A DNA stretch of 64,000 bases from positions 1-64,000 of the forward strand of contig JAQUQX010000001.1 of assembly GCA_028715885.1 (NCBI GenBank). Direction: 5' to 3'. A program made the position numbers and the translations under genes. Shown one piece after another: positions 1 to 64,000 of the stretch (positions are counted from its first letter, which is position 1; each line of letters opens with the position of its first letter). Under the pieces are notes generated by a model that saw nothing but the letters and a program-made list of their open reading frames with translations, was not told the DNA's origin and did no database searches. The DNA comes from Candidatus Methanoperedens sp. (GTDB lineage Archaea; Halobacteriota; Methanosarcinia; Methanosarcinales; Methanoperedenaceae).

Positions 1-1
1 G

Positions 2-82
2 TTCAGGTTCGATAAGGGAGACCTTGTTGCTGCATACCGCGAGGTTGCAAGAAGGATAGTTCCGGAGATATTTGAGGAATAA
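2..82 (+). CDS. C-terminal end of an unidentified protein (partial)
   Basis: The window opens inside a reading frame that runs 26 codons and stops with TAA at 80-82. The visible tail is charged and probably helical (it ends in IVPEIFEE). It is too short to assign to a family. It is called coding because the frame is open from the window edge and has ordinary codon use. The 259 bases between it and the kinase gene hold only AT-rich sequence with weak TATA-like stretches near 246-268. Confidence 0.5.
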   Translation, partial: FRFDKGDLVAAYREVARRIVPEIFEE

Positions 83-341
83 TTAAAATTCAAAATTAGA
101 GTTTCATTAAATGCAAATACGACTTTTAATCTCCATACACAGGCTGGGACATGGCAGAATCCCAATAAACGGAAGTCTTTCTGAGACTCCTTCAATAGGG
201 TAAAGGCTCTCACGCTTGAGACCGAAACTTATTTCAATAAAGAGCATAATATACTTATTGTGTATATCAATAGGGGACCAATCCGATTCGCGTATCAGGT
301 GTTATTTAATTCAGGGAGCTTGAAATGGAAATTCCAGCTTT

Positions 342-2966
342 TTGAATTTGCATCATCTTTGCGAGGAGGTAAAGACGGCGAAGGATATAGAAAAACCAAA
401 GCAGCAGCTCATAGATGAACTGGCGGAATTGCGCCGGATAATTGCCGACCTGGAAAAACCAGAAAAGGGGCGCAGACGGGCAGATGAGGCACTGCAGGTT
501 TCCGAAACCCGTTACCGGCGGCTCTTTGAAACTGCCCAGGATGGAATACTGCTATTAGATGCAGACACGGGAAAGATAACCGATGTTAACCCCTTCTTGG
601 CAGATATGCTGGGATATTCTCATGAAGAGCTTTTGGGTAAGAAACTCTGGGATATCGGTCTTTTCAAAGACATCGTGGCGAGCAAGGCTGCTTTTTTGGA
701 TTTACAGACCAGGGGATATGTCCGTTATGAAGATTTACAGCTTGAAACAAAGGACGGGCGAAGTATTGACGTGGAGTTTGTCAGCAACGTCTATCTGGTT
801 AATCATAATAAAATTATCCAGTGCAACATCCGCGACATCACCCGGAGAAGGCAGGCTGAGAAGGTATCCCATGAAGCTCGCAGATATGCCGAGAACATTA
901 TAGAAACAGTGCGCGAGCCCTTTGTGGTACTGGATAAAGACTTAAATGTACTCTCAGCCAACCGCAGCTTCTATAGTACCTTCAAAGTGACACCCGGTGA
1001 AACTGTGGGGAATTTAATCTACGACATTGGAAACCGACAATGGGATATCCCATCGCTTCGGATGTTGCTTGAGGAGATTCTTCCAAAAAACACACAGTTC
1101 AAAAACTTCGAAGTTTCGCATAAGTTCAAAACCATCGGTCAAAAAACAATGCTGCTCAATGCCCTTCAAATCTATAAGGAAGGAATCGGTACACCGATGA
1201 TTCTCCTTGCCATTGAAGACATCACCAAAAAACGGCGCATGGAAGACGAATTGAGGAAGTATCGCGAGCATCTTGAGCAAAAGATAGAAGAGCGTACAGC
1301 CGAACTGAAGATGATTAATGAGCAGCTTTTGCAGGATATAACCGAGCGCAAGCGGGCTGAGGAAAGGCTTTCGAAGCTGAACGGGTGCTTTTTGAACTTT
1401 GGTCCGGAACCGCTTGAGAACATCAACCGCCTCACCGCCCTTTTCGGGGAACTCATGGGAGCAACCTGCGCTCTCTACAATCGTCTTGACAATGGGATGC
1501 TATGTTCATGGGGACAATGGAACACACCGCAGGATTACAATTCGATGGACAAACCCGAAGGGCACATCTGCTATGACACGATCACTCGCGGCAGTGACGA
1601 AGTGTTGGTTATTCACAACCTGCCTGAAACCCTGTACGCACGCACCGACCCTAACGTGAAGGCATATAATCTGAAAACTTATATTGGCAAGGCGGTCAAA
1701 TTCGGTGACGATTATGTGGGTTCGCTCTGCGTTGTCTATCAAAATGACTATTCTCCGGGCGAGGAGGACAAATGGCTTATGGGCATTATCGCCTCTGCCA
1801 TTGCAGTAGAAGAAAAGCGCAATCAGATTGAAGAGGCGTTAAAGGAGAGTGAAAAACGATTTCGCTCAGTGGTTCACTCAACACCTGACGCCGTTATTAT
1901 AGCTGATGGCGAAGGGAATGTTATTACGTGGAATAAGGGCGCAAAAAAAATCTTTCTCTATGATGAAGAAGAGGTGTTGGGCAAACCGTTTACAATCTTG
2001 ATGCCTGAACGATATAGAGATGCCCACCTTACTGGATTGAAGCGTGTGACTTCAACCGGCGAGTATAAGCTTATCGGGAAAAGGGTTGAAATGTACGGGC
2101 TGAGAAAAGACGGCACTGAAATTCCAGTAGAGCTATCCATTTCCACATGGAAGACGGAAAAAGGAACATTTTATAGCGGCATCATCAACGATATCACTGA
2201 GCGCAAGAAGGCAGAAGAAACACGCCTTGAAAACCTGCGACTTGCAGCCGCGGACAAGGCGAAATCAGAGTTCCTTGCAAACATGAGCCATGAACTTCGC
2301 ACACCTCTGAATGCGTCCATCGGATTTTCTGAACTTCTTACACAGGGTATGGCTGGAGAATTAAGCGAAAAACAGAAACATTTTATGGATAATATTCTTA
2401 CAAGCAACCAATTCCTGCTCACCCTCATCAATGATATTCTCGACCTCTCCAAGATAGAAGCCGGGAAAATAGAACTTGTGCGTGAGAAGATGCCCGTGCC
2501 CGTAACCATTAAAGAGACGCTATCTCTCATAAAAGAAAAGGCTTCAAAGCATAATGTACTCCTGAAAACGGAATTCGACCCGGGACTTGAGTTTATATGG
2601 GCTGACAAACAGAGATTCAAGCAGGTTCTTTTCAATTTACTCAGCAATGCAATAAAGTTCAGCAAGGAAGAAGCGGGAACAGTAACCATAACTGCGAAAA
2701 AAGAAGGCGATATGGCAAAGGTTTCTGTTTCTGATACAGGCATAGGAATCAGGGAAGAAAATATTGGTAAGCTTTTCCATAAGTTCGAGCAGCTTGAATC
2801 CGGAATCAGCCAGAAATACGGTGGCACTGGCTTGGGGCTTGCGATTACAAAGCAATTGGTGGAACTGCACGGGGGCAGGATATGGGCTGAGAGCAGGTTG
2901 GGGGAGGGGAGTACTTTCACTTTTATGCTGCCTATCGTAGCGAAAAATAAGGAAAATAAACGATAA
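342..2966 (+). CDS. PAS-PAS-GAF-PAS sensor histidine kinase
   Basis: This is a cytoplasmic sensor kinase with no membrane segment or receiver domain. The order is PAS (about 56-170), PAS (about 181-300), a charged coiled linker, GAF (about 350-500), PAS (about 505-625), HisKA, then HATPase. The phosphoacceptor is His650 in NMSHELRTPLN. The N box (NLLSNAIKFS, about 766) and G boxes (DTGIGI near 798, GGTGLGLAI near 826) are intact, so it should be active. PAS and GAF domains bind small ligands, haem or flavin, but the signal is unknown. The frame begins at TTG 342 with no ribosome site. A better start, ATG 325 with GGGAG seven bases upstream, is one base out of frame across a T5 run (see findings). 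No response regulator is adjacent. Confidence 0.92.
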   Translation: MNLHHLCEEVKTAKDIEKPKQQLIDELAELRRIIADLEKPEKGRRRADEALQVSETRYRRLFETAQDGILLLDADTGKITDVNPFLADMLGYSHEELLGKKLWDIGLFKDIVASKAAFLDLQTRGYVRYEDLQLETKDGRSIDVEFVSNVYLVNHNKIIQCNIRDITRRRQAEKVSHEARRYAENIIETVREPFVVLDKDLNVLSANRSFYSTFKVTPGETVGNLIYDIGNRQWDIPSLRMLLEEILPKNTQFKNFEVSHKFKTIGQKTMLLNALQIYKEGIGTPMILLAIEDITKKRRMEDELRKYREHLEQKIEERTAELKMINEQLLQDITERKRAEERLSKLNGCFLNFGPEPLENINRLTALFGELMGATCALYNRLDNGMLCSWGQWNTPQDYNSMDKPEGHICYDTITRGSDEVLVIHNLPETLYARTDPNVKAYNLKTYIGKAVKFGDDYVGSLCVVYQNDYSPGEEDKWLMGIIASAIAVEEKRNQIEEALKESEKRFRSVVHSTPDAVIIADGEGNVITWNKGAKKIFLYDEEEVLGKPFTILMPERYRDAHLTGLKRVTSTGEYKLIGKRVEMYGLRKDGTEIPVELSISTWKTEKGTFYSGIINDITERKKAEETRLENLRLAAADKAKSEFLANMSHELRTPLNASIGFSELLTQGMAGELSEKQKHFMDNILTSNQFLLTLINDILDLSKIEAGKIELVREKMPVPVTIKETLSLIKEKASKHNVLLKTEFDPGLEFIWADKQRFKQVLFNLLSNAIKFSKEEAGTVTITAKKEGDMAKVSVSDTGIGIREENIGKLFHKFEQLESGISQKYGGTGLGLAITKQLVELHGGRIWAESRLGEGSTFTFMLPIVAKNKENKR

Positions 2967-2981
2967 AAGCGCTTGCGGTTA

Positions 2982-3054
2982 TAGTCCCGGGCGGATTCGA
3001 ACCGTCGTCTCCGGCTCCAAAGGCCAGAAGGATTGACCGCTACCCTACGGGACT
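2982..3054 (-). tRNA. tRNA-Gln (TTG anticodon)
   Basis: The reverse strand folds as a cloverleaf. The acceptor stem is AGTCCCG/CGGGACT with discriminator A, and the T arm carries GGTTCGAATCC. The anticodon stem CTGGC/GCCGG encloses the loop CTTTGGA, giving anticodon TTG. The first pair is A1-U72, as is typical for archaeal tRNA-Gln. No intron is seen and CCA is not encoded. It lies directly after the histidine kinase in opposite orientation. Confidence 0.96.
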
Positions 3055-3108
3055 GGACTTAAAATCGCAACGAAACTACTTATCCTTTATGTCTGCCAAC
3101 CCCGGAGG

Positions 3109-3588
3109 CTATAAATACGCTCTTCCCAGCCTGTCCTTATGTTCGTTGTATTTTCTCCTGAAACCAGGGTCATCCATCATCTTATTGACCTGCTGCTTCA
3201 GTTTCTGCTCAAGTGCAGCCTGTTTGCCCGAAAGATGCTCCTTACACAAAAGATTGGATGAATCTGAAGAATATGTCTGCACCCCCGCCATAATAATCGA
3301 AATCTTCCTGTCCATTGGAGTCATGGTCCCGAATGGCACAGGTGAGCCGTTTTTCATTATTTTTTCAAGTTCCTCGTCATGACGCGATACCCTTGTGCCC
3401 ACTGCAACAAATTCCCCGGCTTTGACTTCCTCGGATTTAATCTGCCATAAGTTCTTGTCGCCTGCGATAAAGGTATCATGGTATTTGCGGTTCATGCCTG
3501 AAAGGACACGCCATCCGGATTTATCTTTACTTTTATCGTATGTTTTTTTAAGGTTTCCCATCATGGCGGTGACGCTTCTTATTGCCAT
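3109..3588 (-). CDS. Conserved hypothetical protein coupled to AAA ATPase
   Basis: This is a 159-residue soluble, basic protein that I do not recognise. It has no signal peptide or membrane segment. The C-terminal half (about residues 115-159) is a charged helix rich in Lys and Gln (KQAALEQKLKQQVNKMMDD). Its ATG shares a base with the stop codon of the upstream AAA ATPase (TAATG), so the two are probably translationally coupled and may act together. It may be a substrate adaptor or partner for that ATPase, but this rests only on position. It is the last gene of a metE-like/AAA/hypothetical run on the minus strand. Confidence 0.75.
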   Translation of the reverse strand: MAIRSVTAMMGNLKKTYDKSKDKSGWRVLSGMNRKYHDTFIAGDKNLWQIKSEEVKAGEFVAVGTRVSRHDEELEKIMKNGSPVPFGTMTPMDRKISIIMAGVQTYSSDSSNLLCKEHLSGKQAALEQKLKQQVNKMMDDPGFRRKYNEHKDRLGRAYL

Positions 3589-4697
3589 TATGCGAACATC
3601 CCTTTTGGCGGTTCGGATTTCTTCCCGACCGCTTCCGCAAGCGCCCTCTCAAAATGCGCGCCCGTCACTTTCCCGCCCGACAGTATGGCTTTGTGGAGTG
3701 CGTTCTTAAGCAATTTTTCAACAAGGTCACGCCCTGAGAAACCATGCGTTAATTTCGCTATCGCTTCAAGGTTCACATCCTTTGCAAGTTTCTTCGGGAA
3801 CATGCGGGTATAAAGTTCCAGTATCTCAAATCGTTCTTCCACGGTTGGGAGTGTGAATTCAATCTCTTCTTCAAATCGGCTGCGTACTGCCGGGTCAAGG
3901 GTATAGAGCATATTTGTGGCTGCAATGGTGCAGACCCCGTCGCGCTCTTCCAGACCGTCCATCTCTGTCAGCAGCGCATTGACAATTTCAGCCACGTCTC
4001 CTCTTATCTCCTGGTAACTCCTGTTCAGCGCCACTGCATCGAATTCATCGATAAAGATTATGCACGGCGCCATCTCTTCCGCTTTATCGTAAAGCTGGTG
4101 TATCTGGCGCGCCCCGTCGCCCACGAATTCACCAATCAGCTTGGTGGCTCGCACAGGCAGGAAGGGGACGGATGAGGCATTTGCCAGCGCTTTTGCCATC
4201 ATGGTTTTTCCTGTTCCCGCAGGACCGTGGAATAAAATATTCCGGGGCATCCATCTTCCGAATTTTTCCGGTTTTTTAAGATAGCGTTCGATAAGCTTGC
4301 ATTTATGTTTAGCCTTTTCCTGCCCAATGACATCTTTAAAGGTGACTGTCGGTTTAGTTTCAGGTATGAAGAAATCATCATCATAGTCCTGCACCACGAA
4401 CTTGGTATTTTTCCCGATTTCGGAGTTTTCGGGTTCAACATCCATAACCTTGAAAGCAAAATCGGGGAACATTCTTCGGTCAAACAGGTAGTCTCCTTTT
4501 TTTATTATAAAACCGTTCCACTGCTCTCTTGCGTAGAACTCGAAGACGTCCAGTTCGGAAGGTTCGGGATATTCATGGAACATCCCTTTTAGCGGGTAAC
4601 CTGCAGGCTTCACTGTTACTGTTATTGCCCCGATGCCCTTTGAGGCGGCATCGAATTTGCTGCTCTTTTTATTGCTTACCCGCTGTTTTGCTCGCAT
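3588..4697 (-). CDS. AAA-family ATPase (archaeal single-ring, COG1223-like)
   Basis: One AAA module (about residues 120-340) follows an N-terminal region of about 115 residues that I cannot assign. Visible motifs are Walker A GPAGTGKT, Walker B IIFIDEFDA, sensor 1 IAATN and an arginine-finger stretch (DPAVRSRFEEE), then a small helical lid (GFSGRDLVEKLL). The module resembles the proteasomal, FtsH and Cdc48 class of unfoldases. There is no protease domain and no membrane segment. The gene sits 18 bases downstream of the MetE-like gene and overlaps the next hypothetical gene by one base. Its substrate is unknown. The N-terminal region probably sets specificity. Confidence 0.88.
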   Translation of the reverse strand: MRAKQRVSNKKSSKFDAASKGIGAITVTVKPAGYPLKGMFHEYPEPSELDVFEFYAREQWNGFIIKKGDYLFDRRMFPDFAFKVMDVEPENSEIGKNTKFVVQDYDDDFFIPETKPTVTFKDVIGQEKAKHKCKLIERYLKKPEKFGRWMPRNILFHGPAGTGKTMMAKALANASSVPFLPVRATKLIGEFVGDGARQIHQLYDKAEEMAPCIIFIDEFDAVALNRSYQEIRGDVAEIVNALLTEMDGLEERDGVCTIAATNMLYTLDPAVRSRFEEEIEFTLPTVEERFEILELYTRMFPKKLAKDVNLEAIAKLTHGFSGRDLVEKLLKNALHKAILSGGKVTGAHFERALAEAVGKKSEPPKGMFA

Positions 4698-4715
4698 AAA
4701 ACCAGTAATTGCCTG

Positions 4716-5747
4716 TCATCTATTAAACTTATTCTTTAGAAATTCTTTTATTCCAAGTCCTGTGTTCCGAAGGAGTGAAGAAGCAAGCTGCTGCGATTGC
4801 CATGAGCCAAGCCCGCAGTCAGGACCTGCATATTTTATCCTGTCGCCAAATATCCCGTACGCTTTTTCAAGGCGTTTCGCTATTATCGCCGGGGTTTCCA
4901 TTTCAGTGGTAATCTCGGAAAGTTTTGCAGGTTCTTTCCAGACATTCGTTCCATATTTTTCGTTAAGCACTGCCGCCATGCCGAAGATGTCGGTGCGCGC
5001 CGCCCCGATTCGCAGGAATTTATCATTGTCGTTGAGGTCTTTTTTATCGATGAGGTCAAGATATGACGGGTTTGCTGCGGATTCCACGCCTATTACGTCA
5101 ATCGAAGGCGTCCGGCATACAAGTTTATAATGAAGCGGTGAATGCAGGTGGATTTCTGTATCTATTTTATGCGCCGCAGCTGTTTTTGCGGCTTTTTCAA
5201 GGGCGTCTATCAGGTCGCTGTCATTGAACATTATCTGCGGATTTATCCCGATGCTGGGTTCGTCTATCGAGACCGTGGCGATGCGGATTTGCTTTGCGTT
5301 GTCAATGGAATTACCTATAAACCTGTCGATGCTGGCTGCAAATGCGTTCAGCACGTCCTTATAGGCTGTTCCCCCGAACTGTTTCAGATACAACTCAACA
5401 GGTCCTGTGACGCACACCCTTACGTTCAGTTTCTTTCCGTTTTTCCTGTAATATTCAGTTCCGACTTCTTCGATGGCTTCAAGCTCCATTATTCTCGCTT
5501 TTTCCCTGCGGACTATGAGCGGCTCTTCCTGTGCGGATTCGTCATTGATTATCCCCAGGAACTGCTGGGTCATGTCCTGGAACTGGGGGTACGTGGGCAC
5601 ATCCACGCCTGCGTCGATTTTTTGCCGCATGGTATCCCTGATGATGTTTACCAGTTTCTGGTCGCCCGTCTTTACAGCACCGGCTACCCATTCCTTGTTT
5701 ACGCCTGCGGGCAGGGGATAGCTTCCGATGTCATCGAAGATAATCAT
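4716..5747 (-). CDS. MetE-like (core) methyltransferase
   Basis: The 343 residues form a single catalytic barrel of the cobalamin-independent methionine synthase (MetE/UroD) type, without the N-terminal half of bacterial MetE. Family signatures are VSIDEPSIG, a His-rich strand HLHSPLH, GVESAANP and GPDCGLGSW near the C terminus. In bacterial MetE the zinc ligands are His and Cys of an HxC motif, a Glu and a late Cys. Here the Glu and late Cys are present, but the HxC Cys is not. Archaeal core MetE proteins take methyl groups from methyl-corrinoid proteins to make methionine. That role is likely here, but a different thiol methyltransferase role is possible. It heads a run with the AAA ATPase and follows an inverted repeat. 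Confidence 0.75.
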   Translation of the reverse strand: MIIFDDIGSYPLPAGVNKEWVAGAVKTGDQKLVNIIRDTMRQKIDAGVDVPTYPQFQDMTQQFLGIINDESAQEEPLIVRREKARIMELEAIEEVGTEYYRKNGKKLNVRVCVTGPVELYLKQFGGTAYKDVLNAFAASIDRFIGNSIDNAKQIRIATVSIDEPSIGINPQIMFNDSDLIDALEKAAKTAAAHKIDTEIHLHSPLHYKLVCRTPSIDVIGVESAANPSYLDLIDKKDLNDNDKFLRIGAARTDIFGMAAVLNEKYGTNVWKEPAKLSEITTEMETPAIIAKRLEKAYGIFGDRIKYAGPDCGLGSWQSQQLASSLLRNTGLGIKEFLKNKFNR

Positions 5748-5810
5748 ATGGTTCTTGATGGTGTTTTTTTGGTTTATAGTTATTGAAGAAATCAGACTTA
5801 TTAAAAATCT

Positions 5811-5872
5811 ACAACGAACTGGTATGACCTCGTACTAACTCAGGTCATCGTGAGTTCGTATTAGTTCGTTGT
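5811..5872. repeat. Nested inverted repeat between nreA and the metE-like gene
   Basis: The outer arms ACAACGAACT (5811-5820) and AGTTCGTTGT (5863-5872) are perfect complements. Inner arms ATGACCT (5824-5830) and AGGTCAT (5842-5848) also pair, and AACTCA/TGAGTT (5837-5842/5851-5856) offers an alternative pairing. The heptamer AGTTCGT is repeated directly at 5853 and 5863. The element starts right after the nreA stop and ends 63 bases before the metE-like start, so it could be a terminator, an mRNA switch or an operator. Confidence 0.75.
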
Positions 5873-7129
5873 TTATTTTCCAAAGAAATCCTCAAGTCCT
5901 CTCTGGTATAAAGTATCCTTCAACACCGTGCTCTCCTTTATCCACCGCGCCTTCGGGATAACAAGCCTCGTTGAAATATACGCAAAAGCCTCATCAAGAG
6001 ACACGAACTTCCCCGGAGGCGCCCAGAGCGCTGCCCTCACGTTCTCCCTCACGTTCCACACCCCGACTGGCATGATGTACCCCGGATGCGCTTCCCTCAG
6101 AATCACCACGCGCGCCTGCCTTCTCTCCTTCACGAGGTATTCATTCACCGCAAGCCGCGCGGCATAATAGCAGCCGCCAATCTCGGCATATGTCGTTCTC
6201 CCTTCAAAACCCTCGGAGGACGACATTATCGCCACATCTTTCCCGAACGGGTTCCAGACGGTATTGGGATACCATGCCTCGATAAGCTCATAGCTCCAGG
6301 CGCGCGGCATCATCAAAACCACGAACCTGTTATCAAGCTGCCATGATTCAAAAACAAGATATTCATTGATGAGCGGGAAATCCTTCATTTTCTCCATCAG
6401 GTTTGCCCCTATCATGCTATCGACGGCGGTAATGCTCCACCGAGTGGGAACAAAGCGGCGCGCTTTTCCTTCCCCGAAAGAACCCACAGAAAAAGCTTTC
6501 TGGATGCTTGAGACAAGAGTATCCCTTTTGTAAAGCTCAAGCACCGCATCCTTTGCCTTGAGGTCGGTATCGTTGTATGCTTTTTCCATCTTCTGGTCGA
6601 ACCTGGTATTGCCCATTTCGATTTTCTTAAGAGGCGCAGTCGGTCCAAACGGCTGCACCTCGTCATCGAGCACAAGCCTTGCCCTTGGTTTTTTCAGGAA
6701 TTCAGCCTCTACATCTACAGGGGATGCGGACAGCGCCATCTCCCGCGTGGCTTCTATGATGCGGCTGCCTTCAAGGTTTCTTATATGCACAAGATGCTTG
6801 CCGCGGACAAGCTGTGAGCGAAAATCCACGATATCATCGATACTCTTCCCCAGCCACATTTCGGGCGTGTCAAGAAGAGTTGTGTCGCCGTGCGAGGGCG
6901 GGATTAACGGACCCACGGAAACGTATGGATAGCCTATCCTTCCCACAAATACGCCGGGCGGCGAGGAGCCGTCGATGTTCAGGCTGTCAGTGAGCGGCTT
7001 GACTTTTGCCCTGGAATAGAATTTGACAAGGACGGGACACCTCTGTTTGCCGCATAATAGTTTTGCTCCCCGGCAAAGAATGCAGAGGGCGTCGCTTGTG
7101 CCGCTAAATAGCGAATCAGGACTTTCCAT
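5873..7129 (-). CDS. nreA: Archaeal DNA repair protein NreA
   Basis: NreA is an archaeal repair protein that works with the sliding clamp PCNA. The N terminus has a Cys cluster (CILCRGAKLLCGKQRC, about 16-31) that suits the family's zinc site. The body has the Nre signatures PPGVFVGRIGYP and VSVGPLIPP. The last residues, QRGLEDFFGK, match a PCNA-interacting (PIP) box Q-x-x-L-x-x-F-F, which in this family mediates clamp binding. Length (418) is normal. It is divergent from queD, and the 83-base spacer holds TATA-like sequences for both directions. No frameshift is seen. Confidence 0.92.
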   Translation of the reverse strand: MESPDSLFSGTSDALCILCRGAKLLCGKQRCPVLVKFYSRAKVKPLTDSLNIDGSSPPGVFVGRIGYPYVSVGPLIPPSHGDTTLLDTPEMWLGKSIDDIVDFRSQLVRGKHLVHIRNLEGSRIIEATREMALSASPVDVEAEFLKKPRARLVLDDEVQPFGPTAPLKKIEMGNTRFDQKMEKAYNDTDLKAKDAVLELYKRDTLVSSIQKAFSVGSFGEGKARRFVPTRWSITAVDSMIGANLMEKMKDFPLINEYLVFESWQLDNRFVVLMMPRAWSYELIEAWYPNTVWNPFGKDVAIMSSSEGFEGRTTYAEIGGCYYAARLAVNEYLVKERRQARVVILREAHPGYIMPVGVWNVRENVRAALWAPPGKFVSLDEAFAYISTRLVIPKARWIKESTVLKDTLYQRGLEDFFGK

Positions 7130-7202
7130 GGCTTATATTAACGATGATTTGCAGGGATATATAATAAATGCAAGCCCGGTGAAAGTAATCCTGACAAAAG
7201 GA

Positions 7203-7210
7203 TTATACTA
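7203..7210 (+). promoter_or_regulatory. TATA box for queD (leaderless spacing)
   Basis: TTATACTA is preceded by a purine-rich AAAAGGA that could serve as the TFB-recognition element. Its centre is about 27 bases before ATG 7234, the usual archaeal TATA-to-start distance. This suggests a leaderless transcript and argues for ATG 7234 over TTG 7213. Confidence 0.55.
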
Positions 7211-7233
7211 TCTTGAGTAATTATGCACGTCTA

Positions 7234-7713
7234 ATGTTCATTGAAATAGACGGCTGGATGGCAAAACTGCGATTTTCGGCATGCCATTTCATACCAAATC
7301 ATCCCAAGTGCGGCTGCCTGCACGGTCATACGTATGCGGTTAGCGTGCGGCTTGAAGGCGAACAAATCGGGGAATTTATCATTGATTTTGAGTTTGTTAA
7401 AAATATGGTAAACGGGATTTGCGACAGGTTAGACCATAAAGTGCTGATAGCGGAAAAAGACCCGCGCCTCCGGATTGCTAAAAATGATGGTGTCTCAATT
7501 GAAATAATCGAAAGTAAAAAGCGATATGTATTACCCTTTGAAGATATTATGTTTCTCCCCACGAAATCGGTGAGCGCCGAAGACCTGTGCAAGTATTTCA
7601 CAACCGAAATGGCAAAGGCACTGAAATCAAATGGCGCGGATAACATTAAGAGGCTCCATGTCAGGGTGGATGAAGGGATAGGACAGGGGGCGGGATGCGA
7701 GCACGAGATGTAA
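7234..7713 (+). CDS. queD: 6-carboxytetrahydropterin synthase family protein (QueD)
   Basis: This is a T-fold enzyme that makes 6-carboxy-5,6,7,8-tetrahydropterin on the path to preQ0 and archaeosine in tRNA. Zinc ligands are His in FSACHFIP and both His of LHGHTY. The catalytic Cys lies in KCGCLHGH. The C-terminal part has the family's acidic ending DEGIGQGAGCE. ATG 7234 is preferred because of the TATA box, although an in-frame TTG at 7213 and ATG at 7258 also exist. QueE, the next enzyme of the pathway, is at 49924. Uniquely here, three partial copies of the 3' end of this gene lie downstream at 8475, 9656 and 10724, separated by toxin-antitoxin-like modules. Confidence 0.92.
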   Translation: MFIEIDGWMAKLRFSACHFIPNHPKCGCLHGHTYAVSVRLEGEQIGEFIIDFEFVKNMVNGICDRLDHKVLIAEKDPRLRIAKNDGVSIEIIESKKRYVLPFEDIMFLPTKSVSAEDLCKYFTTEMAKALKSNGADNIKRLHVRVDEGIGQGAGCEHEM

Positions 7714-7807
7714 ATTTCATGATTTCTTCATAAACGGTAATATTTTGTGACAGCAATCAATGGTCTTTATATTGCAAAAGAGAAAATAATAGATAAGGTG
7801 AAACAGC

Positions 7808-8056
7808 ATGAAAGCGGAAAAATTACTTGAACGCATAACTCTTGATCCCAATGTTATGACTGGAAAACCTGTAATCAGAGGGACAAGACTTACGGTGCAG
7901 TTTATCTTGGGGTTATTAGCGCATGGCGCTTCTGTGGAGGAAATCCTTGAAGAATACAAAGGATTAACAAGGGAAGACATAAAAGCATGTTTGCTATTCG
8001 CAACAGAATCCCTTGCAGATACCACATTTATGCCTTTGACAGCAGAGGCTTGTTAG
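7808..8056 (+). CDS. DUF433 antitoxin (VapB45-like)
   Basis: The protein has 82 residues and the DUF433 signature: ITLDPNVMTGKPVIRGTRLTVQFIL followed by a helix-turn-helix-like segment (EEILEEYKGLTREDIKACLLFA). DUF433 proteins are typically antitoxins paired with a PIN-like DUF5615 toxin, exactly the arrangement here, since the next gene starts right after its stop codon. AAGGTG lies about seven bases upstream of the ATG, and a TATA-like TTTATATT lies near 7766. It is the first cassette of the queD-tail array. Confidence 0.88.
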   Translation: MKAEKLLERITLDPNVMTGKPVIRGTRLTVQFILGLLAHGASVEEILEEYKGLTREDIKACLLFATESLADTTFMPLTAEAC

Positions 8057-8410
8057 ATGCGTTTCCTTGTGGATGAATGCACAGGACCTGCGGTTGCACA
8101 GTGGCTGCGCCGGCAAAATCATGATGTGATTTCCGTATTTGATGAGCTCAGGGGAGCAGATGATAGAGATGTTATCCAGAAAGCCTTCGAGCAAAATCGC
8201 ATACTGATAACAAATGACAAAGACTTCGGTGAGCTTGTTTTTCGGGAGAAAAAGCCGCATAAAGGCGTGATACTTCTGCGCCTTGAAGATGAACGGGCTG
8301 CAAACAAAATAGCTGTAATAGAGCGCTTGCTTGAAAAGCATGGGAAATCCCTTTCCGGAAATTTTATTGTTGTGACAGAAACTACTGTCAGAATAGCGGG
8401 AAAGACCTGA
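8057..8410 (+). CDS. DUF5615 PIN-like toxin (VapC45/Mut7-C type)
   Basis: The 117-residue protein begins MRFLVDECTGPAVAQWLRRQ. This is the DUF5615 start, in which the early Asp/Glu pair and the later acidic motif ITNDKDFGELVF form a PIN-like metal site. Such proteins are predicted RNases of toxin-antitoxin pairs. It starts directly after the DUF433 stop, so the two are co-translated. All acidic residues expected for activity appear to be present. A queD tail fragment begins 64 bases after its stop. Confidence 0.88.
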   Translation: MRFLVDECTGPAVAQWLRRQNHDVISVFDELRGADDRDVIQKAFEQNRILITNDKDFGELVFREKKPHKGVILLRLEDERAANKIAVIERLLEKHGKSLSGNFIVVTETTVRIAGKT

Positions 8411-8474
8411 ATCAAGAACATCAATTTTTATGATGAATTTCAACCGCAAGATAGATATGTGCTCAGTAATCCCC

Positions 8475-8577
8475 AGCAAAAGCCCTGAAATCGAATGGTG
8501 CGGATAATATCAAGAAGCTACATGTCAGGGTGGATGAGGGAATAGGGCAGGGGGCAGGGTGCGAGCACGGGTTATGA
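8475..8577 (+). pseudogene. Truncated queD copy (3' end, copy 2)
   Basis: This stretch encodes the last ~33 residues of QueD (from AKALKSNGADN to GCEHGL, stop TGA) in an open frame with no start. Against the intact gene at 7234, most differences are synonymous wobble changes (nine synonymous and three replacement over the last 27 codons). This implies that it comes from a separate functional allele and was not an in situ copy left to decay. After the stop, TTTTAATTCGTGTTGGC (8601-8617) matches the sequence after copy 4. Confidence 0.9.
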
Positions 8578-8627
8578 AAATTTTATTTTGTGAGATGGTG
8601 TTTTAATTCGTGTTGGCTGTTATATCT

Positions 8628-9176
8628 CTAATCTTCTTTGCAAAATTCCCTTAATGCCTTCAGAATACCCTCATCTTTTGCTTTCTTTTCCAGATACCTA
8701 AAATCTAACCTGTCCCGGTAATATCTAATCATATACCGCGCCTGTTCGCAATCCGTTTCCGACTCCCAGTGAACACATGCATTGAGACGGTCAATTATCA
8801 AGTCCTCGATGCCGATTATATATAATTTTAAGCTGCCAACCCGTATGGTAGTTATTTTATTTTTATCGCCTGAAAAATGATCGCCGGGCACTTCGATGAA
8901 TATCCCTATCCGCTCATTTACCCAATGCCTGCCAGCACGTGCAAAACCAAATTTCTTCTCCAGTATTTCCCCTATAACCCTTCGGTCTCCAATGAGGTCG
9001 ATGTCACGGCTTGGGAATAACCCTCTGGTATAAATATCGACTGCCGTTCCACCAACTACCACAGGCGATTTACTGGTTCTGCCAAACATCTCAACCTCTC
9101 TTGTTAAGATAGTGATAAAATATTTTTTTCTGTCTACTAAATTGGTGATGGAAGCTGTTTTATCGAGTTCGTCCAT
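8628..9176 (-). CDS. Nucleotidyltransferase-like protein (DUF6036/AbiEii type)
   Basis: The protein has a nucleotidyltransferase fold with GGTAVDIYTRG followed by SRDIDLIG, the G-G and D-x-D motifs of the MNT/AbiEii group. The rest is helical, with several Asp/Glu that could complete the site. It is probably the enzymatic part of a toxin-antitoxin or abortive-infection pair with the AbrB gene upstream. I place the start at ATG 9176, one base after the AbrB stop TGA (9178-9180). A longer in-frame start at 9206 would overlap AbrB by 29 bases. It is the second cassette of the queD-tail array, in opposite orientation to queD. Confidence 0.8.
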   Translation of the reverse strand: MDELDKTASITNLVDRKKYFITILTREVEMFGRTSKSPVVVGGTAVDIYTRGLFPSRDIDLIGDRRVIGEILEKKFGFARAGRHWVNERIGIFIEVPGDHFSGDKNKITTIRVGSLKLYIIGIEDLIIDRLNACVHWESETDCEQARYMIRYYRDRLDFRYLEKKAKDEGILKALREFCKED

Positions 9177-9177
9177 C

Positions 9178-9453
9178 TCAAATATCCATCCTGATTTCTC
9201 GGGCACCTATAAATTTGATTTTCCCCTTTGCTATGTCTGCATCGAGCTCTGCTTTCATTATTCGATAGAGCCCCTCAGCTTCGTCCTCATTCCTTGGCTT
9301 GCGCCTGATGGCTTTGCCGGCTACGGGGCTTATGAGTATGCCATCTTTGGTTGAGGTTATTTCCACTGTCTTTGGATAACCTATTTCTTGTAGAAGGTCT
9401 CTTGGGATTATGATTCCCTGACTGTTTCCTATTTTCCTGATATTTCTTATCAT
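9178..9453 (-). CDS. AbrB/SpoVT-type DNA-binding antitoxin
   Basis: The 91 residues begin with an AbrB swapped-hairpin domain (MIRNIRKIGNSQGIIIPRDLLQEIGY...). The C-terminal tail is charged (about 50-91) and probably binds the partner nucleotidyltransferase. AbrB antitoxins repress their own operon. A 14-base perfect palindrome lies between the TATA box and the start, which suits self-regulation. The transcript would be almost leaderless. The partner gene follows one base after the stop. Confidence 0.88.
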   Translation of the reverse strand: MIRNIRKIGNSQGIIIPRDLLQEIGYPKTVEITSTKDGILISPVAGKAIRRKPRNEDEAEGLYRIMKAELDADIAKGKIKFIGAREIRMDI

Positions 9454-9461
9454 GTTAGAAC

Positions 9462-9487
9462 AATGTTATAACATTCATAGTATATAA
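9462..9487 (-). promoter_or_regulatory. Promoter and palindromic operator of the AbrB/NTase operon
   Basis: AATGTTATAACATT (9462-9475) is a perfect palindrome. On the minus strand it lies just downstream of a TATA box, TTATATA (9481-9487), and about ten bases before the AbrB ATG, over the expected transcription start. This is where an autorepressor would sit. Confidence 0.7.
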
Positions 9488-9561
9488 GACTTAGGTTTAT
9501 TGGTGGGTGTCAAATCTTTTGGTGTTACAAACCAAAAAAAAAAACACAAATACGCTATCAC

Positions 9562-9595
9562 AAATCTGCGTTCATCGGCGTTCATCTGCGGTTTC
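9562..9595. repeat. Intergenic TCTGCGTTCATC repeat unit
   Basis: AATCTGCGTTCATCGGCGTTCATCTGCGGTTTC is built of near-repeats of GCGTTCATC. A related sequence occurs at 52064-52090 before lysA. It is non-coding and lies between the AbrB promoter and queD tail copy 3. Confidence 0.55.
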
Positions 9596-9655
9596 ATATT
9601 TACAAATATTTCATGATAGCCCCCAACACCAAACTTTTTTACAGCCTCGTTTGTT

Positions 9656-9744
9656 GGTCAAACGGTGTGGATAATGTTAAAAAACTCCATGTCAGGGTGG
9701 ATGAGGAGGTAGGGCAGGGGGCGGGGTGTGAGTATGGGTTATAA
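9656..9744 (+). pseudogene. Truncated queD copy (3' end, copy 3)
   Basis: The shortest tail fragment encodes SNGVDNVKKLHVRVDEEVGQGAGCEYGL and stops TAA. It is open and start-less. It differs from the intact gene and from copies 2 and 4 mainly at third codon positions, with a few conservative changes. Downstream sequence after the stop does not clearly match the other copies. It separates the AbrB/NTase module from the MNT/HEPN module. Confidence 0.87.
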
Positions 9745-9773
9745 GAATATTATATATTTTTATAAAATATAAT

Positions 9774-10229
9774 TCAAGCAATCCCCTTCAATCTCTGTAT
9801 CGGCCAGACCCAGGCGCTTCCAACGCGCTTTATTCCCTGTATTTCAAGCTCACTTTTTGCCTGTGGAATTATCTTTCTTAAAAACCCCATATCATAAATT
9901 ATCCTTCCTTCATGGATCGCATCCAGAAGGTATCCTGCTCCTGCTTCGAACTGTGAGATGAATTCCTCCTCAGTCATCCAGATGCTCTGCAAAAGAGATG
10001 GACAATTCTCGATTTTCCTGACCAGTTCAGCCCTTTTGAAAAAATCAGAAGGCAGATCCTTTGCCACAACGATCATGTCAATATCGCTTTGCGGAAAAGG
10101 CAGCTCCTCACGGCGCGCAACCGAGCCAAAAAGGAGCACTCCTGTTACCCTGTGCTTTACTTTTTCAAGATATTCTTTTATAAGTGCGGCATATTCTTCA
10201 TTTAGACCCTTTAAGGAATTGTTTTCCAA
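9774..10229 (-). CDS. MNT-type minimal nucleotidyltransferase (antitoxin of MNT/HEPN pair)
   Basis: The 151 residues carry the minimal nucleotidyltransferase signature GSVARREELPFPQSDIDMIVV (G-S-x(n)-D-x-D). In characterised MNT/HEPN pairs such an enzyme adenylylates the HEPN toxin and neutralises it. The gene overlaps the end of the upstream HEPN gene by 32 bases, so they form one operon. The C-terminal part is helical and unremarkable. It is the third module of the queD-tail array. Confidence 0.88.
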   Translation of the reverse strand: MENNSLKGLNEEYAALIKEYLEKVKHRVTGVLLFGSVARREELPFPQSDIDMIVVAKDLPSDFFKRAELVRKIENCPSLLQSIWMTEEEFISQFEAGAGYLLDAIHEGRIIYDMGFLRKIIPQAKSELEIQGIKRVGSAWVWPIQRLKGIA

Positions 10230-10641
10230 GCTCCATTACCTCCTTTGCATTGTTAAAAAGGGCTCCTGACTTATTTGCATCATAAATTTCAGATGGCATT
10301 ATGATCTTATCAACGGTTTCCCATCCATACCTCGGAGATTCCTTCTGGCTCTCTAATAACTTTGAAAAATTCACAATTCGATCAAGAGTTTCAAGCTCTT
10401 GCTTTGATAATTGAAATTTATTCCCCCTCATAACCATCAATTCGAGCACAGACGAAGGAAAATGAGTTTTTCCAGACTCAATCCCAAGAGATGAAAGGAT
10501 GGCTTTGCAGACTTTTTCGGCGCACTGCTGTGAATGAAATACTGAACTTGGGAACCTGCTATTTTTAATATCCAGTGATGCGTCTTTCAGGTCTTCTTCT
10601 GCCATTTTCAGCCAGTATTCTGATTTTGCCATAGTTTTCAA
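10198..10641 (-). CDS. HEPN-domain protein (toxin of MNT/HEPN pair)
   Basis: This is an all-helical HEPN protein of 147 residues, with the family segment FHSQQCAEKVCKAIL (about 36-50). HEPN toxins cut RNA through an R-x(4-6)-H motif. The canonical RX4HXY of HepT is not seen here. The only nearby candidate is R30-x6-H37 in RFPSSVFH, so the catalytic state is uncertain. It is the first gene of the pair and probably shares a promoter near 10650-10680 with the MNT gene. Confidence 0.83.
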   Translation of the reverse strand: MKTMAKSEYWLKMAEEDLKDASLDIKNSRFPSSVFHSQQCAEKVCKAILSSLGIESGKTHFPSSVLELMVMRGNKFQLSKQELETLDRIVNFSKLLESQKESPRYGWETVDKIIMPSEIYDANKSGALFNNAKEVMELGKQFLKGSK

Positions 10642-10723
10642 ATGATCTGAAATAGGTTTAAGTTCTATTTTAGCAATAAATCGTTGCGCCTAATATAAAT
10701 AACATCTCTGTAAGGTAATATGT

Positions 10724-10957
10724 GAAAAAGGATGGCGTTTCAATTGAAATCATCGAAAGTAAAAAGCGATATGTATTGCCTTTGAAGATATTGTGTTCCT
10801 CCCCACGAAATCGGTGAGTGCCGAAGACCTGTGCAAGTATTTCTCAACCGAAATGGCAAGAGCGTTAAAATCAAATGGCGCGGATAACATTAAAAAGCTA
10901 CATGTAAGGGTGGATGAAGGAATAGGGCAGGGGGCGGGATGCGAGTATGAGTTATAG
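10724..10957 (+). pseudogene. Truncated and frameshifted queD copy (copy 4)
   Basis: The longest fragment covers about the last 78 codons of queD, from KDGVSIEIIESKKRYVL to the stop TAG. One base is missing from a C run (GTATTGCCTTTGAAG against GTATTACCCTTTGAAG in the intact gene at about 7530), which shifts the frame near 10777. After the stop, GTTTTAATTTGTGTTGGC (10981-10998) matches the sequence after copy 2. The remaining bases up to 11113 are AT-rich with no gene seen. Confidence 0.9.
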
Positions 10958-11113
10958 GAATTTTATGTTTATGAAGGGCTGTTTTAATTTGTGTTGGCAA
11001 TTATGTCTGGATACAATATATTTTAAAAACAAATCCCAATGAAATCAAGTTTTTGAATTTAGTTATGGGATGGGGCAATGCATTTATATTTCCTATATGT
11101 TTAAAAAATTATC

Positions 11114-12289
11114 TCAACATTCGGATGGTGTTGGATTGTTTAAGAATTCATTATACGGTTCAGGTTTTATTATTTCTGTACCAGAGTCTCTAAATTTTTT
11201 TATGAGTGAATCTGGTAGTTGGTTATCTGCTTTTGGATTTAAACATAATTCTGTAAGAATTTTATATCTATTATCAAAATAGCGGATATACACTAAAACC
11301 GCAGAAACCAGCGAGTTGTCTATGATTTCACCTTCTTTAATAGGAAAAATATCTCCTTTTGTTTTCCATACTCTATCAAACCCAAGGCCAATGAAAATAT
11401 TGTTTATTTCAGGAATTGAAGACGGTTCTAAATATAATGCAATAATATTTGGATTAGACTCCGATAATTGTTTATTTTTTATTTTCCCAAGAATTTTATC
11501 TTTATAAATAAAAGGTTGTGTAAACTTGATTTTTCTATATTTAGAAGTATTCGCATATACTTTTAACTTATCATTTTCATTCTTCACAATGAATTCATCT
11601 GTTCTACCGTCGTCGATTTTTAGGTTTACTTTCGTTTCTTCATTGTTAAGTTTTAGCAAAATAGATTTTACTCCAAAAGATACTTTTATGGTCTTACCAC
11701 TATCAATTTTTTCAATTTTTGTTTCCTCTAAATCGATATAATAAATCTGTTTTAGATAGTGTACGAGGAAGGCATTGTCGTTTCCTGGAATATCATCCCA
11801 GCTAAATATGTCATTACCTTCAATTCTAGGTCTTTCCTTAATTGACACTTCAATAAATACTTCCACTCCATCACTATTAATTTTTATATCGCTTTTACTG
11901 CCATTTATGCCTAAAATAGGAGGTTCGAATTCAATTTTAAATTCCATTTTTTTAAAAAAAGAGCCGATTTCAATTTCTGCTAATGCACTTGTATAATCCT
12001 TTTTATTTTCGATATAATTATTTTTTTTATTAGTACCTAATAGTCTTTTAAAATGGTCTTCTTGGGAATTGATTTCATACTCCATATCCTTCAATAATTT
12101 TTCAATATAACCTAAATATTGAAGTGAATGACTATCTAAAAAATTTCCATCTTTATCTTCAAAGGTAAATTGTTTCGCTAGCGGATGCATTTCTTCTTGA
12201 TCTTTTGTAAATTCATTTTCAAACCATTCTTTGTTAAATCTAGCAGAAATACTTGGATAGTTCTTAATAACAGAAGTATTTATCATCAT
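11114..12289 (-). CDS. AT-rich protein of unknown function with a possible PD-(D/E)xK nuclease core
   Basis: The 391-residue soluble protein is far more AT-rich than the surrounding genes, which points to recent transfer. I do not recognise the family. Residues about 103-155 (AEIEIGSFFKK ... SDIKINSDGVEVFIEVSIKE) have the spacing of a PD-(D/E)xK nuclease core: a Glu helix, then a strand Asp, then E-V-S in place of E-x-K. This pattern is suggestive only. The rest is beta-rich, and the C-terminal third is mixed. It follows the last queD fragment and may be a defence gene of the same island. No partner gene is adjacent. Confidence 0.7.
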   Translation of the reverse strand: MMINTSVIKNYPSISARFNKEWFENEFTKDQEEMHPLAKQFTFEDKDGNFLDSHSLQYLGYIEKLLKDMEYEINSQEDHFKRLLGTNKKNNYIENKKDYTSALAEIEIGSFFKKMEFKIEFEPPILGINGSKSDIKINSDGVEVFIEVSIKERPRIEGNDIFSWDDIPGNDNAFLVHYLKQIYYIDLEETKIEKIDSGKTIKVSFGVKSILLKLNNEETKVNLKIDDGRTDEFIVKNENDKLKVYANTSKYRKIKFTQPFIYKDKILGKIKNKQLSESNPNIIALYLEPSSIPEINNIFIGLGFDRVWKTKGDIFPIKEGEIIDNSLVSAVLVYIRYFDNRYKILTELCLNPKADNQLPDSLIKKFRDSGTEIIKPEPYNEFLNNPTPSEC

Positions 12290-12549
12290 TTTTACTTATG
12301 ACTTTATACTATAAAACATTGATTATTAATAATCCGCGACATTGAAAAACAACTTCTTGCCGTTGAATATAATTTTTCATATCGAAAAACCACATATAAT
12401 TTTATAATATTCATTTTTTAGGACCGTTTCAATTTACCACCACGAACTGAAACTCCCCCTCCAATTACATATTATTTTATATCATCATCTTCGTAATATA
12501 ACTCGTTTGATGAACCCAGTTGAACAGGGTCGCCAAAAAGGAACGAATA

Positions 12550-15480
12550 ATGACCAGCAGGATTGAAGTAGGTTTTAAAAAAGGAATGAAAGACGCATTG
12601 GGCGATGGTGTCAAGAAAAGGATAGTCGAAGACCTGCATATTAACGTGGATTCTGTCAGGACTATTGAGGTTTACACCTTCGACGCTTCTCTCTCGGAAA
12701 AGGAACTGAATCTACTTGGTGAACAATTATTTGCCGACCCCGTAATCCAGGTCTTCTCATCCAAACCGTTGGCAGAGGATTTTTCATGGCTGATAGAAGT
12801 GGGATTCAAGCCGGGTGTGACCGACAATGTTGGCGCGACTTCGAAAAAGGCATCTGAAGATGTGCTTAAATCTGAATTACGCGGAGTTTATTTTTCAAGA
12901 CAGTATCTTATAAATGGAAATATCACAAAAGAAGATGCCGATAAAATTGCAGGCGGGCTTCTTGCAAACAGCCTGATTGAAAGGTGGGTAATAATAAACA
13001 TTGACGGATGGGACAGCAAAAAAGGCGTGCACCTTCCACTGCCGGTCGTGAAAGGAAAACATACACCTTCGGTTTCGGAACTGAATCTGGATGTCAGCGA
13101 CAGCCGGTTAAAGGAAATGAGCGTTCAAAGACTTCTTGCCCTGAACCTTGCGGAAATAAAAACAATTCAGAAGTATTATTCTCTTACCGGTGTCAAAAAA
13201 GAACGGGAAGCTATCGGCCTTTCTCTTCCCACCGATGTGGAAATCGAGGTGCTGGCGCAGACGTGGTCTGAACACTGCAAACACAAGATTTTCAACAGCC
13301 AGATAACTTATACAGATGATAAAGGAACAAAAACCATAAACTCGCTTTTCAATACCTTCATAAAACGCGCAACTAGGGAAATAAACAAACCCTGGCTTGT
13401 CTCTGTTTTTACAGACAATGCCGGCGTGATTAAATTCAACGATGACTACAACCTTGTGATGAAGGTTGAAACGCACAACACCCCTTCGGCGCTTGACCCT
13501 TACGGCGGCGCAATCACAGGCATCGTGGGCGTGAACCGCGACCCGCTGGGTACGGGAATGGGCGCGCGGTTGATTTTCAATACCGATGTTTTCTGTTTTG
13601 CCTCGCCTTTCTATGATAAGGAGCTGCCGCCCCGCCTGCTCCATCCCAAGAGGATATTCGAAGGGGTACGGCGGGGCGTGGAACACGGGGGGAACAAGAG
13701 CGGTATCCCCACGGTGAACGGCTGCATTGTTTTTGATGAGAGGTATCTCGGCAAACCGCTTGTTTATTGTGGCACTGGCGGGATAATGCCCTCAGTAATA
13801 AACGGCAAGCCTTCCCACATTAAAGAGCTCAATCCCGGCGACCTGATAGTGATGACCGGCGGGCGCATAGGGAAAGACGGCATACACGGAGCCACGTTTT
13901 CCTCGCTTGAGCTTGATGAGAATTCACCTGTAACAGCAGTCCAGATAGGCGACCCGATAACCCAGAAAAAGATGCTCGACTTCCTTCTTGAAGCACGGGA
14001 TCTGGGGCTGTATAACGCCATCACGGATGACGGCGCAGGAGGATTGTCTTCATCGGTAGGCGAGATGGCGCAGCTTAGCGGAGGATGCCTTATCGAACTT
14101 GAAAAATGCCCCCTGAAATATCCGGGTCTTGACCCGTGGGAAATACTGGTTTCAGAGTCGCAGGAAAGAATGACGCTTGCCGTATCTCCTGAAAAGATAG
14201 ATGAATTCCTGGCTCTTGCAAAAACAAGGGATGTCGAGGCTACGGTCATAGGGACTTTCACGGACAGCGGAAAATTCCATGTAAAATACGGTGAGAAAAA
14301 TGTGGCTTATCTCGATATGGATTTCCTGCACAGCGGTCTTCCAGTTATGAAGCTGAATGCACGATGGGAACCCCGGAAGTTCGAAGAACCCGTGCTTGGG
14401 ATTGTGGATTTAACAGCAGCGCTTAAAACACTCCTCTCGCGTCTTAATATATGTTCAAAAGAATATGTTATCCGGCAATATGACCATGAAGTGCAGGCTG
14501 GCTCGGTCATAAAGCCTCTTACAGGCGATGGTCCAAGCGATGCCACAGTCATCCGTCCTCTCCTTGACAGCATGGAAGGCGTGGTGGTGGCAAACGGCAT
14601 CTGCCCCAGATACGGAGACATCGATACCTACCACATGACCGCCTGCGCAATCGATGAAGCAGTGCGGAACCATATCTGCGTGGGGGGTTCGTTTGACCAC
14701 CTTGCGGGTCTTGACAACTTCTGCTGGTGCGACCCTGTGAAATCCGAGAAAAATCCTGATGGAGAGCTAAAACTGGCGCAGCTTGTGAGGGCGAACAAGG
14801 CGTTATATGATTACACGAAAGCCTACGGCGTGCCCTGCATTTCAGGAAAGGACAGCATGAAGAACGATTATATCATCGGGAGACGGAAAATATCCATACC
14901 GCCTACTGTGCTTTTCTCAACTATTGGCAAGATAGGGGATGTGAGGAAAGCGGTGACTATGGACGTGAAGAAACCGGACGACAGGGTTTATGTTCTCGGC
15001 ACGACGAAGGACGAACTCGGCGCCTCTGAGTATTTTGCTTCTCTTGGTTTTATAGGCAACGACGTGCCAAGAGTTGATGCGGCGTCTGCAAGGCAGTTGT
15101 ACATCGCGCTTGAAAAAGCCATCCATGAAGGCGCAATCGCCTCGTGCCACGATTGCTCAGACGGTGGTCTGGGCGTGGCGCTGGCTGAGAGCGCGTTTTC
15201 TGGCGACCTTGGCATGACAATTGAATTGACAAAAGTACCTGTTGAGAACATCAGGCGCGCTGATACCATACTGTTCTCCGAATCCCAGAGCCGTTTCGTG
15301 GTGACTGTGGCGCCGGATAAGGTTCGGAGGTTCGAGGAGATTATGAGAGGAAACGTTTTTGCAGATGTTGGTGCAGTCACTTCAAGGCAGGAATTCACGG
15401 TGATGGATGGGGAGAAGGTTGTGCTGAGCGCGGGGATTGATGAGTTGAAAGAAGCGTGGCAGAAGACGCTGCGGTGGTAG
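12550..15480 (+). CDS. purL: Phosphoribosylformylglycinamidine synthase, PurS-PurS-PurL fusion
   Basis: This is the FGAM synthase catalytic subunit of purine synthesis. Two PurS-like repeats occupy the N terminus, each starting IEVGFK (about residues 4-70 and 80-150). They are followed by a full PurL with the linker, tandem ATP-binding AIRS-type domains and motifs such as WSEHCKHK and VKVETHNTPS-like (MKVETHNTPSALDPYGGA). The glutaminase part is absent and is supplied by purQ downstream. I choose ATG 12550 because AAGGA lies about seven bases upstream. A TTG at 12520 would add ten residues. The upstream 260 bases are AT-rich with no gene. Confidence 0.95.
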   Translation: MTSRIEVGFKKGMKDALGDGVKKRIVEDLHINVDSVRTIEVYTFDASLSEKELNLLGEQLFADPVIQVFSSKPLAEDFSWLIEVGFKPGVTDNVGATSKKASEDVLKSELRGVYFSRQYLINGNITKEDADKIAGGLLANSLIERWVIINIDGWDSKKGVHLPLPVVKGKHTPSVSELNLDVSDSRLKEMSVQRLLALNLAEIKTIQKYYSLTGVKKEREAIGLSLPTDVEIEVLAQTWSEHCKHKIFNSQITYTDDKGTKTINSLFNTFIKRATREINKPWLVSVFTDNAGVIKFNDDYNLVMKVETHNTPSALDPYGGAITGIVGVNRDPLGTGMGARLIFNTDVFCFASPFYDKELPPRLLHPKRIFEGVRRGVEHGGNKSGIPTVNGCIVFDERYLGKPLVYCGTGGIMPSVINGKPSHIKELNPGDLIVMTGGRIGKDGIHGATFSSLELDENSPVTAVQIGDPITQKKMLDFLLEARDLGLYNAITDDGAGGLSSSVGEMAQLSGGCLIELEKCPLKYPGLDPWEILVSESQERMTLAVSPEKIDEFLALAKTRDVEATVIGTFTDSGKFHVKYGEKNVAYLDMDFLHSGLPVMKLNARWEPRKFEEPVLGIVDLTAALKTLLSRLNICSKEYVIRQYDHEVQAGSVIKPLTGDGPSDATVIRPLLDSMEGVVVANGICPRYGDIDTYHMTACAIDEAVRNHICVGGSFDHLAGLDNFCWCDPVKSEKNPDGELKLAQLVRANKALYDYTKAYGVPCISGKDSMKNDYIIGRRKISIPPTVLFSTIGKIGDVRKAVTMDVKKPDDRVYVLGTTKDELGASEYFASLGFIGNDVPRVDAASARQLYIALEKAIHEGAIASCHDCSDGGLGVALAESAFSGDLGMTIELTKVPVENIRRADTILFSESQSRFVVTVAPDKVRRFEEIMRGNVFADVGAVTSRQEFTVMDGEKVVLSAGIDELKEAWQKTLRW

Positions 15481-15482
15481 AT

Positions 15483-15632
15483 ATGGTAAAGAAAAAAACT
15501 CCAGTAATACCTGAACTCTTCTTAAGACTGCAGGCTCAGGCAAAAGAGAAAAAGCTCACAAAAGACAAAATATTAAAGGACATCCGCAGCGTTCGCAGGC
15601 AGCATTACAGGGAGACCTTCGGAGATGAGTAA
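15483..15632 (+). CDS. Small ORF between purL and purQ
   Basis: This 49-residue basic ORF (MVKKKTPVIPELFLRL ... HYRETFGDE) starts two bases after the purL stop and ends inside the purQ start (ATGAGTAA), so the stop overlaps the next start by eight bases. That is the usual spacing of coupled genes. No family is recognised, and the protein is predicted to be helical and charged. It could be a real small subunit or only a translational bridge. It carries none of the PurS signature, and PurS repeats are already fused to purL. Confidence 0.55.
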   Translation: MVKKKTPVIPELFLRLQAQAKEKKLTKDKILKDIRSVRRQHYRETFGDE

Positions 15633-16422
15633 AACCATGACCTCCAAAGTCCTCGTCCTCACAGGCTACGGCATAAACTGCGACATAGAAACCCAGCATG
15701 CCTTCAAGATTGTCGGCGCCGATGCTGAGCGTGTGCATCTCACCGACCTTATCAGCGGCGATAAGAAACTTGCGGATTTTCACATACTTGCGTTGCCGGG
15801 CGGCTTCTCCTTCGGCGACGACATAGCTTCAGGCAAGGTGCTTGCCAACATGATAAAATATAATCTGGGCGAAGATATAAGGGAGTTCATAAACGCAGGG
15901 AAATTGATTATCGGCATCTGTAACGGCTTTCAGGCTATGGTCAAGATGGGGCTTTTGCCCGCTTTTGACGGCGATTACGCCACACAGGATGTCACACTCA
16001 CTTTCAATGATTCGGGCAGGTTCGAGGACAGGTGGGTGCACCTGAAATCCAATAAAAGCTCAAAATGCATATTCACGAAAGGCATAGAGAACATCTACCT
16101 TCCAGTGCGCCACGGCGAAGGAAAGTTCGTAGCTAAAAACCCGCAGGTGCTTGCAAGATTGAAAAAAAATAACCATATCGTTTTCCAGTATGTGAACAAT
16201 GAAGGAAAATTTGCAGGATACCCGCATAATCCTAACGGCTCGGTTGAGAACATCGCAGCCATTTGCGATGTGACGGGCAGGGTTTTCGGCATGATGCCGC
16301 ATCCAGAGGCGTTCCAGCACAGGACAAACCATCCTGCATGGACGCGGGAGGAACTGCCCGAGGAAGGCGCCGGCGTTGCGATATTCAGGAATGCCGTGGA
16401 GTATGCGAGGGAGAGGTTGTAG
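15625..16422 (+). CDS. purQ: FGAM synthase glutaminase subunit PurQ
   Basis: This class I glutamine amidotransferase supplies ammonia to PurL. Residues begin with KVLVLTGYGINCD. The nucleophile Cys lies in GICNGFQ, and the His/Glu of the triad in MMPHPEAF. It has 265 residues, as in the longer archaeal forms. ATG 15625 overlaps the small ORF, and another ATG at 15637 is possible. The 3' end converges with the hydrogenase protease gene, with 38 bases of overlap. Confidence 0.95.
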   Translation: MSKTMTSKVLVLTGYGINCDIETQHAFKIVGADAERVHLTDLISGDKKLADFHILALPGGFSFGDDIASGKVLANMIKYNLGEDIREFINAGKLIIGICNGFQAMVKMGLLPAFDGDYATQDVTLTFNDSGRFEDRWVHLKSNKSSKCIFTKGIENIYLPVRHGEGKFVAKNPQVLARLKKNNHIVFQYVNNEGKFAGYPHNPNGSVENIAAICDVTGRVFGMMPHPEAFQHRTNHPAWTREELPEEGAGVAIFRNAVEYARERL

Positions 16423-16882
16423 ATAGCGAATATAGTTCTGATTTAACTGCTTCAATTAGATTGGGAATAGCGTCATTCAATTTAGCAGATAACTCCAGCC
16501 TGCACTCAACCATCTCAGGCTCAACCCCTATTATCACAATCTCCTTCGGTAATTTATAAACGTCCCTGCCAGCCCTGAGCGCATCGATAAAATTGATGTC
16601 ATGCATGCTCAAGTTAAACGAATCATCAATCTCACCTGCAGGGTCAAACGTAAACCTGTAAATGCTCCCAGGTGCGCCGCCTTTCCTGTAAGCATCTACC
16701 ATCACAGCCTTATCGCATCCGTCCATGTATTCAAGCGCGTCAAAAGCCCTGGTTTCTGCCGAAAAAACCGCCACGTTTGATGGTAATGCCTCATGCCTTA
16801 TAGCCTCCACCACATGGATGCCTATGCCGTCATCTCCCATCAACAGGTTCCCTACCCCTATTATGACGATTTTCTTGCTCAC
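16385..16882 (-). CDS. [NiFe] hydrogenase maturation endopeptidase (HyaD/HycI family)
   Basis: This protease removes the C-terminal tail of the hydrogenase large subunit after nickel insertion. Motifs are IVIIGVGNLLMGDDGIGIHV at the N terminus (Asp/Glu nickel-sensing site), VDAYRKGG and SMHDINF, which carries the later His. I place the start at GTG 16882, directly before KKIVIIGVGN; an ATG at 16942 would overlap the cytochrome b gene. It is the last gene of the hydrogenase operon. Its 3' end overlaps purQ on the other strand. Confidence 0.9.
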   Translation of the reverse strand: MSKKIVIIGVGNLLMGDDGIGIHVVEAIRHEALPSNVAVFSAETRAFDALEYMDGCDKAVMVDAYRKGGAPGSIYRFTFDPAGEIDDSFNLSMHDINFIDALRAGRDVYKLPKEIVIIGVEPEMVECRLELSAKLNDAIPNLIEAVKSELYSLSTTSPSHTPRHS

Positions 16883-16922
16883 GTTATTAGTCCCCTTAGT
16901 CCCCGTATTTAAATACGGGGTC

Positions 16923-17567
16923 TTATTTATGAACCTCTGCATTCTCTTTTCCGTATATCATGGATTTCAGTAGTTCCCTGTTAACAGGTATGAGCGCCAG
17001 ATATACATGGAACATCAATACGCAAAAGAAATACAGGAAAACGATTAAATGGATAACTCTGAACCATAAGAGGGTGACCTGTATACCAATCAGGTTCATA
17101 TATAAATTGACATAATTAAAGACCGGAACATAATACAAACTGAACCCGCTTATTGCAGCAAAACCAAGGAACCACAGGTCTCCCCAGTATTTGATTTTGA
17201 TAACAGGATGGTATTTCCCGTGAAACTTTTTCGCCTCGACATCATACGTTCCATATTCCGGATATTCCTTTGAGATACCAAGAAAATTTTTTGCGATTTT
17301 TATTATATCTTTTATATCATCCCATAAAATCCAGATAGAGCGCGGCTCTCCGGTAACGGTCATAAAATAGATATGTGCCAGACCATTCATCAGTATGATA
17401 AATGCCATTATCATATGCAGGGCAAGATTCGTAGCGTAATCCCCGAAAAGATACGTTCCGCTGAAAATTCCATACCCTGTAATTAAAAATCCGATTATGA
17501 GGGCGCTGTGAATCCAGTGGGTAACCCTGACCCCCAGCACGAACTTCTCAACCGATAGTTTCTCCAT
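16923..17567 (-). CDS. Hydrogenase b-type cytochrome subunit
   Basis: This membrane cytochrome b takes electrons from the hydrogenase small subunit. Four or five hydrophobic helices are visible, with haem-ligand His candidates in RVTHWIHSAL, LALHMIMAF, RVIHLIVF and MFHVYLAL, as in HyaC/HupC-like subunits. The start at ATG 17567 is fixed by GGTGAG six bases upstream and begins MEKLSVEKF. The longer frame would run into the large subunit gene. It links H2 oxidation to a membrane quinone or methanophenazine pool. Which carrier is used cannot be told. Confidence 0.92.
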   Translation of the reverse strand: MEKLSVEKFVLGVRVTHWIHSALIIGFLITGYGIFSGTYLFGDYATNLALHMIMAFIILMNGLAHIYFMTVTGEPRSIWILWDDIKDIIKIAKNFLGISKEYPEYGTYDVEAKKFHGKYHPVIKIKYWGDLWFLGFAAISGFSLYYVPVFNYVNLYMNLIGIQVTLLWFRVIHLIVFLYFFCVLMFHVYLALIPVNRELLKSMIYGKENAEVHK

Positions 17568-17575
17568 TTTCTCAC

Positions 17576-19048
17576 CTACGTTACCTGTACGCTGTACTTT
17601 TGCCCTTTTGGCGTCATCACATGAACAGTGCATGCAAGGCAGGGGTCGTAAGACCGCACAGTCCTGACCACGTTTACTGGGTTTTTCACATCGGGCACTG
17701 GCGCGCCTATCAGCGCTTCTTCAATTACCCCGCGCTGTCCCATGTCGTCTCTTGGCGTGGCGTTCCATGTAGTGCCTGCGATGACCTGGTACCGGCTTAT
17801 CTTCTTTACTTTTATATCAGTCCAGTGCCCCACAGGACCGCGCGGCGCCTCCCACAGCCCCACGCCCAGAGCGTTATCAGGAACTTTAAAATCAGCGTAA
17901 GTCTTTTCACCATGTTTCAGCTCATCAATCCATTCTACTATCTTATCCCTGAGGATTAGCGCTTCCTGCATCCTCGCTATGATGCGGTTAAATGTCGAGG
18001 CTTTTTCAGCGCCGCCTCCGAGTTTCTTGCGAAGGTCGAATGGGTCAAGTCCTGCAATCACCATTCTTGCAAGCGGACCGCCTTCAACCGGCATTGTGCC
18101 GTATCTGGGTGTTTTTGCCCATGAATATGCTCCTGCTTTATCAGGAGCGATTTTCAGCATGGGAGAATCACGCGTTACGCCTCCCGAATCATCCGTGTAC
18201 CATGAATATTTCACATACTCGGTTATCTTTTTCTCATCCATTGGAATCACCTTTCCGCCGTCCCAGACACCTGAGGGCAGGAATGAGCTTCCGTCTGCCA
18301 TGTCATAAACGCCGTATGATATGTATTTCTGGTGTCCGACTCCCCACGTATCGGCTTTTTCTTTCAGGGCAAAAACAGCCCAGTCCACTACATCGTTCAA
18401 TACATATCCTTTTGAATAATCATGCTTTCCAGCAGAAACATCATCGAGCACAGCAGGAAGATCAGAAGTTTTACCTATCCAGTCAGAAACTTCAAGAATC
18501 CTGGTCTTCATCGCCAGTATCTTTTCAACCGAAGGCTCATGCGTCAGCCCGCCGTGGATGTAGGTCATCTGGTGCGGGACTTTTGCTCCGAGAATGGATA
18601 ATACCTCATGCAGTTTCCTCTGGTTGGCTACCGCTTCCCTGTATCCCTGACCAGTAATCGGGTCAAGCCTCTTCAATCCGTTTTTTGTTACCGCATCGCT
18701 GTAATCAGGTCCTCCGAGGGCATAGAACCACAATGCATGGGAATAAAGCGTGGTAACAGCTTCGATGAGATTCCTCATTTTCCTGGCGCCCTCAGGCACG
18801 CTTGCGGCGGCGGCATTTTCAAGCGCCCGCACTCCTGCAATCCTGTGGCTCTGGTGGCACACGCCGCATATTCGCTGGGTCAGTACCGGAGCATCGCGAG
18901 GGTCCCGTCCTATTAAAATAGTCTCAAATCCGCGGAACATTGTGCCGCTGCATCGTGCCTCTACTACTTTTCCACCATCCACATTAACTGTAACACCAAG
19001 ATGCCCCTCAATGCGCGTAATCGGGTCAATCTTAATCTCTGTCGCCAT
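17576..19048 (-). CDS. [NiFe] hydrogenase large subunit, membrane-bound group 1 type
   Basis: This subunit holds the NiFe(CN)2CO site. The four Cys ligands are in RICGVCHQSH (Cys61, Cys64) and DPCLACTVH (Cys470, Cys473). The 14 residues after His476 (VMTPKG...QVT) should be removed by the maturation protease encoded in the same operon. At 490 residues it is shorter than classical group 1 subunits (near 560-600). Other family signatures are MFRGFE and DPITRIEGHL. It overlaps the small subunit gene by one base and is followed by cytochrome b nine bases later. Confidence 0.95.
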   Translation of the reverse strand: MATEIKIDPITRIEGHLGVTVNVDGGKVVEARCSGTMFRGFETILIGRDPRDAPVLTQRICGVCHQSHRIAGVRALENAAAASVPEGARKMRNLIEAVTTLYSHALWFYALGGPDYSDAVTKNGLKRLDPITGQGYREAVANQRKLHEVLSILGAKVPHQMTYIHGGLTHEPSVEKILAMKTRILEVSDWIGKTSDLPAVLDDVSAGKHDYSKGYVLNDVVDWAVFALKEKADTWGVGHQKYISYGVYDMADGSSFLPSGVWDGGKVIPMDEKKITEYVKYSWYTDDSGGVTRDSPMLKIAPDKAGAYSWAKTPRYGTMPVEGGPLARMVIAGLDPFDLRKKLGGGAEKASTFNRIIARMQEALILRDKIVEWIDELKHGEKTYADFKVPDNALGVGLWEAPRGPVGHWTDIKVKKISRYQVIAGTTWNATPRDDMGQRGVIEEALIGAPVPDVKNPVNVVRTVRSYDPCLACTVHVMTPKGQKYSVQVT

Positions 19049-20106
19049 TATTTCTCCTCCTCTTCATGACCGGGTTTTTTAGTTATCCCGCGCCGGATTG
19101 CATGGGCAGCTATGCCGACAGCAGTTGCCGCGACAGCTACCTTGCCTGCCGTGACAGCGTTAATCCCGAGAAGCGTGGGTACATTTTCGATAGGTTCAAA
19201 CAACGGCGACATCTCATCAGGGAAACCTTCGTGGAAACAGCCTATGCACGGCGCGCCCCCGTTCATGCACACGTTAATCCCGCTGTTCCATTTCCGAAAA
19301 GCGCAGTCCGAATTTGTCACGGGACCGCGGCATCCCAGGTTGTAGAGGCATTTTTCATAGGAGAAATCCGTTTCTTTAAAGCTCGTGGCGAAGACGCCTT
19401 TATCATAGAATCCCCTTCTTGCGCACTGGTTATGTATCTTATCGTTAAAGAAGAATTTGGGTCTTCCTTTATCGTCAAGTTCGGGAATAACTCCGAGGAT
19501 GACAGCCGAAAGCGTGAGAAGCACATGGTCGGGATGCGCGGGACAGCCGGGCAGGTTTACCACCGGAAGACCGGCTTTTGAAAGGAAATTTGCTCCTAGG
19601 GCTCCGCCTATTTTACTTTTATGATATTGCACTCCATTCGAATTGGTTATATTGCCATTAGCAGCCGGGATACCGCCGTATGTGGCGCAGGCTCCCACAG
19701 CTACGACAACAACCTTTGTCTTTACAGCCAGTTCTTTGACCAGCTCTTTTACAGGTCGCTCCCCCACTTTAGCAAATTCCGGGTCAGGGATTGACCCTTC
19801 CACGACAAGCACATCAGGTTCGATATTCAGTGCATCCATCGCCCCCTCACCCTGCGCCGCCATGATGGTAGGATGGAACCGGATATCCACATTCAATTTC
19901 ATTATCGCATCATAAATGTCGGGATGCTGGCCCTGTAATAATGAAACCGTGCACCCGCTATCGCTCTGCCCCTGGAGCCATACGAGCTTAACGCCTTTTT
20001 CTCCTGCCTGCTCTACGGCTTTAACTATATCCGCACTGTATAAGTCTAAAAACATTCCCGCGCCAACAGCGCTTGCAATTTTTAGAAAATTTCTTCTATT
20101 TAACAT
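19048..20106 (-). CDS. [NiFe] hydrogenase small subunit with Tat signal
   Basis: This electron-transfer subunit has a twin-arginine signal (LNRRNFLKIA) and a C-terminal hydrophobic anchor (about 318-340), so the active site faces outside. Distal and medial cluster ligands are present (IHNQCARR, CLYNLGC, CAFRKWNSG, PCIGC). The proximal cluster motif, normally C-x-x-C, reads D-S-G-C (Asp49 to Cys52), so the first Cys is Asp. The other two proximal Cys are in GACATYGGIP and LPGCPAHPD. The same 3Cys/1Asp site occurs in actinobacterial-type group 1h enzymes. The gene is divergent from hypC. Confidence 0.94.
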   Translation of the reverse strand: MLNRRNFLKIASAVGAGMFLDLYSADIVKAVEQAGEKGVKLVWLQGQSDSGCTVSLLQGQHPDIYDAIMKLNVDIRFHPTIMAAQGEGAMDALNIEPDVLVVEGSIPDPEFAKVGERPVKELVKELAVKTKVVVVAVGACATYGGIPAANGNITNSNGVQYHKSKIGGALGANFLSKAGLPVVNLPGCPAHPDHVLLTLSAVILGVIPELDDKGRPKFFFNDKIHNQCARRGFYDKGVFATSFKETDFSYEKCLYNLGCRGPVTNSDCAFRKWNSGINVCMNGGAPCIGCFHEGFPDEMSPLFEPIENVPTLLGINAVTAGKVAVAATAVGIAAHAIRRGITKKPGHEEEEK

Positions 20107-20164
20107 AATTTCACGATCCCTTTCATCAGCCCGTTTTTAGTGTATTTTAATTTCTCTGCACATC

Positions 20165-20172
20165 TATATATA
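20165..20172 (+). promoter_or_regulatory. TATA box for hypCD (leaderless spacing)
   Basis: TATATATA is centred about 28 bases before the hypC ATG at 20197, and no ribosome binding site is seen. This fits a leaderless hypCD transcript. The divergent small subunit promoter is probably the AT-rich run near 20135-20150. Confidence 0.6.
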
Positions 20173-20196
20173 CTCTTGTTGAATAATAAACCGCTT

Positions 20197-20418
20197 ATGT
20201 GTTTGGCAGTGCCTGCAAAGGTAACGACTATTAACGGGGATGAAGCCGTCTTGGATTACGGCGGCGTAATAAGGAAAGCCAATATAAGCATGCTAAGCGA
20301 TGTCAAAGTCGGGGATTATGTTCTTGTCCATGTGGGTTATGCCATCTCAAAGATGGATGAGGATGAAGCGCTTGAGACATTGAAACTCTGGGATGAGATG
20401 CTGGCGGCAGCGCAATGA
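20197..20418 (+). CDS. hypC: Hydrogenase maturation chaperone HypC
   Basis: HypC escorts the Fe(CN)2CO unit with HypD and then binds the immature large subunit. The start is set by the obligatory MCLAVPAKV, in which Cys2 is essential. An upstream in-frame ATG at 20140 would bury that motif. Length is 73 residues. The stop overlaps the hypD start (ATGATG) by four bases, so they are coupled. Transcription is probably leaderless. Confidence 0.95.
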   Translation: MCLAVPAKVTTINGDEAVLDYGGVIRKANISMLSDVKVGDYVLVHVGYAISKMDEDEALETLKLWDEMLAAAQ

Positions 20419-21512
20419 TGCAAAATACATTCAATGATAAATACACAGCTGCGCGGATAATCCGAAAGATAAAGAGCATTTCAGGCAAAAGAAAAATAAA
20501 GCTCATGCATGTTTGCGGGACACACGAACAGACCATCACAAAAAACGGGTTGCGTGCGCTCCTGCCTGAAAATATCGAAGTAGTGCCGGGTCCCGGCTGT
20601 CCTGTGTGCATCACGCCTGCACGGGAAATAGACAAAGCCATTTATCTTTCACATTCAGGCGCCATAATAACCACATACGGCGACATGCTGCGCGTTCCCG
20701 GCGGCAATTCATCGCTTGCCAGAGAAAAAGCGCAGGGCGGGGATATAAGGATAGTTTACAGCCCGTTTGAGGCTGTGGAGATTGCAAAAAGAAACCCTGA
20801 TAAAAACATTGTGTTTCTGGGCATCGGATTCGAAACCACCGCGCCCATGACCGCAGAGGTCGTAAAGAACGCTCCGCCCGGCAACTTCAGCGTTCTCTGT
20901 TCGCACAGGCTTGTCCCGCCCGCAATGGAACTCCTGCTAAAAGGCGGCTACGATATAGACGGTTTCATCGACCCGGGGCACGTTTCCACGATTATCGGCA
21001 CTGCACCCTACGTTCCATTATCTGAAAAATACCATATCTCCCAGGTCATTTCAGGATTTGAACCGCTCGATGTCCTGATGTCCATTTTCATGCTGCTCGG
21101 ACAGATTAAGAATAATATGGCAATTGTTGAAAATGAATACATACGCGCCGTAAAACCCGAAGGCAATCTTCATGCCCAAAAATTGATGAGAGATGTTTTT
21201 GAGCCATGCAGCAAGGAATGGAGAGGACTGCCAGTCATTCCCGATGCTTCTTTAAAAATAAAACCGGAATTTTCGGACTATGATGCAGAGATAAGATTTG
21301 ACATAAACCCCCGAATTAATTCGGAGGACTATGGCGCAGCATGCGGTATCGACTGCCCGCTGTGCGGTAATATACTCAAGGGACTTTCAAATCCGGCGGA
21401 CTGCGAATTATTCGGAAAAGCCTGCACGCCGGAGAATCCTGTAGGCGCGTGTATGGTTTCAAGCGAAGGCACATGCAATATCGCATACAGGTATGGAATT
21501 AATCAAATTTAA
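20415..21512 (+). CDS. hypD: Hydrogenase maturation factor HypD
   Basis: HypD is the iron-sulfur scaffold on which the Fe(CN)2CO group is assembled. Conserved motifs include KLMHVCGTHEQTI, VVPGPGCPVCITP, CSHRLVPPAM, GFIDPGHVSTIIG and the C-terminal Cys set (CGIDCPLCGNIL, CKSEGTCN-like CMVSSEGTCN). Length is normal. It overlaps hypC by four bases and converges on the small DUF3795 gene with 14 bases of overlap. Confidence 0.95.
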   Translation: MMQNTFNDKYTAARIIRKIKSISGKRKIKLMHVCGTHEQTITKNGLRALLPENIEVVPGPGCPVCITPAREIDKAIYLSHSGAIITTYGDMLRVPGGNSSLAREKAQGGDIRIVYSPFEAVEIAKRNPDKNIVFLGIGFETTAPMTAEVVKNAPPGNFSVLCSHRLVPPAMELLLKGGYDIDGFIDPGHVSTIIGTAPYVPLSEKYHISQVISGFEPLDVLMSIFMLLGQIKNNMAIVENEYIRAVKPEGNLHAQKLMRDVFEPCSKEWRGLPVIPDASLKIKPEFSDYDAEIRFDINPRINSEDYGAACGIDCPLCGNILKGLSNPADCELFGKACTPENPVGACMVSSEGTCNIAYRYGINQI

Positions 21513-21732
21513 ATCTGGTAAATACCGGACAGTAGGATTTCGATAAACCCCTCATCAGTTTGCACGGATACTCAGGGCAATGGAGACAGTACCGGACATT
21601 CTTTTTCTCGGCACAATTAAAAATGAGGCATGTGTTTTTTAATCGGTTTTCCTTTTCACAGCCGAGGCATCCCTGATTAAAATTCCGGCATACTTCACAT
21701 GAAATTCCGCATCTGCCAATAGTAATCTCCAT
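21499..21732 (-). CDS. Small Cys-rich protein (DUF3795-like)
   Basis: The 77-residue protein has ten Cys (GRCGISCEVCRNFNQGCLGCEK, CLIFNCAEKK, YCLHCPEYPC). This is the pattern of DUF3795 proteins, which are thought to bind metal or Fe-S clusters. GGAG lies five bases upstream of the ATG. It sits between hypD and hypE, on the strand of hypE. Whether it helps hydrogenase maturation is unknown; nothing but position suggests it. Confidence 0.8.
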   Translation of the reverse strand: MEITIGRCGISCEVCRNFNQGCLGCEKENRLKNTCLIFNCAEKKNVRYCLHCPEYPCKLMRGLSKSYCPVFTRFKFD

Positions 21733-21813
21733 TTTTCTCCGTTTTAAAATTGGGTGGCTAATTTACATCATGTGCATAATGATGGCATTTGTCATATAAA
21801 TCTTCTTATTTTA

Positions 21814-22827
21814 TCAGCAAACTCTCGGCACAGGGTCTCCAACAGGCGGCTCCATTATTCGTTTCCCGCCCACAATCGTTTCAAGTATAACTTTGCCGTT
21901 GTATTTATCTACGACCTCCCCGATAATCTCTGCATTTTTTCCCTCCTCAGTATTGCGAAGCACAGCAAGCATCTCATCTGCTTTATCTCTTTTGACCCCA
22001 ATCACAGCTTTTCCTTCATTAGCTACGGTATAGGGGTCAATGCCCAGCATTCGCGACGCAGCGATTACTTCATCCTTAAGAGGTATCTTATCCTCATGAA
22101 CGATTATACCGGTGTTGCTTTTACGCGCCCAGTCGTTAAGTGTTGCTGCAATCCCTCCCCGCGTGGGGTCGCGCATCGCCGTTATCCCGCCGACATCGAG
22201 GGCTTTCTTTACCATGTGCCACAACGGGGCGACATCCGAGCAAAGCGTTGTCTCAAAACCGAAACCCTCCCTGAAGGAGAGCAAAGAGACGCCGTGGTCG
22301 CCAACTGTCCCGCTCAGGATTATTTTATCTCCGGGTGAAAGGTTTGCATCTTTCACGACTTTCCCGCGCTCTGCTATCCCGATTCCTGTCGTGTTTATTG
22401 CAATCTTATCCAGTTTTCCTTTCTGCATCACCTTGGTATCCCCTGTGATAACGGATATCCCGGTATTTTTGCAAACGTCGTCTATTGAGCGGATTATCCG
22501 TTCAAGTTCGGAAGTTTCAAAACCTTCCTCGATTATGAGAGCCAGAGAAAGGGCAAGCGGCTGCGCGCCCATCATCGAAATATCGTTTATAGTGCCGCAT
22601 GCGGCTAATTTCCCTATATCCCCGCCGGGAAAGAATATGGGTGAAACTATGTAACTGTCCGTGCTTATTACAAGCTCTTTATCGCCAAAGGCAATTGAGG
22701 CGCCGTCATCAAGGTCGGATAATCCCACTGTTCCCAGATTCCTGATTGAAAGATTCTTTAATATTGAATCCGAGATGAGCCTGTTCATCATTTCCCCGCC
22801 GGCTCCGTGGGATAAGAGAATCTGCAT
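21814..22827 (-). CDS. hypE: Hydrogenase maturation factor HypE
   Basis: HypE dehydrates the carbamoyl group on its C-terminal Cys to a thiocyanate that becomes the iron cyanide ligand. The protein has the AIRS/PurM fold with LSDLDDGASI, TGDTKVM, GVSLLSFREG and TRGGIAATLN, and ends PRVC, so the essential terminal Cys is intact. It is divergent from hypF, its carbamoyl donor. The 73-base spacer has a TATA-like ATACTATTTA near 22873 for hypF. Confidence 0.95.
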   Translation of the reverse strand: MQILLSHGAGGEMMNRLISDSILKNLSIRNLGTVGLSDLDDGASIAFGDKELVISTDSYIVSPIFFPGGDIGKLAACGTINDISMMGAQPLALSLALIIEEGFETSELERIIRSIDDVCKNTGISVITGDTKVMQKGKLDKIAINTTGIGIAERGKVVKDANLSPGDKIILSGTVGDHGVSLLSFREGFGFETTLCSDVAPLWHMVKKALDVGGITAMRDPTRGGIAATLNDWARKSNTGIIVHEDKIPLKDEVIAASRMLGIDPYTVANEGKAVIGVKRDKADEMLAVLRNTEEGKNAEIIGEVVDKYNGKVILETIVGGKRIMEPPVGDPVPRVC

Positions 22828-22900
22828 ATTGTGTAGAACGTGGTTTCAATACTTAATTATTGGGTTAAGCGGATACTATTTAGTCTTTTAGCCAAATGAT

Positions 22901-25189
22901 ATGTTGATGCAATTTAAAGTAATCATCAGCGGCACAGTCCAGGGCGTGGGTTTCCGTCCATTTATTTACAGGACTGCAAAAAAGAACAACGTCCGGGGCT
23001 ATATCAAAAATGCAGGCAACAGCGTTGAACTTTTACTCGATGGAAAAGAGGCGGAAATCAAAGATTTTATGAATGACGTTAAAAATAACAGCCCGCCGCT
23101 TTCAAGAATAACGAATATCGATATAAAACCATGTAAGGATAAAAAATACAATGATTTTCAGATTTTAAAAAGTGAAAAACACGGAGGCACGGAGTCCATA
23201 ATGCCTCCCGATGTCGCCATGTGCGATGCTTGTTTTAACGAGGTTTTCGATAAGAAAAACAGGCATTATCTTTACTCGTTCACGGTCTGCACGGACTGCG
23301 GTACACGTTTCACGATTATCGAATCCCTGCCTTATGACAGGGAAAATACCACGATGTCAAAATTCAGGATGTGTGAAACGTGCAGGACTGAGTATTTTGA
23401 CCCTGCGGACAGGAGGTTCAGGGCTGAACCCGTGTGCTGCCCCGATTGCGGTCCTTCATATGAGCTATACAGGGGAAAGAAGAACACAAAATCCAAAAAC
23501 CCGATAAAAGACGCGGCAGCCGCGCTGGATAACGGGAAAATAGTGGCTATAAAAGGAATCGGAGGAACGCATCTTTGCGCCAGCACCACAGACGATGGTG
23601 CAATAACAAGAATGCGGACTATTCTGAAAAGACCATGGAAGCCCTTTGCGATAATGACACGGAATCTAAGCGAGGCGCATAAGATTGCTATTATTTCCGA
23701 AAAGGAAGAAAAGCTTCTTTTGTCCCCGCAAAGACCAATCGTTGTAGTTTCGAAAAAAACCACTCTTTTCCCGCATATTTCCCCGGGTCTGGAAAATATA
23801 GGAATAATGCTTCCTTATTCCGGCATGCATTACCTTTTATTCCATTACTCGAAGCAGCCTGCTTTCGTTATGACCTCGGCTAATGTGCCGGGTGAACCCA
23901 TGGCAATCGATGACGGGGATATTCTTTCTCTGGACGCTGATTATTCATTGCTCCACAACAGGAAAATCAGGAACAGATGCGATGATTCGGTTGTCAGAAT
24001 GGTGAACAATAACGCATCATTTATCAGGAGGTCGCGCGGGTTTGTGCCGGCTCCAGTTGATGTCAAAGATACGAAAAGAACAATTATATCACTCGGCGCG
24101 GAACTGGATGTCACAGCCTGCATACTGAAAAAAGACAAAGCTTTCCTGACCCAGTATATCGGCAATACCACAAAGCTAAGGACACTTGAATATCTTGAAT
24201 CTGCGGTTTATAATTTACTGGAATTGACAAGGGCGGGTAAGCTTGAGGCAATTGCCGTGGATATGCATCCGTCTTTCAATACCTCCGCGCTGGGTGTGGA
24301 ATTGAGCAAGAAATTCAATGTTCCTTTAATCAAATGCCAGCATCATTTCGCCCATGCCGCTTCTCTTGCGGCTGAAAGCGGCGTAGAGAAAATGATATGC
24401 ATTGCGGCTGACGGTGTCGGGTACGGCAATGACGGCACAATATGGGGAGGTGAAATCATTGCTGTTGATGATGGTTTTGAGCGGGCAGGGAGCCTTATGC
24501 CCCAGTTAATGCCGGGCGGGGATTTAGCGGCGCGGTATCCGGCACGAATGGCAGCGGGCGTATTATCCGGGGAATACTGTCAGGATGAACTTCTTGAAAT
24601 ATTTACTCCTTACTTTGAAAAGGATGAATTAGATATTGTTTTAAGGCAGATAGAAACAAAATTCAATTCCCCGCTCACTTCGAGCGCAGGCAGGATACTG
24701 GATGCTGTGGCTGCGTTGCTCGGGGTATGCACGGAGAGGACGTATGAAGGGGAGCCTGCCATGAAGCTTGAGGCATTTGCGATGAATGGCAGGGATACTG
24801 TGGATATGCCAGTTTTGATAGAGAAAAAAGATGGTAGATACATACTTGATACGACCGGAATAATCGAGGCAGTTTATCTTGCAAAAGATGAACATACCCT
24901 TCCCGATATTGCAGCGTCCGCACAATGCGCTATTGGACGGGGGCTGTGCCGTATGGCTATAAATGCTGCGCATGATAAGAAGATTGATGTCATAGGTTTT
25001 TCAGGCGGTGTTGCGTATAATACTGCCATCATCGGCGCTGCCATGAATCTTGCACAAGAGGAGGGTTTTGAGTTCGTCACTCACACCAGGGTGCCATGCG
25101 GGGACGGCGGGATAAGCCTCGGGCAGGCGATGATTGGGGCGATGGAGTTTGAGAAAGTTATGGCGACTGCTTGCCGTAAGGTTCATTAA
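22901..25189 (+). CDS. hypF: Carbamoyltransferase HypF
   Basis: HypF transfers carbamoyl from carbamoyl phosphate to HypE. Domains are an acylphosphatase-like N terminus (GTVQGVGFRPF, to about 90), a zinc region with four CxxC pairs (CDAC, CTDC, CETC, CPDC; about 105-190), a YrdC-like domain (about 205-380) and a Kae1-like domain (HHFAHAASLAAESG, AADGVGYGNDG). Length of 762 is full. An ATG at 22907 is an alternative start. Its stop overlaps the next small ORF (TAATG). Confidence 0.95.
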   Translation: MLMQFKVIISGTVQGVGFRPFIYRTAKKNNVRGYIKNAGNSVELLLDGKEAEIKDFMNDVKNNSPPLSRITNIDIKPCKDKKYNDFQILKSEKHGGTESIMPPDVAMCDACFNEVFDKKNRHYLYSFTVCTDCGTRFTIIESLPYDRENTTMSKFRMCETCRTEYFDPADRRFRAEPVCCPDCGPSYELYRGKKNTKSKNPIKDAAAALDNGKIVAIKGIGGTHLCASTTDDGAITRMRTILKRPWKPFAIMTRNLSEAHKIAIISEKEEKLLLSPQRPIVVVSKKTTLFPHISPGLENIGIMLPYSGMHYLLFHYSKQPAFVMTSANVPGEPMAIDDGDILSLDADYSLLHNRKIRNRCDDSVVRMVNNNASFIRRSRGFVPAPVDVKDTKRTIISLGAELDVTACILKKDKAFLTQYIGNTTKLRTLEYLESAVYNLLELTRAGKLEAIAVDMHPSFNTSALGVELSKKFNVPLIKCQHHFAHAASLAAESGVEKMICIAADGVGYGNDGTIWGGEIIAVDDGFERAGSLMPQLMPGGDLAARYPARMAAGVLSGEYCQDELLEIFTPYFEKDELDIVLRQIETKFNSPLTSSAGRILDAVAALLGVCTERTYEGEPAMKLEAFAMNGRDTVDMPVLIEKKDGRYILDTTGIIEAVYLAKDEHTLPDIAASAQCAIGRGLCRMAINAAHDKKIDVIGFSGGVAYNTAIIGAAMNLAQEEGFEFVTHTRVPCGDGGISLGQAMIGAMEFEKVMATACRKVH

Positions 25190-25416
25190 TGATTAACACG
25201 TCTATTGCTAAAATGACAGTATTAGACGGATATAAAGCATTTTTTGAGAAAGCAGACGACCCCAATCTCCAAACCTCAAAACAAAAAGACGGGATTTTTT
25301 TTATTTTTCGTTCAATAGAGGCATGGAAAGAGGAAAAATGTAAGGATGGGGACATCCCCAAGAAAGAGCTAATACTAAATGAATTTTTAAGGAATAGGTA
25401 TCTTGCTCATCCATAA
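25189..25416 (+). CDS. Small hypothetical protein downstream of hypF
   Basis: The 75-residue soluble, mildly basic protein has no recognised family. Its ATG shares one base with the hypF stop, and TAAGGT lies about eight bases upstream, so translation is plausible. There is no Cys pair or membrane segment. It is the last gene before the KaiC-like gene, and its role is unknown. Confidence 0.6.
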   Translation: MINTSIAKMTVLDGYKAFFEKADDPNLQTSKQKDGIFFIFRSIEAWKEEKCKDGDIPKKELILNEFLRNRYLAHP

Positions 25417-25477
25417 TCTCTTTTACAATCAAATATATATTATTATATTCATTGCGATGTCAATAGCGAGGAAATGA

Positions 25478-26233
25478 ATGGGTAAAGTGAAAACAGCTAT
25501 TCCCGGGCTTGATGAATTAATAGAAGGAGGTTACGTCGAGAACGACGTCATCCTTGTGACCGGAGGTCCCGGGGCAGGCAAAACCACCTTCGGCGTACAA
25601 TATCTGGTAGGCGGGATTACCGCATACAACGAGCCTGGGGTACTGGTTATGACTGAGGAGGCGCCATCGAGGTTGATTCGCGATTCATGGCGATTCGGCT
25701 GGGACATTGAGAGATTAATATCACAAAAAAAACTGATGGTGATATATGCAGACCCGTTCAAGTATACAAAATTTGTAAAAGCGCCGGAAAAAGGTCAGGT
25801 AAGTGTTCTTTCAGGAACCAAAACCGTTGCCGATATGTTCCAGCAAATACAGACTGATGTGGCAGCGATAAAAGCAAAGAGGCTTTTCATTGATTCCATA
25901 ACATCGCTCAAAGTATCAACGGAAAAATCTGCTGTCCGGCAGGTTGTTTCCGAGTTTATCAAGAATCTTGAATATCTTGATTGTACCACCCTGCTGACCA
26001 GCGAGATATATGCAAAAACTTTCAACGTAGAAGAATATCTCGCCTCAGGTGTCATCAAGCTGCATGTTTTCAGGGTTGGTGGATCGCGCGTAAGAGCAAT
26101 AGAAATATTAAAGATGAGGGGCGTCAAGCATGATGAAACATTGCACCCGTACGACATTCAGGAAAAAGGCATTGTCGTCCATCCCAATGAAGTCGTGATG
26201 CTTGATGATGTCAGTATAGCGGGTTCAAAATAA
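25478..26233 (+). CDS. KaiC/RadA-family single-domain ATPase
   Basis: This archaeal KaiC-like ATPase of 251 residues has one RecA-type domain: Walker A GGPGAGKTTF (about 29-38), the EE-containing strand (MTEEAPSRL), Walker B RLFIDSITSL, and a C-terminal strand region (GSRVRAIEILKMRGVKHDETLHPYDI) typical of archaeal KaiC homologues. Such proteins are often signalling ATPases, but the target is not known. GAGG lies seven bases upstream of ATG 25478, and a TATATAT run is near 25433. It is followed by argD after 15 bases, perhaps in one operon. Confidence 0.88.
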   Translation: MGKVKTAIPGLDELIEGGYVENDVILVTGGPGAGKTTFGVQYLVGGITAYNEPGVLVMTEEAPSRLIRDSWRFGWDIERLISQKKLMVIYADPFKYTKFVKAPEKGQVSVLSGTKTVADMFQQIQTDVAAIKAKRLFIDSITSLKVSTEKSAVRQVVSEFIKNLEYLDCTTLLTSEIYAKTFNVEEYLASGVIKLHVFRVGGSRVRAIEILKMRGVKHDETLHPYDIQEKGIVVHPNEVVMLDDVSIAGSK

Positions 26234-26248
26234 CACCCGGAGAATCTG

Positions 26249-27406
26249 ATGCAGCTTAATTATGATGAAATAGTCGGGAAATACGAAAAGTATATTTTCC
26301 AGACCTACACGCGCCAGCCGCTGGCAATTAAAAGCGCGCGGGGCGCTGTAGTTACCGATGTCAATGGAAAAGAGTACATCGATTGTGTGGCTGGGATAGC
26401 TGTAAATAATGTGGGTCACTGCCATCCTTCGGTCGTAAATGCAATAAAACGGCAGGCTGAGCAGTTAATACATGTTTCAAACCTGTATTACACGCAAAAC
26501 CAGGCTGACCTTGCCGAGGAACTTACAGGTCTTACGGGAATGGACAGGGTATTTTTTTGCAATTCAGGAGCGGAAGCAGTTGAAGGTGCGCTTAAACTTG
26601 CGCGCAAAGCTTCGGGCAAAAAAGAATTCATAGCCACGGAAAATGCCTTTCATGGAAGGACAAGAGGCGCTCTCAGCGTCACGCACAAGGAGAAATACCG
26701 AAAACCCTTTGAACCTCTGGCTCCCGCTGTTTTCGTCCCGTACAATGATGCTGATGCCATACGGGCGGCAATCAATGAAAATACAGCAGGCGTGATACTC
26801 GAGCCCATACAGGGTGAAGCTGGCGTGATAATACCGTCTGATGATTATCTTAAGGAAGTTCGCGAGCTGTGCGATGAAACGGGTACTTTATTGATACTGG
26901 ACGAGGTGCAGACGGGCTTTGGCAGGACGGGAAAATGGTTCGCAAGAGAGCATTGCGGCGTCAAACCTGATATAATGACAACCGCCAAGGCAATGGGCGG
27001 CGGGTTCCCCATGGGCGCGATGCTGGCGCGGGAAGAGGCAGCGGCGAATTTCGGGCGCGGAGACCACGCATCCACATTTGGCGGGAACGCGCTTGCATGC
27101 GCGGCTGCGCTTGCTAATATAGGGGTCATCAAAAAAGAAGGACTTGTGAAGAGGTCGGAAGAACTGGGAAATTACCTTATTAAAAAACTTGGAAGTCTGG
27201 ACAGGGATTATGTTAAGGAGATACGCGGCAGGGGATTGATGGTAGGTATGGAACTCTCCATCAAGTGCGATGATATTGTAAACAAAGCCAGGGAGAGGGG
27301 CGTTCTTCTTAACTGCACCTCGGAATCGGTTCTTCGTTTCGTCCCGCCCCTCACCATTACAAAAGAACAGCTTGATAAGGCGGTGTCGGTGCTGGATGAG
27401 ATTTGA
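26249..27406 (+). CDS. argD: Acetylornithine aminotransferase
   Basis: This class III PLP aminotransferase converts N-acetylglutamate semialdehyde to N-acetylornithine in arginine synthesis. It could also serve as the LysW or DAP-pathway aminotransferase. Motifs are FFCNSGAEAVEGALKLAR, HGRTRGALS, LILDEVQTGFGRTG and the PLP Lys in TTAKAMGGGFPMGA. Length (385) is normal. It overlaps hisC by 11 bases, so the two aminotransferase genes are co-transcribed. Confidence 0.9.
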   Translation: MQLNYDEIVGKYEKYIFQTYTRQPLAIKSARGAVVTDVNGKEYIDCVAGIAVNNVGHCHPSVVNAIKRQAEQLIHVSNLYYTQNQADLAEELTGLTGMDRVFFCNSGAEAVEGALKLARKASGKKEFIATENAFHGRTRGALSVTHKEKYRKPFEPLAPAVFVPYNDADAIRAAINENTAGVILEPIQGEAGVIIPSDDYLKEVRELCDETGTLLILDEVQTGFGRTGKWFAREHCGVKPDIMTTAKAMGGGFPMGAMLAREEAAANFGRGDHASTFGGNALACAAALANIGVIKKEGLVKRSEELGNYLIKKLGSLDRDYVKEIRGRGLMVGMELSIKCDDIVNKARERGVLLNCTSESVLRFVPPLTITKEQLDKAVSVLDEI

Positions 27407-28487
27407 AGAACTGGTACGCCCCACAGTTTCGCATATTAAAGAGTATGTGCCCGGTAAATCAATCGAGGAGATTGCAAAAAAGTATGGACTTGCGCCGGAG
27501 AAGATAATTAAACTCGGCTCGAATGAAAATCCTCTCGGACCCTCGCCGTTTGCAGTTGCAGCGATTAAGGAAAAAGCAGGAAAGGTTAACATATATCCAC
27601 CGTCTGACGCTTTTGAATTGAAAAGAGCCATATCTCTCTACACAGGTTATCCTGCCGGCAATATCGTGGTTTCGGGAAACGGCATGGACGGAATACTTGA
27701 CACGGTGATGAGGATTTTCATGTCGCCTTCGGCGGAAGCAATAATTCCCATACCCACGTTTTCTTATTATGAGATTGCAACACTCGCTAACGGCGGGAAA
27801 CCCGTGTTCGTGACGAGGGGCAAAGATTTCGGGATTAATGCAGGAGATATTCTCGATAAAGTAAATAATAATACAAAGCTTGTTTTTATCTGCTCGCCCA
27901 ACAACCCGTCGGGGAATATTCTCAATGAAGAAGAGGCAAGAAAGATTCTGGAATCGGTTAATGCTATTGTGTTTATCGATGAAGCTTATGCGGATTTTTC
28001 AGGAACGAGCCTCATAGGACTTGTTAAAGAATACGATAATCTCATAGTGGGACGTACCTTCTCAAAGGCGTTCGGTCTTGCGGGCATGCGCATGGGTTAT
28101 GCGGTAGTGCCGGAATGGATAAGCAGGGAATACATGAAAACCATGACGCCGTTTTCCATGGGCGTATTGTCGCTGGCTGCCGGAATCGCAGCGTTGAATG
28201 ACAGGGAGCATCTTAATAAAAGCATTGAAACCGTGAAAAAAGGGCGCATCCAGCTTGGCAGGGGACTTGATGGGCTCTGTAAAGTTTATCCCTCGGAGGC
28301 GAATTTTATCCTGATTGATGTATCGCCCCGCACAGCGGCTGAAGTTTCCGAATCCCTGCTTAAGAAGGGCATAATCGTACGGGACTGCACGTCGTTCAGG
28401 GGCGCAGGGAACTCTCTTATCCGGATAACCGTGGGTACAGAGGAGCAGAACCGGAAGGTAATAGGTGCCATGGTTTCTATTTTATGA
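27396..28487 (+). CDS. hisC: Histidinol-phosphate aminotransferase
   Basis: This class I/II PLP enzyme of histidine synthesis has SNENPLGPSP at the N terminus, CSPNNPSGN, VFIDEAYADFSG, the PLP Lys in TFSKAFGLAGMRMGY, and the C-terminal Arg region RITVGTEEQN. ATG 27396 is chosen because it starts the conserved MRFEELVRP; the frame opens at 27372. Two hairpins lie directly after its stop, and the first uses the stop codon itself. Confidence 0.92.
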   Translation: MRFEELVRPTVSHIKEYVPGKSIEEIAKKYGLAPEKIIKLGSNENPLGPSPFAVAAIKEKAGKVNIYPPSDAFELKRAISLYTGYPAGNIVVSGNGMDGILDTVMRIFMSPSAEAIIPIPTFSYYEIATLANGGKPVFVTRGKDFGINAGDILDKVNNNTKLVFICSPNNPSGNILNEEEARKILESVNAIVFIDEAYADFSGTSLIGLVKEYDNLIVGRTFSKAFGLAGMRMGYAVVPEWISREYMKTMTPFSMGVLSLAAGIAALNDREHLNKSIETVKKGRIQLGRGLDGLCKVYPSEANFILIDVSPRTAAEVSESLLKKGIIVRDCTSFRGAGNSLIRITVGTEEQNRKVIGAMVSIL

Positions 28488-28511
28488 TTAAACTTTACGA
28501 AAGTTTAATCA
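28485..28511. terminator. Hairpin spanning the hisC stop codon
   Basis: TGATTAAACTTT (28485-28496) pairs perfectly with AAAGTTTAATCA (28500-28511) around a three-base loop ACG. The stem contains the hisC stop TGA. There is no U-run after it, so it is either a processing or pausing structure or a DNA-level palindrome. Confidence 0.65.
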
Positions 28512-28516
28512 AAAGA

Positions 28517-28539
28517 AGGGGTATGCGAAGCATACCCCT
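28517..28539. terminator. Second hairpin between hisC and the AK6 kinase gene
   Basis: AGGGGTATGC (28517-28526) pairs with GCATACCCCT (28530-28539) around the loop GAA. It lies six bases after the previous hairpin and 27 bases before the kinase start. A terminator or mRNA-stability element is likely. An in-frame ATG at 28540 touches the stem. Confidence 0.65.
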
Positions 28540-28566
28540 ATGCCGGGTAAAGCGGGGCGTCGGTTT

Positions 28567-29133
28567 ATGATAATCGCTCTGACTGGCACGCCAGGCACAG
28601 GAAAAACCACGGTTTGCGGCATTATCAGGGAACATTCGCAGTACAGGAAGCAATACCATATTATCGACCTGAACAGGCTTGTTCTCGATGAAAAGCTATA
28701 CACAGAAAAAGATGAGAAACGAAACACTTACGAAGCTGATATGGACAAACTGGAAGAGCGCGTCAAGCAGGTTATCAGCCAGTTGCCGAAGGGCTTGGAT
28801 GTTATTCTGGAAGGACATCTTTCGCATCTTCTGCCTGCCGACGCTGTTATCGTGCTCAGGGCGCATCCTGTGGCTTTGCGTAAAAGGCTTGGGAAAAGGA
28901 AGGATTATTCGTTTGCGAAAGTAAAGGAAAATACAGATGCTGAGGCGCTGGATGTTATACTTGTGGAATCCGCTGAACGCAGTAAAAACGTCTTTGAGAT
29001 TAACACTACTGACATGAATTCCCTTGCAGTTGCAAAATCGATTGTTTCGATTATAGAATCTTTAAAACTGGGAAAAGCCCCACGGGAATTCCTTCCCGGA
29101 AAGATTAACTGGATAGAACAGGCAGGGTTGTAA
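28567..29133 (+). CDS. Adenylate kinase-like protein AK6/Fap7
   Basis: This P-loop kinase of the AK6/Fap7 type has Walker A ALTGTPGTGKTTV (about 3-15), a short NMP-binding region, VILEGHLSHLLP, and the lid RKRLGKRKDYSFAKVKEN. In archaea and eukaryotes the family takes part in late small-subunit ribosome maturation with uS11 and has adenylate kinase activity. ATG 28567 is chosen by homology, because the longer frame (from 28540) begins in the hairpin. The adjacent nitroreductase converges with no gap. Confidence 0.88.
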   Translation: MIIALTGTPGTGKTTVCGIIREHSQYRKQYHIIDLNRLVLDEKLYTEKDEKRNTYEADMDKLEERVKQVISQLPKGLDVILEGHLSHLLPADAVIVLRAHPVALRKRLGKRKDYSFAKVKENTDAEALDVILVESAERSKNVFEINTTDMNSLAVAKSIVSIIESLKLGKAPREFLPGKINWIEQAGL

Positions 29134-29658
29134 TCACCACGTTTCCCAGTGAACCACCTTATCCAGACCCATCCTGGGCGGCGCAGCGTGTTCTTCATCT
29201 GCATACCCCACAGGAATTATAGCTACGGGTCTTGTTTTGGGCGGGATGCCCAGAATATCGCTTACCGCGTACTCATCAAATGCGCCTACCCAGCATGTTG
29301 CAAGACCAAGGGAGTGGGCTGCAAGAAGCAGGTTCATTATACTGGCTGTGGCATCCTGGGCAGCATATAGTTCTCCCCTTGACTTATATACGCGGGATGA
29401 ACGTTCGGTATTGGCGACAACTACAATCACCACAGGAGCCTGTTCGATGAACGTCTGATTGAGGGCGACACTTGTTAATTTTTGTTTTGTTATTTTATTA
29501 AACACGACGATAAAATCCCGCGCCTGGAGGTTCCCGGCAGAGGGCGCCATCTGTGCTGCATCCAGCAATTTTTCGATTATTTCCTTTCCAACAGCACTGT
29601 CTTTGAATTTCCTGATAGACCGTCTTTCTTTTATAGCTTTTATACAATCCATACACAA
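29134..29658 (-). CDS. Nitroreductase-family flavoprotein
   Basis: This FMN enzyme has 174 residues: RRSIRKFKDSAV at the N terminus, AAQMAPSAGNLQ (FMN phosphate site), SIMNLLLAAHSLGLATCWVGAF, and PVAIIPVGYADEE near the C terminus. The substrate is not predictable. Family members reduce nitro groups, flavins or coenzymes such as F420. A Cys pair at the start (MCMDC) could mark the beginning, and ATG 29652 is an alternative start. The 269 bases upstream are AT-rich with no gene apart from a terminator. Confidence 0.85.
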   Translation of the reverse strand: MCMDCIKAIKERRSIRKFKDSAVGKEIIEKLLDAAQMAPSAGNLQARDFIVVFNKITKQKLTSVALNQTFIEQAPVVIVVVANTERSSRVYKSRGELYAAQDATASIMNLLLAAHSLGLATCWVGAFDEYAVSDILGIPPKTRPVAIIPVGYADEEHAAPPRMGLDKVVHWETW

Positions 29659-29880
29659 ACACCCATTTGTTTATTGTAATTGATAGTATTTACCTATCTT
29701 GGTTGTTATATTAGCCTCTCTTGTATAATAATCTTTTTTGATTATACACAAATTTATACCATATAACCCAAGGTTCAGGATTTTGAAAGCTATAAAATTC
29801 CAAATTTTAAAAGAACATACATTAGCGTTGAAAGCACAATTTTGGCAGCAAAAACCATTTGGGTATAAGTGTTATTATAT

Positions 29881-29920
29881 AAAAAAAAGATAACAGCCCT
29901 GCTTTCGCAAAGCTGTTATT
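29881..29920 (-). terminator. Hairpin-plus-T-run terminator after glutamate synthase
   Basis: On the minus strand, ATAACAGC (29912-29919) pairs with GCTGTTAT (29890-29897) around a 14-base loop. It is followed by eight T residues (A run at 29881-29888 on the plus strand). It lies directly after the glutamate synthase stop and resembles a bacterial intrinsic terminator. T-rich tracts alone also terminate archaeal transcription. Confidence 0.75.
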
Positions 29921-29927
29921 TACTTAT

Positions 29928-31517
29928 TTACTCGTCCAGTATTGCTTCAGCAGTCTCACGGTATGCATTCATTACATATGGTATACCTGAAATCTTTGAA
30001 GCATCCTCTGTCAGAGCCATGACATCCTGGCGCCCTATCGTGGAAATCCTGAACCTTCTTGAACCAGCCATAAGCTGCTGGAGTCCTGTCCTGAACTTCT
30101 GGGCGTAGGAGTAAATGCCGATTGCTCCCATCGGGAGATTCTTTATATCGTCGCCGAAGCGATGCGCCAGTTCTTCATAACAGACGAAGATTTCCTCGGG
30201 TTTGGAGCCAAACTCTGAAACGGTCTTCGGGAGGTCATTCTCAGCAATCCACTTGCCGATGTTCTTACCCACGAAGCCGGGTATCATAAGCGCTCTTCCC
30301 ATGCATACAGCCTTGAAGTGCGGCGCACCCATAGCCAGCGCCTTGTACACGCCATCCTCGCTTGAGAAGCCTCCTGCCATCGCAAGGTCCGGCACTCTCA
30401 TGCCCTTCTTGCTCAATGTCTCAGCGAATTCATACGCAAGCGACTGGAGATAGAAGGTCGGGATGCCCCATTCTTCCATCATTGGCCATGGGCTCATGCC
30501 TGTTCCGCCCGGTGCGCCGTCGATTGTGAGTAAGTCTATCTTTGCCTCTGAGCAGTATTTCAATGCCATTGCAAGTTCAACCATGGAATAAGCGCCGGTT
30601 TTCAGCGTCACGCGCTTGAATCCTAGGTCGCGCAGTCGGTCAACCTCTTCAAAGAATCCGTCTTTTGTGACAAAGCCGAGCCTTGAGTGCCGCTCAAATT
30701 CCTTTATGGCTCCAGCCTTGTATGCAGCCTTTATTGCAGGGTCTGTCGGGTCGGGTGTAACGATGTAGCCTCGCTTTTTGAGTTCGACTGCGCGTTCAAT
30801 GCTGTTGACTTTAATCTCGCCGCCAATGCATTTTGCGCCCTGTCCCCATTTAAGTTCGATTGTGTCGAGGTCATGCTGTGATGATACATATTCAGCCACG
30901 CCGAGCCTTGTATCTTCCACGTTCATCTGGACAAGGATTTCGCCATGCTCTTCCTGGTATTTCTTGTAAGTGGTTATTCTTCGGTCCATCTCGGGCGATT
31001 TCTTGATTTTCTTGCTGCCGTCAAGCTCAAGACCGGGATCGATGCCGCATACGTTCTCACCGCATACAAGCGTTATTCCTGAGATTGCCGCGCCTGCCGC
31101 GAAATGCTCCCAGTTCTTTCTTGCAATTTCGGTGGAGCCAAGCGCTCCCGTGAAAATCGGCAATTTCATGCGGATTTTTTTATCCCAGCCGTATTCGGTC
31201 TCTGTGTCCACCCGCGGGAATATCGCGGTATCAGGATTGGATTCTTCGCCGTCCGGCAGACCCCATGCCCCGACTGCGTAGCCCTGTATATTCAGGTGGG
31301 AGTAGTCTATTGGATAGTTTTTATCTGCGCCTGCGGTTATATTCCCGAATGGTCCCGGGTAAATAACTTCACGACTCCTGAATGAGGATTTGAAGATTTC
31401 ACAGTTGCCGCGGCATCCGTCTATACACCGAGTGCAGATCCCCGACATCGGGGATACACTCTTTGAGCGATTAAATGTCTGCGTCGCTTCATTCGAATTT
31501 GGTTGTCTAAGATTCAT
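29928..31517 (-). CDS. Archaeal FMN-binding glutamate synthase (GltB central domain)
   Basis: The protein has about 529 residues. A short Cys set CTRCIDGCRGNCEIF (ferredoxin-like) comes first, then the FMN/Fe-S GOGAT barrel, with signatures PIFTGALGST, LKWGQGAKCIGGEIK, LLTIDGAPGGTGMSPWPMM and AMAGGFSSEDGVYKALAMGAP. It lacks the amidotransferase domain, which archaea usually encode separately, so the partner should be elsewhere. The start ATG 31517 has GGAGG five bases upstream. The leader would be about 100 bases from the TATA box at 31640 and contains an inverted repeat AGCGTT/AACGCT (31598-31616). Confidence 0.9.
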   Translation of the reverse strand: MNLRQPNSNEATQTFNRSKSVSPMSGICTRCIDGCRGNCEIFKSSFRSREVIYPGPFGNITAGADKNYPIDYSHLNIQGYAVGAWGLPDGEESNPDTAIFPRVDTETEYGWDKKIRMKLPIFTGALGSTEIARKNWEHFAAGAAISGITLVCGENVCGIDPGLELDGSKKIKKSPEMDRRITTYKKYQEEHGEILVQMNVEDTRLGVAEYVSSQHDLDTIELKWGQGAKCIGGEIKVNSIERAVELKKRGYIVTPDPTDPAIKAAYKAGAIKEFERHSRLGFVTKDGFFEEVDRLRDLGFKRVTLKTGAYSMVELAMALKYCSEAKIDLLTIDGAPGGTGMSPWPMMEEWGIPTFYLQSLAYEFAETLSKKGMRVPDLAMAGGFSSEDGVYKALAMGAPHFKAVCMGRALMIPGFVGKNIGKWIAENDLPKTVSEFGSKPEEIFVCYEELAHRFGDDIKNLPMGAIGIYSYAQKFRTGLQQLMAGSRRFRISTIGRQDVMALTEDASKISGIPYVMNAYRETAEAILDE

Positions 31518-31639
31518 GTTGCCTCCAATTTGGGTTTTTGGAGATGATACCGTCAAAGTTTATACGGTTTATCTCCTGTATTGTAAACATGTTGGGTAGC
31601 GTTCTCTCTAAACGCTCGGAAGCGGAAGGTCACTTCCCC

Positions 31640-31647
31640 TATATAAA
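31640..31647 (-). promoter_or_regulatory. TATA box of glutamate synthase
   Basis: TTTATATA on the minus strand lies about 25 bases before an expected start near 31616. The ~100-base leader holds the hairpin arms AGCGTT (31598-31603) and AACGCT (31611-31616), which would lie near the start of the transcript. No known riboswitch is recognised. Confidence 0.5.
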
Positions 31648-31725
31648 TATTACTTAAAGCGTGGCTGTGGGACAAAAGTGGGCGCATTCGAGAATATTCA
31701 TGGAAAAACGATGAGAATTGATATA

Positions 31726-31799
31726 TGCCCAGACCCGGACTTGAACCGGGGACATCTGCGTCTTCAGCGCAGCGCTCTCCCAGGCTGAGCTATCTGGGC
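31726..31799 (-). tRNA. tRNA-Phe (GAA anticodon)
   Basis: The reverse strand folds fully: acceptor GCCCAGA/TCTGGGC, discriminator A, D arm GCTC...GAGC, anticodon stem CTGCG/CGCAG with loop CTGAAGA (anticodon GAA), and T arm CCCGG TTCAAGT CCGGG. No intron or CCA is encoded. It sits between the glutamate synthase and trp operons. Confidence 0.97.
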
Positions 31800-31951
31800 A
31801 TAAAGGGTGGTAATTGATGACATCGTATATCTATTCTTCGGAACAGGTTTGCCACCCATAACGCCGTGGGATAAGGTCACAAAATACAATTGTGGATAGA
31901 AAAACTTTTCTGTGGGTTTTTGAAAATGTATAGTCCTGAAAAGCCATTTGG

Positions 31952-32737
31952 CTATCCATGCGCTGCCCTTATCCCATCCTTCAACTCCTTCGCCAGCGCC
32001 TCAAGTTTTCCTGCCGCATCTTTTCCGTTTGCAATAATATCCACGAAAGCAGAGCCCACAATCACCCCGTCGGCGCCGGCACGTATGATATCGGCAGCCT
32101 GTTTTCCATTCGATATTCCGAATCCCACAGCCTTGGGCGTTGTTGTCTTCACCCGTTCAATCAACTCACGCGTCGAGCCTGCAATATCAGCCCGCGCCCC
32201 TGTAACGCCCAGGCGCGCCACAAGGTAAATGAAGCCTGTCCTCCGGACTAATATCCGTTCCATTCTTGATTCTGTCGTGGTTGGAGCCACAAGGAATATC
32301 AGGTCTATATCATATTTCTTACAGAAACCGGCAAGCTCCACGGATTCCTCCGCAGGCAAATCGGGTACTATTATGCCTGAAATCCCCGATGCAGCGCAGT
32401 CTTTCACGAATTTCGGAAGCCCTCTTTTGAATATGAGGTTGTAGTAGGTCATCACCACAAGGGGAATATGAACCTTGAGGGAACCTACAGTTTTGAAATA
32501 AGTATCGGGCGTCATGCCGGCGTTAAGCGCGCGCTCAATCCCCGCCTGTATGGTAGGTCCGTCAGCCACAGGGTCGGAGAAAGGCAATCCGAGTTCTATA
32601 ATATCCGCGCCGCCTCTTACAAGCGCGGTCACGTACTCTTTTGTAGCCTCAGGCGTGGGGTCTCCGGCGCAGATGTAGGCAATCAAAGCCCCCTCTTTTT
32701 TATTTTTTAATTCGTTGAATTTCTCACTTATTTTCAT
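31952..32737 (-). CDS. trpA: Tryptophan synthase alpha chain
   Basis: TrpA cleaves indole-3-glycerol phosphate and passes indole to TrpB. The 261-residue TIM barrel has the catalytic Glu in [16 protein letters not shown], the loop Asp in [30 protein letters not shown] and the phosphate site [12 protein letters not shown]. It is last in trpC-trpB-trpA and overlaps trpB by 14 bases. The ~150 bases downstream hold no gene before tRNA-Phe. Confidence 0.95.
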
Positions 32738-33920
32738 GTCTTACCCCCAGCACGGTTTCAAGGTCTTTGTCGCCCCTTCCTGAAATGTTTATTACCACAA
32801 CGTCGCCCAGTTCTCCCGATGCAGCCGCCTTCTTGACAAATGCCACGGCATGCGATGATTCAAGCGCCGGGATTATGCCTTCAAGCCTGCACAGGTCATG
32901 GAATGCCGCGAGCGCCTCAGTGTCCATTGAATTGCAGGGCTTGATTCTCCCAATATCCGCAAGATAAGCAAGTTCAGGACCTACGCCTGCATAATCAAGA
33001 CCCGCCGCTATCGAGCTTGATTCGAGTATCTGTCCATATTTATTTTGCAATACTTTCGTTCGGGCGCCGTGCAGCACGCCCTCCTCGCCTGCGCACAGCG
33101 TGGCTGAATGGAGCGCCTCTTTATCAGTGGTTTTCATGCCTGTGCCTCCCGCCTCAACAGCAAAAAGCTGCACATCGTCGCCTATGAACGGATGGAAAAT
33201 ACCCATGGCGTTGCTGCCCCCGCCAGTGCACGCCACTATGGAATCCGGGAACCGCCCTTCCTTATCCATTATCTGCGCGCGCACCTCTTTTCCTATGACG
33301 CTCTGGAAGTCGCGTACCATCACGGGATAAGGATGCGGTCCTACTACGGAGCCAATCATATAATGCGTCGTCTCCACATTGGCAACCCAGTCGCGCATGG
33401 CTTCGTTTATGGCATCTTTCAATGTCTGCGAGCCGCTTTTGACAGGTATTACCTTTGCACCCATCAGTTCCATCCTGTAAACGTTCATGCGCTGGCGCAC
33501 CGTATCCTTTGCGCCCATGTAAACTTCGGTTTTTATGCCGAAAGCCGCGCCTGCCATCGCGCAGGCTGTGCCGTGCTGACCCGCGCCCGTCTCCGCGATT
33601 ATCCTTTTTTTACCCATGTATCTGGTCAGCAGCGCCTGCCCGAGCGTATTATTCAATTTATGGGCGCCGCCGTGGACGAGGTCTTCGCGTTTTAAGTAAA
33701 TCTTGACGCCATATTCTTTGCTCAGTCGCTTTGCGTGGTATAAAGGAGAGGGACGCCCTGCGAAATCCCTGAGATAGTAATCCAGTTCCTCGTTAAAAAC
33801 GGGGTCATCTTTGTATTTTTCGTATTGCTCTGTTAACTCTTCAAGCGCCGGCATCAATACCTCAGGTACGAACTGCCCACCGTATTTGCCGAATTTTGTA
33901 GATTTAAGTTCCTGCTTCAT
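32724..33920 (-). CDS. trpB: Tryptophan synthase beta chain
   Basis: This PLP enzyme joins indole and serine. Motifs are [12 protein letters not shown], the PLP Lys in [40 protein letters not shown] and [10 protein letters not shown]. It is the classical TrpB1 form (398 residues). It starts two bases after the trpC stop region and overlaps trpA. The other trp genes (E, G, D, F) are not in the window. Confidence 0.96.
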
Positions 33921-33922
33921 AG

Positions 33923-34681
33923 CTATCCGCTCAATGCATGTACTAACTCGTAAGTCTTATCGTAAATATTTCCCTGCATGATAGATGTTCCCACAAGAAT
34001 GGCATCCGCTCCGGCGCCTATCATGCGGACAGCGTCATCGGGGCTTGATATTCCGCTTTCGCTGATGATTATCCTGCCGCTGATAAGCGGCGCCAGTTTT
34101 TCGGTAGTGGATATATCAACTTTCATGGTCGTGAGGTCGCGGTTGTTAATCCCTATGATACCGGCGCGTGTTGAAAGGGCATTTTCCAGTTCTTTTTTAT
34201 TATGCACTTCAACAAGTGGCTCCCTGCCGTATGAAATAGCCTCGTTCACAAAGTCATCCAGCTTATTACCGAGAATCCCTGCTATCAGCAATATTAAATC
34301 GCTCTCTGCTTCATGAATCTGGGCTTTGTCAATCACGAAGTCCTTTCGAAGCACAGGAATGCCAACAGCCTGCCTTACGCTGTTCAGGTTTTCGATGCTG
34401 CCTTTAAAAAATTGCGGCTCCGTGAGCACGGATATAGCCGCCGCGCCGCCTGATTCCATTTGTTTTGCGATTCCAGCCGCATCCTGCGGGGTTACGTTCC
34501 TGATAAATCGAGTAGGAGAGGATGGTTTGACTTCTGCTATTACAGGAATCAGGCTTTTTTGTTTTCTGGCTTTTATTATATTATTGAAATTCCGCGGCTC
34601 TATAATCCTTTTTTTATTATTCGTAATGCGCGGGATTCTTTTTTTTGTTGAATCGAGTATTTCATTGATAATGGGGTGCAT
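33923..34681 (-). CDS. trpC: Indole-3-glycerol phosphate synthase
   Basis: This TIM-barrel enzyme catalyses the step before TrpA. Motifs are [57 protein letters not shown] and [13 protein letters not shown] 34681 ([11 protein letters not shown]) is preferred, since the upstream frame to 34729 runs through the TGTACA operator boxes. The basic N-terminal region is helical. It heads the trpCBA operon. Confidence 0.95.
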
Positions 34682-34702
34682 AAATGTCCGTACTATTTGT
34701 AT

Positions 34703-34748
34703 TGTACATTTTAGTACATTGATGTACAATAATGTTCATTATATATAA
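34703..34748 (-). promoter_or_regulatory. trpCBA promoter with four TGTACA-like operator boxes
   Basis: On the minus strand a TATA box TTATATAT (34741-34748) is followed by four hexamers at exact 10-base steps: TGTTCA site 34733-34738, TGTACA 34723-34728, AGTACA 34713-34718 and TGTACA 34703-34708 (plus-strand reading). They cover the expected transcription start. TGTACA is the TRP box recognised by the archaeal repressor TrpY, so Trp-dependent repression is likely. No trpY gene is in the window. Confidence 0.85.
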
Positions 34749-34886
34749 GGATTATGGATTCTCCAGCCGTATTTTTGCTTGATGCCGTTCTCGTGGCAAA
34801 AGGAAGGGATGTATATTTCGGATACGGAAAAGTAAATCCTTAGGGGCGCTTCTTAAAAACCCATATTTTTTTTTAAAAGTTTAGTA

Positions 34887-34958
34887 TGCACCGATCGGGA
34901 TTTGAACCCGAGTTATTAGCTTGGAAGGCTAAAGTCATAGCCGCTAGACCATCGGTGC
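34887..34958 (-). tRNA. tRNA-Gly (TCC anticodon)
   Basis: The reverse-strand cloverleaf has acceptor GCACCGA/TCGGTGC, discriminator A, anticodon stem TTAGC/GCTAA with loop CTTCCAA (anticodon TCC), and T arm with GGTTCAAATCC. No intron is seen. It lies between the trp promoter and a small zinc-ribbon gene. Confidence 0.96.
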
Positions 34959-35063
34959 AGCGAGGCATTCCTAAGTAATTGAAAGCATTTAATGTTTTCG
35001 TTCTCCCTTCTCCGCGCGCAGATGTTCAGCCCCGGATGTTTTGTGGGAAAAAGAAGCGCTTAA

Positions 35064-35246
35064 TCATGTTCTTGCGGGTTTTCGTTCCACCACTTTTACC
35101 CAGTGACCCGGCGTCACCTCAGCCAGAACAGGAACGCTGGGCGGAAGTTCGTCAAAATAAATTGTTTCCTCACCCAGCGGGTGACTATCACCGCCGCACA
35201 CAGGACATTTTTCACCAAATGTTTTTCTCTTTTTAAGCGCGACCAT
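35064..35246 (-). CDS. Small zinc-ribbon protein
   Basis: The 60-residue protein starts MVALKKRKTFGEKCPVCGG. It has one clear CxxC zinc knuckle and a conserved-looking tail. GGGAGGT lies seven bases upstream of the ATG, a strong ribosome site on this strand that favours it over overlapping frames on the other strand. A single CxxC would need a second pair, perhaps from a dimer. Function is unknown. It is divergent from hel308. Confidence 0.7.
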   Translation of the reverse strand: MVALKKRKTFGEKCPVCGGDSHPLGEETIYFDELPPSVPVLAEVTPGHWVKVVERKPART

Positions 35247-35362
35247 ATCAAAAACCTCCCTGCTGTTATGTTATTGTTCTTTTAAAACATAATAAAGTGT
35301 TGGTTGGGCGTATTGTGAACTTGGAAATTCTTTTTAAGCAATACCCGCATTTTAGCGAGGGA

Positions 35363-37564
35363 ATGAAAATCCAGGAACTCAACCTTCCAGAGAGCGCCAT
35401 CCAATTTTATCAAGACTCTGGCATAACCGACCTCTATCCACCTCAGTCGGACGCCATCAAAGCAGGTCTCCTCGACGGCAAAAACCTCGTAGCCGCCATC
35501 CCCACAGCATCGGGAAAAACACTGCTTGCAGAATTTGTCATGCTGAACTCAATACTGGATGAAAACAAACGGGGAAAAGCCCTGTACATCGTACCCCTGC
35601 GCGCCCTGGCATCTGAAAAATACGACAGGTTCTGGAGTTTTGAAAGCATCAAGAAAAGCAATGGCAGGGGCATATCCACAGGAATAGCGACAGGCGATTT
35701 CGATGCCAGCGGGGACTGGCTGGGGAATTTTGACATCATAGTCGCCACATCGGAAAAAGTGGACTCGCTTTTGCGGAATAAAACCCGGTGGCTGGAAGAA
35801 ATAACGGTTGTAATCGCGGATGAGATTCACCTTATCGATTCGCCTGACCGCGGACCGACGCTTGAAATAGTTATTGCGAAGTTGCGGCGGATTAATCCCG
35901 ATATGCAGCTCATAGCCCTTTCCGCCACCATCGGAAATGCGAACGAAATCGCAAAATGGCTCGATGCTAACCTCGTTGTCAGTGAATGGCGCCCCACGGA
36001 ACTGAAAGAAGGGGTTTTCTTCGGGAATGCCATTACTTTTGCTGACAGAAGCCAGCGCGCGATAGAAGAGTTCCATAAAGACAGCGCCATTTCGCTGGCT
36101 GCAGATACGATAAAGGAAGGCGGGCAATGTCTCATTTTTGAGAGCAGCCGCAAGAACAGCGAGGGAATGGCGGCGCGCGTCGGGACTTCGATATCGAAAT
36201 TAATATCAGGCGAGGTAAAAGAAAAGCTAAGGAATCTTGCGGCGCAAATCAATGAAACAAGCGAAGTGGAATCCACAAAAAAACTTGCCCATTGCGTGGA
36301 AAACGGAAGCGCATTCCACCATGCAGGGCTTGTTTCCGAGCAGCGAAAGCTCGTGGAGGACGGCTTCCGGGCAGGCATAATAAAAGTAATATCTTCAACT
36401 CCCACGCTTGCGGCAGGACTTAATCTTCCGGCGCGCCGGGTCATAATCAAAGGCTACTGGCGGTATGATGTCAATTTCGGGCAGACCCCCATTCCCGTGC
36501 TTGAATACAAGCAGATGGCCGGACGCGCAGGACGCCCAAGGCTTGACCCCTACGGCGAATCCGTCCTTGTCGCAAAGACGTTTGATGATTTAGAAGAGCT
36601 TATGAATCAGTATGTCCTTGCCGACGTTGAGAAGATATGGTCAAAACTGGGAAGCGAGAACGCGCTGAGAACGCATATTCTTTCAACGATAGCTACCGGG
36701 TTTGCGCAAAGTATGGAAGAACTCCTTGAGTTCATGAGGGCGACATTCTATTCTACACAGCAGGAACCCTGGAGCCTGAAGGCTGTTATCGAAAAAGTGA
36801 TTGACTTCCTTGTTGAAAAAAAGTTCATAAAAAAAGAGAATGGTCTTTCCGCCACAAATCTTGGGGAACTTGTATCCCGCTTATACATAGACCCGTTATC
36901 CGCTTCCATGATTCTTGAAGGGATGGAGAAGATAGAAGAAAAAGGCATCCAGTACACGGAGCTAACGCTTCTTCATCTTGCGTGCATGACGCCTGATATG
37001 CGCTCGTTGTATCTTCGCTCAAACGATTATGAATGGTTAAGCGAGATGGTCATGGAGCACCACATGGAATTTGTCCAGATACCGCCGCAGTTCAAAGTGG
37101 ATTACGAGTGGTTCCTCTCTGAAGTCAAGACCGCATGCGTGATGCTTGACTGGATAAACGAAAAAAAAGAAGAGGATATTGTAAAAAAATACGGAATCGG
37201 TGAAGGGGACATAAGAGCGCAGTCTGAAACAATGCTGTGGCTTGTTCATTCAATGGCAGAACTCGGGAATCACATTAAAAGTCCGACCCTGTCAAAAGCA
37301 AGAGAACTTGAACAGCGCGTGGAATACGGAGCAAGCCCTGAGCTTCTCGACCTTATCCAGATACGCGGGATAGGGCGTGTCCGCGCCCGCAAGCTTTATA
37401 ATGCGGGATTCAGGGACATGGAGGCGCTCCGTGCTGCGAAGCAGGATGTAATTGCAAAGATTATCGGACCGAAAATTGCCATTAAAATCCTGAAACAGAT
37501 AGGGAGTCCCATATCTATCGAAGAACCTGCCGAAGAACAGCGTAAGCTGGGAGATTTTGGGTAA
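35363..37564 (+). CDS. hel308: Hel308 DNA helicase
   Basis: This archaeal superfamily 2 helicase acts at stalled replication forks. Motifs are PTASGKT (I), ADEIHLI (II), SATIGN (III), AGLNLPARRVI (V) and QYKQMAGRAGR-like QMAGRAGRPR (VI). The winged-helix and ratchet domains follow, and the helix-hairpin-helix IRGIGRVRARKLYNAGF closes the protein (about 675-700). ATG 35363 gives the usual MKIQELNLPE start, and a GTG at 35297 would add 22 residues. It is followed by the cis-prenyltransferase gene after 45 bases. Confidence 0.95.
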   Translation: MKIQELNLPESAIQFYQDSGITDLYPPQSDAIKAGLLDGKNLVAAIPTASGKTLLAEFVMLNSILDENKRGKALYIVPLRALASEKYDRFWSFESIKKSNGRGISTGIATGDFDASGDWLGNFDIIVATSEKVDSLLRNKTRWLEEITVVIADEIHLIDSPDRGPTLEIVIAKLRRINPDMQLIALSATIGNANEIAKWLDANLVVSEWRPTELKEGVFFGNAITFADRSQRAIEEFHKDSAISLAADTIKEGGQCLIFESSRKNSEGMAARVGTSISKLISGEVKEKLRNLAAQINETSEVESTKKLAHCVENGSAFHHAGLVSEQRKLVEDGFRAGIIKVISSTPTLAAGLNLPARRVIIKGYWRYDVNFGQTPIPVLEYKQMAGRAGRPRLDPYGESVLVAKTFDDLEELMNQYVLADVEKIWSKLGSENALRTHILSTIATGFAQSMEELLEFMRATFYSTQQEPWSLKAVIEKVIDFLVEKKFIKKENGLSATNLGELVSRLYIDPLSASMILEGMEKIEEKGIQYTELTLLHLACMTPDMRSLYLRSNDYEWLSEMVMEHHMEFVQIPPQFKVDYEWFLSEVKTACVMLDWINEKKEEDIVKKYGIGEGDIRAQSETMLWLVHSMAELGNHIKSPTLSKARELEQRVEYGASPELLDLIQIRGIGRVRARKLYNAGFRDMEALRAAKQDVIAKIIGPKIAIKILKQIGSPISIEEPAEEQRKLGDFG

Positions 37565-37608
37565 ACTTTAATACTTCTTCGACAGTTAATGAAGCGACGA
37601 GGGACAGA

Positions 37609-38553
37609 TTGAGTTTAGCAGGAATTTTATACGGAAGCTATGAAGCTTTATTAGCCAATGAAATAATGGATCAGCCTGTCCCATCGCACGTTGCAATTAT
37701 AATGGACGGCAACAGGCGCTTTGCAAAGAAGCATGGGCTAGCGCAGTATTACGGTCATTTCAGGGGCGCGGACACTACAGAGAGGGTTCTTGACTGGAGT
37801 TTTGACCTTGGTATCAAACAGCTCACAGTGTATGCTTTTTCAACCGAGAATTTCGAGCGGTCGGATGCCGAGAAAAACAGGCTTTTTGATCTTATCGGGC
37901 TTAAATTTGATAAAATTTGCAGCGACGAACGCACTCATAAACGCCGCATGAGAGTTCGGATAATCGGGAATATCGACATGCTCCCCTCTTCCCTGAAATC
38001 ATCCGCAAAACACGCGGAAGAAATCACAAAAAATTACGACGGCGTATATCTTAACGTGGCGCTTGCCTATGGTGGAAGGCAGGAGCTTGTGGACGCGGCA
38101 CGCAATATGGCTTTTAAAATCAAGCACGGCAAACTATCTATAAAAGACATTAATGAAGATGCCATCTCCAATAACCTGTATCCTGCAAACGGGTCAGTGC
38201 CGTATGTTGACCTTATCATCCGAACAGGAGGGGACGAACGAATATCCAATTTTCTGCCGTGGCAGGCAAACGGGAATGAATGCGCCGCTTATTTCTGCGC
38301 TCCTTTCTGGCCAGAGTTTCGCAAAATAGACTTCCTGCGGGCAGTACGCACATACCAGACGCGAGAGCACGAGAGGCAAAAAAATACGGTAATGAGAATC
38401 GTCAAGCTGTTGAGCTATTACGGGATGGTAGAGGTGGAAGATGTCATCCGCATATCCAGGAGATTCATTGTACTTCCCAAGGAAGAAGTTGTAAAGATAC
38501 TTCACGAACTTGCGCACCGCAATGTTGTGATGTATAATATGATAAAGTGGTAA
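37609..38553 (+). CDS. uppS: Cis-prenyltransferase catalytic subunit (UppS/DHDDS-like)
   Basis: This enzyme builds cis-polyprenyl diphosphate, precursor of the lipid carrier for glycosylation. The catalytic motif HVAIIMDGNRRFAKKHG (Asp33 from the TTG start) and the downstream TVYAFSTENFERS and RTGGDERISNFLPWQ are complete. Length is 314, longer than bacterial UppS, with an extended C terminus. The start TTG 37609 has GAGGG upstream; an ATG-based start would be later. A second, motif-poor homologue is encoded convergently five bases away. Archaeal and eukaryotic heteromeric enzymes have this kind of pair. Confidence 0.93.
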   Translation: MSLAGILYGSYEALLANEIMDQPVPSHVAIIMDGNRRFAKKHGLAQYYGHFRGADTTERVLDWSFDLGIKQLTVYAFSTENFERSDAEKNRLFDLIGLKFDKICSDERTHKRRMRVRIIGNIDMLPSSLKSSAKHAEEITKNYDGVYLNVALAYGGRQELVDAARNMAFKIKHGKLSIKDINEDAISNNLYPANGSVPYVDLIIRTGGDERISNFLPWQANGNECAAYFCAPFWPEFRKIDFLRAVRTYQTREHERQKNTVMRIVKLLSYYGMVEVEDVIRISRRFIVLPKEEVVKILHELAHRNVVMYNMIKW

Positions 38554-38558
38554 CTTTT

Positions 38559-39212
38559 TTATTTCCCGAATCTGCGCTGTCGTTTCTGGAAATCCCTTAT
38601 AACCCTCAGGAAATCAACCTTCCTGAAATCCAGCCAGTTAACATCCGTAAAATACAGCTCGGAATAAACGGACTGCCATATCAGGAAATCAGTCAATCTC
38701 TTGCCCCCGGCGCGTATTACAATGTCGGGTTCGGATTTGAACAATAAATGGGATTCGATTATATCTTCATTAATATCCTCAGGGCTCAGGCTTCCGCTTT
38801 CTACCTGCATCATTATTTCCCTGATGGCGCGGGTTAATTCATACTTCCCGCTGTATCCCAGTGAGATATCAACATTCATACCTTCTGCACCATGTTTTTT
38901 AATTTCTTTGTCCCCTCTTGTGATTATATTGATATTGGGAGTTATATCATAAATTACCGATGGGATTTCCGTGGATAATTTACCACATATTTTTTCACTC
39001 AATTCAACATCCACTTCGATTAAACTTATGTATATTGTGACTGTATTAACGCCGCTCTCTTTGCACCATGCGGCAAAAGATTTCAGTTTACTGTAATTAT
39101 TATCGGCGAGCACATCACTTTCCGCAAGGGCAAGTACGATATGCTGCGGTACGCCATGTTTCTTTATTGCCTTTTTGAGTTTCCATTCGTATAATGCCGA
39201 GATCAGTCCCAT
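38559..39212 (-). CDS. Cis-prenyltransferase accessory subunit (Nus1/NgBR-like)
   Basis: The 217-residue homologue of UppS keeps the C-terminal region (VIRAGGKRLTDFLIWQSVYSELYFTDVNWLDFRKVDFLRVIRDFQ) but has lost the DGNRR catalytic motif. The matching segment reads IVLALAESDVL, with no catalytic Asp-Gly-Asn. This is the signature of the non-catalytic partner in heteromeric cis-prenyltransferases, as characterised in Methanosarcina mazei and Archaeoglobus fulgidus. It is convergent with uppS, which is unusual for a complex. Function is inferred from sequence and position. Confidence 0.85.
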   Translation of the reverse strand: MGLISALYEWKLKKAIKKHGVPQHIVLALAESDVLADNNYSKLKSFAAWCKESGVNTVTIYISLIEVDVELSEKICGKLSTEIPSVIYDITPNINIITRGDKEIKKHGAEGMNVDISLGYSGKYELTRAIREIMMQVESGSLSPEDINEDIIESHLLFKSEPDIVIRAGGKRLTDFLIWQSVYSELYFTDVNWLDFRKVDFLRVIRDFQKRQRRFGK

Positions 39213-39272
39213 CGTTCTTTTATTGGGGCGAAAGGATAAAGTATTTGCCTGTAAATACCGTTTCTGTGAGCG

Positions 39273-40625
39273 ATGAAGCTTATGTCGGGCTATAAGAAAC
39301 AGTGCATCTATATTTTAATAGGATTGGTTGCACTGCTCTTTCCCTTCTTAAAAACATCTTATTTCATGTTAGCATTTCTTGGCGGAGCCGTACTTTTTTC
39401 AACCATCACCCCGCGCTCTACTATTTTCAATTTTCTTGCCCGCGAATCCGATATTAAAGCCGGAAAACTCCTGGGTTTTATTCAACTCTTTTTCATCATG
39501 GCTATCCTTCTCATGATTAGTTTAATCCTGGGGGACAATAAATTACCAATATTCATAATCGGGGCAGCGTTTGCAATTACAACATTCGGCGATGGTGTCG
39601 CGGATGTTATAAATATTCTTGATAAAGAAAAACAAAGCAATATTCAGAGTAATATCAAATTCTATTCCGCAAAATCGAGCATTGTTTTTTTAATTTCAGG
39701 CAGTGCATGCGCCTTCCTTGCAGGAGCCTGGATATCAGGCTTTACATTACCAGTTCCCTACGGCATGCTCTTTTTCCTTGCTGTGGTTGGAGCCATTACC
39801 GGCGCGCTTCTTGAATCGATAACCATGACCGATGATAATATCGTGATACCTTTTGGCTCAGCCATGGTAATGTGGCTTTTCTATACCTTTGGCTACAACG
39901 TGGACACCATATATCTTATGCAGGCGCTTGTTTTTTCGTTTGTTCTCGGATATCTTGCATACAGGGCTCGAATCGCCGACATATCTGCAATGCTTAGCGC
40001 AACATTGTTCGGGGTCGTGATTATCATATCCAGTGATGTAAGATGGTTTTTTATTCTTCTTACCTTCTTTTTCCTGGGAAGCCTGTTTACCCATTACAAA
40101 TACAATTATAAATTGGCTCAGGGGACAGCCGAGAGAAAAGGAGGGGTTCGCGGATATAAGAACGTTTTCAGCAATTCCCTCGCTGCCCTTTCCCTGGCGG
40201 TGGCGTATGGGATATTCCCATCCCACGGGCAGATTTTAATGTCGGCGTATCTTGGTTCAGTCGCCACAGCATGCGGCGATACGCTGGCAAGCGAAATAGG
40301 GGAAACCTTCAGGGGAGAGCCGCGTATGATAACAACGTTCAAAAAAGTCAAAGCAGGCACAGACGGGGCGATTTCAATACTCGGTGAGGAGGCTGCGTTT
40401 TTCGGGTCTGGTGCGATTGCTCTCCTTGCATACCTGTTAATACAGAATGATTCTGGGCTTGCAATTGCTGTGGCGGCAGGAGGATTTATCGGTACGAACA
40501 TCGATAGTGTACTCGGCGCGACGCTCCAGCAAAAAGGCCACCTCTCCAACAACGGAGTCAATCTTTTAGCAACGATTTCAGGCGCGATCATATCCGGGAT
40601 ACTTTATTATTCAATGGGCTCGTAG
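39273..40625 (+). CDS. DUF92/TMEM19-family membrane protein
   Basis: This integral membrane protein of 450 residues has about 10-12 hydrophobic segments. The C-terminal half has the DUF92 signatures NVFSNSLAALSL, ATACGDTLASEIGE, KKVKAGTDGAISILGEEAAFFG and GGFIGTNIDSVLGATLQ. The plant member VTE6 phosphorylates phytyl phosphate, so an isoprenoid phosphate kinase role is possible next to the cis-prenyltransferase genes. The N-terminal half (GDGVADVINIL) is less conserved. The stop codon TAG lies within the tRNA-Arg gene (positions 8-10 of the tRNA). Confidence 0.88.
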   Translation: MKLMSGYKKQCIYILIGLVALLFPFLKTSYFMLAFLGGAVLFSTITPRSTIFNFLARESDIKAGKLLGFIQLFFIMAILLMISLILGDNKLPIFIIGAAFAITTFGDGVADVINILDKEKQSNIQSNIKFYSAKSSIVFLISGSACAFLAGAWISGFTLPVPYGMLFFLAVVGAITGALLESITMTDDNIVIPFGSAMVMWLFYTFGYNVDTIYLMQALVFSFVLGYLAYRARIADISAMLSATLFGVVIIISSDVRWFFILLTFFFLGSLFTHYKYNYKLAQGTAERKGGVRGYKNVFSNSLAALSLAVAYGIFPSHGQILMSAYLGSVATACGDTLASEIGETFRGEPRMITTFKKVKAGTDGAISILGEEAAFFGSGAIALLAYLLIQNDSGLAIAVAAGGFIGTNIDSVLGATLQQKGHLSNNGVNLLATISGAIISGILYYSMGS

Positions 40626-40689
40626 TATAGTCCGGATAGCACACGGGCCTCCGGAGCCTGTGACCCGGGTTCGAATCCCGGCGAGCCCG
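40616..40689 (+). tRNA. tRNA-Arg (CCG anticodon)
   Basis: The cloverleaf has acceptor GGGCTCG/CGAGCCC, discriminator G, anticodon stem CGGGC/GCCTG with loop CTCCGGA (anticodon CCG), and T arm with GGTTCGAATCC. Its first ten bases overlap the end of the DUF92 gene. No intron or CCA is encoded. Confidence 0.96.
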
Positions 40690-40709
40690 TATAAACTCTG
40701 TGAATAAAT

Positions 40710-41525
40710 ATGATTAGCAGTAAAAAAAGGACATTATTTTTTTATGGTTTGATAGTCTTTGCTATAGTCGTTTCAAGCCTGTCTGTTCTATGGGTGCCAC
40801 CGGAATACACCGTTGCAGAAAGCCTGAAAGATTCGGGCGGGTTAGTATGGTTATTGCCATTCCTGCCATTATTCGCGTATATGATAATGATATTGCTGCC
40901 GATTATTTATAAAAGACAGGAAAAAGAACCATTAGTATGGGGACATCGGTTTTTTAAGGGAGCATATCTTGGTTTTATTTTAATGACAATGATATTTCTG
41001 ATAGAGTTAGCTTCAGGTCTTATCCGTATCGAAGATACAATCCCGGACATTCAGAGTGCAATTATTGGTGGTATCATATTACAGGGAATTGTGGCTTTAG
41101 GTGAAGAAATGTCATTCAGGGGATACATACTCCCGGACATGGCGAAAAGATATGGTTCATGGAATGCTGTTATTTACTCATCCTTCTTTTTTTCACTCCT
41201 GCATATCCCTTCTGTCATGACATTGAATCTTGACAAAAATTCTATCATATTAATGATAGTTACAATAACTGTAGCCGAAATCCTTCTTGCTATATGTTAT
41301 ATTTATGACGGGCTCTCTATGTCCATCGGGTTTCATTTTACATGGAATTTCTTCCAGTATCATGTATATTCGCTGAGACAGGACTTCGGCGGGGGAATAT
41401 TAAAAACAGTCCCGGAGCATCAATTGATAACAGGCGGAACGTTTGGACCGGAAGCCGGTTTTCTTGGCTTGTTTGTTGTTATACTGGCGCTTATTGTTGT
41501 TTTCTGGTGGAACCAGTCGCGTTAA
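40710..41525 (+). CDS. CPBP-family intramembrane metalloprotease
   Basis: This multi-pass membrane protein (about eight segments) has the CPBP/Abi motifs EEMSFRGYILP (EExxxR), FFFSLLHIP (FxxxH) and GFHFTWNF (HxxxN) that form the metal site of CAAX and prenyl-type proteases. The substrate is unknown. It starts 21 bases after the tRNA-Arg. Its stop overlaps the small membrane protein on the other strand by four bases. Confidence 0.88.
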   Translation: MISSKKRTLFFYGLIVFAIVVSSLSVLWVPPEYTVAESLKDSGGLVWLLPFLPLFAYMIMILLPIIYKRQEKEPLVWGHRFFKGAYLGFILMTMIFLIELASGLIRIEDTIPDIQSAIIGGIILQGIVALGEEMSFRGYILPDMAKRYGSWNAVIYSSFFFSLLHIPSVMTLNLDKNSIILMIVTITVAEILLAICYIYDGLSMSIGFHFTWNFFQYHVYSLRQDFGGGILKTVPEHQLITGGTFGPEAGFLGLFVVILALIVVFWWNQSR

Positions 41526-41632
41526 AAGAGGGTTTTTATGAACTCAGGTATTATTAATAATGTTATGAATAAACCCGAAATTGCTGCACACGCCCAGAAA
41601 ATATAACCCAGCAACACTGGCGATGTCTTCAT
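41522..41632 (-). CDS. Small single-span membrane protein (36 aa)
   Basis: ATG 41632 opens a 36-residue protein with one hydrophobic helix (LLGYIFWACAAISGLFITLLII) and a basic start (MKTSP). GAGGTGAG lies four to eight bases upstream, and a TATA-like TTTATATG is at 41665-41672. CTCAAT/ATTGAG (41641-41657) forms a short inverted repeat between them. It is too short for automatic calls but well supported. It has no partner and its function is unknown. Its 3' end overlaps the CPBP gene by four bases. Confidence 0.75.
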   Translation of the reverse strand: MKTSPVLLGYIFWACAAISGLFITLLIIPEFIKTLF

Positions 41633-41709
41633 ATACTCACCTCAATTCAAGATTGAGATATGTACATATAAAGCTTCCTTAAAAAAAAAATTAAAATTAA
41701 AAAATCAAG

Positions 41710-42000
41710 TTAAACTTTACTGAGCAGCTCGACACCAGCTTTCTTTACATTCGGCTTATTAATCTTAGCAGGCATCCATTTCGGCTTGTTCTTTGGGGCT
41801 GAAACTGTCTCTTTCCATCCCTTATAGATATGCACCTTTTTCGTTCCTCTTTCTCTCAGTCTTAATTCAACAGGTTTTGATTTCGTTCCCTTGCTGCGGT
41901 TGGCTGCTTTCAATGCTGCCTGCCGCGGCTGGTGACCTGTGAATACTCCTGTTTCTTTCCCATTCTTTTCCCTTAATACAAAATTTCTTATTTCTGCCAT
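41710..42000 (-). CDS. Chromosomal protein MC1
   Basis: MC1 is a small basic DNA-bending chromatin protein of Methanosarcinales and haloarchaea. The sequence has its signatures NFVLREKNGKETGVFTG, QPRQAALKAANRSKGTK, LRERGTKKVHIYKGWK and PKWMPAKINKPNVKK. Length is about 96 residues. The start is ATG 42000 or 42009. It is one of the strongest taxonomic markers in the window. Its promoter has a TATA box at 42056-42063. Confidence 0.95.
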   Translation of the reverse strand: MAEIRNFVLREKNGKETGVFTGHQPRQAALKAANRSKGTKSKPVELRLRERGTKKVHIYKGWKETVSAPKNKPKWMPAKINKPNVKKAGVELLSKV

Positions 42001-42037
42001 ATTTTTCATACCCCGACAACGATTTGTTGTCTTACCT

Positions 42038-42063
42038 TACAATTCTACATAATTGTATTTAAA
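42038..42063 (-). promoter_or_regulatory. MC1 promoter with inverted repeat
   Basis: On the minus strand TTTAAATA (42056-42063) is preceded by CGAAAGG, a good TATA plus TFB-recognition element. TACAATT (42038-42044) and AATTGTA (42051-42057) form an inverted repeat overlapping its downstream edge. A second small repeat GACAAC/GTTGTC (42015-42031) lies in the leader. Confidence 0.65.
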
Positions 42064-42323
42064 CCTTTCGGTAGAATGTGCGGCTTAGCATACTGATTTA
42101 TAATAATTAGTCAGCCGTTATTGGTATTTCAAAAATAAAAAAAACCGAATCGGATGAATTAAAATCTGATTTTGAATGTTAAAAATCAAGAGTCTCAGAA
42201 CGACAAAATATCCCGTGCACAAAAAAAACCATACGTGTAGGCATGAAAATAGAAAAAATATTTCCATAATATACCTGAATTCCATCCAGCAGTTTAATAT
42301 TCTTTCCAAACAAATCTGGACAT
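42064..42323. other. AT-rich spacer without a supported gene
   Basis: This stretch between the MC1 promoter and cobD is AT-rich. A reading frame on the minus strand (42118-42309) exists only from a TTG with no ribosome site and reads as a low-complexity hydrophobic string. I see nothing else here. Confidence 0.5.
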
Positions 42324-43730
42324 GTGTTTTATAACAGGATTAAGAAAACCGCCATTGAGTTAACCCCGTGCATACACGGTGCAAGGCTGTCGGAAAGCGC
42401 TGAAACTTGCGGAAAGAGCCCTGATGAGCTGCTTGACTTCAGCATTAATATTAATCCGCTCTGTCCGCCAGGATTAAAGAAAATTATTGAAAAAGCCTGT
42501 AAAAGTATAAACAATTATCCGGATAACAGGTATCCGGGTTTTAAAATTGCGGCAGCGGATTATCTCAAGGTATCTCCGGAAAGTATCGTTCCAGGAAACG
42601 GCTCGTCTGAATTAATACGTCTCTTTGCAGAAACCGTCCTTGAGCCAGGGGATAAAGTCATCATACCATCTCCGACGTTCGGGGAATACGAATTCCAGTG
42701 CAGGCTTTTCGGCGCAAGCATCGAACACATTGATTACAGTACTATAACAAATGTTGAACCGCAAGGTTGCAAGGCTGTTTTTCTCTGCAATCCCAACAAT
42801 CCCACAGGCAAACTCCTTGAACGCGGGGTGGTAAACCAATTAGCGCAAATATGCGCATCGTCTGAAGTTTTCTTATTTGTCGATGAAGCGTTTATCGAGC
42901 TGTCCGACCCGCGGGAAAGTATAGCCGGACTTGCTGCATCAAACGATTTTGTCGTTGTGCTGCGCTCACTTACCAAGACCTTCGCCATTCCGGGACTTCG
43001 GGTGGGCTATGCGGTTGCATCGCCGGGTTTTGCCACACTTCTGGATAGCGTCCGTCTTACATGGAATCTCAACTCCGCAGGCTTAGCTGCAGGAGAGGAG
43101 CTTCTTAAAAATAATAAGAACTATCTAAACAGGTCTCTTGGATTAATAAGGAAAGAACGGAAGTGGCTGGCATCCTGCCTCGGCGCGATTCGCGGTTTTA
43201 AACCATTTCCCAGCGATGCAAATTTCATTCTTATCGATGCGCGGGAGTTCCTCATCAATTCCACCGAGCTGGCAGAAAGAATGTTAAGACACGGCGTCAT
43301 TATCCGCGATTGCTCTTCTTTTGGTCTTGAAAATCATATTCGTGTGGCGGTGAGGAAAAGAAGCGAAAACCAAAAATTAATAAAAGCGTTTTCCCGCGTA
43401 ATATCGGAATGGGGTAGCGAACGTGCTGAAAAAGAGATTGGCGATGCACTTGAAAGAGGAGTTGCCAAAAGGAGCAGGATAAACTGCGAGTACTACCCCT
43501 GCCACTTTGAAGGGCAGGATTGCACCTTCTGTTTTTGCCCCTTCTATCCGTGCGAAGATAAAAGAACAGGGGGAGAAATCGTCCGGAAATCCACAGGCGG
43601 AGCGGTATGGAGCTGCGCAAAGTGCAACCTTATCCACAGGGAGGATATTGCGGATAAGGTGTTAAAAGCGCTGATGGAAGGCAGGAAACTCAAGCAAGCC
43701 TGGAAGCTTGTAATGGAGCCGAACCTGTGA
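42324..43730 (+). CDS. cobD: L-threonine-phosphate decarboxylase with Cys-rich C-terminal domain
   Basis: The N-terminal 365 residues form a class I aminotransferase fold (HGARLS, FSININPLCPPG, NPNNPTG, FVDEAFIEL, PLP Lys in SLTKTFAIPGLRVGY). It makes aminopropanol phosphate for cobamide synthesis. Residues about 390-445 add a Cys-rich domain (NCEYYPCHFEGQDCTFCFCPFYPCED and WSCAKCNLIH). A related archaeal protein (M. mazei MM2060) is reported to combine decarboxylase and threonine kinase. The kinase part here is unproven. The start is GTG 42324. Its stop overlaps cbiB. Confidence 0.9.
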   Translation: MFYNRIKKTAIELTPCIHGARLSESAETCGKSPDELLDFSININPLCPPGLKKIIEKACKSINNYPDNRYPGFKIAAADYLKVSPESIVPGNGSSELIRLFAETVLEPGDKVIIPSPTFGEYEFQCRLFGASIEHIDYSTITNVEPQGCKAVFLCNPNNPTGKLLERGVVNQLAQICASSEVFLFVDEAFIELSDPRESIAGLAASNDFVVVLRSLTKTFAIPGLRVGYAVASPGFATLLDSVRLTWNLNSAGLAAGEELLKNNKNYLNRSLGLIRKERKWLASCLGAIRGFKPFPSDANFILIDAREFLINSTELAERMLRHGVIIRDCSSFGLENHIRVAVRKRSENQKLIKAFSRVISEWGSERAEKEIGDALERGVAKRSRINCEYYPCHFEGQDCTFCFCPFYPCEDKRTGGEIVRKSTGGAVWSCAKCNLIHREDIADKVLKALMEGRKLKQAWKLVMEPNL

Positions 43731-44650
43731 TTGTCATGGACTTCTGGCTCCAGGTTTTGCTTCTTGCCGTGCTGCTGGATATTTTACTTGGGGAGCCTCC
43801 TGCTTTTCTTCATCCTGTGGTCTGGATGGGAAAACTGGTTAACCTGTTTGTAGTCCGCGCGCCGCTTCGCCAAAGGAAGATATACGGCATGTTCATGGTG
43901 ATTTTCTGCGTCAGCGTTGCGGTAGTTACAGGTCTGGCGGTAATCTCTTCGGGCAAAGGTATTCCGGGTTTAATCCTCGCTGCATTTTTCTTGAAATCCA
44001 CATTTTCCATACGCATGTTGCTGGTGTCGGCTCTCGGGATAAATAAAGACCTTGATGCTGGTAGGATCGAAAAGGTAAGGAGCGGGCTGAAAACTTTTGT
44101 GGGCAGGGATACATCGGCGTTAAACGAATCCCAATCCGCTTCAGCCGTTATAGAATCGGTGGCTGAAAGCTTTGTTGATGGCATCCTTTCACCGTTATTT
44201 TATTTTGTCATATTCGGTATTCCCGGCGCCCTTGCGTACCGCATGATTAATACACTTGATTCAATGGTGGGTTACAGGAAAAAACCTTTTATTGAGCTTG
44301 GCTATGCTGCGGCAAAACTGGACGACATTGCCAACTTTGCGCCTGCACGTTTGTCGCCTGTGTTTATTTTTATAGCTTCAGTTTTTTTTGGGAAACCCCT
44401 GGATTCTATCAAAACCTGTCTTGGCGACCATGATAAGACCGCATCGCCCAATTCCGGGTGGTCGATGGCTGCTGTTTCCGGGGCTTTGCAGGTGAGGCTT
44501 GAAAAAGTTGGTTTTCATGTGCTGGGGGGGCAATACGATGAACCGCAGCCTTTCCAGATTAAAAAAGCTGTTAAAATAGTGGGTTTCTCGGCGTTTCTGG
44601 TGATCACCGCAATTTACTTGATAGGGAAAGTGCCCTTTGTTCGATTTTGA
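43727..44650 (+). CDS. cbiB: Adenosylcobinamide-phosphate synthase CbiB
   Basis: CbiB attaches aminopropanol phosphate to adenosylcobyric acid. It is a membrane protein with motifs LLDILLGEPPAFLHPVVWMGKLV, GRDTSALNESQSASAVIESVAESFVDGILSPLFYF and MINTLDSMVGYR. The start overlaps the cobD stop; ATG 43736 is the likely first codon and GTG 43727 a possible one. It is directly downstream of the gene for its co-substrate, so cobD-cbiB is a cobamide operon. Confidence 0.94.
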   Translation: MIVMDFWLQVLLLAVLLDILLGEPPAFLHPVVWMGKLVNLFVVRAPLRQRKIYGMFMVIFCVSVAVVTGLAVISSGKGIPGLILAAFFLKSTFSIRMLLVSALGINKDLDAGRIEKVRSGLKTFVGRDTSALNESQSASAVIESVAESFVDGILSPLFYFVIFGIPGALAYRMINTLDSMVGYRKKPFIELGYAAAKLDDIANFAPARLSPVFIFIASVFFGKPLDSIKTCLGDHDKTASPNSGWSMAAVSGALQVRLEKVGFHVLGGQYDEPQPFQIKKAVKIVGFSAFLVITAIYLIGKVPFVRF

Positions 44651-44837
44651 GATTACAAACCACAGATATAAACGTATTATTAACCTGACTTAGACAATAT
44701 ATAAACAAAAAGGAGGGTTACGGATTATCATATTCATCAAATAGCCGGGGATATATTTTTATCTAAAGAATACAATTAGAACCCGAATAATACATATACT
44801 TAAAACATCACATAAAACATCTGAGGGGATTTAAACA

Positions 44838-47060
44838 ATGGACGAAAAGGATAAAAAACAGCTCACGGTTGCAAAGGCATACCCGAACGATTCGGGACGA
44901 GGAATAGCGCGTCTTGATCCGCATATATTGATGGTCTTACAGCTTGTACCCGGAGATATCATTGAAATCGAAGGGAAGAAGAGCACATCAGCCAAGGTAT
45001 GGCGTGCAGATCGCAATGACTGGGAACAGAATATAATACGCATTGACGGTTTTATAAGGCAAAACGCGGGTGTTGGTATCGGGGATACCATAAAGATAAG
45101 GAAAGCGGAAGTTAAAGCGGCGGAAAAGGTAGTGCTTGCGCCACCGGAAGGTACATCCATCCAGTTCGGGGGGGACGCTGCTGAAATGGTAAAACGCCAG
45201 ATAATGAAACGTCCCATCAGCAAAGGGGATATTATTCCTGTAATGAGCACCATGGCTCACCCCTTCCTCGGGCGCGTGGTAACAGGGCAGGCGATACCTC
45301 TTATATCAATAGAAGCGGAACCTGATGGCATTATATTAATCACAGATAATACAGAAATCGAACTCAGGGAGAAACCTGTGGTACTGGAAGTCACAGGGAC
45401 CGGGATAACCTACGAAGACATAGGAGGCTTGAATGATGAAATCCAGCGCCTGCGTGAGATGATAGAACTCCCCATGAAACACCCTGAAGTGTTTGAGCGA
45501 TTGGGCATCGAGCCGCCTAAAGGCGTTTTGATGTACGGTCCTCCCGGAACAGGGAAAACATTGATAGCCAGGGCGGTTGCAAATGAATCCGGGGCTAATT
45601 TCTTTTCCATAGCCGGTCCTGAGATAATGAGCAAGTATTACGGCGAGAGCGAGCAGCGGCTTCGCGAGATATTCGAGCAGGCAAACAAGGAAGCCCCATC
45701 CATTATTTTCATAGATGAACTGGACTCCATCGCCCCGAAAAGGGAAGAAGTGACTGGCGAGGTGGAACGGCGCGTTGTAGCGCAGCTTCTTACAATGATG
45801 GACGGGCTTGAGGAGAGGGGACAGGTTGTGGTGATAGGCGCCACGAACCGCATCGATGCGATAGACCCTGCTCTGCGGCGCCCCGGCAGGTTTGACCGTG
45901 AAATAGAAATCGGAGTCCCTGACAGGTTAGAAAGAATTGAGATTTTCCAGATTCATACTCGCGGCATGCCGCTTTCCGATGATGTTAAGCTTGAATATAT
46001 TTCAGACAGGACGCACGGGTTTGTGGGAGCGGACATATCCGCACTCGCAAAAGAAGCAGCCATGAAAGCGCTTCGCAGGTATCTCCCGCAGGTAAAACTG
46101 GAGGAAGCAGTCCCGCGCGAGATTCTTGAGAGCATGCGCGTCACAGGTGACGATTTTGAAGAAGCGCTCAAAGAGGTTGAGCCATCCGCTATGAGGGAGG
46201 TTATGATTGAGGTTCCCCGGATTATGTGGGATGAAGTAGGCGGGCTTGATGAAGCAAAGCAGGAAATAAAAGAAGCTGTAGAATGGCCTCTTAAGTTCCC
46301 CCAGAAATTTGAAAAAATGAGCATTCGTCCCCCGAAAGGCATACTCCTGTACGGGCCTCCCGGAACCGGGAAAACGTTGCTGGCTAAGGCTGTAGCGACT
46401 GAAAGTTCAGCCAATTTCATAAGCGTGCGCGGTCCGCAGCTTTTGTCCAAATGGGTTGGGGAATCGGAAAAAGCAATTCGTGAGATTTTCAAGAAGGCGC
46501 GCCAGGTATCCCCATCCATAATTTTCCTCGACGAACTTGATGCCATCGCCCCAATCCGGGGTACGGAATTTGGCTCAAAGACATCAGAACGCGTGATTAA
46601 CCAGTTACTCACAGAACTTGACGGGATTGAAGTCTTAAAGAACGTTGTAGTGATTGCAGCGACAAACAGACCCGAGATTATCGACCCCGCTCTCATCCGT
46701 TCAGGCAGGTTCGACAGGTTGGTCTTCGTAGGACCTCCGGCAAGAGCCGGCAGGATTGACATATTGAATATTCACCTGAAGAGTACCCCGCTGTCTGATG
46801 ACGTGAATAAAGAAGAACTGGCTGACCTTACTGATAATTATGTGGGGTCTGATATGGAGTCACTGTGCCGGGAGGCGGTAATGCTGGCTTTGCGGGAAAA
46901 TTTCGATGCAGAGAAAGTGGAAATGAAACACTTCTTGGAAGCCCTGAAAAAAGTCAGACCTGCTCTGGCTGAGGATATGCTGGAATATTATGAGAAACTG
47001 CAGGAGCAATTTAAAGGCGGTGCAAAGCAGGAACAGAAGTCTTATATAGGTTATAGATAA
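44838..47060 (+). CDS. Cdc48/p97-type AAA ATPase
   Basis: This archaeal VAT/Cdc48 unfoldase has 740 residues. The N domain (1-190) has [19 protein letters not shown]1 and D2 each have Walker A GPPGTGKT (about 237 and 507), Walker B ([14 protein letters not shown] and [13 protein letters not shown]) and arginine-finger strings. It probably feeds proteins to the proteasome. GAGGGGAT sits about nine bases upstream of the ATG. A TATA-like ACTTAAAA is near 44798. It is followed by a PRC-barrel gene after 65 bases. Confidence 0.95.
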
Positions 47061-47125
47061 AAAAAGCTATAATGAATCCGTTAAAGAAAAGATAGATTAA
47101 TATTGGGTTCATCAAAGGGATTAAT

Positions 47126-47389
47126 ATGGCAAAAATACTCGCAAAAAATTTAGCTAATAAGAGGGTAATGCTTACCGACGGGTCAGAACTTGGAATAGCC
47201 AACAATGTAGTTATGGAGACGGGGAGCGGGGCTTTGATTTATCTGGTAGTGAAACCAACGCCCATGGTTGATACTTCAAAATATAAGACACAGAGCGGCA
47301 TGGTATTGATTCCGTTTGAAGCTGTCAGGGCTGCAAAGGATTATACCATAGTTGATAAAAAACTAATAACCGGCAGCGATTTTGATTAA
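47126..47389 (+). CDS. PRC-barrel protein (CdpB-like)
   Basis: The 87-residue single PRC-barrel protein (residues 3-80) starts MAKILAKNLANKRVMLTDGSELG. AAAGGGA lies upstream. Small PRC-barrel proteins of haloarchaea (CdpB) work with SepF and FtsZ in cell division. This one is encoded 1.4 kb upstream of ftsZ in the same direction, so such a role is plausible but unproven. SepF is not in the window. Confidence 0.85.
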   Translation: MAKILAKNLANKRVMLTDGSELGIANNVVMETGSGALIYLVVKPTPMVDTSKYKTQSGMVLIPFEAVRAAKDYTIVDKKLITGSDFD

Positions 47390-47430
47390 ATTTTTTAATC
47401 ATATTTTAGTATATACCGTATTAGAAGGCA

Positions 47431-48810
47431 GTGGTTTTGAAAGGTGAAACAAAGGTTACCATAGTCTGTTCAACCCTGGACAGGGCAAGCCAGAATATCA
47501 AAAACTGTCTTTTAAACACAAGAAAGTGGCAGCCTGTATATTCAGATAGCGAGTATTCGGTTATTGAATATAAGGATTTCAGGATTGTTGAGATAAGCGG
47601 TTCGCTCATTCACCAGGATGGGCTGGATAAGAAATTAATTGCGTGGGGATTTCCTGCAAGTCTAATCATCTTTGCCTCCAAACACAGAAGCAAAGACGGG
47701 AGGGCAATTCTTACAGTTCATTCAACGGGCAACGCAAATGAAGCGAAATTCGGCGGTAGCCCGAAGAAACTTGCTGCATCGGCGCCGCAGGCTGTACGCT
47801 CGTTGCTGCGCTCCCTCAGGACACTGGCAGAAAATGAGGAGTGTGAAGTTACCCTTGAATGCACGCATCACGGACCAAGCGATATGGATATACCGTCGGT
47901 TTTCATTGAAATCGGTAGTTACGAAGCCCAGTGGCTGGATGAGACCGCGGGCAGGATGGTCGCGAATGCAATATTGCTGTTAAAAGACGAGGATGCGCCT
48001 GTTGCAGTGGGATTCGGGGGCACGCACTACGCCCCGAGACAGACAGAGCTAATTCTTTCCACAGGCATCACTTTCGGGCATATATTTCCTTCTCACGTCC
48101 TTGATGACCTTGATGAGGATCTAATACGCCAGGCATTTGTAAAATCAAGGGCGGATTTCGCTTACTTTGACAGGAAATCCATGAAAGGGGAGCAGCGGGA
48201 AAAATTGCGGAAAATGGTAGAAAGCATGAGATTTGAAGTGCTCAAGGAAAGTGACATAAAGGATATGGACGGGATACCGTGGGAGTTCTGTGCGGCGCTT
48301 CGCAAACGGGTAAAAGAAATCTGTCCCTCGGGAAAGCCCATGATAACAAGCGGCATAAAATGCGAGATTATGTCATGTCAGAAGTGCATATGTCCGAAGG
48401 TAAAAATCGCACGGATAAATCCGGCTCTTTTATCAGAAGCGGAAAAAATCGACAGGAACCGGCTGAAGGAGTTTCTCTCAGACCACAACATAGCGTATAT
48501 AGAATACGAGGATGGCAGGTTTGCCCACGTCATAATCGGACTGGATGACCATTGCGCAAGGCTTGCAGCCGAAGAAGTGACAAACGAATGTGTAGACATC
48601 CTTAAAAAACATTATGATATTAACATGGACAGGGGTACATTGCACATAACGGAAAAAAAGTTCAGCCCACAGCTTGCAAAATCTCTTGGAGTAGATGAAG
48701 GACCACTCTATGGAAGATTGGTCAGGGGCGAGTCTGTAAGTATAAATGGAAAAACTATAAATCCAGAGATGGTATATGAAATAAATAAAAGAGCCATTAA
48801 GTTGAATTAA
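47431..48810 (+). CDS. D-aminoacyl-tRNA deacylase (archaeal DtdA/DTD2)
   Basis: This enzyme removes D-amino acids from tRNA in archaea and plants. The N-terminal part (about 10-270) has the DTD2 motifs HSTGNAN, TLECTHHGPSDMDIPSVFIEIGS and VGFGGTHYAPRQTE. A C-terminal extension (about 270-459) follows, with a Cys motif (CEIMSCQKCICPKV). The start GTG 47431 has AAGG upstream, and TATATA is at 47411. It precedes ftsZ by 18 bases and is probably co-transcribed with it. Confidence 0.9.
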   Translation: MVLKGETKVTIVCSTLDRASQNIKNCLLNTRKWQPVYSDSEYSVIEYKDFRIVEISGSLIHQDGLDKKLIAWGFPASLIIFASKHRSKDGRAILTVHSTGNANEAKFGGSPKKLAASAPQAVRSLLRSLRTLAENEECEVTLECTHHGPSDMDIPSVFIEIGSYEAQWLDETAGRMVANAILLLKDEDAPVAVGFGGTHYAPRQTELILSTGITFGHIFPSHVLDDLDEDLIRQAFVKSRADFAYFDRKSMKGEQREKLRKMVESMRFEVLKESDIKDMDGIPWEFCAALRKRVKEICPSGKPMITSGIKCEIMSCQKCICPKVKIARINPALLSEAEKIDRNRLKEFLSDHNIAYIEYEDGRFAHVIIGLDDHCARLAAEEVTNECVDILKKHYDINMDRGTLHITEKKFSPQLAKSLGVDEGPLYGRLVRGESVSINGKTINPEMVYEINKRAIKLN

Positions 48811-48828
48811 AGATCGAGGAGAAAAAGT

Positions 48829-49920
48829 ATGGAGTCAATAATAAAAGAGGCAATTTCAAGAGCAGGAGAATCTCCAATTCCCGTCATTGGGGAAACGGAT
48901 AAGGAACTTGAGGAAATTTTACAGGAATTAAAAACGAATATTGTTGTGATTGGCTGTGGAGGTTCCGGCTCAAATACCATCCAGAGAATGTGGGAAGAGG
49001 GAATTGTGGGGGCTGAATTGTATGCTGTTAATACCGATGCACAGCATCTTTTGAATATTAAAGTCCCGAGGAAAATCCTTATCGGGCGGAACAGGACGAG
49101 AGGGCTGGGCGCGGGAAGCCTTCCGCAGATAGGTCAGGATGCAGCCCAGGAGTCCAAGCCATCGATAGAGAAAGCGGTGGGAAATGCGGATATGGTTTTT
49201 GTGACATGTGGTCTTGGCGGGGGAACAGGCACGGGCGCAGCGCCAGTTGTATCTGAAATTGCGCGGGATGCAGGCGCACTGACAATCGCGGTAGTAACGC
49301 TTCCATTCTCGGTTGAAGGCGGGATACGCATGGATAATGCAGAGGCTGGACTTGAACGGCTTCGTGATATTGTTGATACGGTCATCGTAATTCCCAATGA
49401 TAAATTGCTTGAAGTGGTTCCGCACCTCCCGTTGCAGGCGGCTTTTAAAGTATGCGATGAAGTTTTAATGCGCTCTGTAAAAGGTATAACCGAACTTATT
49501 ACAAAGCCGGGGCTTGTTAATCTTGACTTTGCCGATGTAAGGGTGATAATGCAAAAGAGCGGCGTGGCTATGATAGGTCTGGGAGAGGCTGAAGGCGAGA
49601 ACAAGGCGGTGGAATCCGTGCAGAAAGCGCTCCGCAGCCCCTTACTGGATGTTGATGTTTCAGGTGCCACAGGTGCCCTTGTTAATGTTGTGGGTGGACC
49701 TGACATGACCATAGCAGAGGCGGAAAGCGTTGTGAATGAACTTTATGCCCGCGTTGATTCCAAGGCGAGGCTGATATGGGGCGCTGCGGTTGAGCCTGAA
49801 CTTGAAAATGTTATAAGGACAATGATAGTGGTAACAGGCGTGAAATCACCGCAGATACTCGGGAAGGATACGAAGGGAAATATCTCCACTGCAAAATACG
49901 GGATTGATTTTGTTAAATAG
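48829..49920 (+). CDS. ftsZ: Cell division protein FtsZ
   Basis: This tubulin homologue forms the division ring. Motifs are [11 protein letters not shown] (about 46-56), the GTPase loop [15 protein letters not shown] (about 124-138) and the T7 loop [11 protein letters not shown]. It is a full-length FtsZ1-type protein of 363 residues with an N-terminal extension. GAGGAG lies about nine bases upstream of the ATG. QueE follows after three bases, and the DtdA gene precedes it. Confidence 0.96.
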
Positions 49921-49923
49921 TAA

Positions 49924-50652
49924 ATGCCTGCGCATATAAGCGAGATTTTTAATTCAATCCAGGGCGAAGGACCTTACGTAGGCGTGCGCCAGGTCTTTGT
50001 GCGGTTTGAGCAGTGCCAGCTCCACTGTGCCTATTGCGATACCCCGCAAACGCGTAATGTTTCAGGCTCTTACAGGGTCGAAAAAGCGCCGGGAACTGGT
50101 GAGTTCTATTCTCTCAAAAACCCTGTTGGCAGGGATGAGCTTGAAGAAATAATCCGTAAATTATGGTCGCCGTCAACCAGGCATGTAAGCCTGACAGGTG
50201 GGGAACCCCTGATTCATGCGGATTTTATCAAGACGCTTGAACTGGAATATCCTTTATATCTTGAAACCAATGCAGGTTTTCCGGGGAAAGCAAAGGAATT
50301 AAGAGATAAAATTTCGATAGCTTCATGCGATATTAAATTGCCAGAACACGATTCCACAGACCACTATTCTGAATTATTGAAGAACGAGCTTGAGACAATC
50401 TCAATATTCAACGAGACATCAACGACGTTTGTGAAAGTAATCATCCTTCCTGAAACTACCACGCAATCGATAGCTTTTGCCGTTGATGGCGTTGAATCGA
50501 TAGACCCGGCTATTCCTTTTATACTTCAGCCTGTAACTTCAAGTAGAAAAGTATCTACAGAGCGTTTGCTTGAACTGATGGAGCTTGCCGGCAAAAAATT
50601 AAAGGATGTGCGTGTTATACCGCAAATGCACAGGATGATGGGGTTTCTCTAG
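49924..50652 (+). CDS. queE: 7-carboxy-7-deazaguanine synthase QueE
   Basis: This radical SAM enzyme converts 6-carboxytetrahydropterin to 7-carboxy-7-deazaguanine on the archaeosine path. The cluster motif is CQLHCAYCDTP (C-x3-C-x2-C, about 31-38), with the N-terminal ISEIFNSIQGEGP and LTGGEPLIH. It uses the product of queD at 7234. The gene starts three bases after ftsZ. Its last four bases overlap the lipoprotein gene on the other strand. Confidence 0.94.
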   Translation: MPAHISEIFNSIQGEGPYVGVRQVFVRFEQCQLHCAYCDTPQTRNVSGSYRVEKAPGTGEFYSLKNPVGRDELEEIIRKLWSPSTRHVSLTGGEPLIHADFIKTLELEYPLYLETNAGFPGKAKELRDKISIASCDIKLPEHDSTDHYSELLKNELETISIFNETSTTFVKVIILPETTTQSIAFAVDGVESIDPAIPFILQPVTSSRKVSTERLLELMELAGKKLKDVRVIPQMHRMMGFL

Positions 50653-51155
50653 GACTTTGTCGCAGACGCAAGAGCCATCACTGTCTGGGCATCGGCTGTT
50701 GGCGAAGTGGCAAGAATCATGGCTTTTTCTGTCGCCCATATCACGGCATAAGTTGGCTGTTGCTTCCCGTTTATTGTAGTATAATCCGTAATCTGTGTGG
50801 CTTTATGCCCGTTTAGATAAATCTCCAGGAACGGATCGTAATTGTAGTTTTTGTACTGCTGTTTGTATTGGGTAACCAGTGCTTCAGGTTTGTCATTTTC
50901 AATTACCTGGATATAAGCATCTTCTCCTTTATTAGTCCTGTAAACACCTTCAGTAGCATTTATCGAAGGGGTGACAAAATATATGGGTGTGTCATGTGTG
51001 CCCATGTATTTGAAACCCTCCGGTAAATTGGTCGTGGGAATTAAATCAGATTTTGTAGTCGTATTTGTGTTTTCTTTATCTTTATCAAAAATACATCCGG
51101 AAATAAGAACTGCTGTGATAAGCAGTATTAAAGTTAGCGCAGATTTAAATGACAT
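50649..51155 (-). CDS. Secreted lipoprotein of unknown function
   Basis: The 168 residues begin with a signal peptide and lipobox (LLITAVLISGCIFDKD), so the mature protein should be lipid-anchored at Cys21 outside the cell. The soluble part has no recognised domain and one predicted mixed alpha-beta body. GGAG lies upstream of the ATG. It converges on queE with four bases of overlap. Confidence 0.8.
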   Translation of the reverse strand: MSFKSALTLILLITAVLISGCIFDKDKENTNTTTKSDLIPTTNLPEGFKYMGTHDTPIYFVTPSINATEGVYRTNKGEDAYIQVIENDKPEALVTQYKQQYKNYNYDPFLEIYLNGHKATQITDYTTINGKQQPTYAVIWATEKAMILATSPTADAQTVMALASATKS

Positions 51156-51255
51156 TTTATTTTCTCCTTCTGCCCTTTAATACGCGATGAACTTAAAAAA
51201 TGTAACGGTTGGATTTAATCACAAGTTTTAAAATCACATTGGATATACTCTGTTC

Positions 51256-51690
51256 ATGGATTACCGGAAAGGTTCGATTGGACGGGTATTTGCCGTGAGG
51301 ATTGACCACGGCGAGGATGTGATTGCAGGGCTTTCAGGGCTGGCTTTGAAAGAGGGTATAAAATCGGCGTTTTTTATCATGCTGGGAGCGGCGGGTAGCG
51401 CGGAGCTCGTGACTGGACCGAAGGAAAAAGTGGTGCCGCCCACGACAGTATGGTCAAAATTCGATGACGCGCGCGAGATTATAGGCGCAGGTAATATATT
51501 CCGGGAAAACGGCGAGCCGAAGATTCACCTTCGCGGCGCTGCGGGCAGCAGCAGGGGAATGACTATGGGCTGTTTCAGGAAAAAGGCGGAGGCGTTCATG
51601 GTGGTTGAGGTTTTCATAATGGAGATGGATATTGCTGCGGAAAGGGTGTTTGACGAGAAGTTGGGAGCTTCGCCGATAAGGTTTCAATAA
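51256..51690 (+). CDS. PPC/DUF296 domain protein
   Basis: This 144-residue single-domain PPC protein has GRVFAVRIDHGEDVI, HLRGAAGSS and GGCF-like GCFRKKAEAFMVVEVFIME. In plants PPC is fused to AT-hook DNA-binding proteins; archaeal stand-alone forms are thought to oligomerise, and their role is unknown. It is flanked by the lipoprotein and a zinc finger gene with no shared operon evident. Confidence 0.85.
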   Translation: MDYRKGSIGRVFAVRIDHGEDVIAGLSGLALKEGIKSAFFIMLGAAGSAELVTGPKEKVVPPTTVWSKFDDAREIIGAGNIFRENGEPKIHLRGAAGSSRGMTMGCFRKKAEAFMVVEVFIMEMDIAAERVFDEKLGASPIRFQ

Positions 51691-51735
51691 CAATCAGTTA
51701 TTTATAATCACAACCTATTATCCAGATGAGAATCT

Positions 51736-52014
51736 ATGGGAAGCTCACAAGAAACGCAAATGACTCCACAATGCCCTGTTTGTGGAGGGGAATTAAAAAA
51801 GGATAAAATCCGGGAAGAGGTATGGGTAGAGGGCAAGCTGCTGGTCATTGATAACCTGCCGGCAAAAGTGTGTGCGCATTGTGGCGAGTCAATAGTGGAT
51901 TATTCCACCATGAAAAAAATCGAGAACATAATTGAAAAGTTCAAGCATAAAGAGATTGCTGGCACTAAATTTACGGCGTATGAAATAGATGCAAAGGCAG
52001 CAGCGCTTGCGTGA
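51736..52014 (+). CDS. YgiT-type zinc finger protein
   Basis: The 92 residues have two CxxC pairs (QCPVCGGELKK and VCAHCGESIVD) with a short strand between, the YgiT/MqsA N-terminal zinc finger. A helical C terminus follows, without a clear helix-turn-helix. In other genomes it is paired with a small toxin, but only a degenerate 70-base stretch follows here. It is either a solo gene or the remnant of a toxin-antitoxin pair. Confidence 0.78.
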   Translation: MGSSQETQMTPQCPVCGGELKKDKIREEVWVEGKLLVIDNLPAKVCAHCGESIVDYSTMKKIENIIEKFKHKEIAGTKFTAYEIDAKAAALA

Positions 52015-52063
52015 TGCGTTTGAGGCTGCACGGGATTTTGATGTGATTTTCGATAAGCATAGC

Positions 52064-52090
52064 AATTAATCTGCGTTTATCTGCGGTTTT
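52064..52090. repeat. Second TCTGCGTTTATC repeat unit
   Basis: AATTAATCTGCGTTTATCTGCGGTTTT resembles the unit at 9562-9595. It lies between the zinc finger gene and lysA. Both copies are next to toxin-antitoxin-like genes. Confidence 0.5.
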
Positions 52091-52100
52091 CTTCTTTTAT

Positions 52101-53384
52101 CTACACCAGCCAGCTCGGCAGCCTCTGCTTAGCCATCAAATCCCCGACATCCTCGGCGCTCCTTATAACCTCAGCCTCACCGTTTTTCACCAGCACCTCG
52201 GCGCACCTCGGTCTCCCGTTGTACTGGCTGCTCATGCTGAACCCGTACGCGCCTGCATCCAGCAGGGCAATAAGGTCGCCCTTCTCGATGCGCGGCAGCG
52301 CCCTGTCATGAGCCAGAATGTCGCCTGTTTCGCATATCGGTCCAACGATGGTGTATGTTTCCCCGGGAGGCGAAGCTGCCTTGTTCGCCACGACGGCATA
52401 ATGGTAGGAGTCGTACATCGTAGGTCTGATTAAGAGATTAAAACCCGCATCTACGCCCACGAAATTTTTTGCAGCTTTCTTTACCGTATTAACGTGGGCA
52501 AGGAGGATTGTGGTATCGCCGACAATATAGCGCCCCGGCTCAAGAATTAGCTTTGGTGAAATTCCAAGAGCTTTTGTTCTTTCCTCAAATACAGGAAGAA
52601 TCGCATCCGCGTGGTCCTGCGGCTCTGGCGTTTGCGTCCCGTCTTTCTTATAAGGAATCCCAAGCCCTGAGCCCATATCCACGAATTTAAGCTCTATTCC
52701 CAGTGCAGCCACTTTTTCCACAAGGTCCATCATTTTGTGCGTCGCCTCTCGAAAAGGCGCCGTATCAAGAATCTGGGAGCCGATGTGGCAGTGTATCCCG
52801 GTGGGTGAGATTCCGGGCAGCACCGATGCCTCGCGATAAATACTTACAACCTCCTCCGAAGGTATCCCGAACTTGGAAGTGCGCAGTCCCGTTGATATTT
52901 TGGGATGCGTTTTTGTGGAAACGTCAGGGTTCACGCGGAACGCGATTTCCACATCTTTCCCTGCTTTTTGCGCTATTTCAGATAAGGTATGCAGTTCATC
53001 CCTTGAGTCCACGGATACCTTTACGCCAAGCTCTACCGCTTTTTTAAGCTCGAAATCGGTCTTTGAATTGCCGTTGAAAAGGAGCTTCTCATGCGGGATT
53101 CCCGCAAGGAGCGCCATATAAAGCTCGCCGTAGCTGAAAACATCCGCGCCGGCTCCCTCTCTTGCAAGTATTCGGAGGATTGCAAAGCTTCCATTGGCTT
53201 TGGCAGCATAATATATATCCGCCTCAGGGAACGCTTTCCTGTACGCCATGAAATTCTCGACAATGCGGGACTCATTGGTAACGTACAGCGGCGTTCCATA
53301 CCGCTCTGCAAGCACGGTAGTATCAACTTTGCCGATTATAAGATGAGCGTTCCGGATTTCAAGATGGTTTTTTATCGTGAACAT
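52101..53384 (-). CDS. lysA: Diaminopimelate decarboxylase
   Basis: This fold-type III PLP enzyme makes lysine. Motifs are PLP Lys in YYAAKANGSFAILR, HCHIGSQI-like HIGSQILDTAPF, GSGLGIPYK, EPGRYIVG, GPICETGD and GAYGFSMSSQYNGRPR. Length (427) is normal. The start is ATG 53384. It is on the minus strand, divergent from the universal stress protein gene, and its promoter is in the 92-base gap. Confidence 0.95.
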   Translation of the reverse strand: MFTIKNHLEIRNAHLIIGKVDTTVLAERYGTPLYVTNESRIVENFMAYRKAFPEADIYYAAKANGSFAILRILAREGAGADVFSYGELYMALLAGIPHEKLLFNGNSKTDFELKKAVELGVKVSVDSRDELHTLSEIAQKAGKDVEIAFRVNPDVSTKTHPKISTGLRTSKFGIPSEEVVSIYREASVLPGISPTGIHCHIGSQILDTAPFREATHKMMDLVEKVAALGIELKFVDMGSGLGIPYKKDGTQTPEPQDHADAILPVFEERTKALGISPKLILEPGRYIVGDTTILLAHVNTVKKAAKNFVGVDAGFNLLIRPTMYDSYHYAVVANKAASPPGETYTIVGPICETGDILAHDRALPRIEKGDLIALLDAGAYGFSMSSQYNGRPRCAEVLVKNGEAEVIRSAEDVGDLMAKQRLPSWLV

Positions 53385-53476
53385 AAGTGCACAATTAACC
53401 GATATGATATTATAGTTTTCACTTTTTCAAATATCAGACTGTAAGCTTTAATATGTTTAAAGCACAAAATCCATGT

Positions 53477-53875
53477 ATGGCAAAAGTTGAAGTTCTACTT
53501 GCGACCGATGGGTCTGAGTCGGCTAAAAAAGCAGAGATAGCAGCCCTCAAAATCACACAGTCATACAATATTCGGATAGCGGCGCTGTTTGTTGTAAACG
53601 TTCCCTCCGCCACTGACCGGGACGAACTTATAAAATACGGTGAAAAAGTACTGGATGAAGTGGTGGTTGACGGCAAAAAAATGGGGGTGGAGGTGCAGAA
53701 GATATTGAAGCTCGGAAGCCCCGCCGATACTATTTTGAATGTTGCAAAAAGTCTGAAAGTCCACACTATTGTAATCGGGTCTGAAGGCAAAAAAGGATTA
53801 AAAAGAGTGCTTCTGGGAAGCGTGGCTGAGAACGTGGTACGGAATGCGGAATGTACAGTGCTTGTTGCAAGATAG
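53477..53875 (+). CDS. Universal stress protein (UspA family)
   Basis: This 132-residue UspA fold protein begins AKVEVLLATDGSESAKK and ends with the ATP-binding motif GSEGKKGLKRVLLGSVAENVVRNAECTVLVAR. ATG 53477 starts the domain; an ATG at 53453 would add eight residues. It precedes the DUF2111 gene by 11 bases, so the two are likely one unit. Confidence 0.9.
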   Translation: MAKVEVLLATDGSESAKKAEIAALKITQSYNIRIAALFVVNVPSATDRDELIKYGEKVLDEVVVDGKKMGVEVQKILKLGSPADTILNVAKSLKVHTIVIGSEGKKGLKRVLLGSVAENVVRNAECTVLVAR

Positions 53876-53886
53876 AGGGAGATAAT

Positions 53887-54294
53887 ATGAGTTACACCAG
53901 AATACAGATTTCAGCGGATTCGGGGGCGGATGAAATTGCCCCATTTGCAATGGCAGTGCATGAACTCCTGGGACTGCCTGTGACCATGAGGACACTGAAT
54001 AAAAAAGGCATCAGGATTGAAAAAGGAAAAATCCTCGACAATAATTACACAGGTCCCATCCTGGAGTCTGTATTAAAGGAGAATAAGACCATGCGCGCCA
54101 TACCCACAAGCGGCAAATATTCCGGCATTCCTGTAATTGTTGCGCCCGTGAGGAATAAAGAAGGATACGGTATAGCTGCTCTCGGCGTGGTGGATGTGGT
54201 GGGCACGGTGGATTTGGGTCTTATATTTGGTGATTATCCTGAAGTGGTAAAACAGGTGCAGGAGTGCGTAAGGGCGCGCGTGACAGTTCCTTGA
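53887..54294 (+). CDS. DUF2111 protein (methanoarchaeal)
   Basis: The 135-residue soluble protein belongs to DUF2111, a family known mainly from methanogens and relatives. No catalytic motif is apparent, and the function is unknown. GAGGGAG lies before ATG 53887, which is preferred over the upstream start at 53851. It follows the Usp gene and overlaps the acetyltransferase gene at its end. Confidence 0.85.
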   Translation: MSYTRIQISADSGADEIAPFAMAVHELLGLPVTMRTLNKKGIRIEKGKILDNNYTGPILESVLKENKTMRAIPTSGKYSGIPVIVAPVRNKEGYGIAALGVVDVVGTVDLGLIFGDYPEVVKQVQECVRARVTVP

Positions 54295-54800
54295 AAAACT
54301 TTAAAGTTTTATCAAAACGAAAGGAAAAATTTAAGAATTTTTCATCAAAACAAGGGGAACCGCAAATACGCCACGCGAAGATTGAGGATTTCTCTTCTTT
54401 TGTCAGCCTGGAGAAGATATGCTTTAAGGAAGAAACGTTCAGTAAAAAGCAATTGAAATATCTTTTTTTCAGGGCAAAATCCATCGTGCTTGTGGCTGCG
54501 CTTGAGGGGGAAGTCGTCGGCTCGATGATTATTCTATTGAGAGAACGCGTCTCTTATGCGAGGATTTATTCGCTGAACGTGCATCCACAGCGGCGGCGCG
54601 CGGGCATAGGGAGGCTGCTGATGGACACAGCCCTGGAATTATTGAAAGAAAAGGGATTCGGGAAAGTCTCCCTCGAAGTTGGCGTGAATAACAGGGCTGC
54701 GCAGAACCTGTACAGGCAGAAGGGATTTGCAGCTGATAAGACCCTCCGCGGCTATTACAAGGACGGCGGTGACGCGCTGCATCTTGTGCGGAAATTATGA
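54291..54800 (+). CDS. RimI-type GNAT acetyltransferase
   Basis: This GNAT enzyme carries the acetyl-CoA motif RRRAGIGRLLMDTALELLKEKG and the RimI end VNNRAAQNLYRQKGF. It has an N-terminal stretch of about 25 basic residues not typical of RimI. The start is TTG 54291 overlapping the DUF2111 stop, or GTG 54264. It probably modifies protein N-termini or peptides. It converges with the RimK-type ligase gene with six bases of overlap. Confidence 0.85.
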   Translation: MKNFKVLSKRKEKFKNFSSKQGEPQIRHAKIEDFSSFVSLEKICFKEETFSKKQLKYLFFRAKSIVLVAALEGEVVGSMIILLRERVSYARIYSLNVHPQRRRAGIGRLLMDTALELLKEKGFGKVSLEVGVNNRAAQNLYRQKGFAADKTLRGYYKDGGDALHLVRKL

Positions 54801-55661
54801 TACCAGTGCGGTGATGATTTTTTCATAAATGTCCGTATCCATGGCATCCTCATGTCCATCGTAGATGCTGGGGTTGTCGTTAATCTCGATAACCTTATAC
54901 CCGTCATTTGTTTCTTTCACGTCCAGACCGTAAAGCCCTTCTCCCACGCATTTTGAAAGATTTATGCAAATCTCTTTTAATTCGGGAGAAATCGAATCCC
55001 TGGGCATTGCAATAGTATCCCCCCATACGTTTCTCCCGTTGATTTTTGATTTTACCTTCCATCCTCCAGTGGGAATACAATATTTGCACAGGTAAAGCAC
55101 TTCATTCCTGAGCATCCCTACACGCCAGTCAAATTCCGAGGGGACGTACTCCTGAAGCACGAGAATGCCGGATTTCCGTAATAAGTGTTTTGAAATCGCG
55201 ATAAATTCTGTTTCGTTGTTTGCCTTCTCGACATGGGATGAGAAGCGCGTATAAGGCGTTTTAATTATTACGGGCAAGCCAAGGGTTTTGAATATGGCAT
55301 CCATGGAATCCGTTGAATAATCGCCTGTAAAAAGGAGGGACTTTGGCGCAGGTATGTTATTTTTCAGGAACAGGTCATGGAGAATGGCTTTGTTTGAGCA
55401 CGTTCTGATAGAATGCGGTTCGTCTATTACCTTCAGCCCGTATTGTTCTGCAAGCCTTGAGATTATGTAGGCTGAACTGCTCGGGTCTGTTGTAGCCCTG
55501 ATAAAAAGAGCCTCGTAGTTTTTGATTGCCGGAATATCATCCTTATAGATGAATTCAAACGTATGCCCCATCGATTCCGCTGTGGATTTGAATTTCGAAA
55601 GGGCTCTACGTTCGGAGCTGTCCCTGAAATTATATGCCTCGACAAAACAGGCTATTTTCAT
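54795..55661 (-). CDS. RimK-type ATP-grasp ligase
   Basis: This 288-residue ATP-grasp protein has the N-terminal RimK lobe and a C-terminal nucleotide-binding part (VIIKTPYTRFSSHVEK, LQEYVPSEFDWRVGML, GLDVKETNDGYKVIEINDNPSIYDG). RimK ligases add amino acids, usually glutamate, to proteins or small molecules. The gene upstream encodes the RLAN domain that is normally fused to this type of ATP-grasp. The substrate is unknown. Confidence 0.85.
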   Translation of the reverse strand: MKIACFVEAYNFRDSSERRALSKFKSTAESMGHTFEFIYKDDIPAIKNYEALFIRATTDPSSSAYIISRLAEQYGLKVIDEPHSIRTCSNKAILHDLFLKNNIPAPKSLLFTGDYSTDSMDAIFKTLGLPVIIKTPYTRFSSHVEKANNETEFIAISKHLLRKSGILVLQEYVPSEFDWRVGMLRNEVLYLCKYCIPTGGWKVKSKINGRNVWGDTIAMPRDSISPELKEICINLSKCVGEGLYGLDVKETNDGYKVIEINDNPSIYDGHEDAMDTDIYEKIITALVS

Positions 55662-55667
55662 AAAAAA

Positions 55668-56315
55668 TTACATTCTCTGTTTTATCTCATGCACTTTATC
55701 ATGAACAACGTCCCAGTGCACTTCGTTTTTCGCAGCAGGCTCGCAGTGATTCAGGATAATACCGCCATCGTCTATCTGGACGACCAGTTTACATATCGGG
55801 ATGTTGAATATTTCATAGAATTTTTTTGTGAACCCAGCCGTCTCTTCGCTTGTTGATTCCCCGAACATCTGTATTATCTCATGCACCTCGCCCGTGAGAG
55901 GATGCAGGGAAACGGGAAACCGTGCATCGTAGCTCATTTTTTTAATCAGTCCGGGAAGTTTTGAACCTGACCTCACCACTTTCATTGAGTTGTTGGTGAA
56001 AGGATTTACTGCGAATAACATCACAGGTGCGTTTAGCCCGCCTTCAGGTGATGTTATCAGCCTGTAATCGCAGGTTCGCAGCCCGTTCCGTTTTGCTTTT
56101 TCGATTAACAGCGGGTTCCTGTATGCATCCATTATTTCCGTACAGCTTGGCGTGACTCTCGCTCCAAAGGTTTCAGCGTGGGCAGATACGTAATATCCCA
56201 TCCGCAGGTAGCGGTAGTCATGGTTGATATTAAGTACGCTGTCCTTCACTGGCTGCCTTAAAAAAAGTAACGGACTAGAGTCGCTATCATCTTCGTCTTC
56301 ACTGACTATAATCAT
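55668..56315 (-). CDS. RLAN-domain protein (RimK-like ATP-grasp N-terminal domain)
   Basis: About 215 residues starting MIIVSEDEDDSDSSPLL match the RLAN domain that precedes ATP-grasp ligases. Here it is a separate gene six bases upstream of the ATP-grasp gene. ATG 56315 is preferred; the frame opens at 56381 with a poorly conserved extension. The acidic first segment is notable. Together with the GNAT it may form a peptide-modification set. Confidence 0.75.
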   Translation of the reverse strand: MIIVSEDEDDSDSSPLLFLRQPVKDSVLNINHDYRYLRMGYYVSAHAETFGARVTPSCTEIMDAYRNPLLIEKAKRNGLRTCDYRLITSPEGGLNAPVMLFAVNPFTNNSMKVVRSGSKLPGLIKKMSYDARFPVSLHPLTGEVHEIIQMFGESTSEETAGFTKKFYEIFNIPICKLVVQIDDGGIILNHCEPAAKNEVHWDVVHDKVHEIKQRM

Positions 56316-56569
56316 TTTAGATATCAGTCCACTGTCTAACATTATAAGCTGAGTATAAATAAGTAACGAGTGGGACAGCATCTCCGAAGAAAAACGCCCC
56401 CATAGAAAATATCCCCAAACCCTGTCTCAATAAGCCAACGATTTTTATCAGGATGGCAGAGGAAAAAGGGTATTGGCTGCAGCGCCAGAAACTTCACGCC
56501 CGTAGTTAATTATATATATGGTTGAAACGTGAAAAAAACCATTGAAAAGTAAAAATAGGAAAGGTAAAA

Positions 56570-56692
56570 ATGAAAACCAATAAAGTATCTTTCGTAATCG
56601 TTCTTGGAATATGGATGGTGTTGTCGGGGATTTAACCGTTACTGGCAATAGGAGCATTAGGAATGGCGATATTGCTCGGAAAAAGGAGATAA
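56570..56692 (+). pseudogene. Remnant of a surface protein (signal peptide plus C-terminal anchor)
   Basis: ATG 56570 with AAGG upstream opens MKTNKVSFVIVLGIWMVLSG, a signal peptide-like string, then an in-frame TAA (56633). The same frame continues with PLLAIGALGMAILLGKRR, a hydrophobic C-terminal helix plus basic tail as in PEF-CTERM-type sorting signals, and stops at 56692. An internal deletion would explain head-to-tail joining. The other bases of the 56316-56740 spacer show no other gene. Confidence 0.4.
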
Positions 56693-56740
56693 TTAGGCAC
56701 GGTTTTAATAAGTTCTGAATCTTTTTAGAGAGGCATGAGG

Positions 56741-57925
56741 ATGAAAGACAAACGAATATCTCACAGGATATGTCCAGACTGCGGTGCTCCGCTGACAACA
56801 GGATTCCGGTTCTGTGGACAGTGCGGCGCAAGCATCGAACCTGATACTGTCATGCAATCACTTGATTCGCGGCATCTTGAAAGATCACCTCACATGCAAT
56901 CTGCTAAAGAAATAACTTGGGAGCAGGATATGCCCCTGCTCAACAACCGCTTCTTTCTCTGGGATTCACTGCGTGTAATGGTTATCACCCTGGTTGTGAT
57001 GCAGTTGCTCTTACTGGTCATGAGCATCATCATTGGGGGAGACATTTTTTTCATGCCGCCTGAAATGATACTCATCTTAGTCGGTATCTTATCAGGTCTT
57101 TTTCTAATAGCTATATTGCTTGTGCTGCAGAACCGCTTCAACCTGCGATTCACAGTCGATGCCAACGGATTTTCTTACGACTCGGGAAGCCGTGAGAAAA
57201 AAATCAACCGCATAGTATTCTGGCTGAGTCTTCTTTCTGGAAAACCAGGGCCTATCGGCTCATCCCTCCTGTCTCTCTCGCAGGAGGACAAAACTTTCAA
57301 CTGGCGCGACATATATAAGGTGACAGTGCATCCCGGTCCTCGTGTAATCACGCTTGACAACTCATGGCGTATGGTGTTTCGGCTCTACTGCAATCCCGAG
57401 AACTTCGAGAAGGTTGCAGAGCAGGTTCAAGCTTATGCGGCTGAAGGCGAAGCGTGGCGCAAGAGTCACGGTATCCATCCACCGCGATATGGTTTTTATG
57501 TGAAGTGGGCGGGTATGACAGCAATTGCTTTCATCGCCAGTCTTACGTGGTTATCTGGCTACGATGTCATGAGAATGCATTTCTGGCAATTTTACTGGAA
57601 GGCAGACGACATTGCTCCCCTTGCCCTGATTGTCAGTTTTGTGGTACTTCTGGCAGGTATGTTTGAGGGAAAAAAGGGGCGCGCTGTGGCTCTTTTTGCA
57701 ACAATGGAAAGTTTGCTGTTCCTTTACCGCCTATACACTCTTGTGCTGGGGCAGTACACAGATATTGAAAAAACATATTCATTCTATGGATATGAGGTTG
57801 ACCCTGCTTTGTTTGCGATCTCATTTATAGGCGGACTCGCGCTGGCAGCAATGAGTTTGGTACGCTTGCTTGGAAAAGTTGGGGCGGAAAACGCCCGGAA
57901 CCAGGAAAGCCATGATGACACATAA
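56741..57925 (+). CDS. Zinc-ribbon multi-pass membrane protein
   Basis: The 394-residue protein has an N-terminal zinc ribbon (CPDCGAPL, CGQCGASI), then two membrane segments (about 80-130), a soluble loop resembling a PH-like fold (about 140-240) and four C-terminal membrane segments (about 250-380). No family is recognised. ATG 56741 (seven bases after GAGG) is more likely than 56735. Its orientation and the gap upstream suggest its own promoter near TTTTAATA 56703. Confidence 0.75.
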   Translation: MKDKRISHRICPDCGAPLTTGFRFCGQCGASIEPDTVMQSLDSRHLERSPHMQSAKEITWEQDMPLLNNRFFLWDSLRVMVITLVVMQLLLLVMSIIIGGDIFFMPPEMILILVGILSGLFLIAILLVLQNRFNLRFTVDANGFSYDSGSREKKINRIVFWLSLLSGKPGPIGSSLLSLSQEDKTFNWRDIYKVTVHPGPRVITLDNSWRMVFRLYCNPENFEKVAEQVQAYAAEGEAWRKSHGIHPPRYGFYVKWAGMTAIAFIASLTWLSGYDVMRMHFWQFYWKADDIAPLALIVSFVVLLAGMFEGKKGRAVALFATMESLLFLYRLYTLVLGQYTDIEKTYSFYGYEVDPALFAISFIGGLALAAMSLVRLLGKVGAENARNQESHDDT

Positions 57926-57949
57926 CCCGAATAGCCTTAAATTAACTCA

Positions 57950-58054
57950 TCACTTCTTCCTTTTCCCATATCCTTTGAACTCTCTTTCAGCCGCAAGAAT
58001 ACCGTTGATTTTTCTTGCCTTATCCTCTTTGATATAAACCACTTTCGCTTTCAT
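57950..58054 (-). CDS. Small basic protein (34 aa)
   Basis: ATG 58054 opens a short basic protein (MKAKVVYIKEDKARKI ... GYGKRKK), with GGAGGAGGT starting eleven bases upstream, one of the best ribosome sites in the window. It is too short for most callers. The lysine-rich composition suggests nucleic-acid or membrane contact. It converges with the zinc-ribbon membrane gene 24 bases away. The spacer 58055-58244 shows no gene. Confidence 0.65.
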   Translation of the reverse strand: MKAKVVYIKEDKARKINGILAAEREFKGYGKRKK

Positions 58055-58244
58055 CTAACCTCCTCCAATTCAAGAGCGGAGAGACTATCTCATCGAGATT
58101 CAAACCGCCCTTTATTGTCCCGTTTTCCCCATTTTATTATCTGTCTGATTTGTGTGGGTATATAACCCCAATGTTAATATCATATATACGGGCTTTTAGG
58201 TCTTTTGGTAACAAAACTGATAAAATAATATTTAATCATTAAAA

Positions 58245-58691
58245 TTAAAACTTAAAAACTAGTTTCATCAATGCTTGCCTGCAAACATCGTACTTTTCGC
58301 ATTGCTCACACTCATTCCAGATTGTTTTTTTCTCCCTGTCAGGTAGCCTCTGGAATCCTTTTTTCTCGAAAAATACAGGCGAAGTGGTTCTGAGGTAAAC
58401 CGTATCCGAAAGCTCAACAGCACGGCTTAAAATAGCATCCGCCAATCTTGAACCTATACCCTTATTGCGATACGATGGAAGTACTGCTATGGAGCGAAGT
58501 TCTACAACATCCCCGACATCCAGGCAGGCGCATCCGACCGTCTTATCCTCCAATATGGCTAATATGAATTCGGGAAGGTTTTTCTCTACTTTTTCCGTGT
58601 CCAGATAATAAAAAGAAAGAATCTTTTTAATATCATTTATATCAGCGTGTGTAGCCTTCCTGATTTTAACGTCATGGGTACTACTTGCCAT
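58245..58691 (-). CDS. GNAT acetyltransferase (N-acetylglutamate synthase-like)
   Basis: The GNAT domain (VKIRKATHADI at the start, acetyl-CoA motif SYRNKGIGSRLADAILSRA) resembles the ArgA-type N-acetylglutamate synthases of archaea. It ends in a small Cys set (CEQCEKYDVC) that could bind metal. The start ATG 58691 overlaps the DUF4350 stop. It is the last gene of the NfeD-SppA operon. Its true substrate is open, because the context is membrane quality control. Confidence 0.8.
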   Translation of the reverse strand: MASSTHDVKIRKATHADINDIKKILSFYYLDTEKVEKNLPEFILAILEDKTVGCACLDVGDVVELRSIAVLPSYRNKGIGSRLADAILSRAVELSDTVYLRTTSPVFFEKKGFQRLPDREKKTIWNECEQCEKYDVCRQALMKLVFKF

Positions 58692-59610
58692 GAGCGGTTT
58701 CATTGGAGACCGTTTTGTTTGCCGATATGTTTGTGGTTGCATTCGCTACACGGCTTACATTGCTGATATTAACCGGGATAATCTCAGCAGGTATTGCCTG
58801 TGCCGCGGGAGGAGCAAGGAAATCCGCGATATTATATACCAGCCTGTTATTATCCATCACATTGTAAGGTTCTGACAAAAAGGTAACATCGCCGATAGCA
58901 AGAACCCGCGAGTCTTCCGCCATTACGGCGACGGAATACCTCCCCTTTTCTCCACTGCTCGATGAGTACGTATCATTATCCGTGAATATTATCCCGTTCC
59001 CGAAAACAGAACCTGAGGTATAAAAAACAATCCTGCGAAGCCCTTTAGTGATAGTGTTCTCCGGGAAGTCCGTGAGATATATGTACCTGAAATTCCCTTC
59101 GTTCTCTTTCAGATTGTACAGGTAGTCATTCCAGAACAATATGCCAAATTCGGCTGCAAGCGAGTTAATATCGCTTTCTTTTATTGGATCCGAAAGCATA
59201 AGCAGTCTGCCTCCCCCCACGACAAAACTTTTCACCGACATCGCATCCGCTGTTGAGAAAGAAGATGCAGGCGAGATTACCACGAAGGAGGTCGAACTAG
59301 ACAGGTTCTTTGTCAGGTTTGAGCTGTCCTTAAAATATTCAATCCGGTATCCTCTCGCTATTATTCTGGAAAAAAGAAGATTCAACTCCCCTGTATTAAA
59401 ATTATTCTTATGGGACATATCTATTAATACCGTGCCGCTGCCGGCTGTAAAATTGTCATTGGTTCCAAACGGTACGGACATATTAACGTTGACGCTTAAA
59501 AAATCCGGAGTCATGACTGGCGGTGGAAAATAAATGCCCCTGTAAAAAAACAATAGCTGAGCAAAAAATACGATAGCGATTACCAGCACGGCGAAGCGTA
59601 TCTTTCTCAT
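58681..59610 (-). CDS. DUF4350 membrane-anchored protein
   Basis: The protein starts with a membrane segment (about 7-28) and has a large extracellular DUF4350 domain (GTVLIDMSHKNNFNTGELNLLF, VVGGGRLLMLSDP, VLAIGDVTFLSEPYNV). The C terminus is Asn/Thr-rich (about 275-305) and likely glycosylated. DUF4350 occurs near GldG- and transglutaminase-like systems. It overlaps sppA by four bases. Role unknown. Confidence 0.78.
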   Translation of the reverse strand: MRKIRFAVLVIAIVFFAQLLFFYRGIYFPPPVMTPDFLSVNVNMSVPFGTNDNFTAGSGTVLIDMSHKNNFNTGELNLLFSRIIARGYRIEYFKDSSNLTKNLSSSTSFVVISPASSFSTADAMSVKSFVVGGGRLLMLSDPIKESDINSLAAEFGILFWNDYLYNLKENEGNFRYIYLTDFPENTITKGLRRIVFYTSGSVFGNGIIFTDNDTYSSSSGEKGRYSVAVMAEDSRVLAIGDVTFLSEPYNVMDNNRLVYNIADFLAPPAAQAIPAEIIPVNISNVSRVANATTNISANKTVSNETAHGK

Positions 59611-60443
59611 TTCTCCTCCAGCTCCTCATATATGTAGTAATTAGCAGGAGTGGTTGTTTTGTTAACCTCTTTCAGGCTATGGAACCTTCCGCTAAAAGTG
59701 ATATTCATCGCCTTGTTTATGTCCAGAGTATCGTAATTGGCAATGCGCGCCATGTCTGCGGCTTTCCGGACTGCATCCTGACCTGTTCCCAGGGCGTCAG
59801 CCAGTCCGTATCTTATTCCCTCGGCGCCAAGGAATATCTCAGCCCGTGATAAGCGTTCCGAATCAACCTGCAGCCTGTCTCCACGCTGGGTCGTCACCGC
59901 CATGAGGAAGCCCTGTTTTATGGCATCCACCTGGGCGGCATAACTTCTCCTTCCTTTTCCGGAAATCTTGAAAGGACCTGTGGTTATCTGTTCGCCATCC
60001 GGTTTCCATGGCTCAGGCAGGGTTGAAATAACCCCGATATTACCGATATTGGAGGATGGTTTAACATAGATGAAGTTTGCTGCAGAAGCAATATAATACC
60101 CGCCCGACAGGGCGTTCCCGTTCACGGAGACCACCACCGGCTTTTTTGCCTTTAATTTCAGGACTTCAAGGTATATCTCCTCAACCTTTGAGACTTCGCC
60201 CCCGGGTGAATCCATGGTGATGGTTACGGCTTTTATAGAGGCATCGTCCCTGGCATATCGTATCATATCGACCATATCATCCTTTGTCTTTTCTGACATA
60301 ATGGGTGTGTCGAATGTGATTACCCCCACCTTTGGAATACCGATGAGGGCATAGAATAAAACAATCCCTATGACTGCTGAAACGATGAATAAAAAAATAC
60401 GGGAATCACTCAGTCGTTCTGCATATTCACGCATAGGGTGCAT
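59607..60443 (-). CDS. sppA: Signal peptide peptidase SppA (S49 family)
   Basis: This membrane-anchored Ser/Lys protease has an N-terminal TM helix (about 15-35), MDSPGGEVSK, the Ser in VNGNALSGGYYIAS and the probable Lys in TGPFKISGKG. The later part, GDRLQVDSERLSRAEIFLGAEG, fits the family. It is encoded 31 bases after slipin and NfeD, whose homologues in Pyrococcus interact with such proteases. It probably clears signal peptides or membrane proteins. Confidence 0.9.
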   Translation of the reverse strand: MHPMREYAERLSDSRIFLFIVSAVIGIVLFYALIGIPKVGVITFDTPIMSEKTKDDMVDMIRYARDDASIKAVTITMDSPGGEVSKVEEIYLEVLKLKAKKPVVVSVNGNALSGGYYIASAANFIYVKPSSNIGNIGVISTLPEPWKPDGEQITTGPFKISGKGRRSYAAQVDAIKQGFLMAVTTQRGDRLQVDSERLSRAEIFLGAEGIRYGLADALGTGQDAVRKAADMARIANYDTLDINKAMNITFSGRFHSLKEVNKTTTPANYYIYEELEEK

Positions 60444-60474
60444 GGCTGGTAATTAGTTTTCGGGATGGATATAC

Positions 60475-61581
60475 TTATTCCTGATTCGATTTTTTCTTTC
60501 CCGCCTGCAATTCCGAGCTCTTTATTTTTTCAGCCTGTTTCAGGCTTTCCTCGGTTTCGCGCGCCATCTCTTTCTCTATCGACTCAAGCTCGTTCATCAG
60601 ATCTTCCGGTCTTGGTATCTTTCCAAGAACTTCATCCGGCTTGCCTACGATCTTTTCAGTATCCGTCGCCGTTCCAACCTCTGGCACTTTATCTGATGCT
60701 CCAAGGTATTTGGCAGCCTGGTCTATCATCCTTGATATCTCCATAGGGAAGATTATCTTTGTAGACTGACCGTTCGCCACGGTTTTCATCATATCCATTG
60801 TAAGGACAGTAAGTGCCTTCTTATCAAGCGGCACAGCCCCAACTGCCAGGATGCGAAGTCCCTGCGCTTCACCCTGCGCCCTCAATATCTGTGAGAGTCT
60901 TTCGCCTTCTGCCTCAAGTATCTTGGACTGGCGCACACCTTCTGCGCTCAATATCCTTGCCTGTTTTGAACCTTCAGCCTCAAGGATTGCAGCTTTCTTC
61001 TGACCGTCCGCGAGCAGTATTGCAGCTCTTCTCTTTCTCTCGGCAGAGGTCTGTTCTTCCATTGCAGTTTTTACAGTGCCAACGGGGTCAACTTCCCTGA
61101 TTTCAACTGCCTCGACCTTTACGCCCCATGCATCGGTGGCATGGTCAAGTATGTCGCGAAGCTTGGTGTTGATGAAGTCCCGGTTATACAATATCTCGTC
61201 AAGTTCCATGTCGCCCACTACAGAACGAAGCGTGGTCTGCGCCAGTGAAACTGTGGCGACGTGGTAGTTCACGACCTCAAAATACGCTTTTTCAGGGTCT
61301 ATTACCCTGATGTAAACAATTGCGTCCACGTTGGTGGGAGAATTATCCTTGGTGATAACTTCCTGCCGCGGGACATCCAGCACCTGTGTTCGAAGGTCGA
61401 GCCTTATAACATCGCTGATAAGCGGATATACCCAGTTAAAGCCGGGATTTAACCGTTTCCTGTACTGTCCAAGAACTATCCATAACGCCTGTTCATAGGG
61501 CTGGATGATCGCAACCCCTGAAATAAACAGGATTAGTATTGCCACAGCGATGAATATCGCAATTATCATTTCAACTGCCAT
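60475..61581 (-). CDS. Stomatin/slipin-type SPFH membrane protein
   Basis: This SPFH (band 7) protein has an N-terminal membrane hairpin (about 5-27), the SPFH domain (VLDVPRQEVITKDN, VVGDMELDEILYNRDFINTKLRDIL) and a long coiled-coil region (about 180-260, repeated AEGxRQSxIL-type strings), then a charged tail. It is directly downstream of nfeD with a two-base gap and upstream of sppA. This is the classic nfeD-stomatin pair. Confidence 0.94.
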   Translation of the reverse strand: MAVEMIIAIFIAVAILILFISGVAIIQPYEQALWIVLGQYRKRLNPGFNWVYPLISDVIRLDLRTQVLDVPRQEVITKDNSPTNVDAIVYIRVIDPEKAYFEVVNYHVATVSLAQTTLRSVVGDMELDEILYNRDFINTKLRDILDHATDAWGVKVEAVEIREVDPVGTVKTAMEEQTSAERKRRAAILLADGQKKAAILEAEGSKQARILSAEGVRQSKILEAEGERLSQILRAQGEAQGLRILAVGAVPLDKKALTVLTMDMMKTVANGQSTKIIFPMEISRMIDQAAKYLGASDKVPEVGTATDTEKIVGKPDEVLGKIPRPEDLMNELESIEKEMARETEESLKQAEKIKSSELQAGKKKSNQE

Positions 61582-61582
61582 T

Positions 61583-62020
61583 TTAAACCTCCTTAACTTT
61601 TATATGAACTCCTTCCGAGCTGATGACGATGACTTTCCTTCCATCATCAATAACGCTTTCCCCGGTTGCGCTCCATATTTGATTATCTATCTTTACCTTT
61701 CCATCAATCGAATCAGGGCGCACGGTTTTAATCACTGTCCCTTCTTTACCCGCAAGAATATCCATACTTGTAGTTTGCGGTTTCTGCCCGGGTGCCATCT
61801 TACGATAAAACGTGATGGTAATAATGCTGGAAACTAAAGCAGTTACAACTATTATTGCTGGAGCCCATTCCTGCCAGAACTCGGGAATCAACAGCATGAC
61901 TGTGCCAAGGACTATGAGTGTAGTTCCAGGAACCGCCACGAAAAAACCCGGTTGCGCTGCTTCCATAATTAGAAGCCCCAAACCGATAATTACCATTACC
62001 CAGCCGATATCCAGTTCCAT
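61583..62020 (-). CDS. nfeD: NfeD-like membrane protein
   Basis: The 145-residue protein has three or four membrane segments (about 5-75) and a C-terminal OB-fold (MDILAGKEGTVIKTVRPD ... VISSEGVHIKV). It is the short NfeD form without the serine-protease domain, which is instead separate (sppA). It heads the operon nfeD-slipin-sppA-DUF4350-GNAT. Confidence 0.92.
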   Translation of the reverse strand: MELDIGWVMVIIGLGLLIMEAAQPGFFVAVPGTTLIVLGTVMLLIPEFWQEWAPAIIVVTALVSSIITITFYRKMAPGQKPQTTSMDILAGKEGTVIKTVRPDSIDGKVKIDNQIWSATGESVIDDGRKVIVISSEGVHIKVKEV

Positions 62021-62143
62021 ATTCCTTAAGATAGTTCTTTATAGTATATATTTGTTTACGGAATGTGGTTACAACACTTAAAATTGATGAATACGACTTG
62101 AGTTCAATCCGGTTCAATATTTTCCAATTATAAATACATAACA

Positions 62144-62151
62144 TTTAAATA
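62144..62151 (+). promoter_or_regulatory. TATA box for vapBC (leaderless spacing)
   Basis: TTTAAATA is centred 27 bases before the antitoxin ATG at 62175, and no ribosome site is seen, so the transcript is likely leaderless. nfeD diverges on the other side of the 154-base spacer. Confidence 0.6.
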
Positions 62152-62174
62152 TGCATAAAATCTAAATATAAAAT

Positions 62175-62414
62175 ATGGGAACAATTACCGTAAACGTCAA
62201 AAACGATATAGAGAAAGAGTTTAGAAAGGTTGTCAGCGTTATTCACGGAACTAAAAAGGGGTCTCTTGGGGAAGCAATCACCGAAGCGATGCAAAAATGG
62301 ATATATGAAAAAAAACAGGAAAAAATTGCGGAAGAAGCTTTAAAGATGCTTGAACACGGCTTCAAATTTGGCAAAAGATTGTATAAGGACAGAAGCGAGC
62401 TTTATGAACGATGA
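62175..62414 (+). CDS. VapB-type antitoxin
   Basis: This 79-residue small protein has an N-terminal strand plus ribbon-helix-helix-like part (TVNVKNDIEKEFRKVVSVIHGTKKGSLGEAITEAMQKW) and a charged C-terminal helix. It overlaps the PIN toxin gene by 11 bases. Function is inferred from the pairing. Confidence 0.83.
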   Translation: MGTITVNVKNDIEKEFRKVVSVIHGTKKGSLGEAITEAMQKWIYEKKQEKIAEEALKMLEHGFKFGKRLYKDRSELYER

Positions 62415-62844
62415 ACTTTCGTTGATAGACACAAATTTGCTGAGCTATGTCTTTGATGAGAGCGAACCTGAAAAGAAAATAATCTGTAAAGACCTGACTG
62501 CTGAGTGCTGGAAAGGAAAACAGAAATATGCCGTATCTGTTCAGAACCTGTCTGAGTTTTACGTTGTTGTTACAAAAAAAATACAGCACCCGATACCCGA
62601 AAAAGTAGCGAAACGGTTCATTGAACTGATACTGGATTTTCAGGGCTGGCACGTTCTTAGTATCAGCGCCAGTACAATCGCATCTGCAATAGATATTAGT
62701 AATAAATATAAGATTCATTACTGGGATGCTTTGCTTGCGGCAACGATGAGAGAAAATAAGGTATTCAGCATCTACACCGAAGATAGCGACTTTGGTAAGA
62801 TCCCATGGCTGAAGGCTATTAACCCCTTTGAACTAAAAAAATAA
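62404..62844 (+). CDS. PIN-domain toxin (VapC family)
   Basis: The 146-residue PIN domain has Asp in SLIDTNLLSYVFDE, Glu in VQNLSEFYVV and the acidic late pair in YWDALLAATM and TEDSDFG, so the catalytic set is complete. It would be an RNase toxin inhibited by the upstream VapB. ATG 62404 overlaps the antitoxin stop. The HD gene follows after 10 bases. Confidence 0.88.
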   Translation: MNDELSLIDTNLLSYVFDESEPEKKIICKDLTAECWKGKQKYAVSVQNLSEFYVVVTKKIQHPIPEKVAKRFIELILDFQGWHVLSISASTIASAIDISNKYKIHYWDALLAATMRENKVFSIYTEDSDFGKIPWLKAINPFELKK

Positions 62845-62854
62845 GATAAATATT

Positions 62855-64000
62855 ATGAAAGTCATTCGCGACCCCATACACGATTACATCGAACTCGATG
62901 AACTTGCGCTTGCTTTGATAGATACCCCGCAGGTACAGAGGCTCAGGAGAATAAGACAATTGGGTTTCTCCAATCTGGTTTATCCCGGCGCAAATCATAC
63001 GAGGTTTGAGCACTCACTTGGGGTTTATCACCTCGCCAGACATCTTGCCGGACAGGTGGAGGAGCGGCTGCGAGAGGAGCTACTGACGGCGGCGCTGCTG
63101 CACGACATCGGGCATGGGCCTTTTTCCCATGCGACCGAAGAGTTAATCGAACGGTACACAAGGAAAAGGCATGACGATGTGGAAGAATTATTGAGAAAAG
63201 GAGCAATTTCGGATGTACTCAAGGATTTTTCTTTATCCCCGTCATCCATTGCGGCGCATATCAAAGGCGAGACTTATATCGGTCAGATAATCAACAGCGA
63301 AATCGACGTGGACAGGATGGATTATCTTGTGCGCGACGCCCATTATACGGGCGTGGCTTTCGGTCTTATCGACCACGTCAGGTTAATCCATGAACTCAGG
63401 TTCAATGAAAATAAACTCGTTTTGAATCTCGGCGGCTTGCAGGCTGCCGAGTCTCTCCTTGTTTCAAGGTTCCTGATGCATCCAACGGTTTATTTCCACC
63501 ATGTGAGCAGGATAGCCGAGTCCATGTGCCAGCATGCTGCTGAATACATGATAGGTAACGGGCTTTCACCGAAGATATTGCAAAGGATGGACGATGTCGG
63601 GTTCATGAATGAAATGAAAAATGCAGGCGGCTACGCATCCGGGATTGCGAAAAGGCTTGATGAACGAAAGCTGTTTAAGCGGGCGCTTTACACAAGCTTT
63701 GATTCACTGGGCATGGACGTGACAAAACTCAGGAGCAATGTGAAAAGAGTCGAGAGTGAAATAGCCGAAACGGCAGGCATAGAACCCGGATACGTCCTTG
63801 TGGATATACCTGAAAAGCCAGAGATAGTGGAAATGAAAGCGCAGGTGCTGGTAAATGGCAAAATGACGCCCCTTGACAGAGCCTCAAGCCTTGTGGCTGC
63901 TCTGGAAAAAGCGCAGCTTGACAACTGGCGGCTCGGGGTTTTCACACCGCCTGAGTACAGGGAAAATGTGGGCAGCATTGCGAGGGAATTCTTTGAGGTG
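62855..64000 (+). CDS. HD-domain phosphohydrolase (SAMHD1/dGTPase-like; partial)
   Basis: The frame from ATG 62855 stays open to the window end (382 codons), so the gene is cut. It begins MKVIRDPIHDYIELDELAL, then has RFEHSLGVYHLARHL and the HD motif ALLHDIGHGPFSH, and later DVDRMDYLVRDAHYTG, the family metal-site pattern of dNTP triphosphohydrolases and related archaeal HD proteins. It may regulate nucleotide pools or act in defence. A VapBC pair lies directly upstream. Confidence 0.9.
   Translation, partial: MKVIRDPIHDYIELDELALALIDTPQVQRLRRIRQLGFSNLVYPGANHTRFEHSLGVYHLARHLAGQVEERLREELLTAALLHDIGHGPFSHATEELIERYTRKRHDDVEELLRKGAISDVLKDFSLSPSSIAAHIKGETYIGQIINSEIDVDRMDYLVRDAHYTGVAFGLIDHVRLIHELRFNENKLVLNLGGLQAAESLLVSRFLMHPTVYFHHVSRIAESMCQHAAEYMIGNGLSPKILQRMDDVGFMNEMKNAGGYASGIAKRLDERKLFKRALYTSFDSLGMDVTKLRSNVKRVESEIAETAGIEPGYVLVDIPEKPEIVEMKAQVLVNGKMTPLDRASSLVAALEKAQLDNWRLGVFTPPEYRENVGSIAREFFEV

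Follow-up and report, generated by a model that had tools for sequence, protein, structure and literature searches.

The locus described here belongs to a Candidatus Methanoperedens MAG and lies in a stretch of 64,000 nucleotides, which as a whole we call the window. An intact gene of the PTPS/QueD family is followed by three two-gene modules, DUF433/DUF5615, AbrB/nucleotidyltransferase, and MNT/HEPN, and behind every module stands a 5'-truncated copy of the queD 3' end. Self-comparison places this 3' end in four copies (7612-7725, 8476-8589, 9643-9756, and 10856-10969), the fourth with a longer match at 10725-10970. A tblastn search of the whole genome recovered the same copies and none besides. 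The features are as follows.

7234-7713, plus strand: intact PTPS/QueD-family anchor gene (PF01242, E 7.3e-21); a mosaic, G019-like at the 5' end and G010-like at the 3' end
7714-7747: post-stop flank of type D, common to the G010 intact queD and G029 tail A, which meets the promoter region of the DUF433 module
7808-8056, plus strand: DUF433 protein, putative antitoxin, layer 3, the newest (PF04255, E 1.7e-25)
8057-8410, plus strand: DUF5615 PIN-like protein, putative toxin, layer 3 (PF18480, E 3.6e-27; PF18478 PIN_10)
8412-8475: right flank brought along with the DUF433 module, continuing over 8412-8434 as the G010:C122 copy does; other sequence follows as far as tail 1
8476-8577, plus strand: queD tail 1, 34 codons including the stop (self-comparison, tblastn)
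8628-9206, minus strand: DUF6036-like nucleotidyltransferase, putative toxin, layer 2 (PF19502, E 7.8e-4, below the gathering cut-off)
9178-9453, minus strand: putative AbrB/MazE-type antitoxin, layer 2 (PF04014, E 4.1e-6)
9538-9649: repeat dispersed across the genus, lying left of tail 2 and missing from the orthologous G010 junction
9656-9744, plus strand: queD tail 2, whose G010 orthologue reaches further 5', to queD codon ~57
9774-10229, minus strand: MNT-type nucleotidyltransferase, MntA-like putative antitoxin, layer 1 (PF18765/PF01909, NTP_transf_2/Polbeta; NF047752 MntA weak)
10198-10641, minus strand: HEPN putative toxin, layer 1, the oldest (PF05168, E 5.6e-19)
10724-10957, plus strand: queD tail 3, 78 codons with one frameshift; left junction the same in G010 and G019, at a shared TGAAAAA..GG stretch
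10958-11008: post-stop flank on the purL side, type P, common to the G010 and G029 end tails
11114-12289, minus strand: 391-aa ORF located after the last tail and before purL, no longer part of the tail-separated stack, with zero matches to Pfam and NCBIfam profiles

Please note that "queD" is a name at family level only, because the intact gene scores 67 bits against the NCBIfam QueD equivalog, below the cut-off of 89. Judging by their domains, the units pair a toxin with an antitoxin (DUF433/DUF5615, MazE-like/NTase, MNT/HEPN) and are putative type II/VII toxin-antitoxin (TA) modules. In the window the tails measure 88-234 nt, so that a direct repeat of the target, ~100 bp and variable in length, flanks the modules. 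The left ends of tails 1, 2, and 3 correspond to intact-gene positions ~7612, ~7629, and ~7480, and all three tails run through a stop codon (TGA at 8577, TAA at 9744, and TAG at 10957). A preliminary description of this DNA had claimed such an array, with differing left ends and retained stops, and self-comparison, tblastn, domain matches, and independent genomes all bear it out.

With an arrangement of this kind, an assembly chimera or binning artefact must be considered. The tail-bearing genomes of known origin are metagenome assemblies, and some arrays, in G010 and G029, are located where a contig ends. However, independent MAGs share these junctions, and the contig holding the window is 176 kb long. 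Since arrays of this type are found in the independently assembled G010, G019, and G029, we do not regard the stack as misassembled and give an artefact virtually no weight.

The relatives also reveal the order of growth. From G019 through G010 to the window, the number of layers rises from one to two to three, and junctions are shared; the left junction of tail 3 is identical in all of them, and the layer of tail 1 is exclusive to the window genome. This nested series, in which displaced 3' ends lie downstream and additions at the gene-proximal end, indicates that new layers are added next to queD. Some 25 other genomes have no tail and thus represent the empty site, the queD-purL gap being 0-730 bp in relatives where both genes were recovered. 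The module flank (ATGAAAAAAAGG-like in G026 and G030) and queD (GTGAAAAAGG) have a short stretch in common at the junction of tail 3. For this one junction, that is what a microhomology join would give.

Integrative elements are known to accrete in tandem at the 3' end of a gene, as SCC does at rlmH, and ICE and IME provide further examples. The queD stack is similar in that insertions are piled behind one gene, the newest proximal, with gene ends repeated between them, and the tails could be taken for att sites of a site-specific system. Against this, none of the layers contains an integrase or recombinase gene, tail lengths vary, there is no constant att core or core position, several host genes are involved, and the cargo is very small. 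We therefore consider site-specific accretion highly improbable.

How, then, did the tails arise? One answer is in-situ insertion with long target duplication, in which the 3' end is copied over 70-300 bp (up to 700 bp) by template switching or a transposition-like event, the tail being equal to the intact end at birth and diverging later. The resulting anatomy would be the same as that seen here, and such insertions have been proposed for restriction-modification (R-M) systems (Nobusato 2000; Furuta 2010, as cited in PMC3031569 and PMC3874152), where the cited passages describe long, variable target repeats of ~100 bp or more. The codon positions tell a different story. Tail 1 differs from the intact queD at 13 of 94 aligned nucleotides, divided 0/1/12 among codon positions 1/2/3, which argues that the two diverged as functional alleles. 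The third-position predominance given in the preliminary description thus stands, and its count of nine synonymous and three replacement changes differs slightly from that obtained here for tail 1 (12 and 1).

For tail 1, the test against in-situ duplication gives p=0.0074. With one copy per distinct tail, third-position differences number 44 of 56, where in-situ duplication would predict 57% (p=0.00065); the reference value between intact queD genes is 81%. The proposal that the pieces come from different functional queD alleles is upheld by these figures. Moreover, tail 1 is 17% different from the intact gene of its own genome even though its layer is found nowhere else, which is hard to reconcile with a duplicate made in place.

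The intact gene is itself a mosaic. In its left part, informative sites favour G019 over G010 by 19:8, and in its right part G010 over G019 by 17:2 (permutation p=0.0004, with neighbouring sites taken as independent). The 3' end of the resident queD thus differs in ancestry from the 5' half, which supports allele displacement through queD-anchored recombination. In-place decay of one duplicated copy, a further candidate for queD, is disfavoured by both the codon positions and the mosaic gene.

Phylogenies of the tails are less decisive. Over 231 columns, grouping by genome was not rejected (AU p=0.39 for the intact gene with tail 1, and 0.11 for all four copies), and with so few sites the trees are too weak to prove allele import. 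The idea of repeated recombination of foreign DNA into queD is hence sustained as to growth at the queD side (nested series) and the separate ancestry of the 3' end (mosaic), but not as to a tree-based proof of import.

Tail arrays are not confined to queD. They also occur at an aminotransferase gene (in G017, G010, and G029), tldD, a DNA-methyltransferase gene, and a PEF-CTERM gene, and related duplications surround modules at fdhD, TIM-barrel, and GT2 genes. Among sampled loci, spaced direct repeats straddle 16 of 55 TA loci compared with 1 of 51 controls (p=8e-5), and repeats or tails away from the window queD are 69-705 nt long. In the non-queD arrays, copies are 86-94% alike as far as the stop codon and unrelated directly beyond it. 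This would be expected of alleles from different genomes, whereas an in-situ duplication should have copied the flank too.

Not every case is of the same kind. The fdhD copies of G030 are 95% identical over 705 nt with differences of 8/10/15 by codon position, and the TIM-barrel tail of G031 has differences of 0/2/0. Without a third-position bias, these look like in-situ duplications, and we accept in-place duplication and decay for both. For queD, L319, and, weakly, L308, third positions hold more of the differences than a neutral tail would allow, and as a general origin of the tails in-situ duplication appears unlikely, though it deserves attention.

The modules have a history of their own. 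Between species they are 88-94% identical where queD reaches only 77-79%, which argues that the modules travel. They are also present in relatives at a distance from any queD tail; the preliminary description would have counted this against import, and we read it as horizontal mobility of the modules. G029 and G011 carry the DUF433 module on the upstream side of queD, and there dispersed repeats, not tails, border it. A fixed native module site was considered and rejected: copies of the DUF433, MNT/HEPN, and AbrB/NTase modules have differing neighbours between genomes, and at the site corresponding to G010:C122 the window genome lacks the DUF433/DUF5615 module. A viral or plasmid vehicle is likewise disfavoured, as IMG/VR scans with queD and MNT returned no relatives. 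A search for an intermediate donor with only a queD 3' end and a module found none.

Exchange through the tails must also be taken into account. The MNT/HEPN modules of the window and G019 are 98% identical, yet tail 2 and the G019 queD end in front of that module agree at only 79%; the break in identity falls at the stop codon, and Nre is 90% identical. An earlier expectation, that each tail would have its closest match in a strain with the same module, is thus borne out by gene order but not by sequence. Because tail 2 is so unlike the G019 queD end, the latest MNT/HEPN exchange carried no queD coding sequence. At the G010 junction orthologous to that of tail 2, a different repeat with a 9-nt target duplication lies inside the tail; the same tail, recognisable by this shared insertion, stands in front of MNT/HEPN in G010 and in front of a HicB-type module in G029. 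The types of post-stop flank are likewise mixed among queD copies. One could propose that the tails are old and that present variety mainly reflects ordinary homologous swapping of modules through them, with layers removed by loop-out between intact gene and tail. Neither the origin of the first tail at each gene nor the nested order is explained in this way, and swapping is better seen as a later process than as an alternative origin, a role in which we find it decidedly improbable.

Our preferred explanation, to which we assign a probability of roughly 60%, is allele displacement, with the stack recording one recombination event after another, each having its anchor in a core gene. The steps that we infer, including the form and species of the donor DNA, would be these. 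DNA from a related strain, with a queD 3' part joined to a TA module, would pair with the resident queD, and a crossover within the gene would leave an intact queD (resident 5' part, incoming 3' part) with the module directly behind. The distal end would be joined without extended homology, either because illegitimate joining places a linear fragment within the resident gene or because a circularised fragment enters by single crossover and brings in its own truncated queD start. By either route the displaced 3' end would remain as a tail that starts at an arbitrary point and continues through its own stop into the former queD flank. Repeated events would build the series module-tail-module-tail, the newest adjoining the gene, and the tails could afterwards serve as homology by which strains exchange or lose modules. 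Modules are probably retained through their addictiveness.

The preliminary description knew of no island that grows in this way, but close precedents exist. Like the R-M insertions, as described in the cited passages, a two-gene selfish module inserts without a recombinase and leaves a direct repeat of the target gene; unlike them, insertions here pile up at one gene, the cargo is archaeal TA modules, and the queD copies resemble different alleles rather than in-situ duplicates of one resident sequence. Vibrio cholerae T6SS immunity-gene arrays grow by sequential displacement (Kirchberger 2017, PMC5361080). With these arrays and orphan Rhs/CDI 3' ends, the queD stack shares gene-proximal growth, probably by homology-anchored and perhaps partly illegitimate recombination, the pushing of displaced 3' ends and modules downstream, mosaics from later homologous exchange, and a hybrid resident gene with an imported 3' part. 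In the T6SS/Rhs systems, however, the variable effector end is the cargo and the protein is altered, whereas here the cargo is unrelated TA modules and the core-gene product is unchanged: the anchor protein is 94% identical in amino acids to that of G010, and no variable toxin domain is swapped. Homology-facilitated illegitimate recombination, with one end homologous and the other not, offers a further parallel: in E. coli, circularised DNA entering by single crossover produced gene-end duplications of 109-950 bp (PMC3240628). Those events took place in bacteria in the laboratory, whereas the Methanoperedens case is read from sequence. The queD stack is therefore not without precedent; what is new relative to the R-M and T6SS/Rhs cases is the piling of archaeal TA modules behind an unchanged core gene.

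The arrays bear on the question of how chromosomes come to acquire TA modules when no transposase or integrase takes part. They are a layered record of gains, in which tail left ends, stop-codon junctions, and allele differences can be read as strata, and since several genes in one genus show the pattern, an automatic survey is possible. Allele displacement, target duplication, and tail exchange make different predictions that can be tested. We suggest, tentatively and at somewhat less than even odds, that Methanoperedens has here a general, recombinase-free way of gaining genes: small addictive modules would settle just past the 3' ends of core genes, any of which might serve as anchor; the imported end would restore the gene, and the tails would provide shared homology through which modules may circulate between species like cassettes.

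Between Nre and purL, the window, part of a Candidatus Methanoperedens genome, holds an intact PTPS/QueD-family gene (queD, a family-level name) and a stack in which toxin-antitoxin (TA) modules alternate with 5'-truncated queD 3' ends, here called tails; a module and its tail form a layer.

Landmarks of the queD stack (window coordinates)
5873-7129, minus strand: Nre, left boundary
8476-8577: tail 1, queD 3' end, stop codon at its end
9656-9744: tail 2, queD 3' end, stop codon at its end
10724-10957: tail 3, queD 3' end, stop codon at its end
12520-15480: purL, right boundary

From intact queD the order is DUF433/DUF5615, tail 1, AbrB/nucleotidyltransferase (NTase), tail 2, MNT/HEPN, tail 3, an ORF, and purL. 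The left ends of the tails are unequal, and every tail closes on the stop codon. The array reported in the preliminary description is thus borne out, with four queD copies, three modules, and stop-codon ends all located; a search of the whole genome found no further queD-like sequence. The ORF (391 aa, 11114-12289) has no family match, and an ORF 35-37% similar to it sits upstream of queD in genome G006 (L072:198-668).

Had a tail been a neutral in-situ duplicate, at most ~57% of its differences would be expected at third codon positions; two intact queD genes reach 81%. Against its own intact gene, tail 1 differs at 15 of 86 terminal sites, a divergence exceeding that of several other species' intact genes, and its differences over codon positions 1/2/3 are 0/1/12 (p=0.0074 against the duplicate expectation); those of tail 3 are 4/2/16. 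Eight tails, each compared with its own intact gene, sum to 22/19/109, and with one copy per distinct tail 44 of 56 differences are at third positions (p=0.00065). The intact window queD is itself a mosaic (permutation p=0.0004): up to nucleotide ~310 it agrees with G019 at 19 of the 27 discordant sites, and beyond that point with G010 at 17 of 19. In a tree of a 231-nt queD region, which is weak for trees, tails from one genome do not group; AU tests on this region reject neither grouping by genome (p=0.11) nor grouping of the intact gene with tail 1 (p=0.39). Third-position bias and mosaic together argue that the queD copies diverged as working alleles, as had been proposed, and that the present 3' end has an ancestry unlike that of the 5' half.

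Queries of 34 genomes of the family gave queD-like matches in 31, including G015, which has just a fragment. Tails are present in G000 (by context the window's own genome), G010, G019, and G029, and as the fragment in G015; apart from G011, described below, the remaining genomes run from queD in the direction of purL with no tails, the gap being 0-730 bp where the retrieved stretch includes both genes. G019 reads queD-MNT/HEPN-tail and G010 reads queD-AbrB/NTase-tail-MNT/HEPN-tail, to which the window adds DUF433/DUF5615 and one tail on the queD side. Since tail 3 has an identical left junction in all three, their stacks record a single history of growth next to queD. G029, pieced from two contigs with an identical 105-bp shared end, reads DUF433/DUF5615, queD, MNT/HEPN remnant, VapBC-like pair, tail A, HicB-type genes, tail B, purL. 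Its tail A and G010 tail 2 carry one and the same small repeat insertion, flanked by a 9-nt target duplication, which marks them as a single tail followed by different modules; modules were apparently swapped around it. G026, a single MAG, has two full-length queD genes (L050, L054) on separate short contigs, from either mixed strains or a real duplication.

Modules also move by themselves. Over the stretch that the window shares with G019, identity is 79% between tail 2 and the queD end of G019 but 96-99% in the flank and MNT/HEPN module beside tail 2, the shift falling exactly at the tail 2 stop codon (Nre is 90% identical). DUF433/DUF5615 recurs at 83-92% identity in about a dozen other genomes, and MNT/HEPN is 92-94% identical in G026, G007, G030, and G027, where queD is just 77-79% identical; these copies have unrelated neighbours. 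These identities indicate horizontally mobile modules, and an MNT/HEPN recently exchanged without queD coding sequence. The original picture, repeated import of foreign queD plus module into the chromosomal gene, is partly supported.

In G029 (L066:2936-3907) and G011, DUF433/DUF5615 lies upstream of queD and is flanked by a dispersed repeat in direct orientation, which is another way for a module to sit between repeats; G011 also has MNT/HEPN remnants behind queD. A palindromic element between metE and Nre (5803-5876) has similar copies adjoining the DUF433 module and queD in the same two genomes. A dispersed repeat (9538-9649, CTGCGTTCATCGGCGTTCATCTGCGG...) occurs in almost every Methanoperedens genome, with many copies in G018. 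A short stretch behind DUF5615 (8408-8461) recurs elsewhere in G000:C16, G010, G029, G009, G013, G020, and G002, and often precedes a TTTATACTTTCCTATAC-like motif.

Flanks of the same modules in other genomes showed arrangements of the queD kind at other genes.

Arrays at other genes (locus, genome: content)
L308, G017: intact class-V aminotransferase, HicBA, tail, DUF433, tail
L273, G002: tldD, PemK/MazF-type pair, tail
L319, G007: three DNA-methyltransferase copies lacking their 5' ends, interleaved with DUF433/DUF5615 and a ParE-type module
L162, G022:C34, 692-6283: seven PEF-CTERM gene-end copies alternating with PIN, MNT, DUF433/DUF5615, and other modules; longest array seen
L161, G031: TIM-barrel gene and its tail around Bro-N + DUF433/DUF5615
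L165, G030: fdhD duplicated on both sides of MNT/HEPN
L167, G008: glycosyltransferase 5' parts, interleaved with MNT/HEPN and one more module

The L308 aminotransferase copies are 91-94% alike and unrelated from the first base past the stop codon. Single tails of this gene occur in G029 and G010; the latter (L346:1950-2530, G010:C2) lies behind a putative membrane-protein ORF with no recognised TA pair, so cargo may not be TA only. Among 35 HEPN and 20 DUF433 loci, picked by rank before repeats were inspected, spaced direct repeats straddle the module at 16 of 55, and of 51 control positions only 1 is so flanked (p=8e-5). Some of the repeats around the modules are dispersed elements and not gene ends; locus-unique repeats give 9 of 55 versus 0 of 51 (p=0.0019). 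By codon positions of copy differences, a queD-like coding bias is seen at L319 and GT2, weakly at the aminotransferase, and is absent from fdhD and the TIM-barrel gene, so the set may combine two or more origins.

The best-supported account, to which we give a probability of about 0.6, is recombination with the core gene as its anchor. A gene 3' end arriving with a module would cross over inside the resident gene, leaving it intact, and its far end would be joined without extended homology, either as a linear molecule by homology-facilitated illegitimate recombination or as a circularised molecule that carries a truncated gene end and enters by a single crossover. The circular route produced gene-end duplications of 109-950 bp in Escherichia coli (PMC3240628). 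Both routes predict left ends at arbitrary positions, a tail that continues past its stop into the former flank, and the newest layer nearest the gene. A short stretch at the tail 3 junction is common to module flank and queD. Later, tails would offer homology for module swapping and loss, as suggested by flank types that are shuffled between copies and by the one tail that has different modules behind it in G010 and G029.

The preliminary description knew of no island growing in this way. There is precedent: two reports describe restriction-modification systems inserting with long, variable target duplications of ~100 bp (PMC3874152, PMC3031569), so the mode of growth is not unheard of. A literature search of partial coverage returned no paper on tail arrays in Methanoperedens. 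New within the literature covered are TA modules as cargo following core genes that stay unchanged, the presence of tail arrays at multiple genes of a single archaeal genus, and stacks that nest cleanly as one, two, and three layers.

Follow-up and report, generated by a model that had tools for sequence, protein, structure and literature searches.

The tryptophan biosynthesis genes trpC, trpB and trpA lie together on the minus strand of the analysed window, a stretch of 64,000 nucleotides from Candidatus Methanoperedens sp., and the locus raises the question of whether a row of TGTACA-like hexamers preceding trpC is an operator of tryptophan biosynthesis and, if so, which protein binds it. 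We consider it likely that a TrpY-family repressor responding to tryptophan uses this array as its operator and controls both trp operons of the genome, trpCBA and trpDFEG. At the sequence level, this reading is supported by the 10-bp period of the boxes, their fixed place behind the TATA box, their restriction to the two trp operons, their conservation, and the presence of a TrpY homologue. The trpC gene for indole-3-glycerol phosphate synthase (33923–34681) has its start ATG, a codon conserved in relatives, at 34681 and is followed by trpB (tryptophan synthase beta, 32724–33920; TIGR00263, E=1.6e-181) and trpA (tryptophan synthase alpha, 31952–32737; TIGR00262, E=1.6e-84). The window also carries, at 37609–39212, two cis-prenyltransferase (UppS-like) genes in tail-to-tail orientation; the second aligns with only positions 111–219 of the profile, its C-terminal half, and therefore may encode a partner without catalytic activity in a heteromeric enzyme.

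The earlier note had described four hexamers at exact 10-base steps on one face of the helix, lying over the expected trpCBA transcription start with a TATA element at 34741, and our analysis confirmed this description. On the forward strand, TGTACA occupies positions 34703–34708, AGTACA 34713–34718, TGTACA 34723–34728, and TGTTCA 34733–34738; the start-to-start spacing is exactly 10 bp, with all four boxes on the same side, and ATATATAA is found at 34741–34748 (minus strand TTATATAT). Counted from the TATA box, the minus-strand array (34703–34738) comprises box 1 (TGAACA, 34733–34738), box 2 (TGTACA, 34723–34728), box 3 (TGTACT, 34713–34718), and box 4 (TGTACA, 34703–34708), agreeing with TGTACA at 22 of 24 positions. 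The TATA box TTATATATAA (34739–34748) abuts box 1, and the minus strand of the promoter reads TTATATATAA-TGAACA-TTAT-TGTACA-TCAA-TGTACT-AAAA-TGTACA, one uninterrupted 36-bp run of four boxes with the trpC ATG 21 bp past box 4. With the TATA box at about -27, transcription would start near 34718, and the array would extend from about -20 to +16, thus covering the predicted start. Single TGTACA words are not enriched in the window, with 9 observed versus 7.4 expected. The four-box score of the array is 22 out of 24, the next best at 10-bp spacing in the window is 17, and none of the other spacings from 7 to 21 gave a score above 17 across the window. When the window was shuffled 200 times with dinucleotides preserved, the top four-box score was 18, and the local 280 bp, shuffled 20,000 times, never reached 22.

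A genome-wide search with a three-box pattern, allowing up to three mismatches, returned two sites in the 2.09 Mb genome: the trpC array and a second array (G000:C10:15977–16012) directly upstream of trpD in the trpD-trpF-trpE-trpG operon. The reversed-pattern control gave no matches in the same 2.09 Mb. A third, two-box match (C33:16780) lies within a coding sequence and was dropped as chance. The trpD array, TGTACT-CGTT-TATACA-TTAA-TGTACA-AAAT-TGTACA, likewise consists of four boxes at 10-bp steps, abuts its own TATA box, TTTATATACAA, and covers the predicted transcription start, as the trpC array does. Therefore, the element is present at both promoters of the whole tryptophan pathway. The consensus of the TRP box is TGTACA, and TGTACA-type boxes in a trp promoter, a mark of control by TrpY through TRP boxes, are found here.

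The earlier note had proposed comparing the trp promoters of relatives, and this comparison showed the 10-base spacing to be conserved throughout the genus and also in related families. Both arrays were found in all 24 genus genomes, with scores (out of 24) of 16–22 for trpC and 18–22 for trpD, and every best-scoring array in these genomes retains the 10-bp period. Box 1 is TGAACA or a close variant in 24/24 genus genomes, box 2 is TGTACA in 26 of the 27 scored trpC arrays, box 3 is TGTACT in 23 of 27, and box 4 is TGTACA or CGTACA in 22 of 27. The placement of the TATA box relative to the array is constant at both operons in nearly all genus members. In the trpD promoters the mean column identity is 0.96 for boxes, 0.75 for linkers, and 0.51 upstream; in the trpC promoters boxes and linkers both reach about 0.97, and the upstream region 0.43. 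One trpC promoter, L029 (G001), has five units, with an extra 10-bp TAAACATAAT between TATA and box 1, which moves the TATA box by exactly one helical turn. Within the order, families f2 and f5 carry arrays on both operons, and the sister families f3 and f4 gave background scores of 10–15 out of 24 directly upstream of trpC and trpD.

At larger scale, the strict three-box pattern occurs in 23 of 150 genomes of the class and in 16 of 295 genomes of the phylum, the reversed control giving zero in both scans. Most targets across the scans are trpC, trpD, trpE, trpB2-like genes, and the gene of ADH synthase (2-amino-3,7-dideoxy-D-threo-hept-6-ulosonate synthase), the enzyme that opens the archaeal shikimate pathway. 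Among the class matches, 18 of 23 are at trp genes, two are unassigned, and three precede an ADH synthase gene (identified in L087). The latter three-box arrays, in L086, L087, and L088 (G031, G055, and G170), lie directly before the gene and suggest that in one genus the regulon reaches the shikimate pathway. Outside this class, other members of the phylum carry TGTACA-N4-TGTATA-N4-TGTACA arrays before trpE (L093, L094, L095, L097) and before trpB2-like genes (L096, whose gene matches TIGR01415, and L098). An array-like site in L091 (G179; 1501–1526) is located upstream of an L-lactate permease gene (PF02652) with no trp gene nearby, and may be either chance or a further regulon member. A perfect array in G340 (L099) was set aside, as it belongs to a tract of repeated CAGATGTACA with no trp gene. 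No array was found in the haloarchaea-like and Archaeoglobus-like families of the phylum sample.

The reading of the array as a TrpY operator had been made dependent on the existence of a TrpY homologue, and the genome encodes a single TrpY-family protein, matching NF053754 (NCBIfam) with E=7.8e-64 and 214.6 bits against a curated cut-off of 180, over profile positions 1–163 of 163. Its gene (G000:C2:136244–136732) lies outside the window and has a product of 167 aa. A winged helix-turn-helix plus an ACT-like domain is the predicted architecture: the Pfam matches are below the gathering score (HTH_Crp_2, 14 bits; ACT, 19.8 bits), and the alignment is consistent with both domains. A search of the PDB for sequence relatives of TrpY found none. 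With a TrpY-family protein present, the array conserved, and the same array at the second trp operon, the interpretation as a trp operator gained support. The trpY gene, on contig C2, is not divergent from a trp operon and is unlinked to trp genes; no array was found upstream of trpY itself, and none of the loci examined from this class has trpY next to trp genes. An unlinked trpY without its own array lowers the identity of the arrangement, rather than of the mechanism, with that in Methanothermobacter thermautotrophicus.

The presence of TrpY is by itself weak evidence that tracks the arrays only loosely, since the family is near-universal, with 193 of 197 in the phylum sample above the cut-off. 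The haloarchaea-like and Archaeoglobus-like families encode it although no arrays were found in them, family f3 retains TrpY but showed no array immediately before trpC or trpD, and the use of TrpY presence or absence as a tracer of arrays therefore failed. In TrpY of f3 (L182, L185, L235), Met or Ile replaces an otherwise conserved Arg (IRQ) of the ACT region; the correlation of this motif with arrays is partial, since the aligned f4 protein has IRQ intact though f4 is without arrays. Given the near-universality of the family, the assignment of the protein rests on the box sequence, the target genes, and the comparison with Methanobacteriales, and not on co-occurrence.

This bears on the possibility, which we regard as quite unlikely, that the array is a true trp operator bound by a helix-turn-helix regulator other than TrpY. 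Besides the occurrence of the family where arrays were not found, it is favoured by the situation in Thermococcus kodakarensis, where the TrpY homologue does not bind its own trp promoter and trp regulation is performed by Tar (TK0271), an activator unrelated to TrpY with sites upstream of BRE/TATA (PMC6737238). The function is thus not constant across the TrpY family. However, TrpY of M. thermautotrophicus is a repressor that binds to the TRP boxes of the trpY-trpE promoters (PMC6737238), and both the box sequence and the 10-bp step recur beside trpY in Methanobacteriales. In a sample of this order (that of one Methanobrevibacter MAG) with 30 trpY loci, trpY adjoins trpE in 18, and the intergenic region carries boxes at 10-bp steps, such as TGTATA-ATAA-TGTACA-TTGA-TGTGGT. 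The TrpY protein of our genome has about 41–45% identity to the Methanobacteriales homologues encoded divergently from trpE. Moreover, nearly every genome of the class encodes a single member of the family, a DRR motif in the predicted helix-turn-helix is common to almost all aligned homologues, including those of Methanobacteriales, and the targets of the arrays in relatives include trpE and trpB2.

Taking TrpY as the binder, we infer that tryptophan is the signal, repression the outcome, and binding cooperative. When tryptophan is plentiful, several TrpY subunits would line up side by side on one helical face, occupying a stretch of the promoter that begins immediately behind the TATA box and ends at about +16; the bound protein would leave TATA/BRE and the contacts of TBP and TFB free and occlude RNA polymerase from the start. 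That the boxes instead serve activation is very improbable. Thermococcales do employ a trp activator, but its Thermococcus sites are upstream of BRE/TATA (PMC6737238), whereas at both operons the array follows TATA directly and spans the predicted start, where a bound protein would block polymerase. Action of the element as RNA, in the form of a leader, attenuator, or riboswitch, can be given hardly any credence: boxes 3 and 4 are probably within the 5' leader, but the other two precede the predicted start, the constant 10-bp phase relative to TATA fits binding to DNA, and no Rfam family reached the gathering score except a nearby tRNA-Gly. A chance pattern in AT-rich promoter DNA, compatible as it is with the lack of TGTACA enrichment, is already refuted by a score that shuffles never attained, by the sole other array of the genome sitting at the partner trp operon, and by the genus-wide retention of both.

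The internal structure of the array offers hints as to how a TrpY repressor might assemble on it. In 20 of 27 trpC and 20 of 28 trpD arrays, these sequences being related, the outer positions of the linker that separates boxes 2 and 3 show dyad symmetry, while those of the first linker almost never do; this weakly suggests a core dimer on boxes 2 and 3 with flanking units. One could further hypothesise, although we consider it rather doubtful, that binding nucleates at the central 16-bp palindrome (boxes 2–3, TRTACA-TYRA-TGTACW), that subunits are added stepwise, one per helical turn, and that the length of the array sets the strength of repression. This idea comes from the contrast between the central and first linkers and from the gain of exactly one 10-bp unit in L029. 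A phased array would fit the behaviour of TrpY at trpB2, where repression takes more assembly than the mere binding of boxes and is sensitive to insertions.

In our literature search, no archaeal tryptophan repressor other than TrpY of Methanothermobacter had a described operator, and the sole follow-up elsewhere, in Thermococcus, was negative, so that TrpY control of trp might have been peculiar to one lineage. The arrays point instead to an old mode of control with a wide distribution over two archaeal groups, and extend the TrpY–TRP box system to a new lineage. In Methanoperedens-like archaea such control is indicated for both halves of the split pathway, and in relatives it appears to extend to trpE, trpB2, and the first shikimate enzyme. 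With their strict 10-bp periodicity, these promoters offer a clean setting in which to study how repressors assemble cooperatively on archaeal DNA.

Among known systems, the division of the pathway into trpCBA and trpDFEG operons is shared with Haloferax volcanii, where the trp genes are split in the same way; unlike in our genome, no array was found in the haloarchaea-like genomes of the phylum sample. Tar of T. kodakarensis is likewise an archaeal regulator of trp, acting also on other aromatic amino acid operons, but it is an activator with sites upstream of BRE/TATA, while the array described here is downstream of TATA. The arrangement departs from trpY-trpEGCFBAD of M. thermautotrophicus in having two separate trp operons and an unlinked trpY without its own array; four boxes are present versus the two or three recognisable in Methanobacteriales trpY-trpE regions, and the TrpY proteins of the two groups are about 36–45% identical. 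Nevertheless, as in M. thermautotrophicus, TGTACA-type boxes are found at trp promoters of a genome encoding a TrpY-family protein, their 10-bp steps are shared with the Methanobacteriales trpY-trpE regions, and the trpB2-like targets in relatives add to the likeness to the Methanothermobacter TrpY system.
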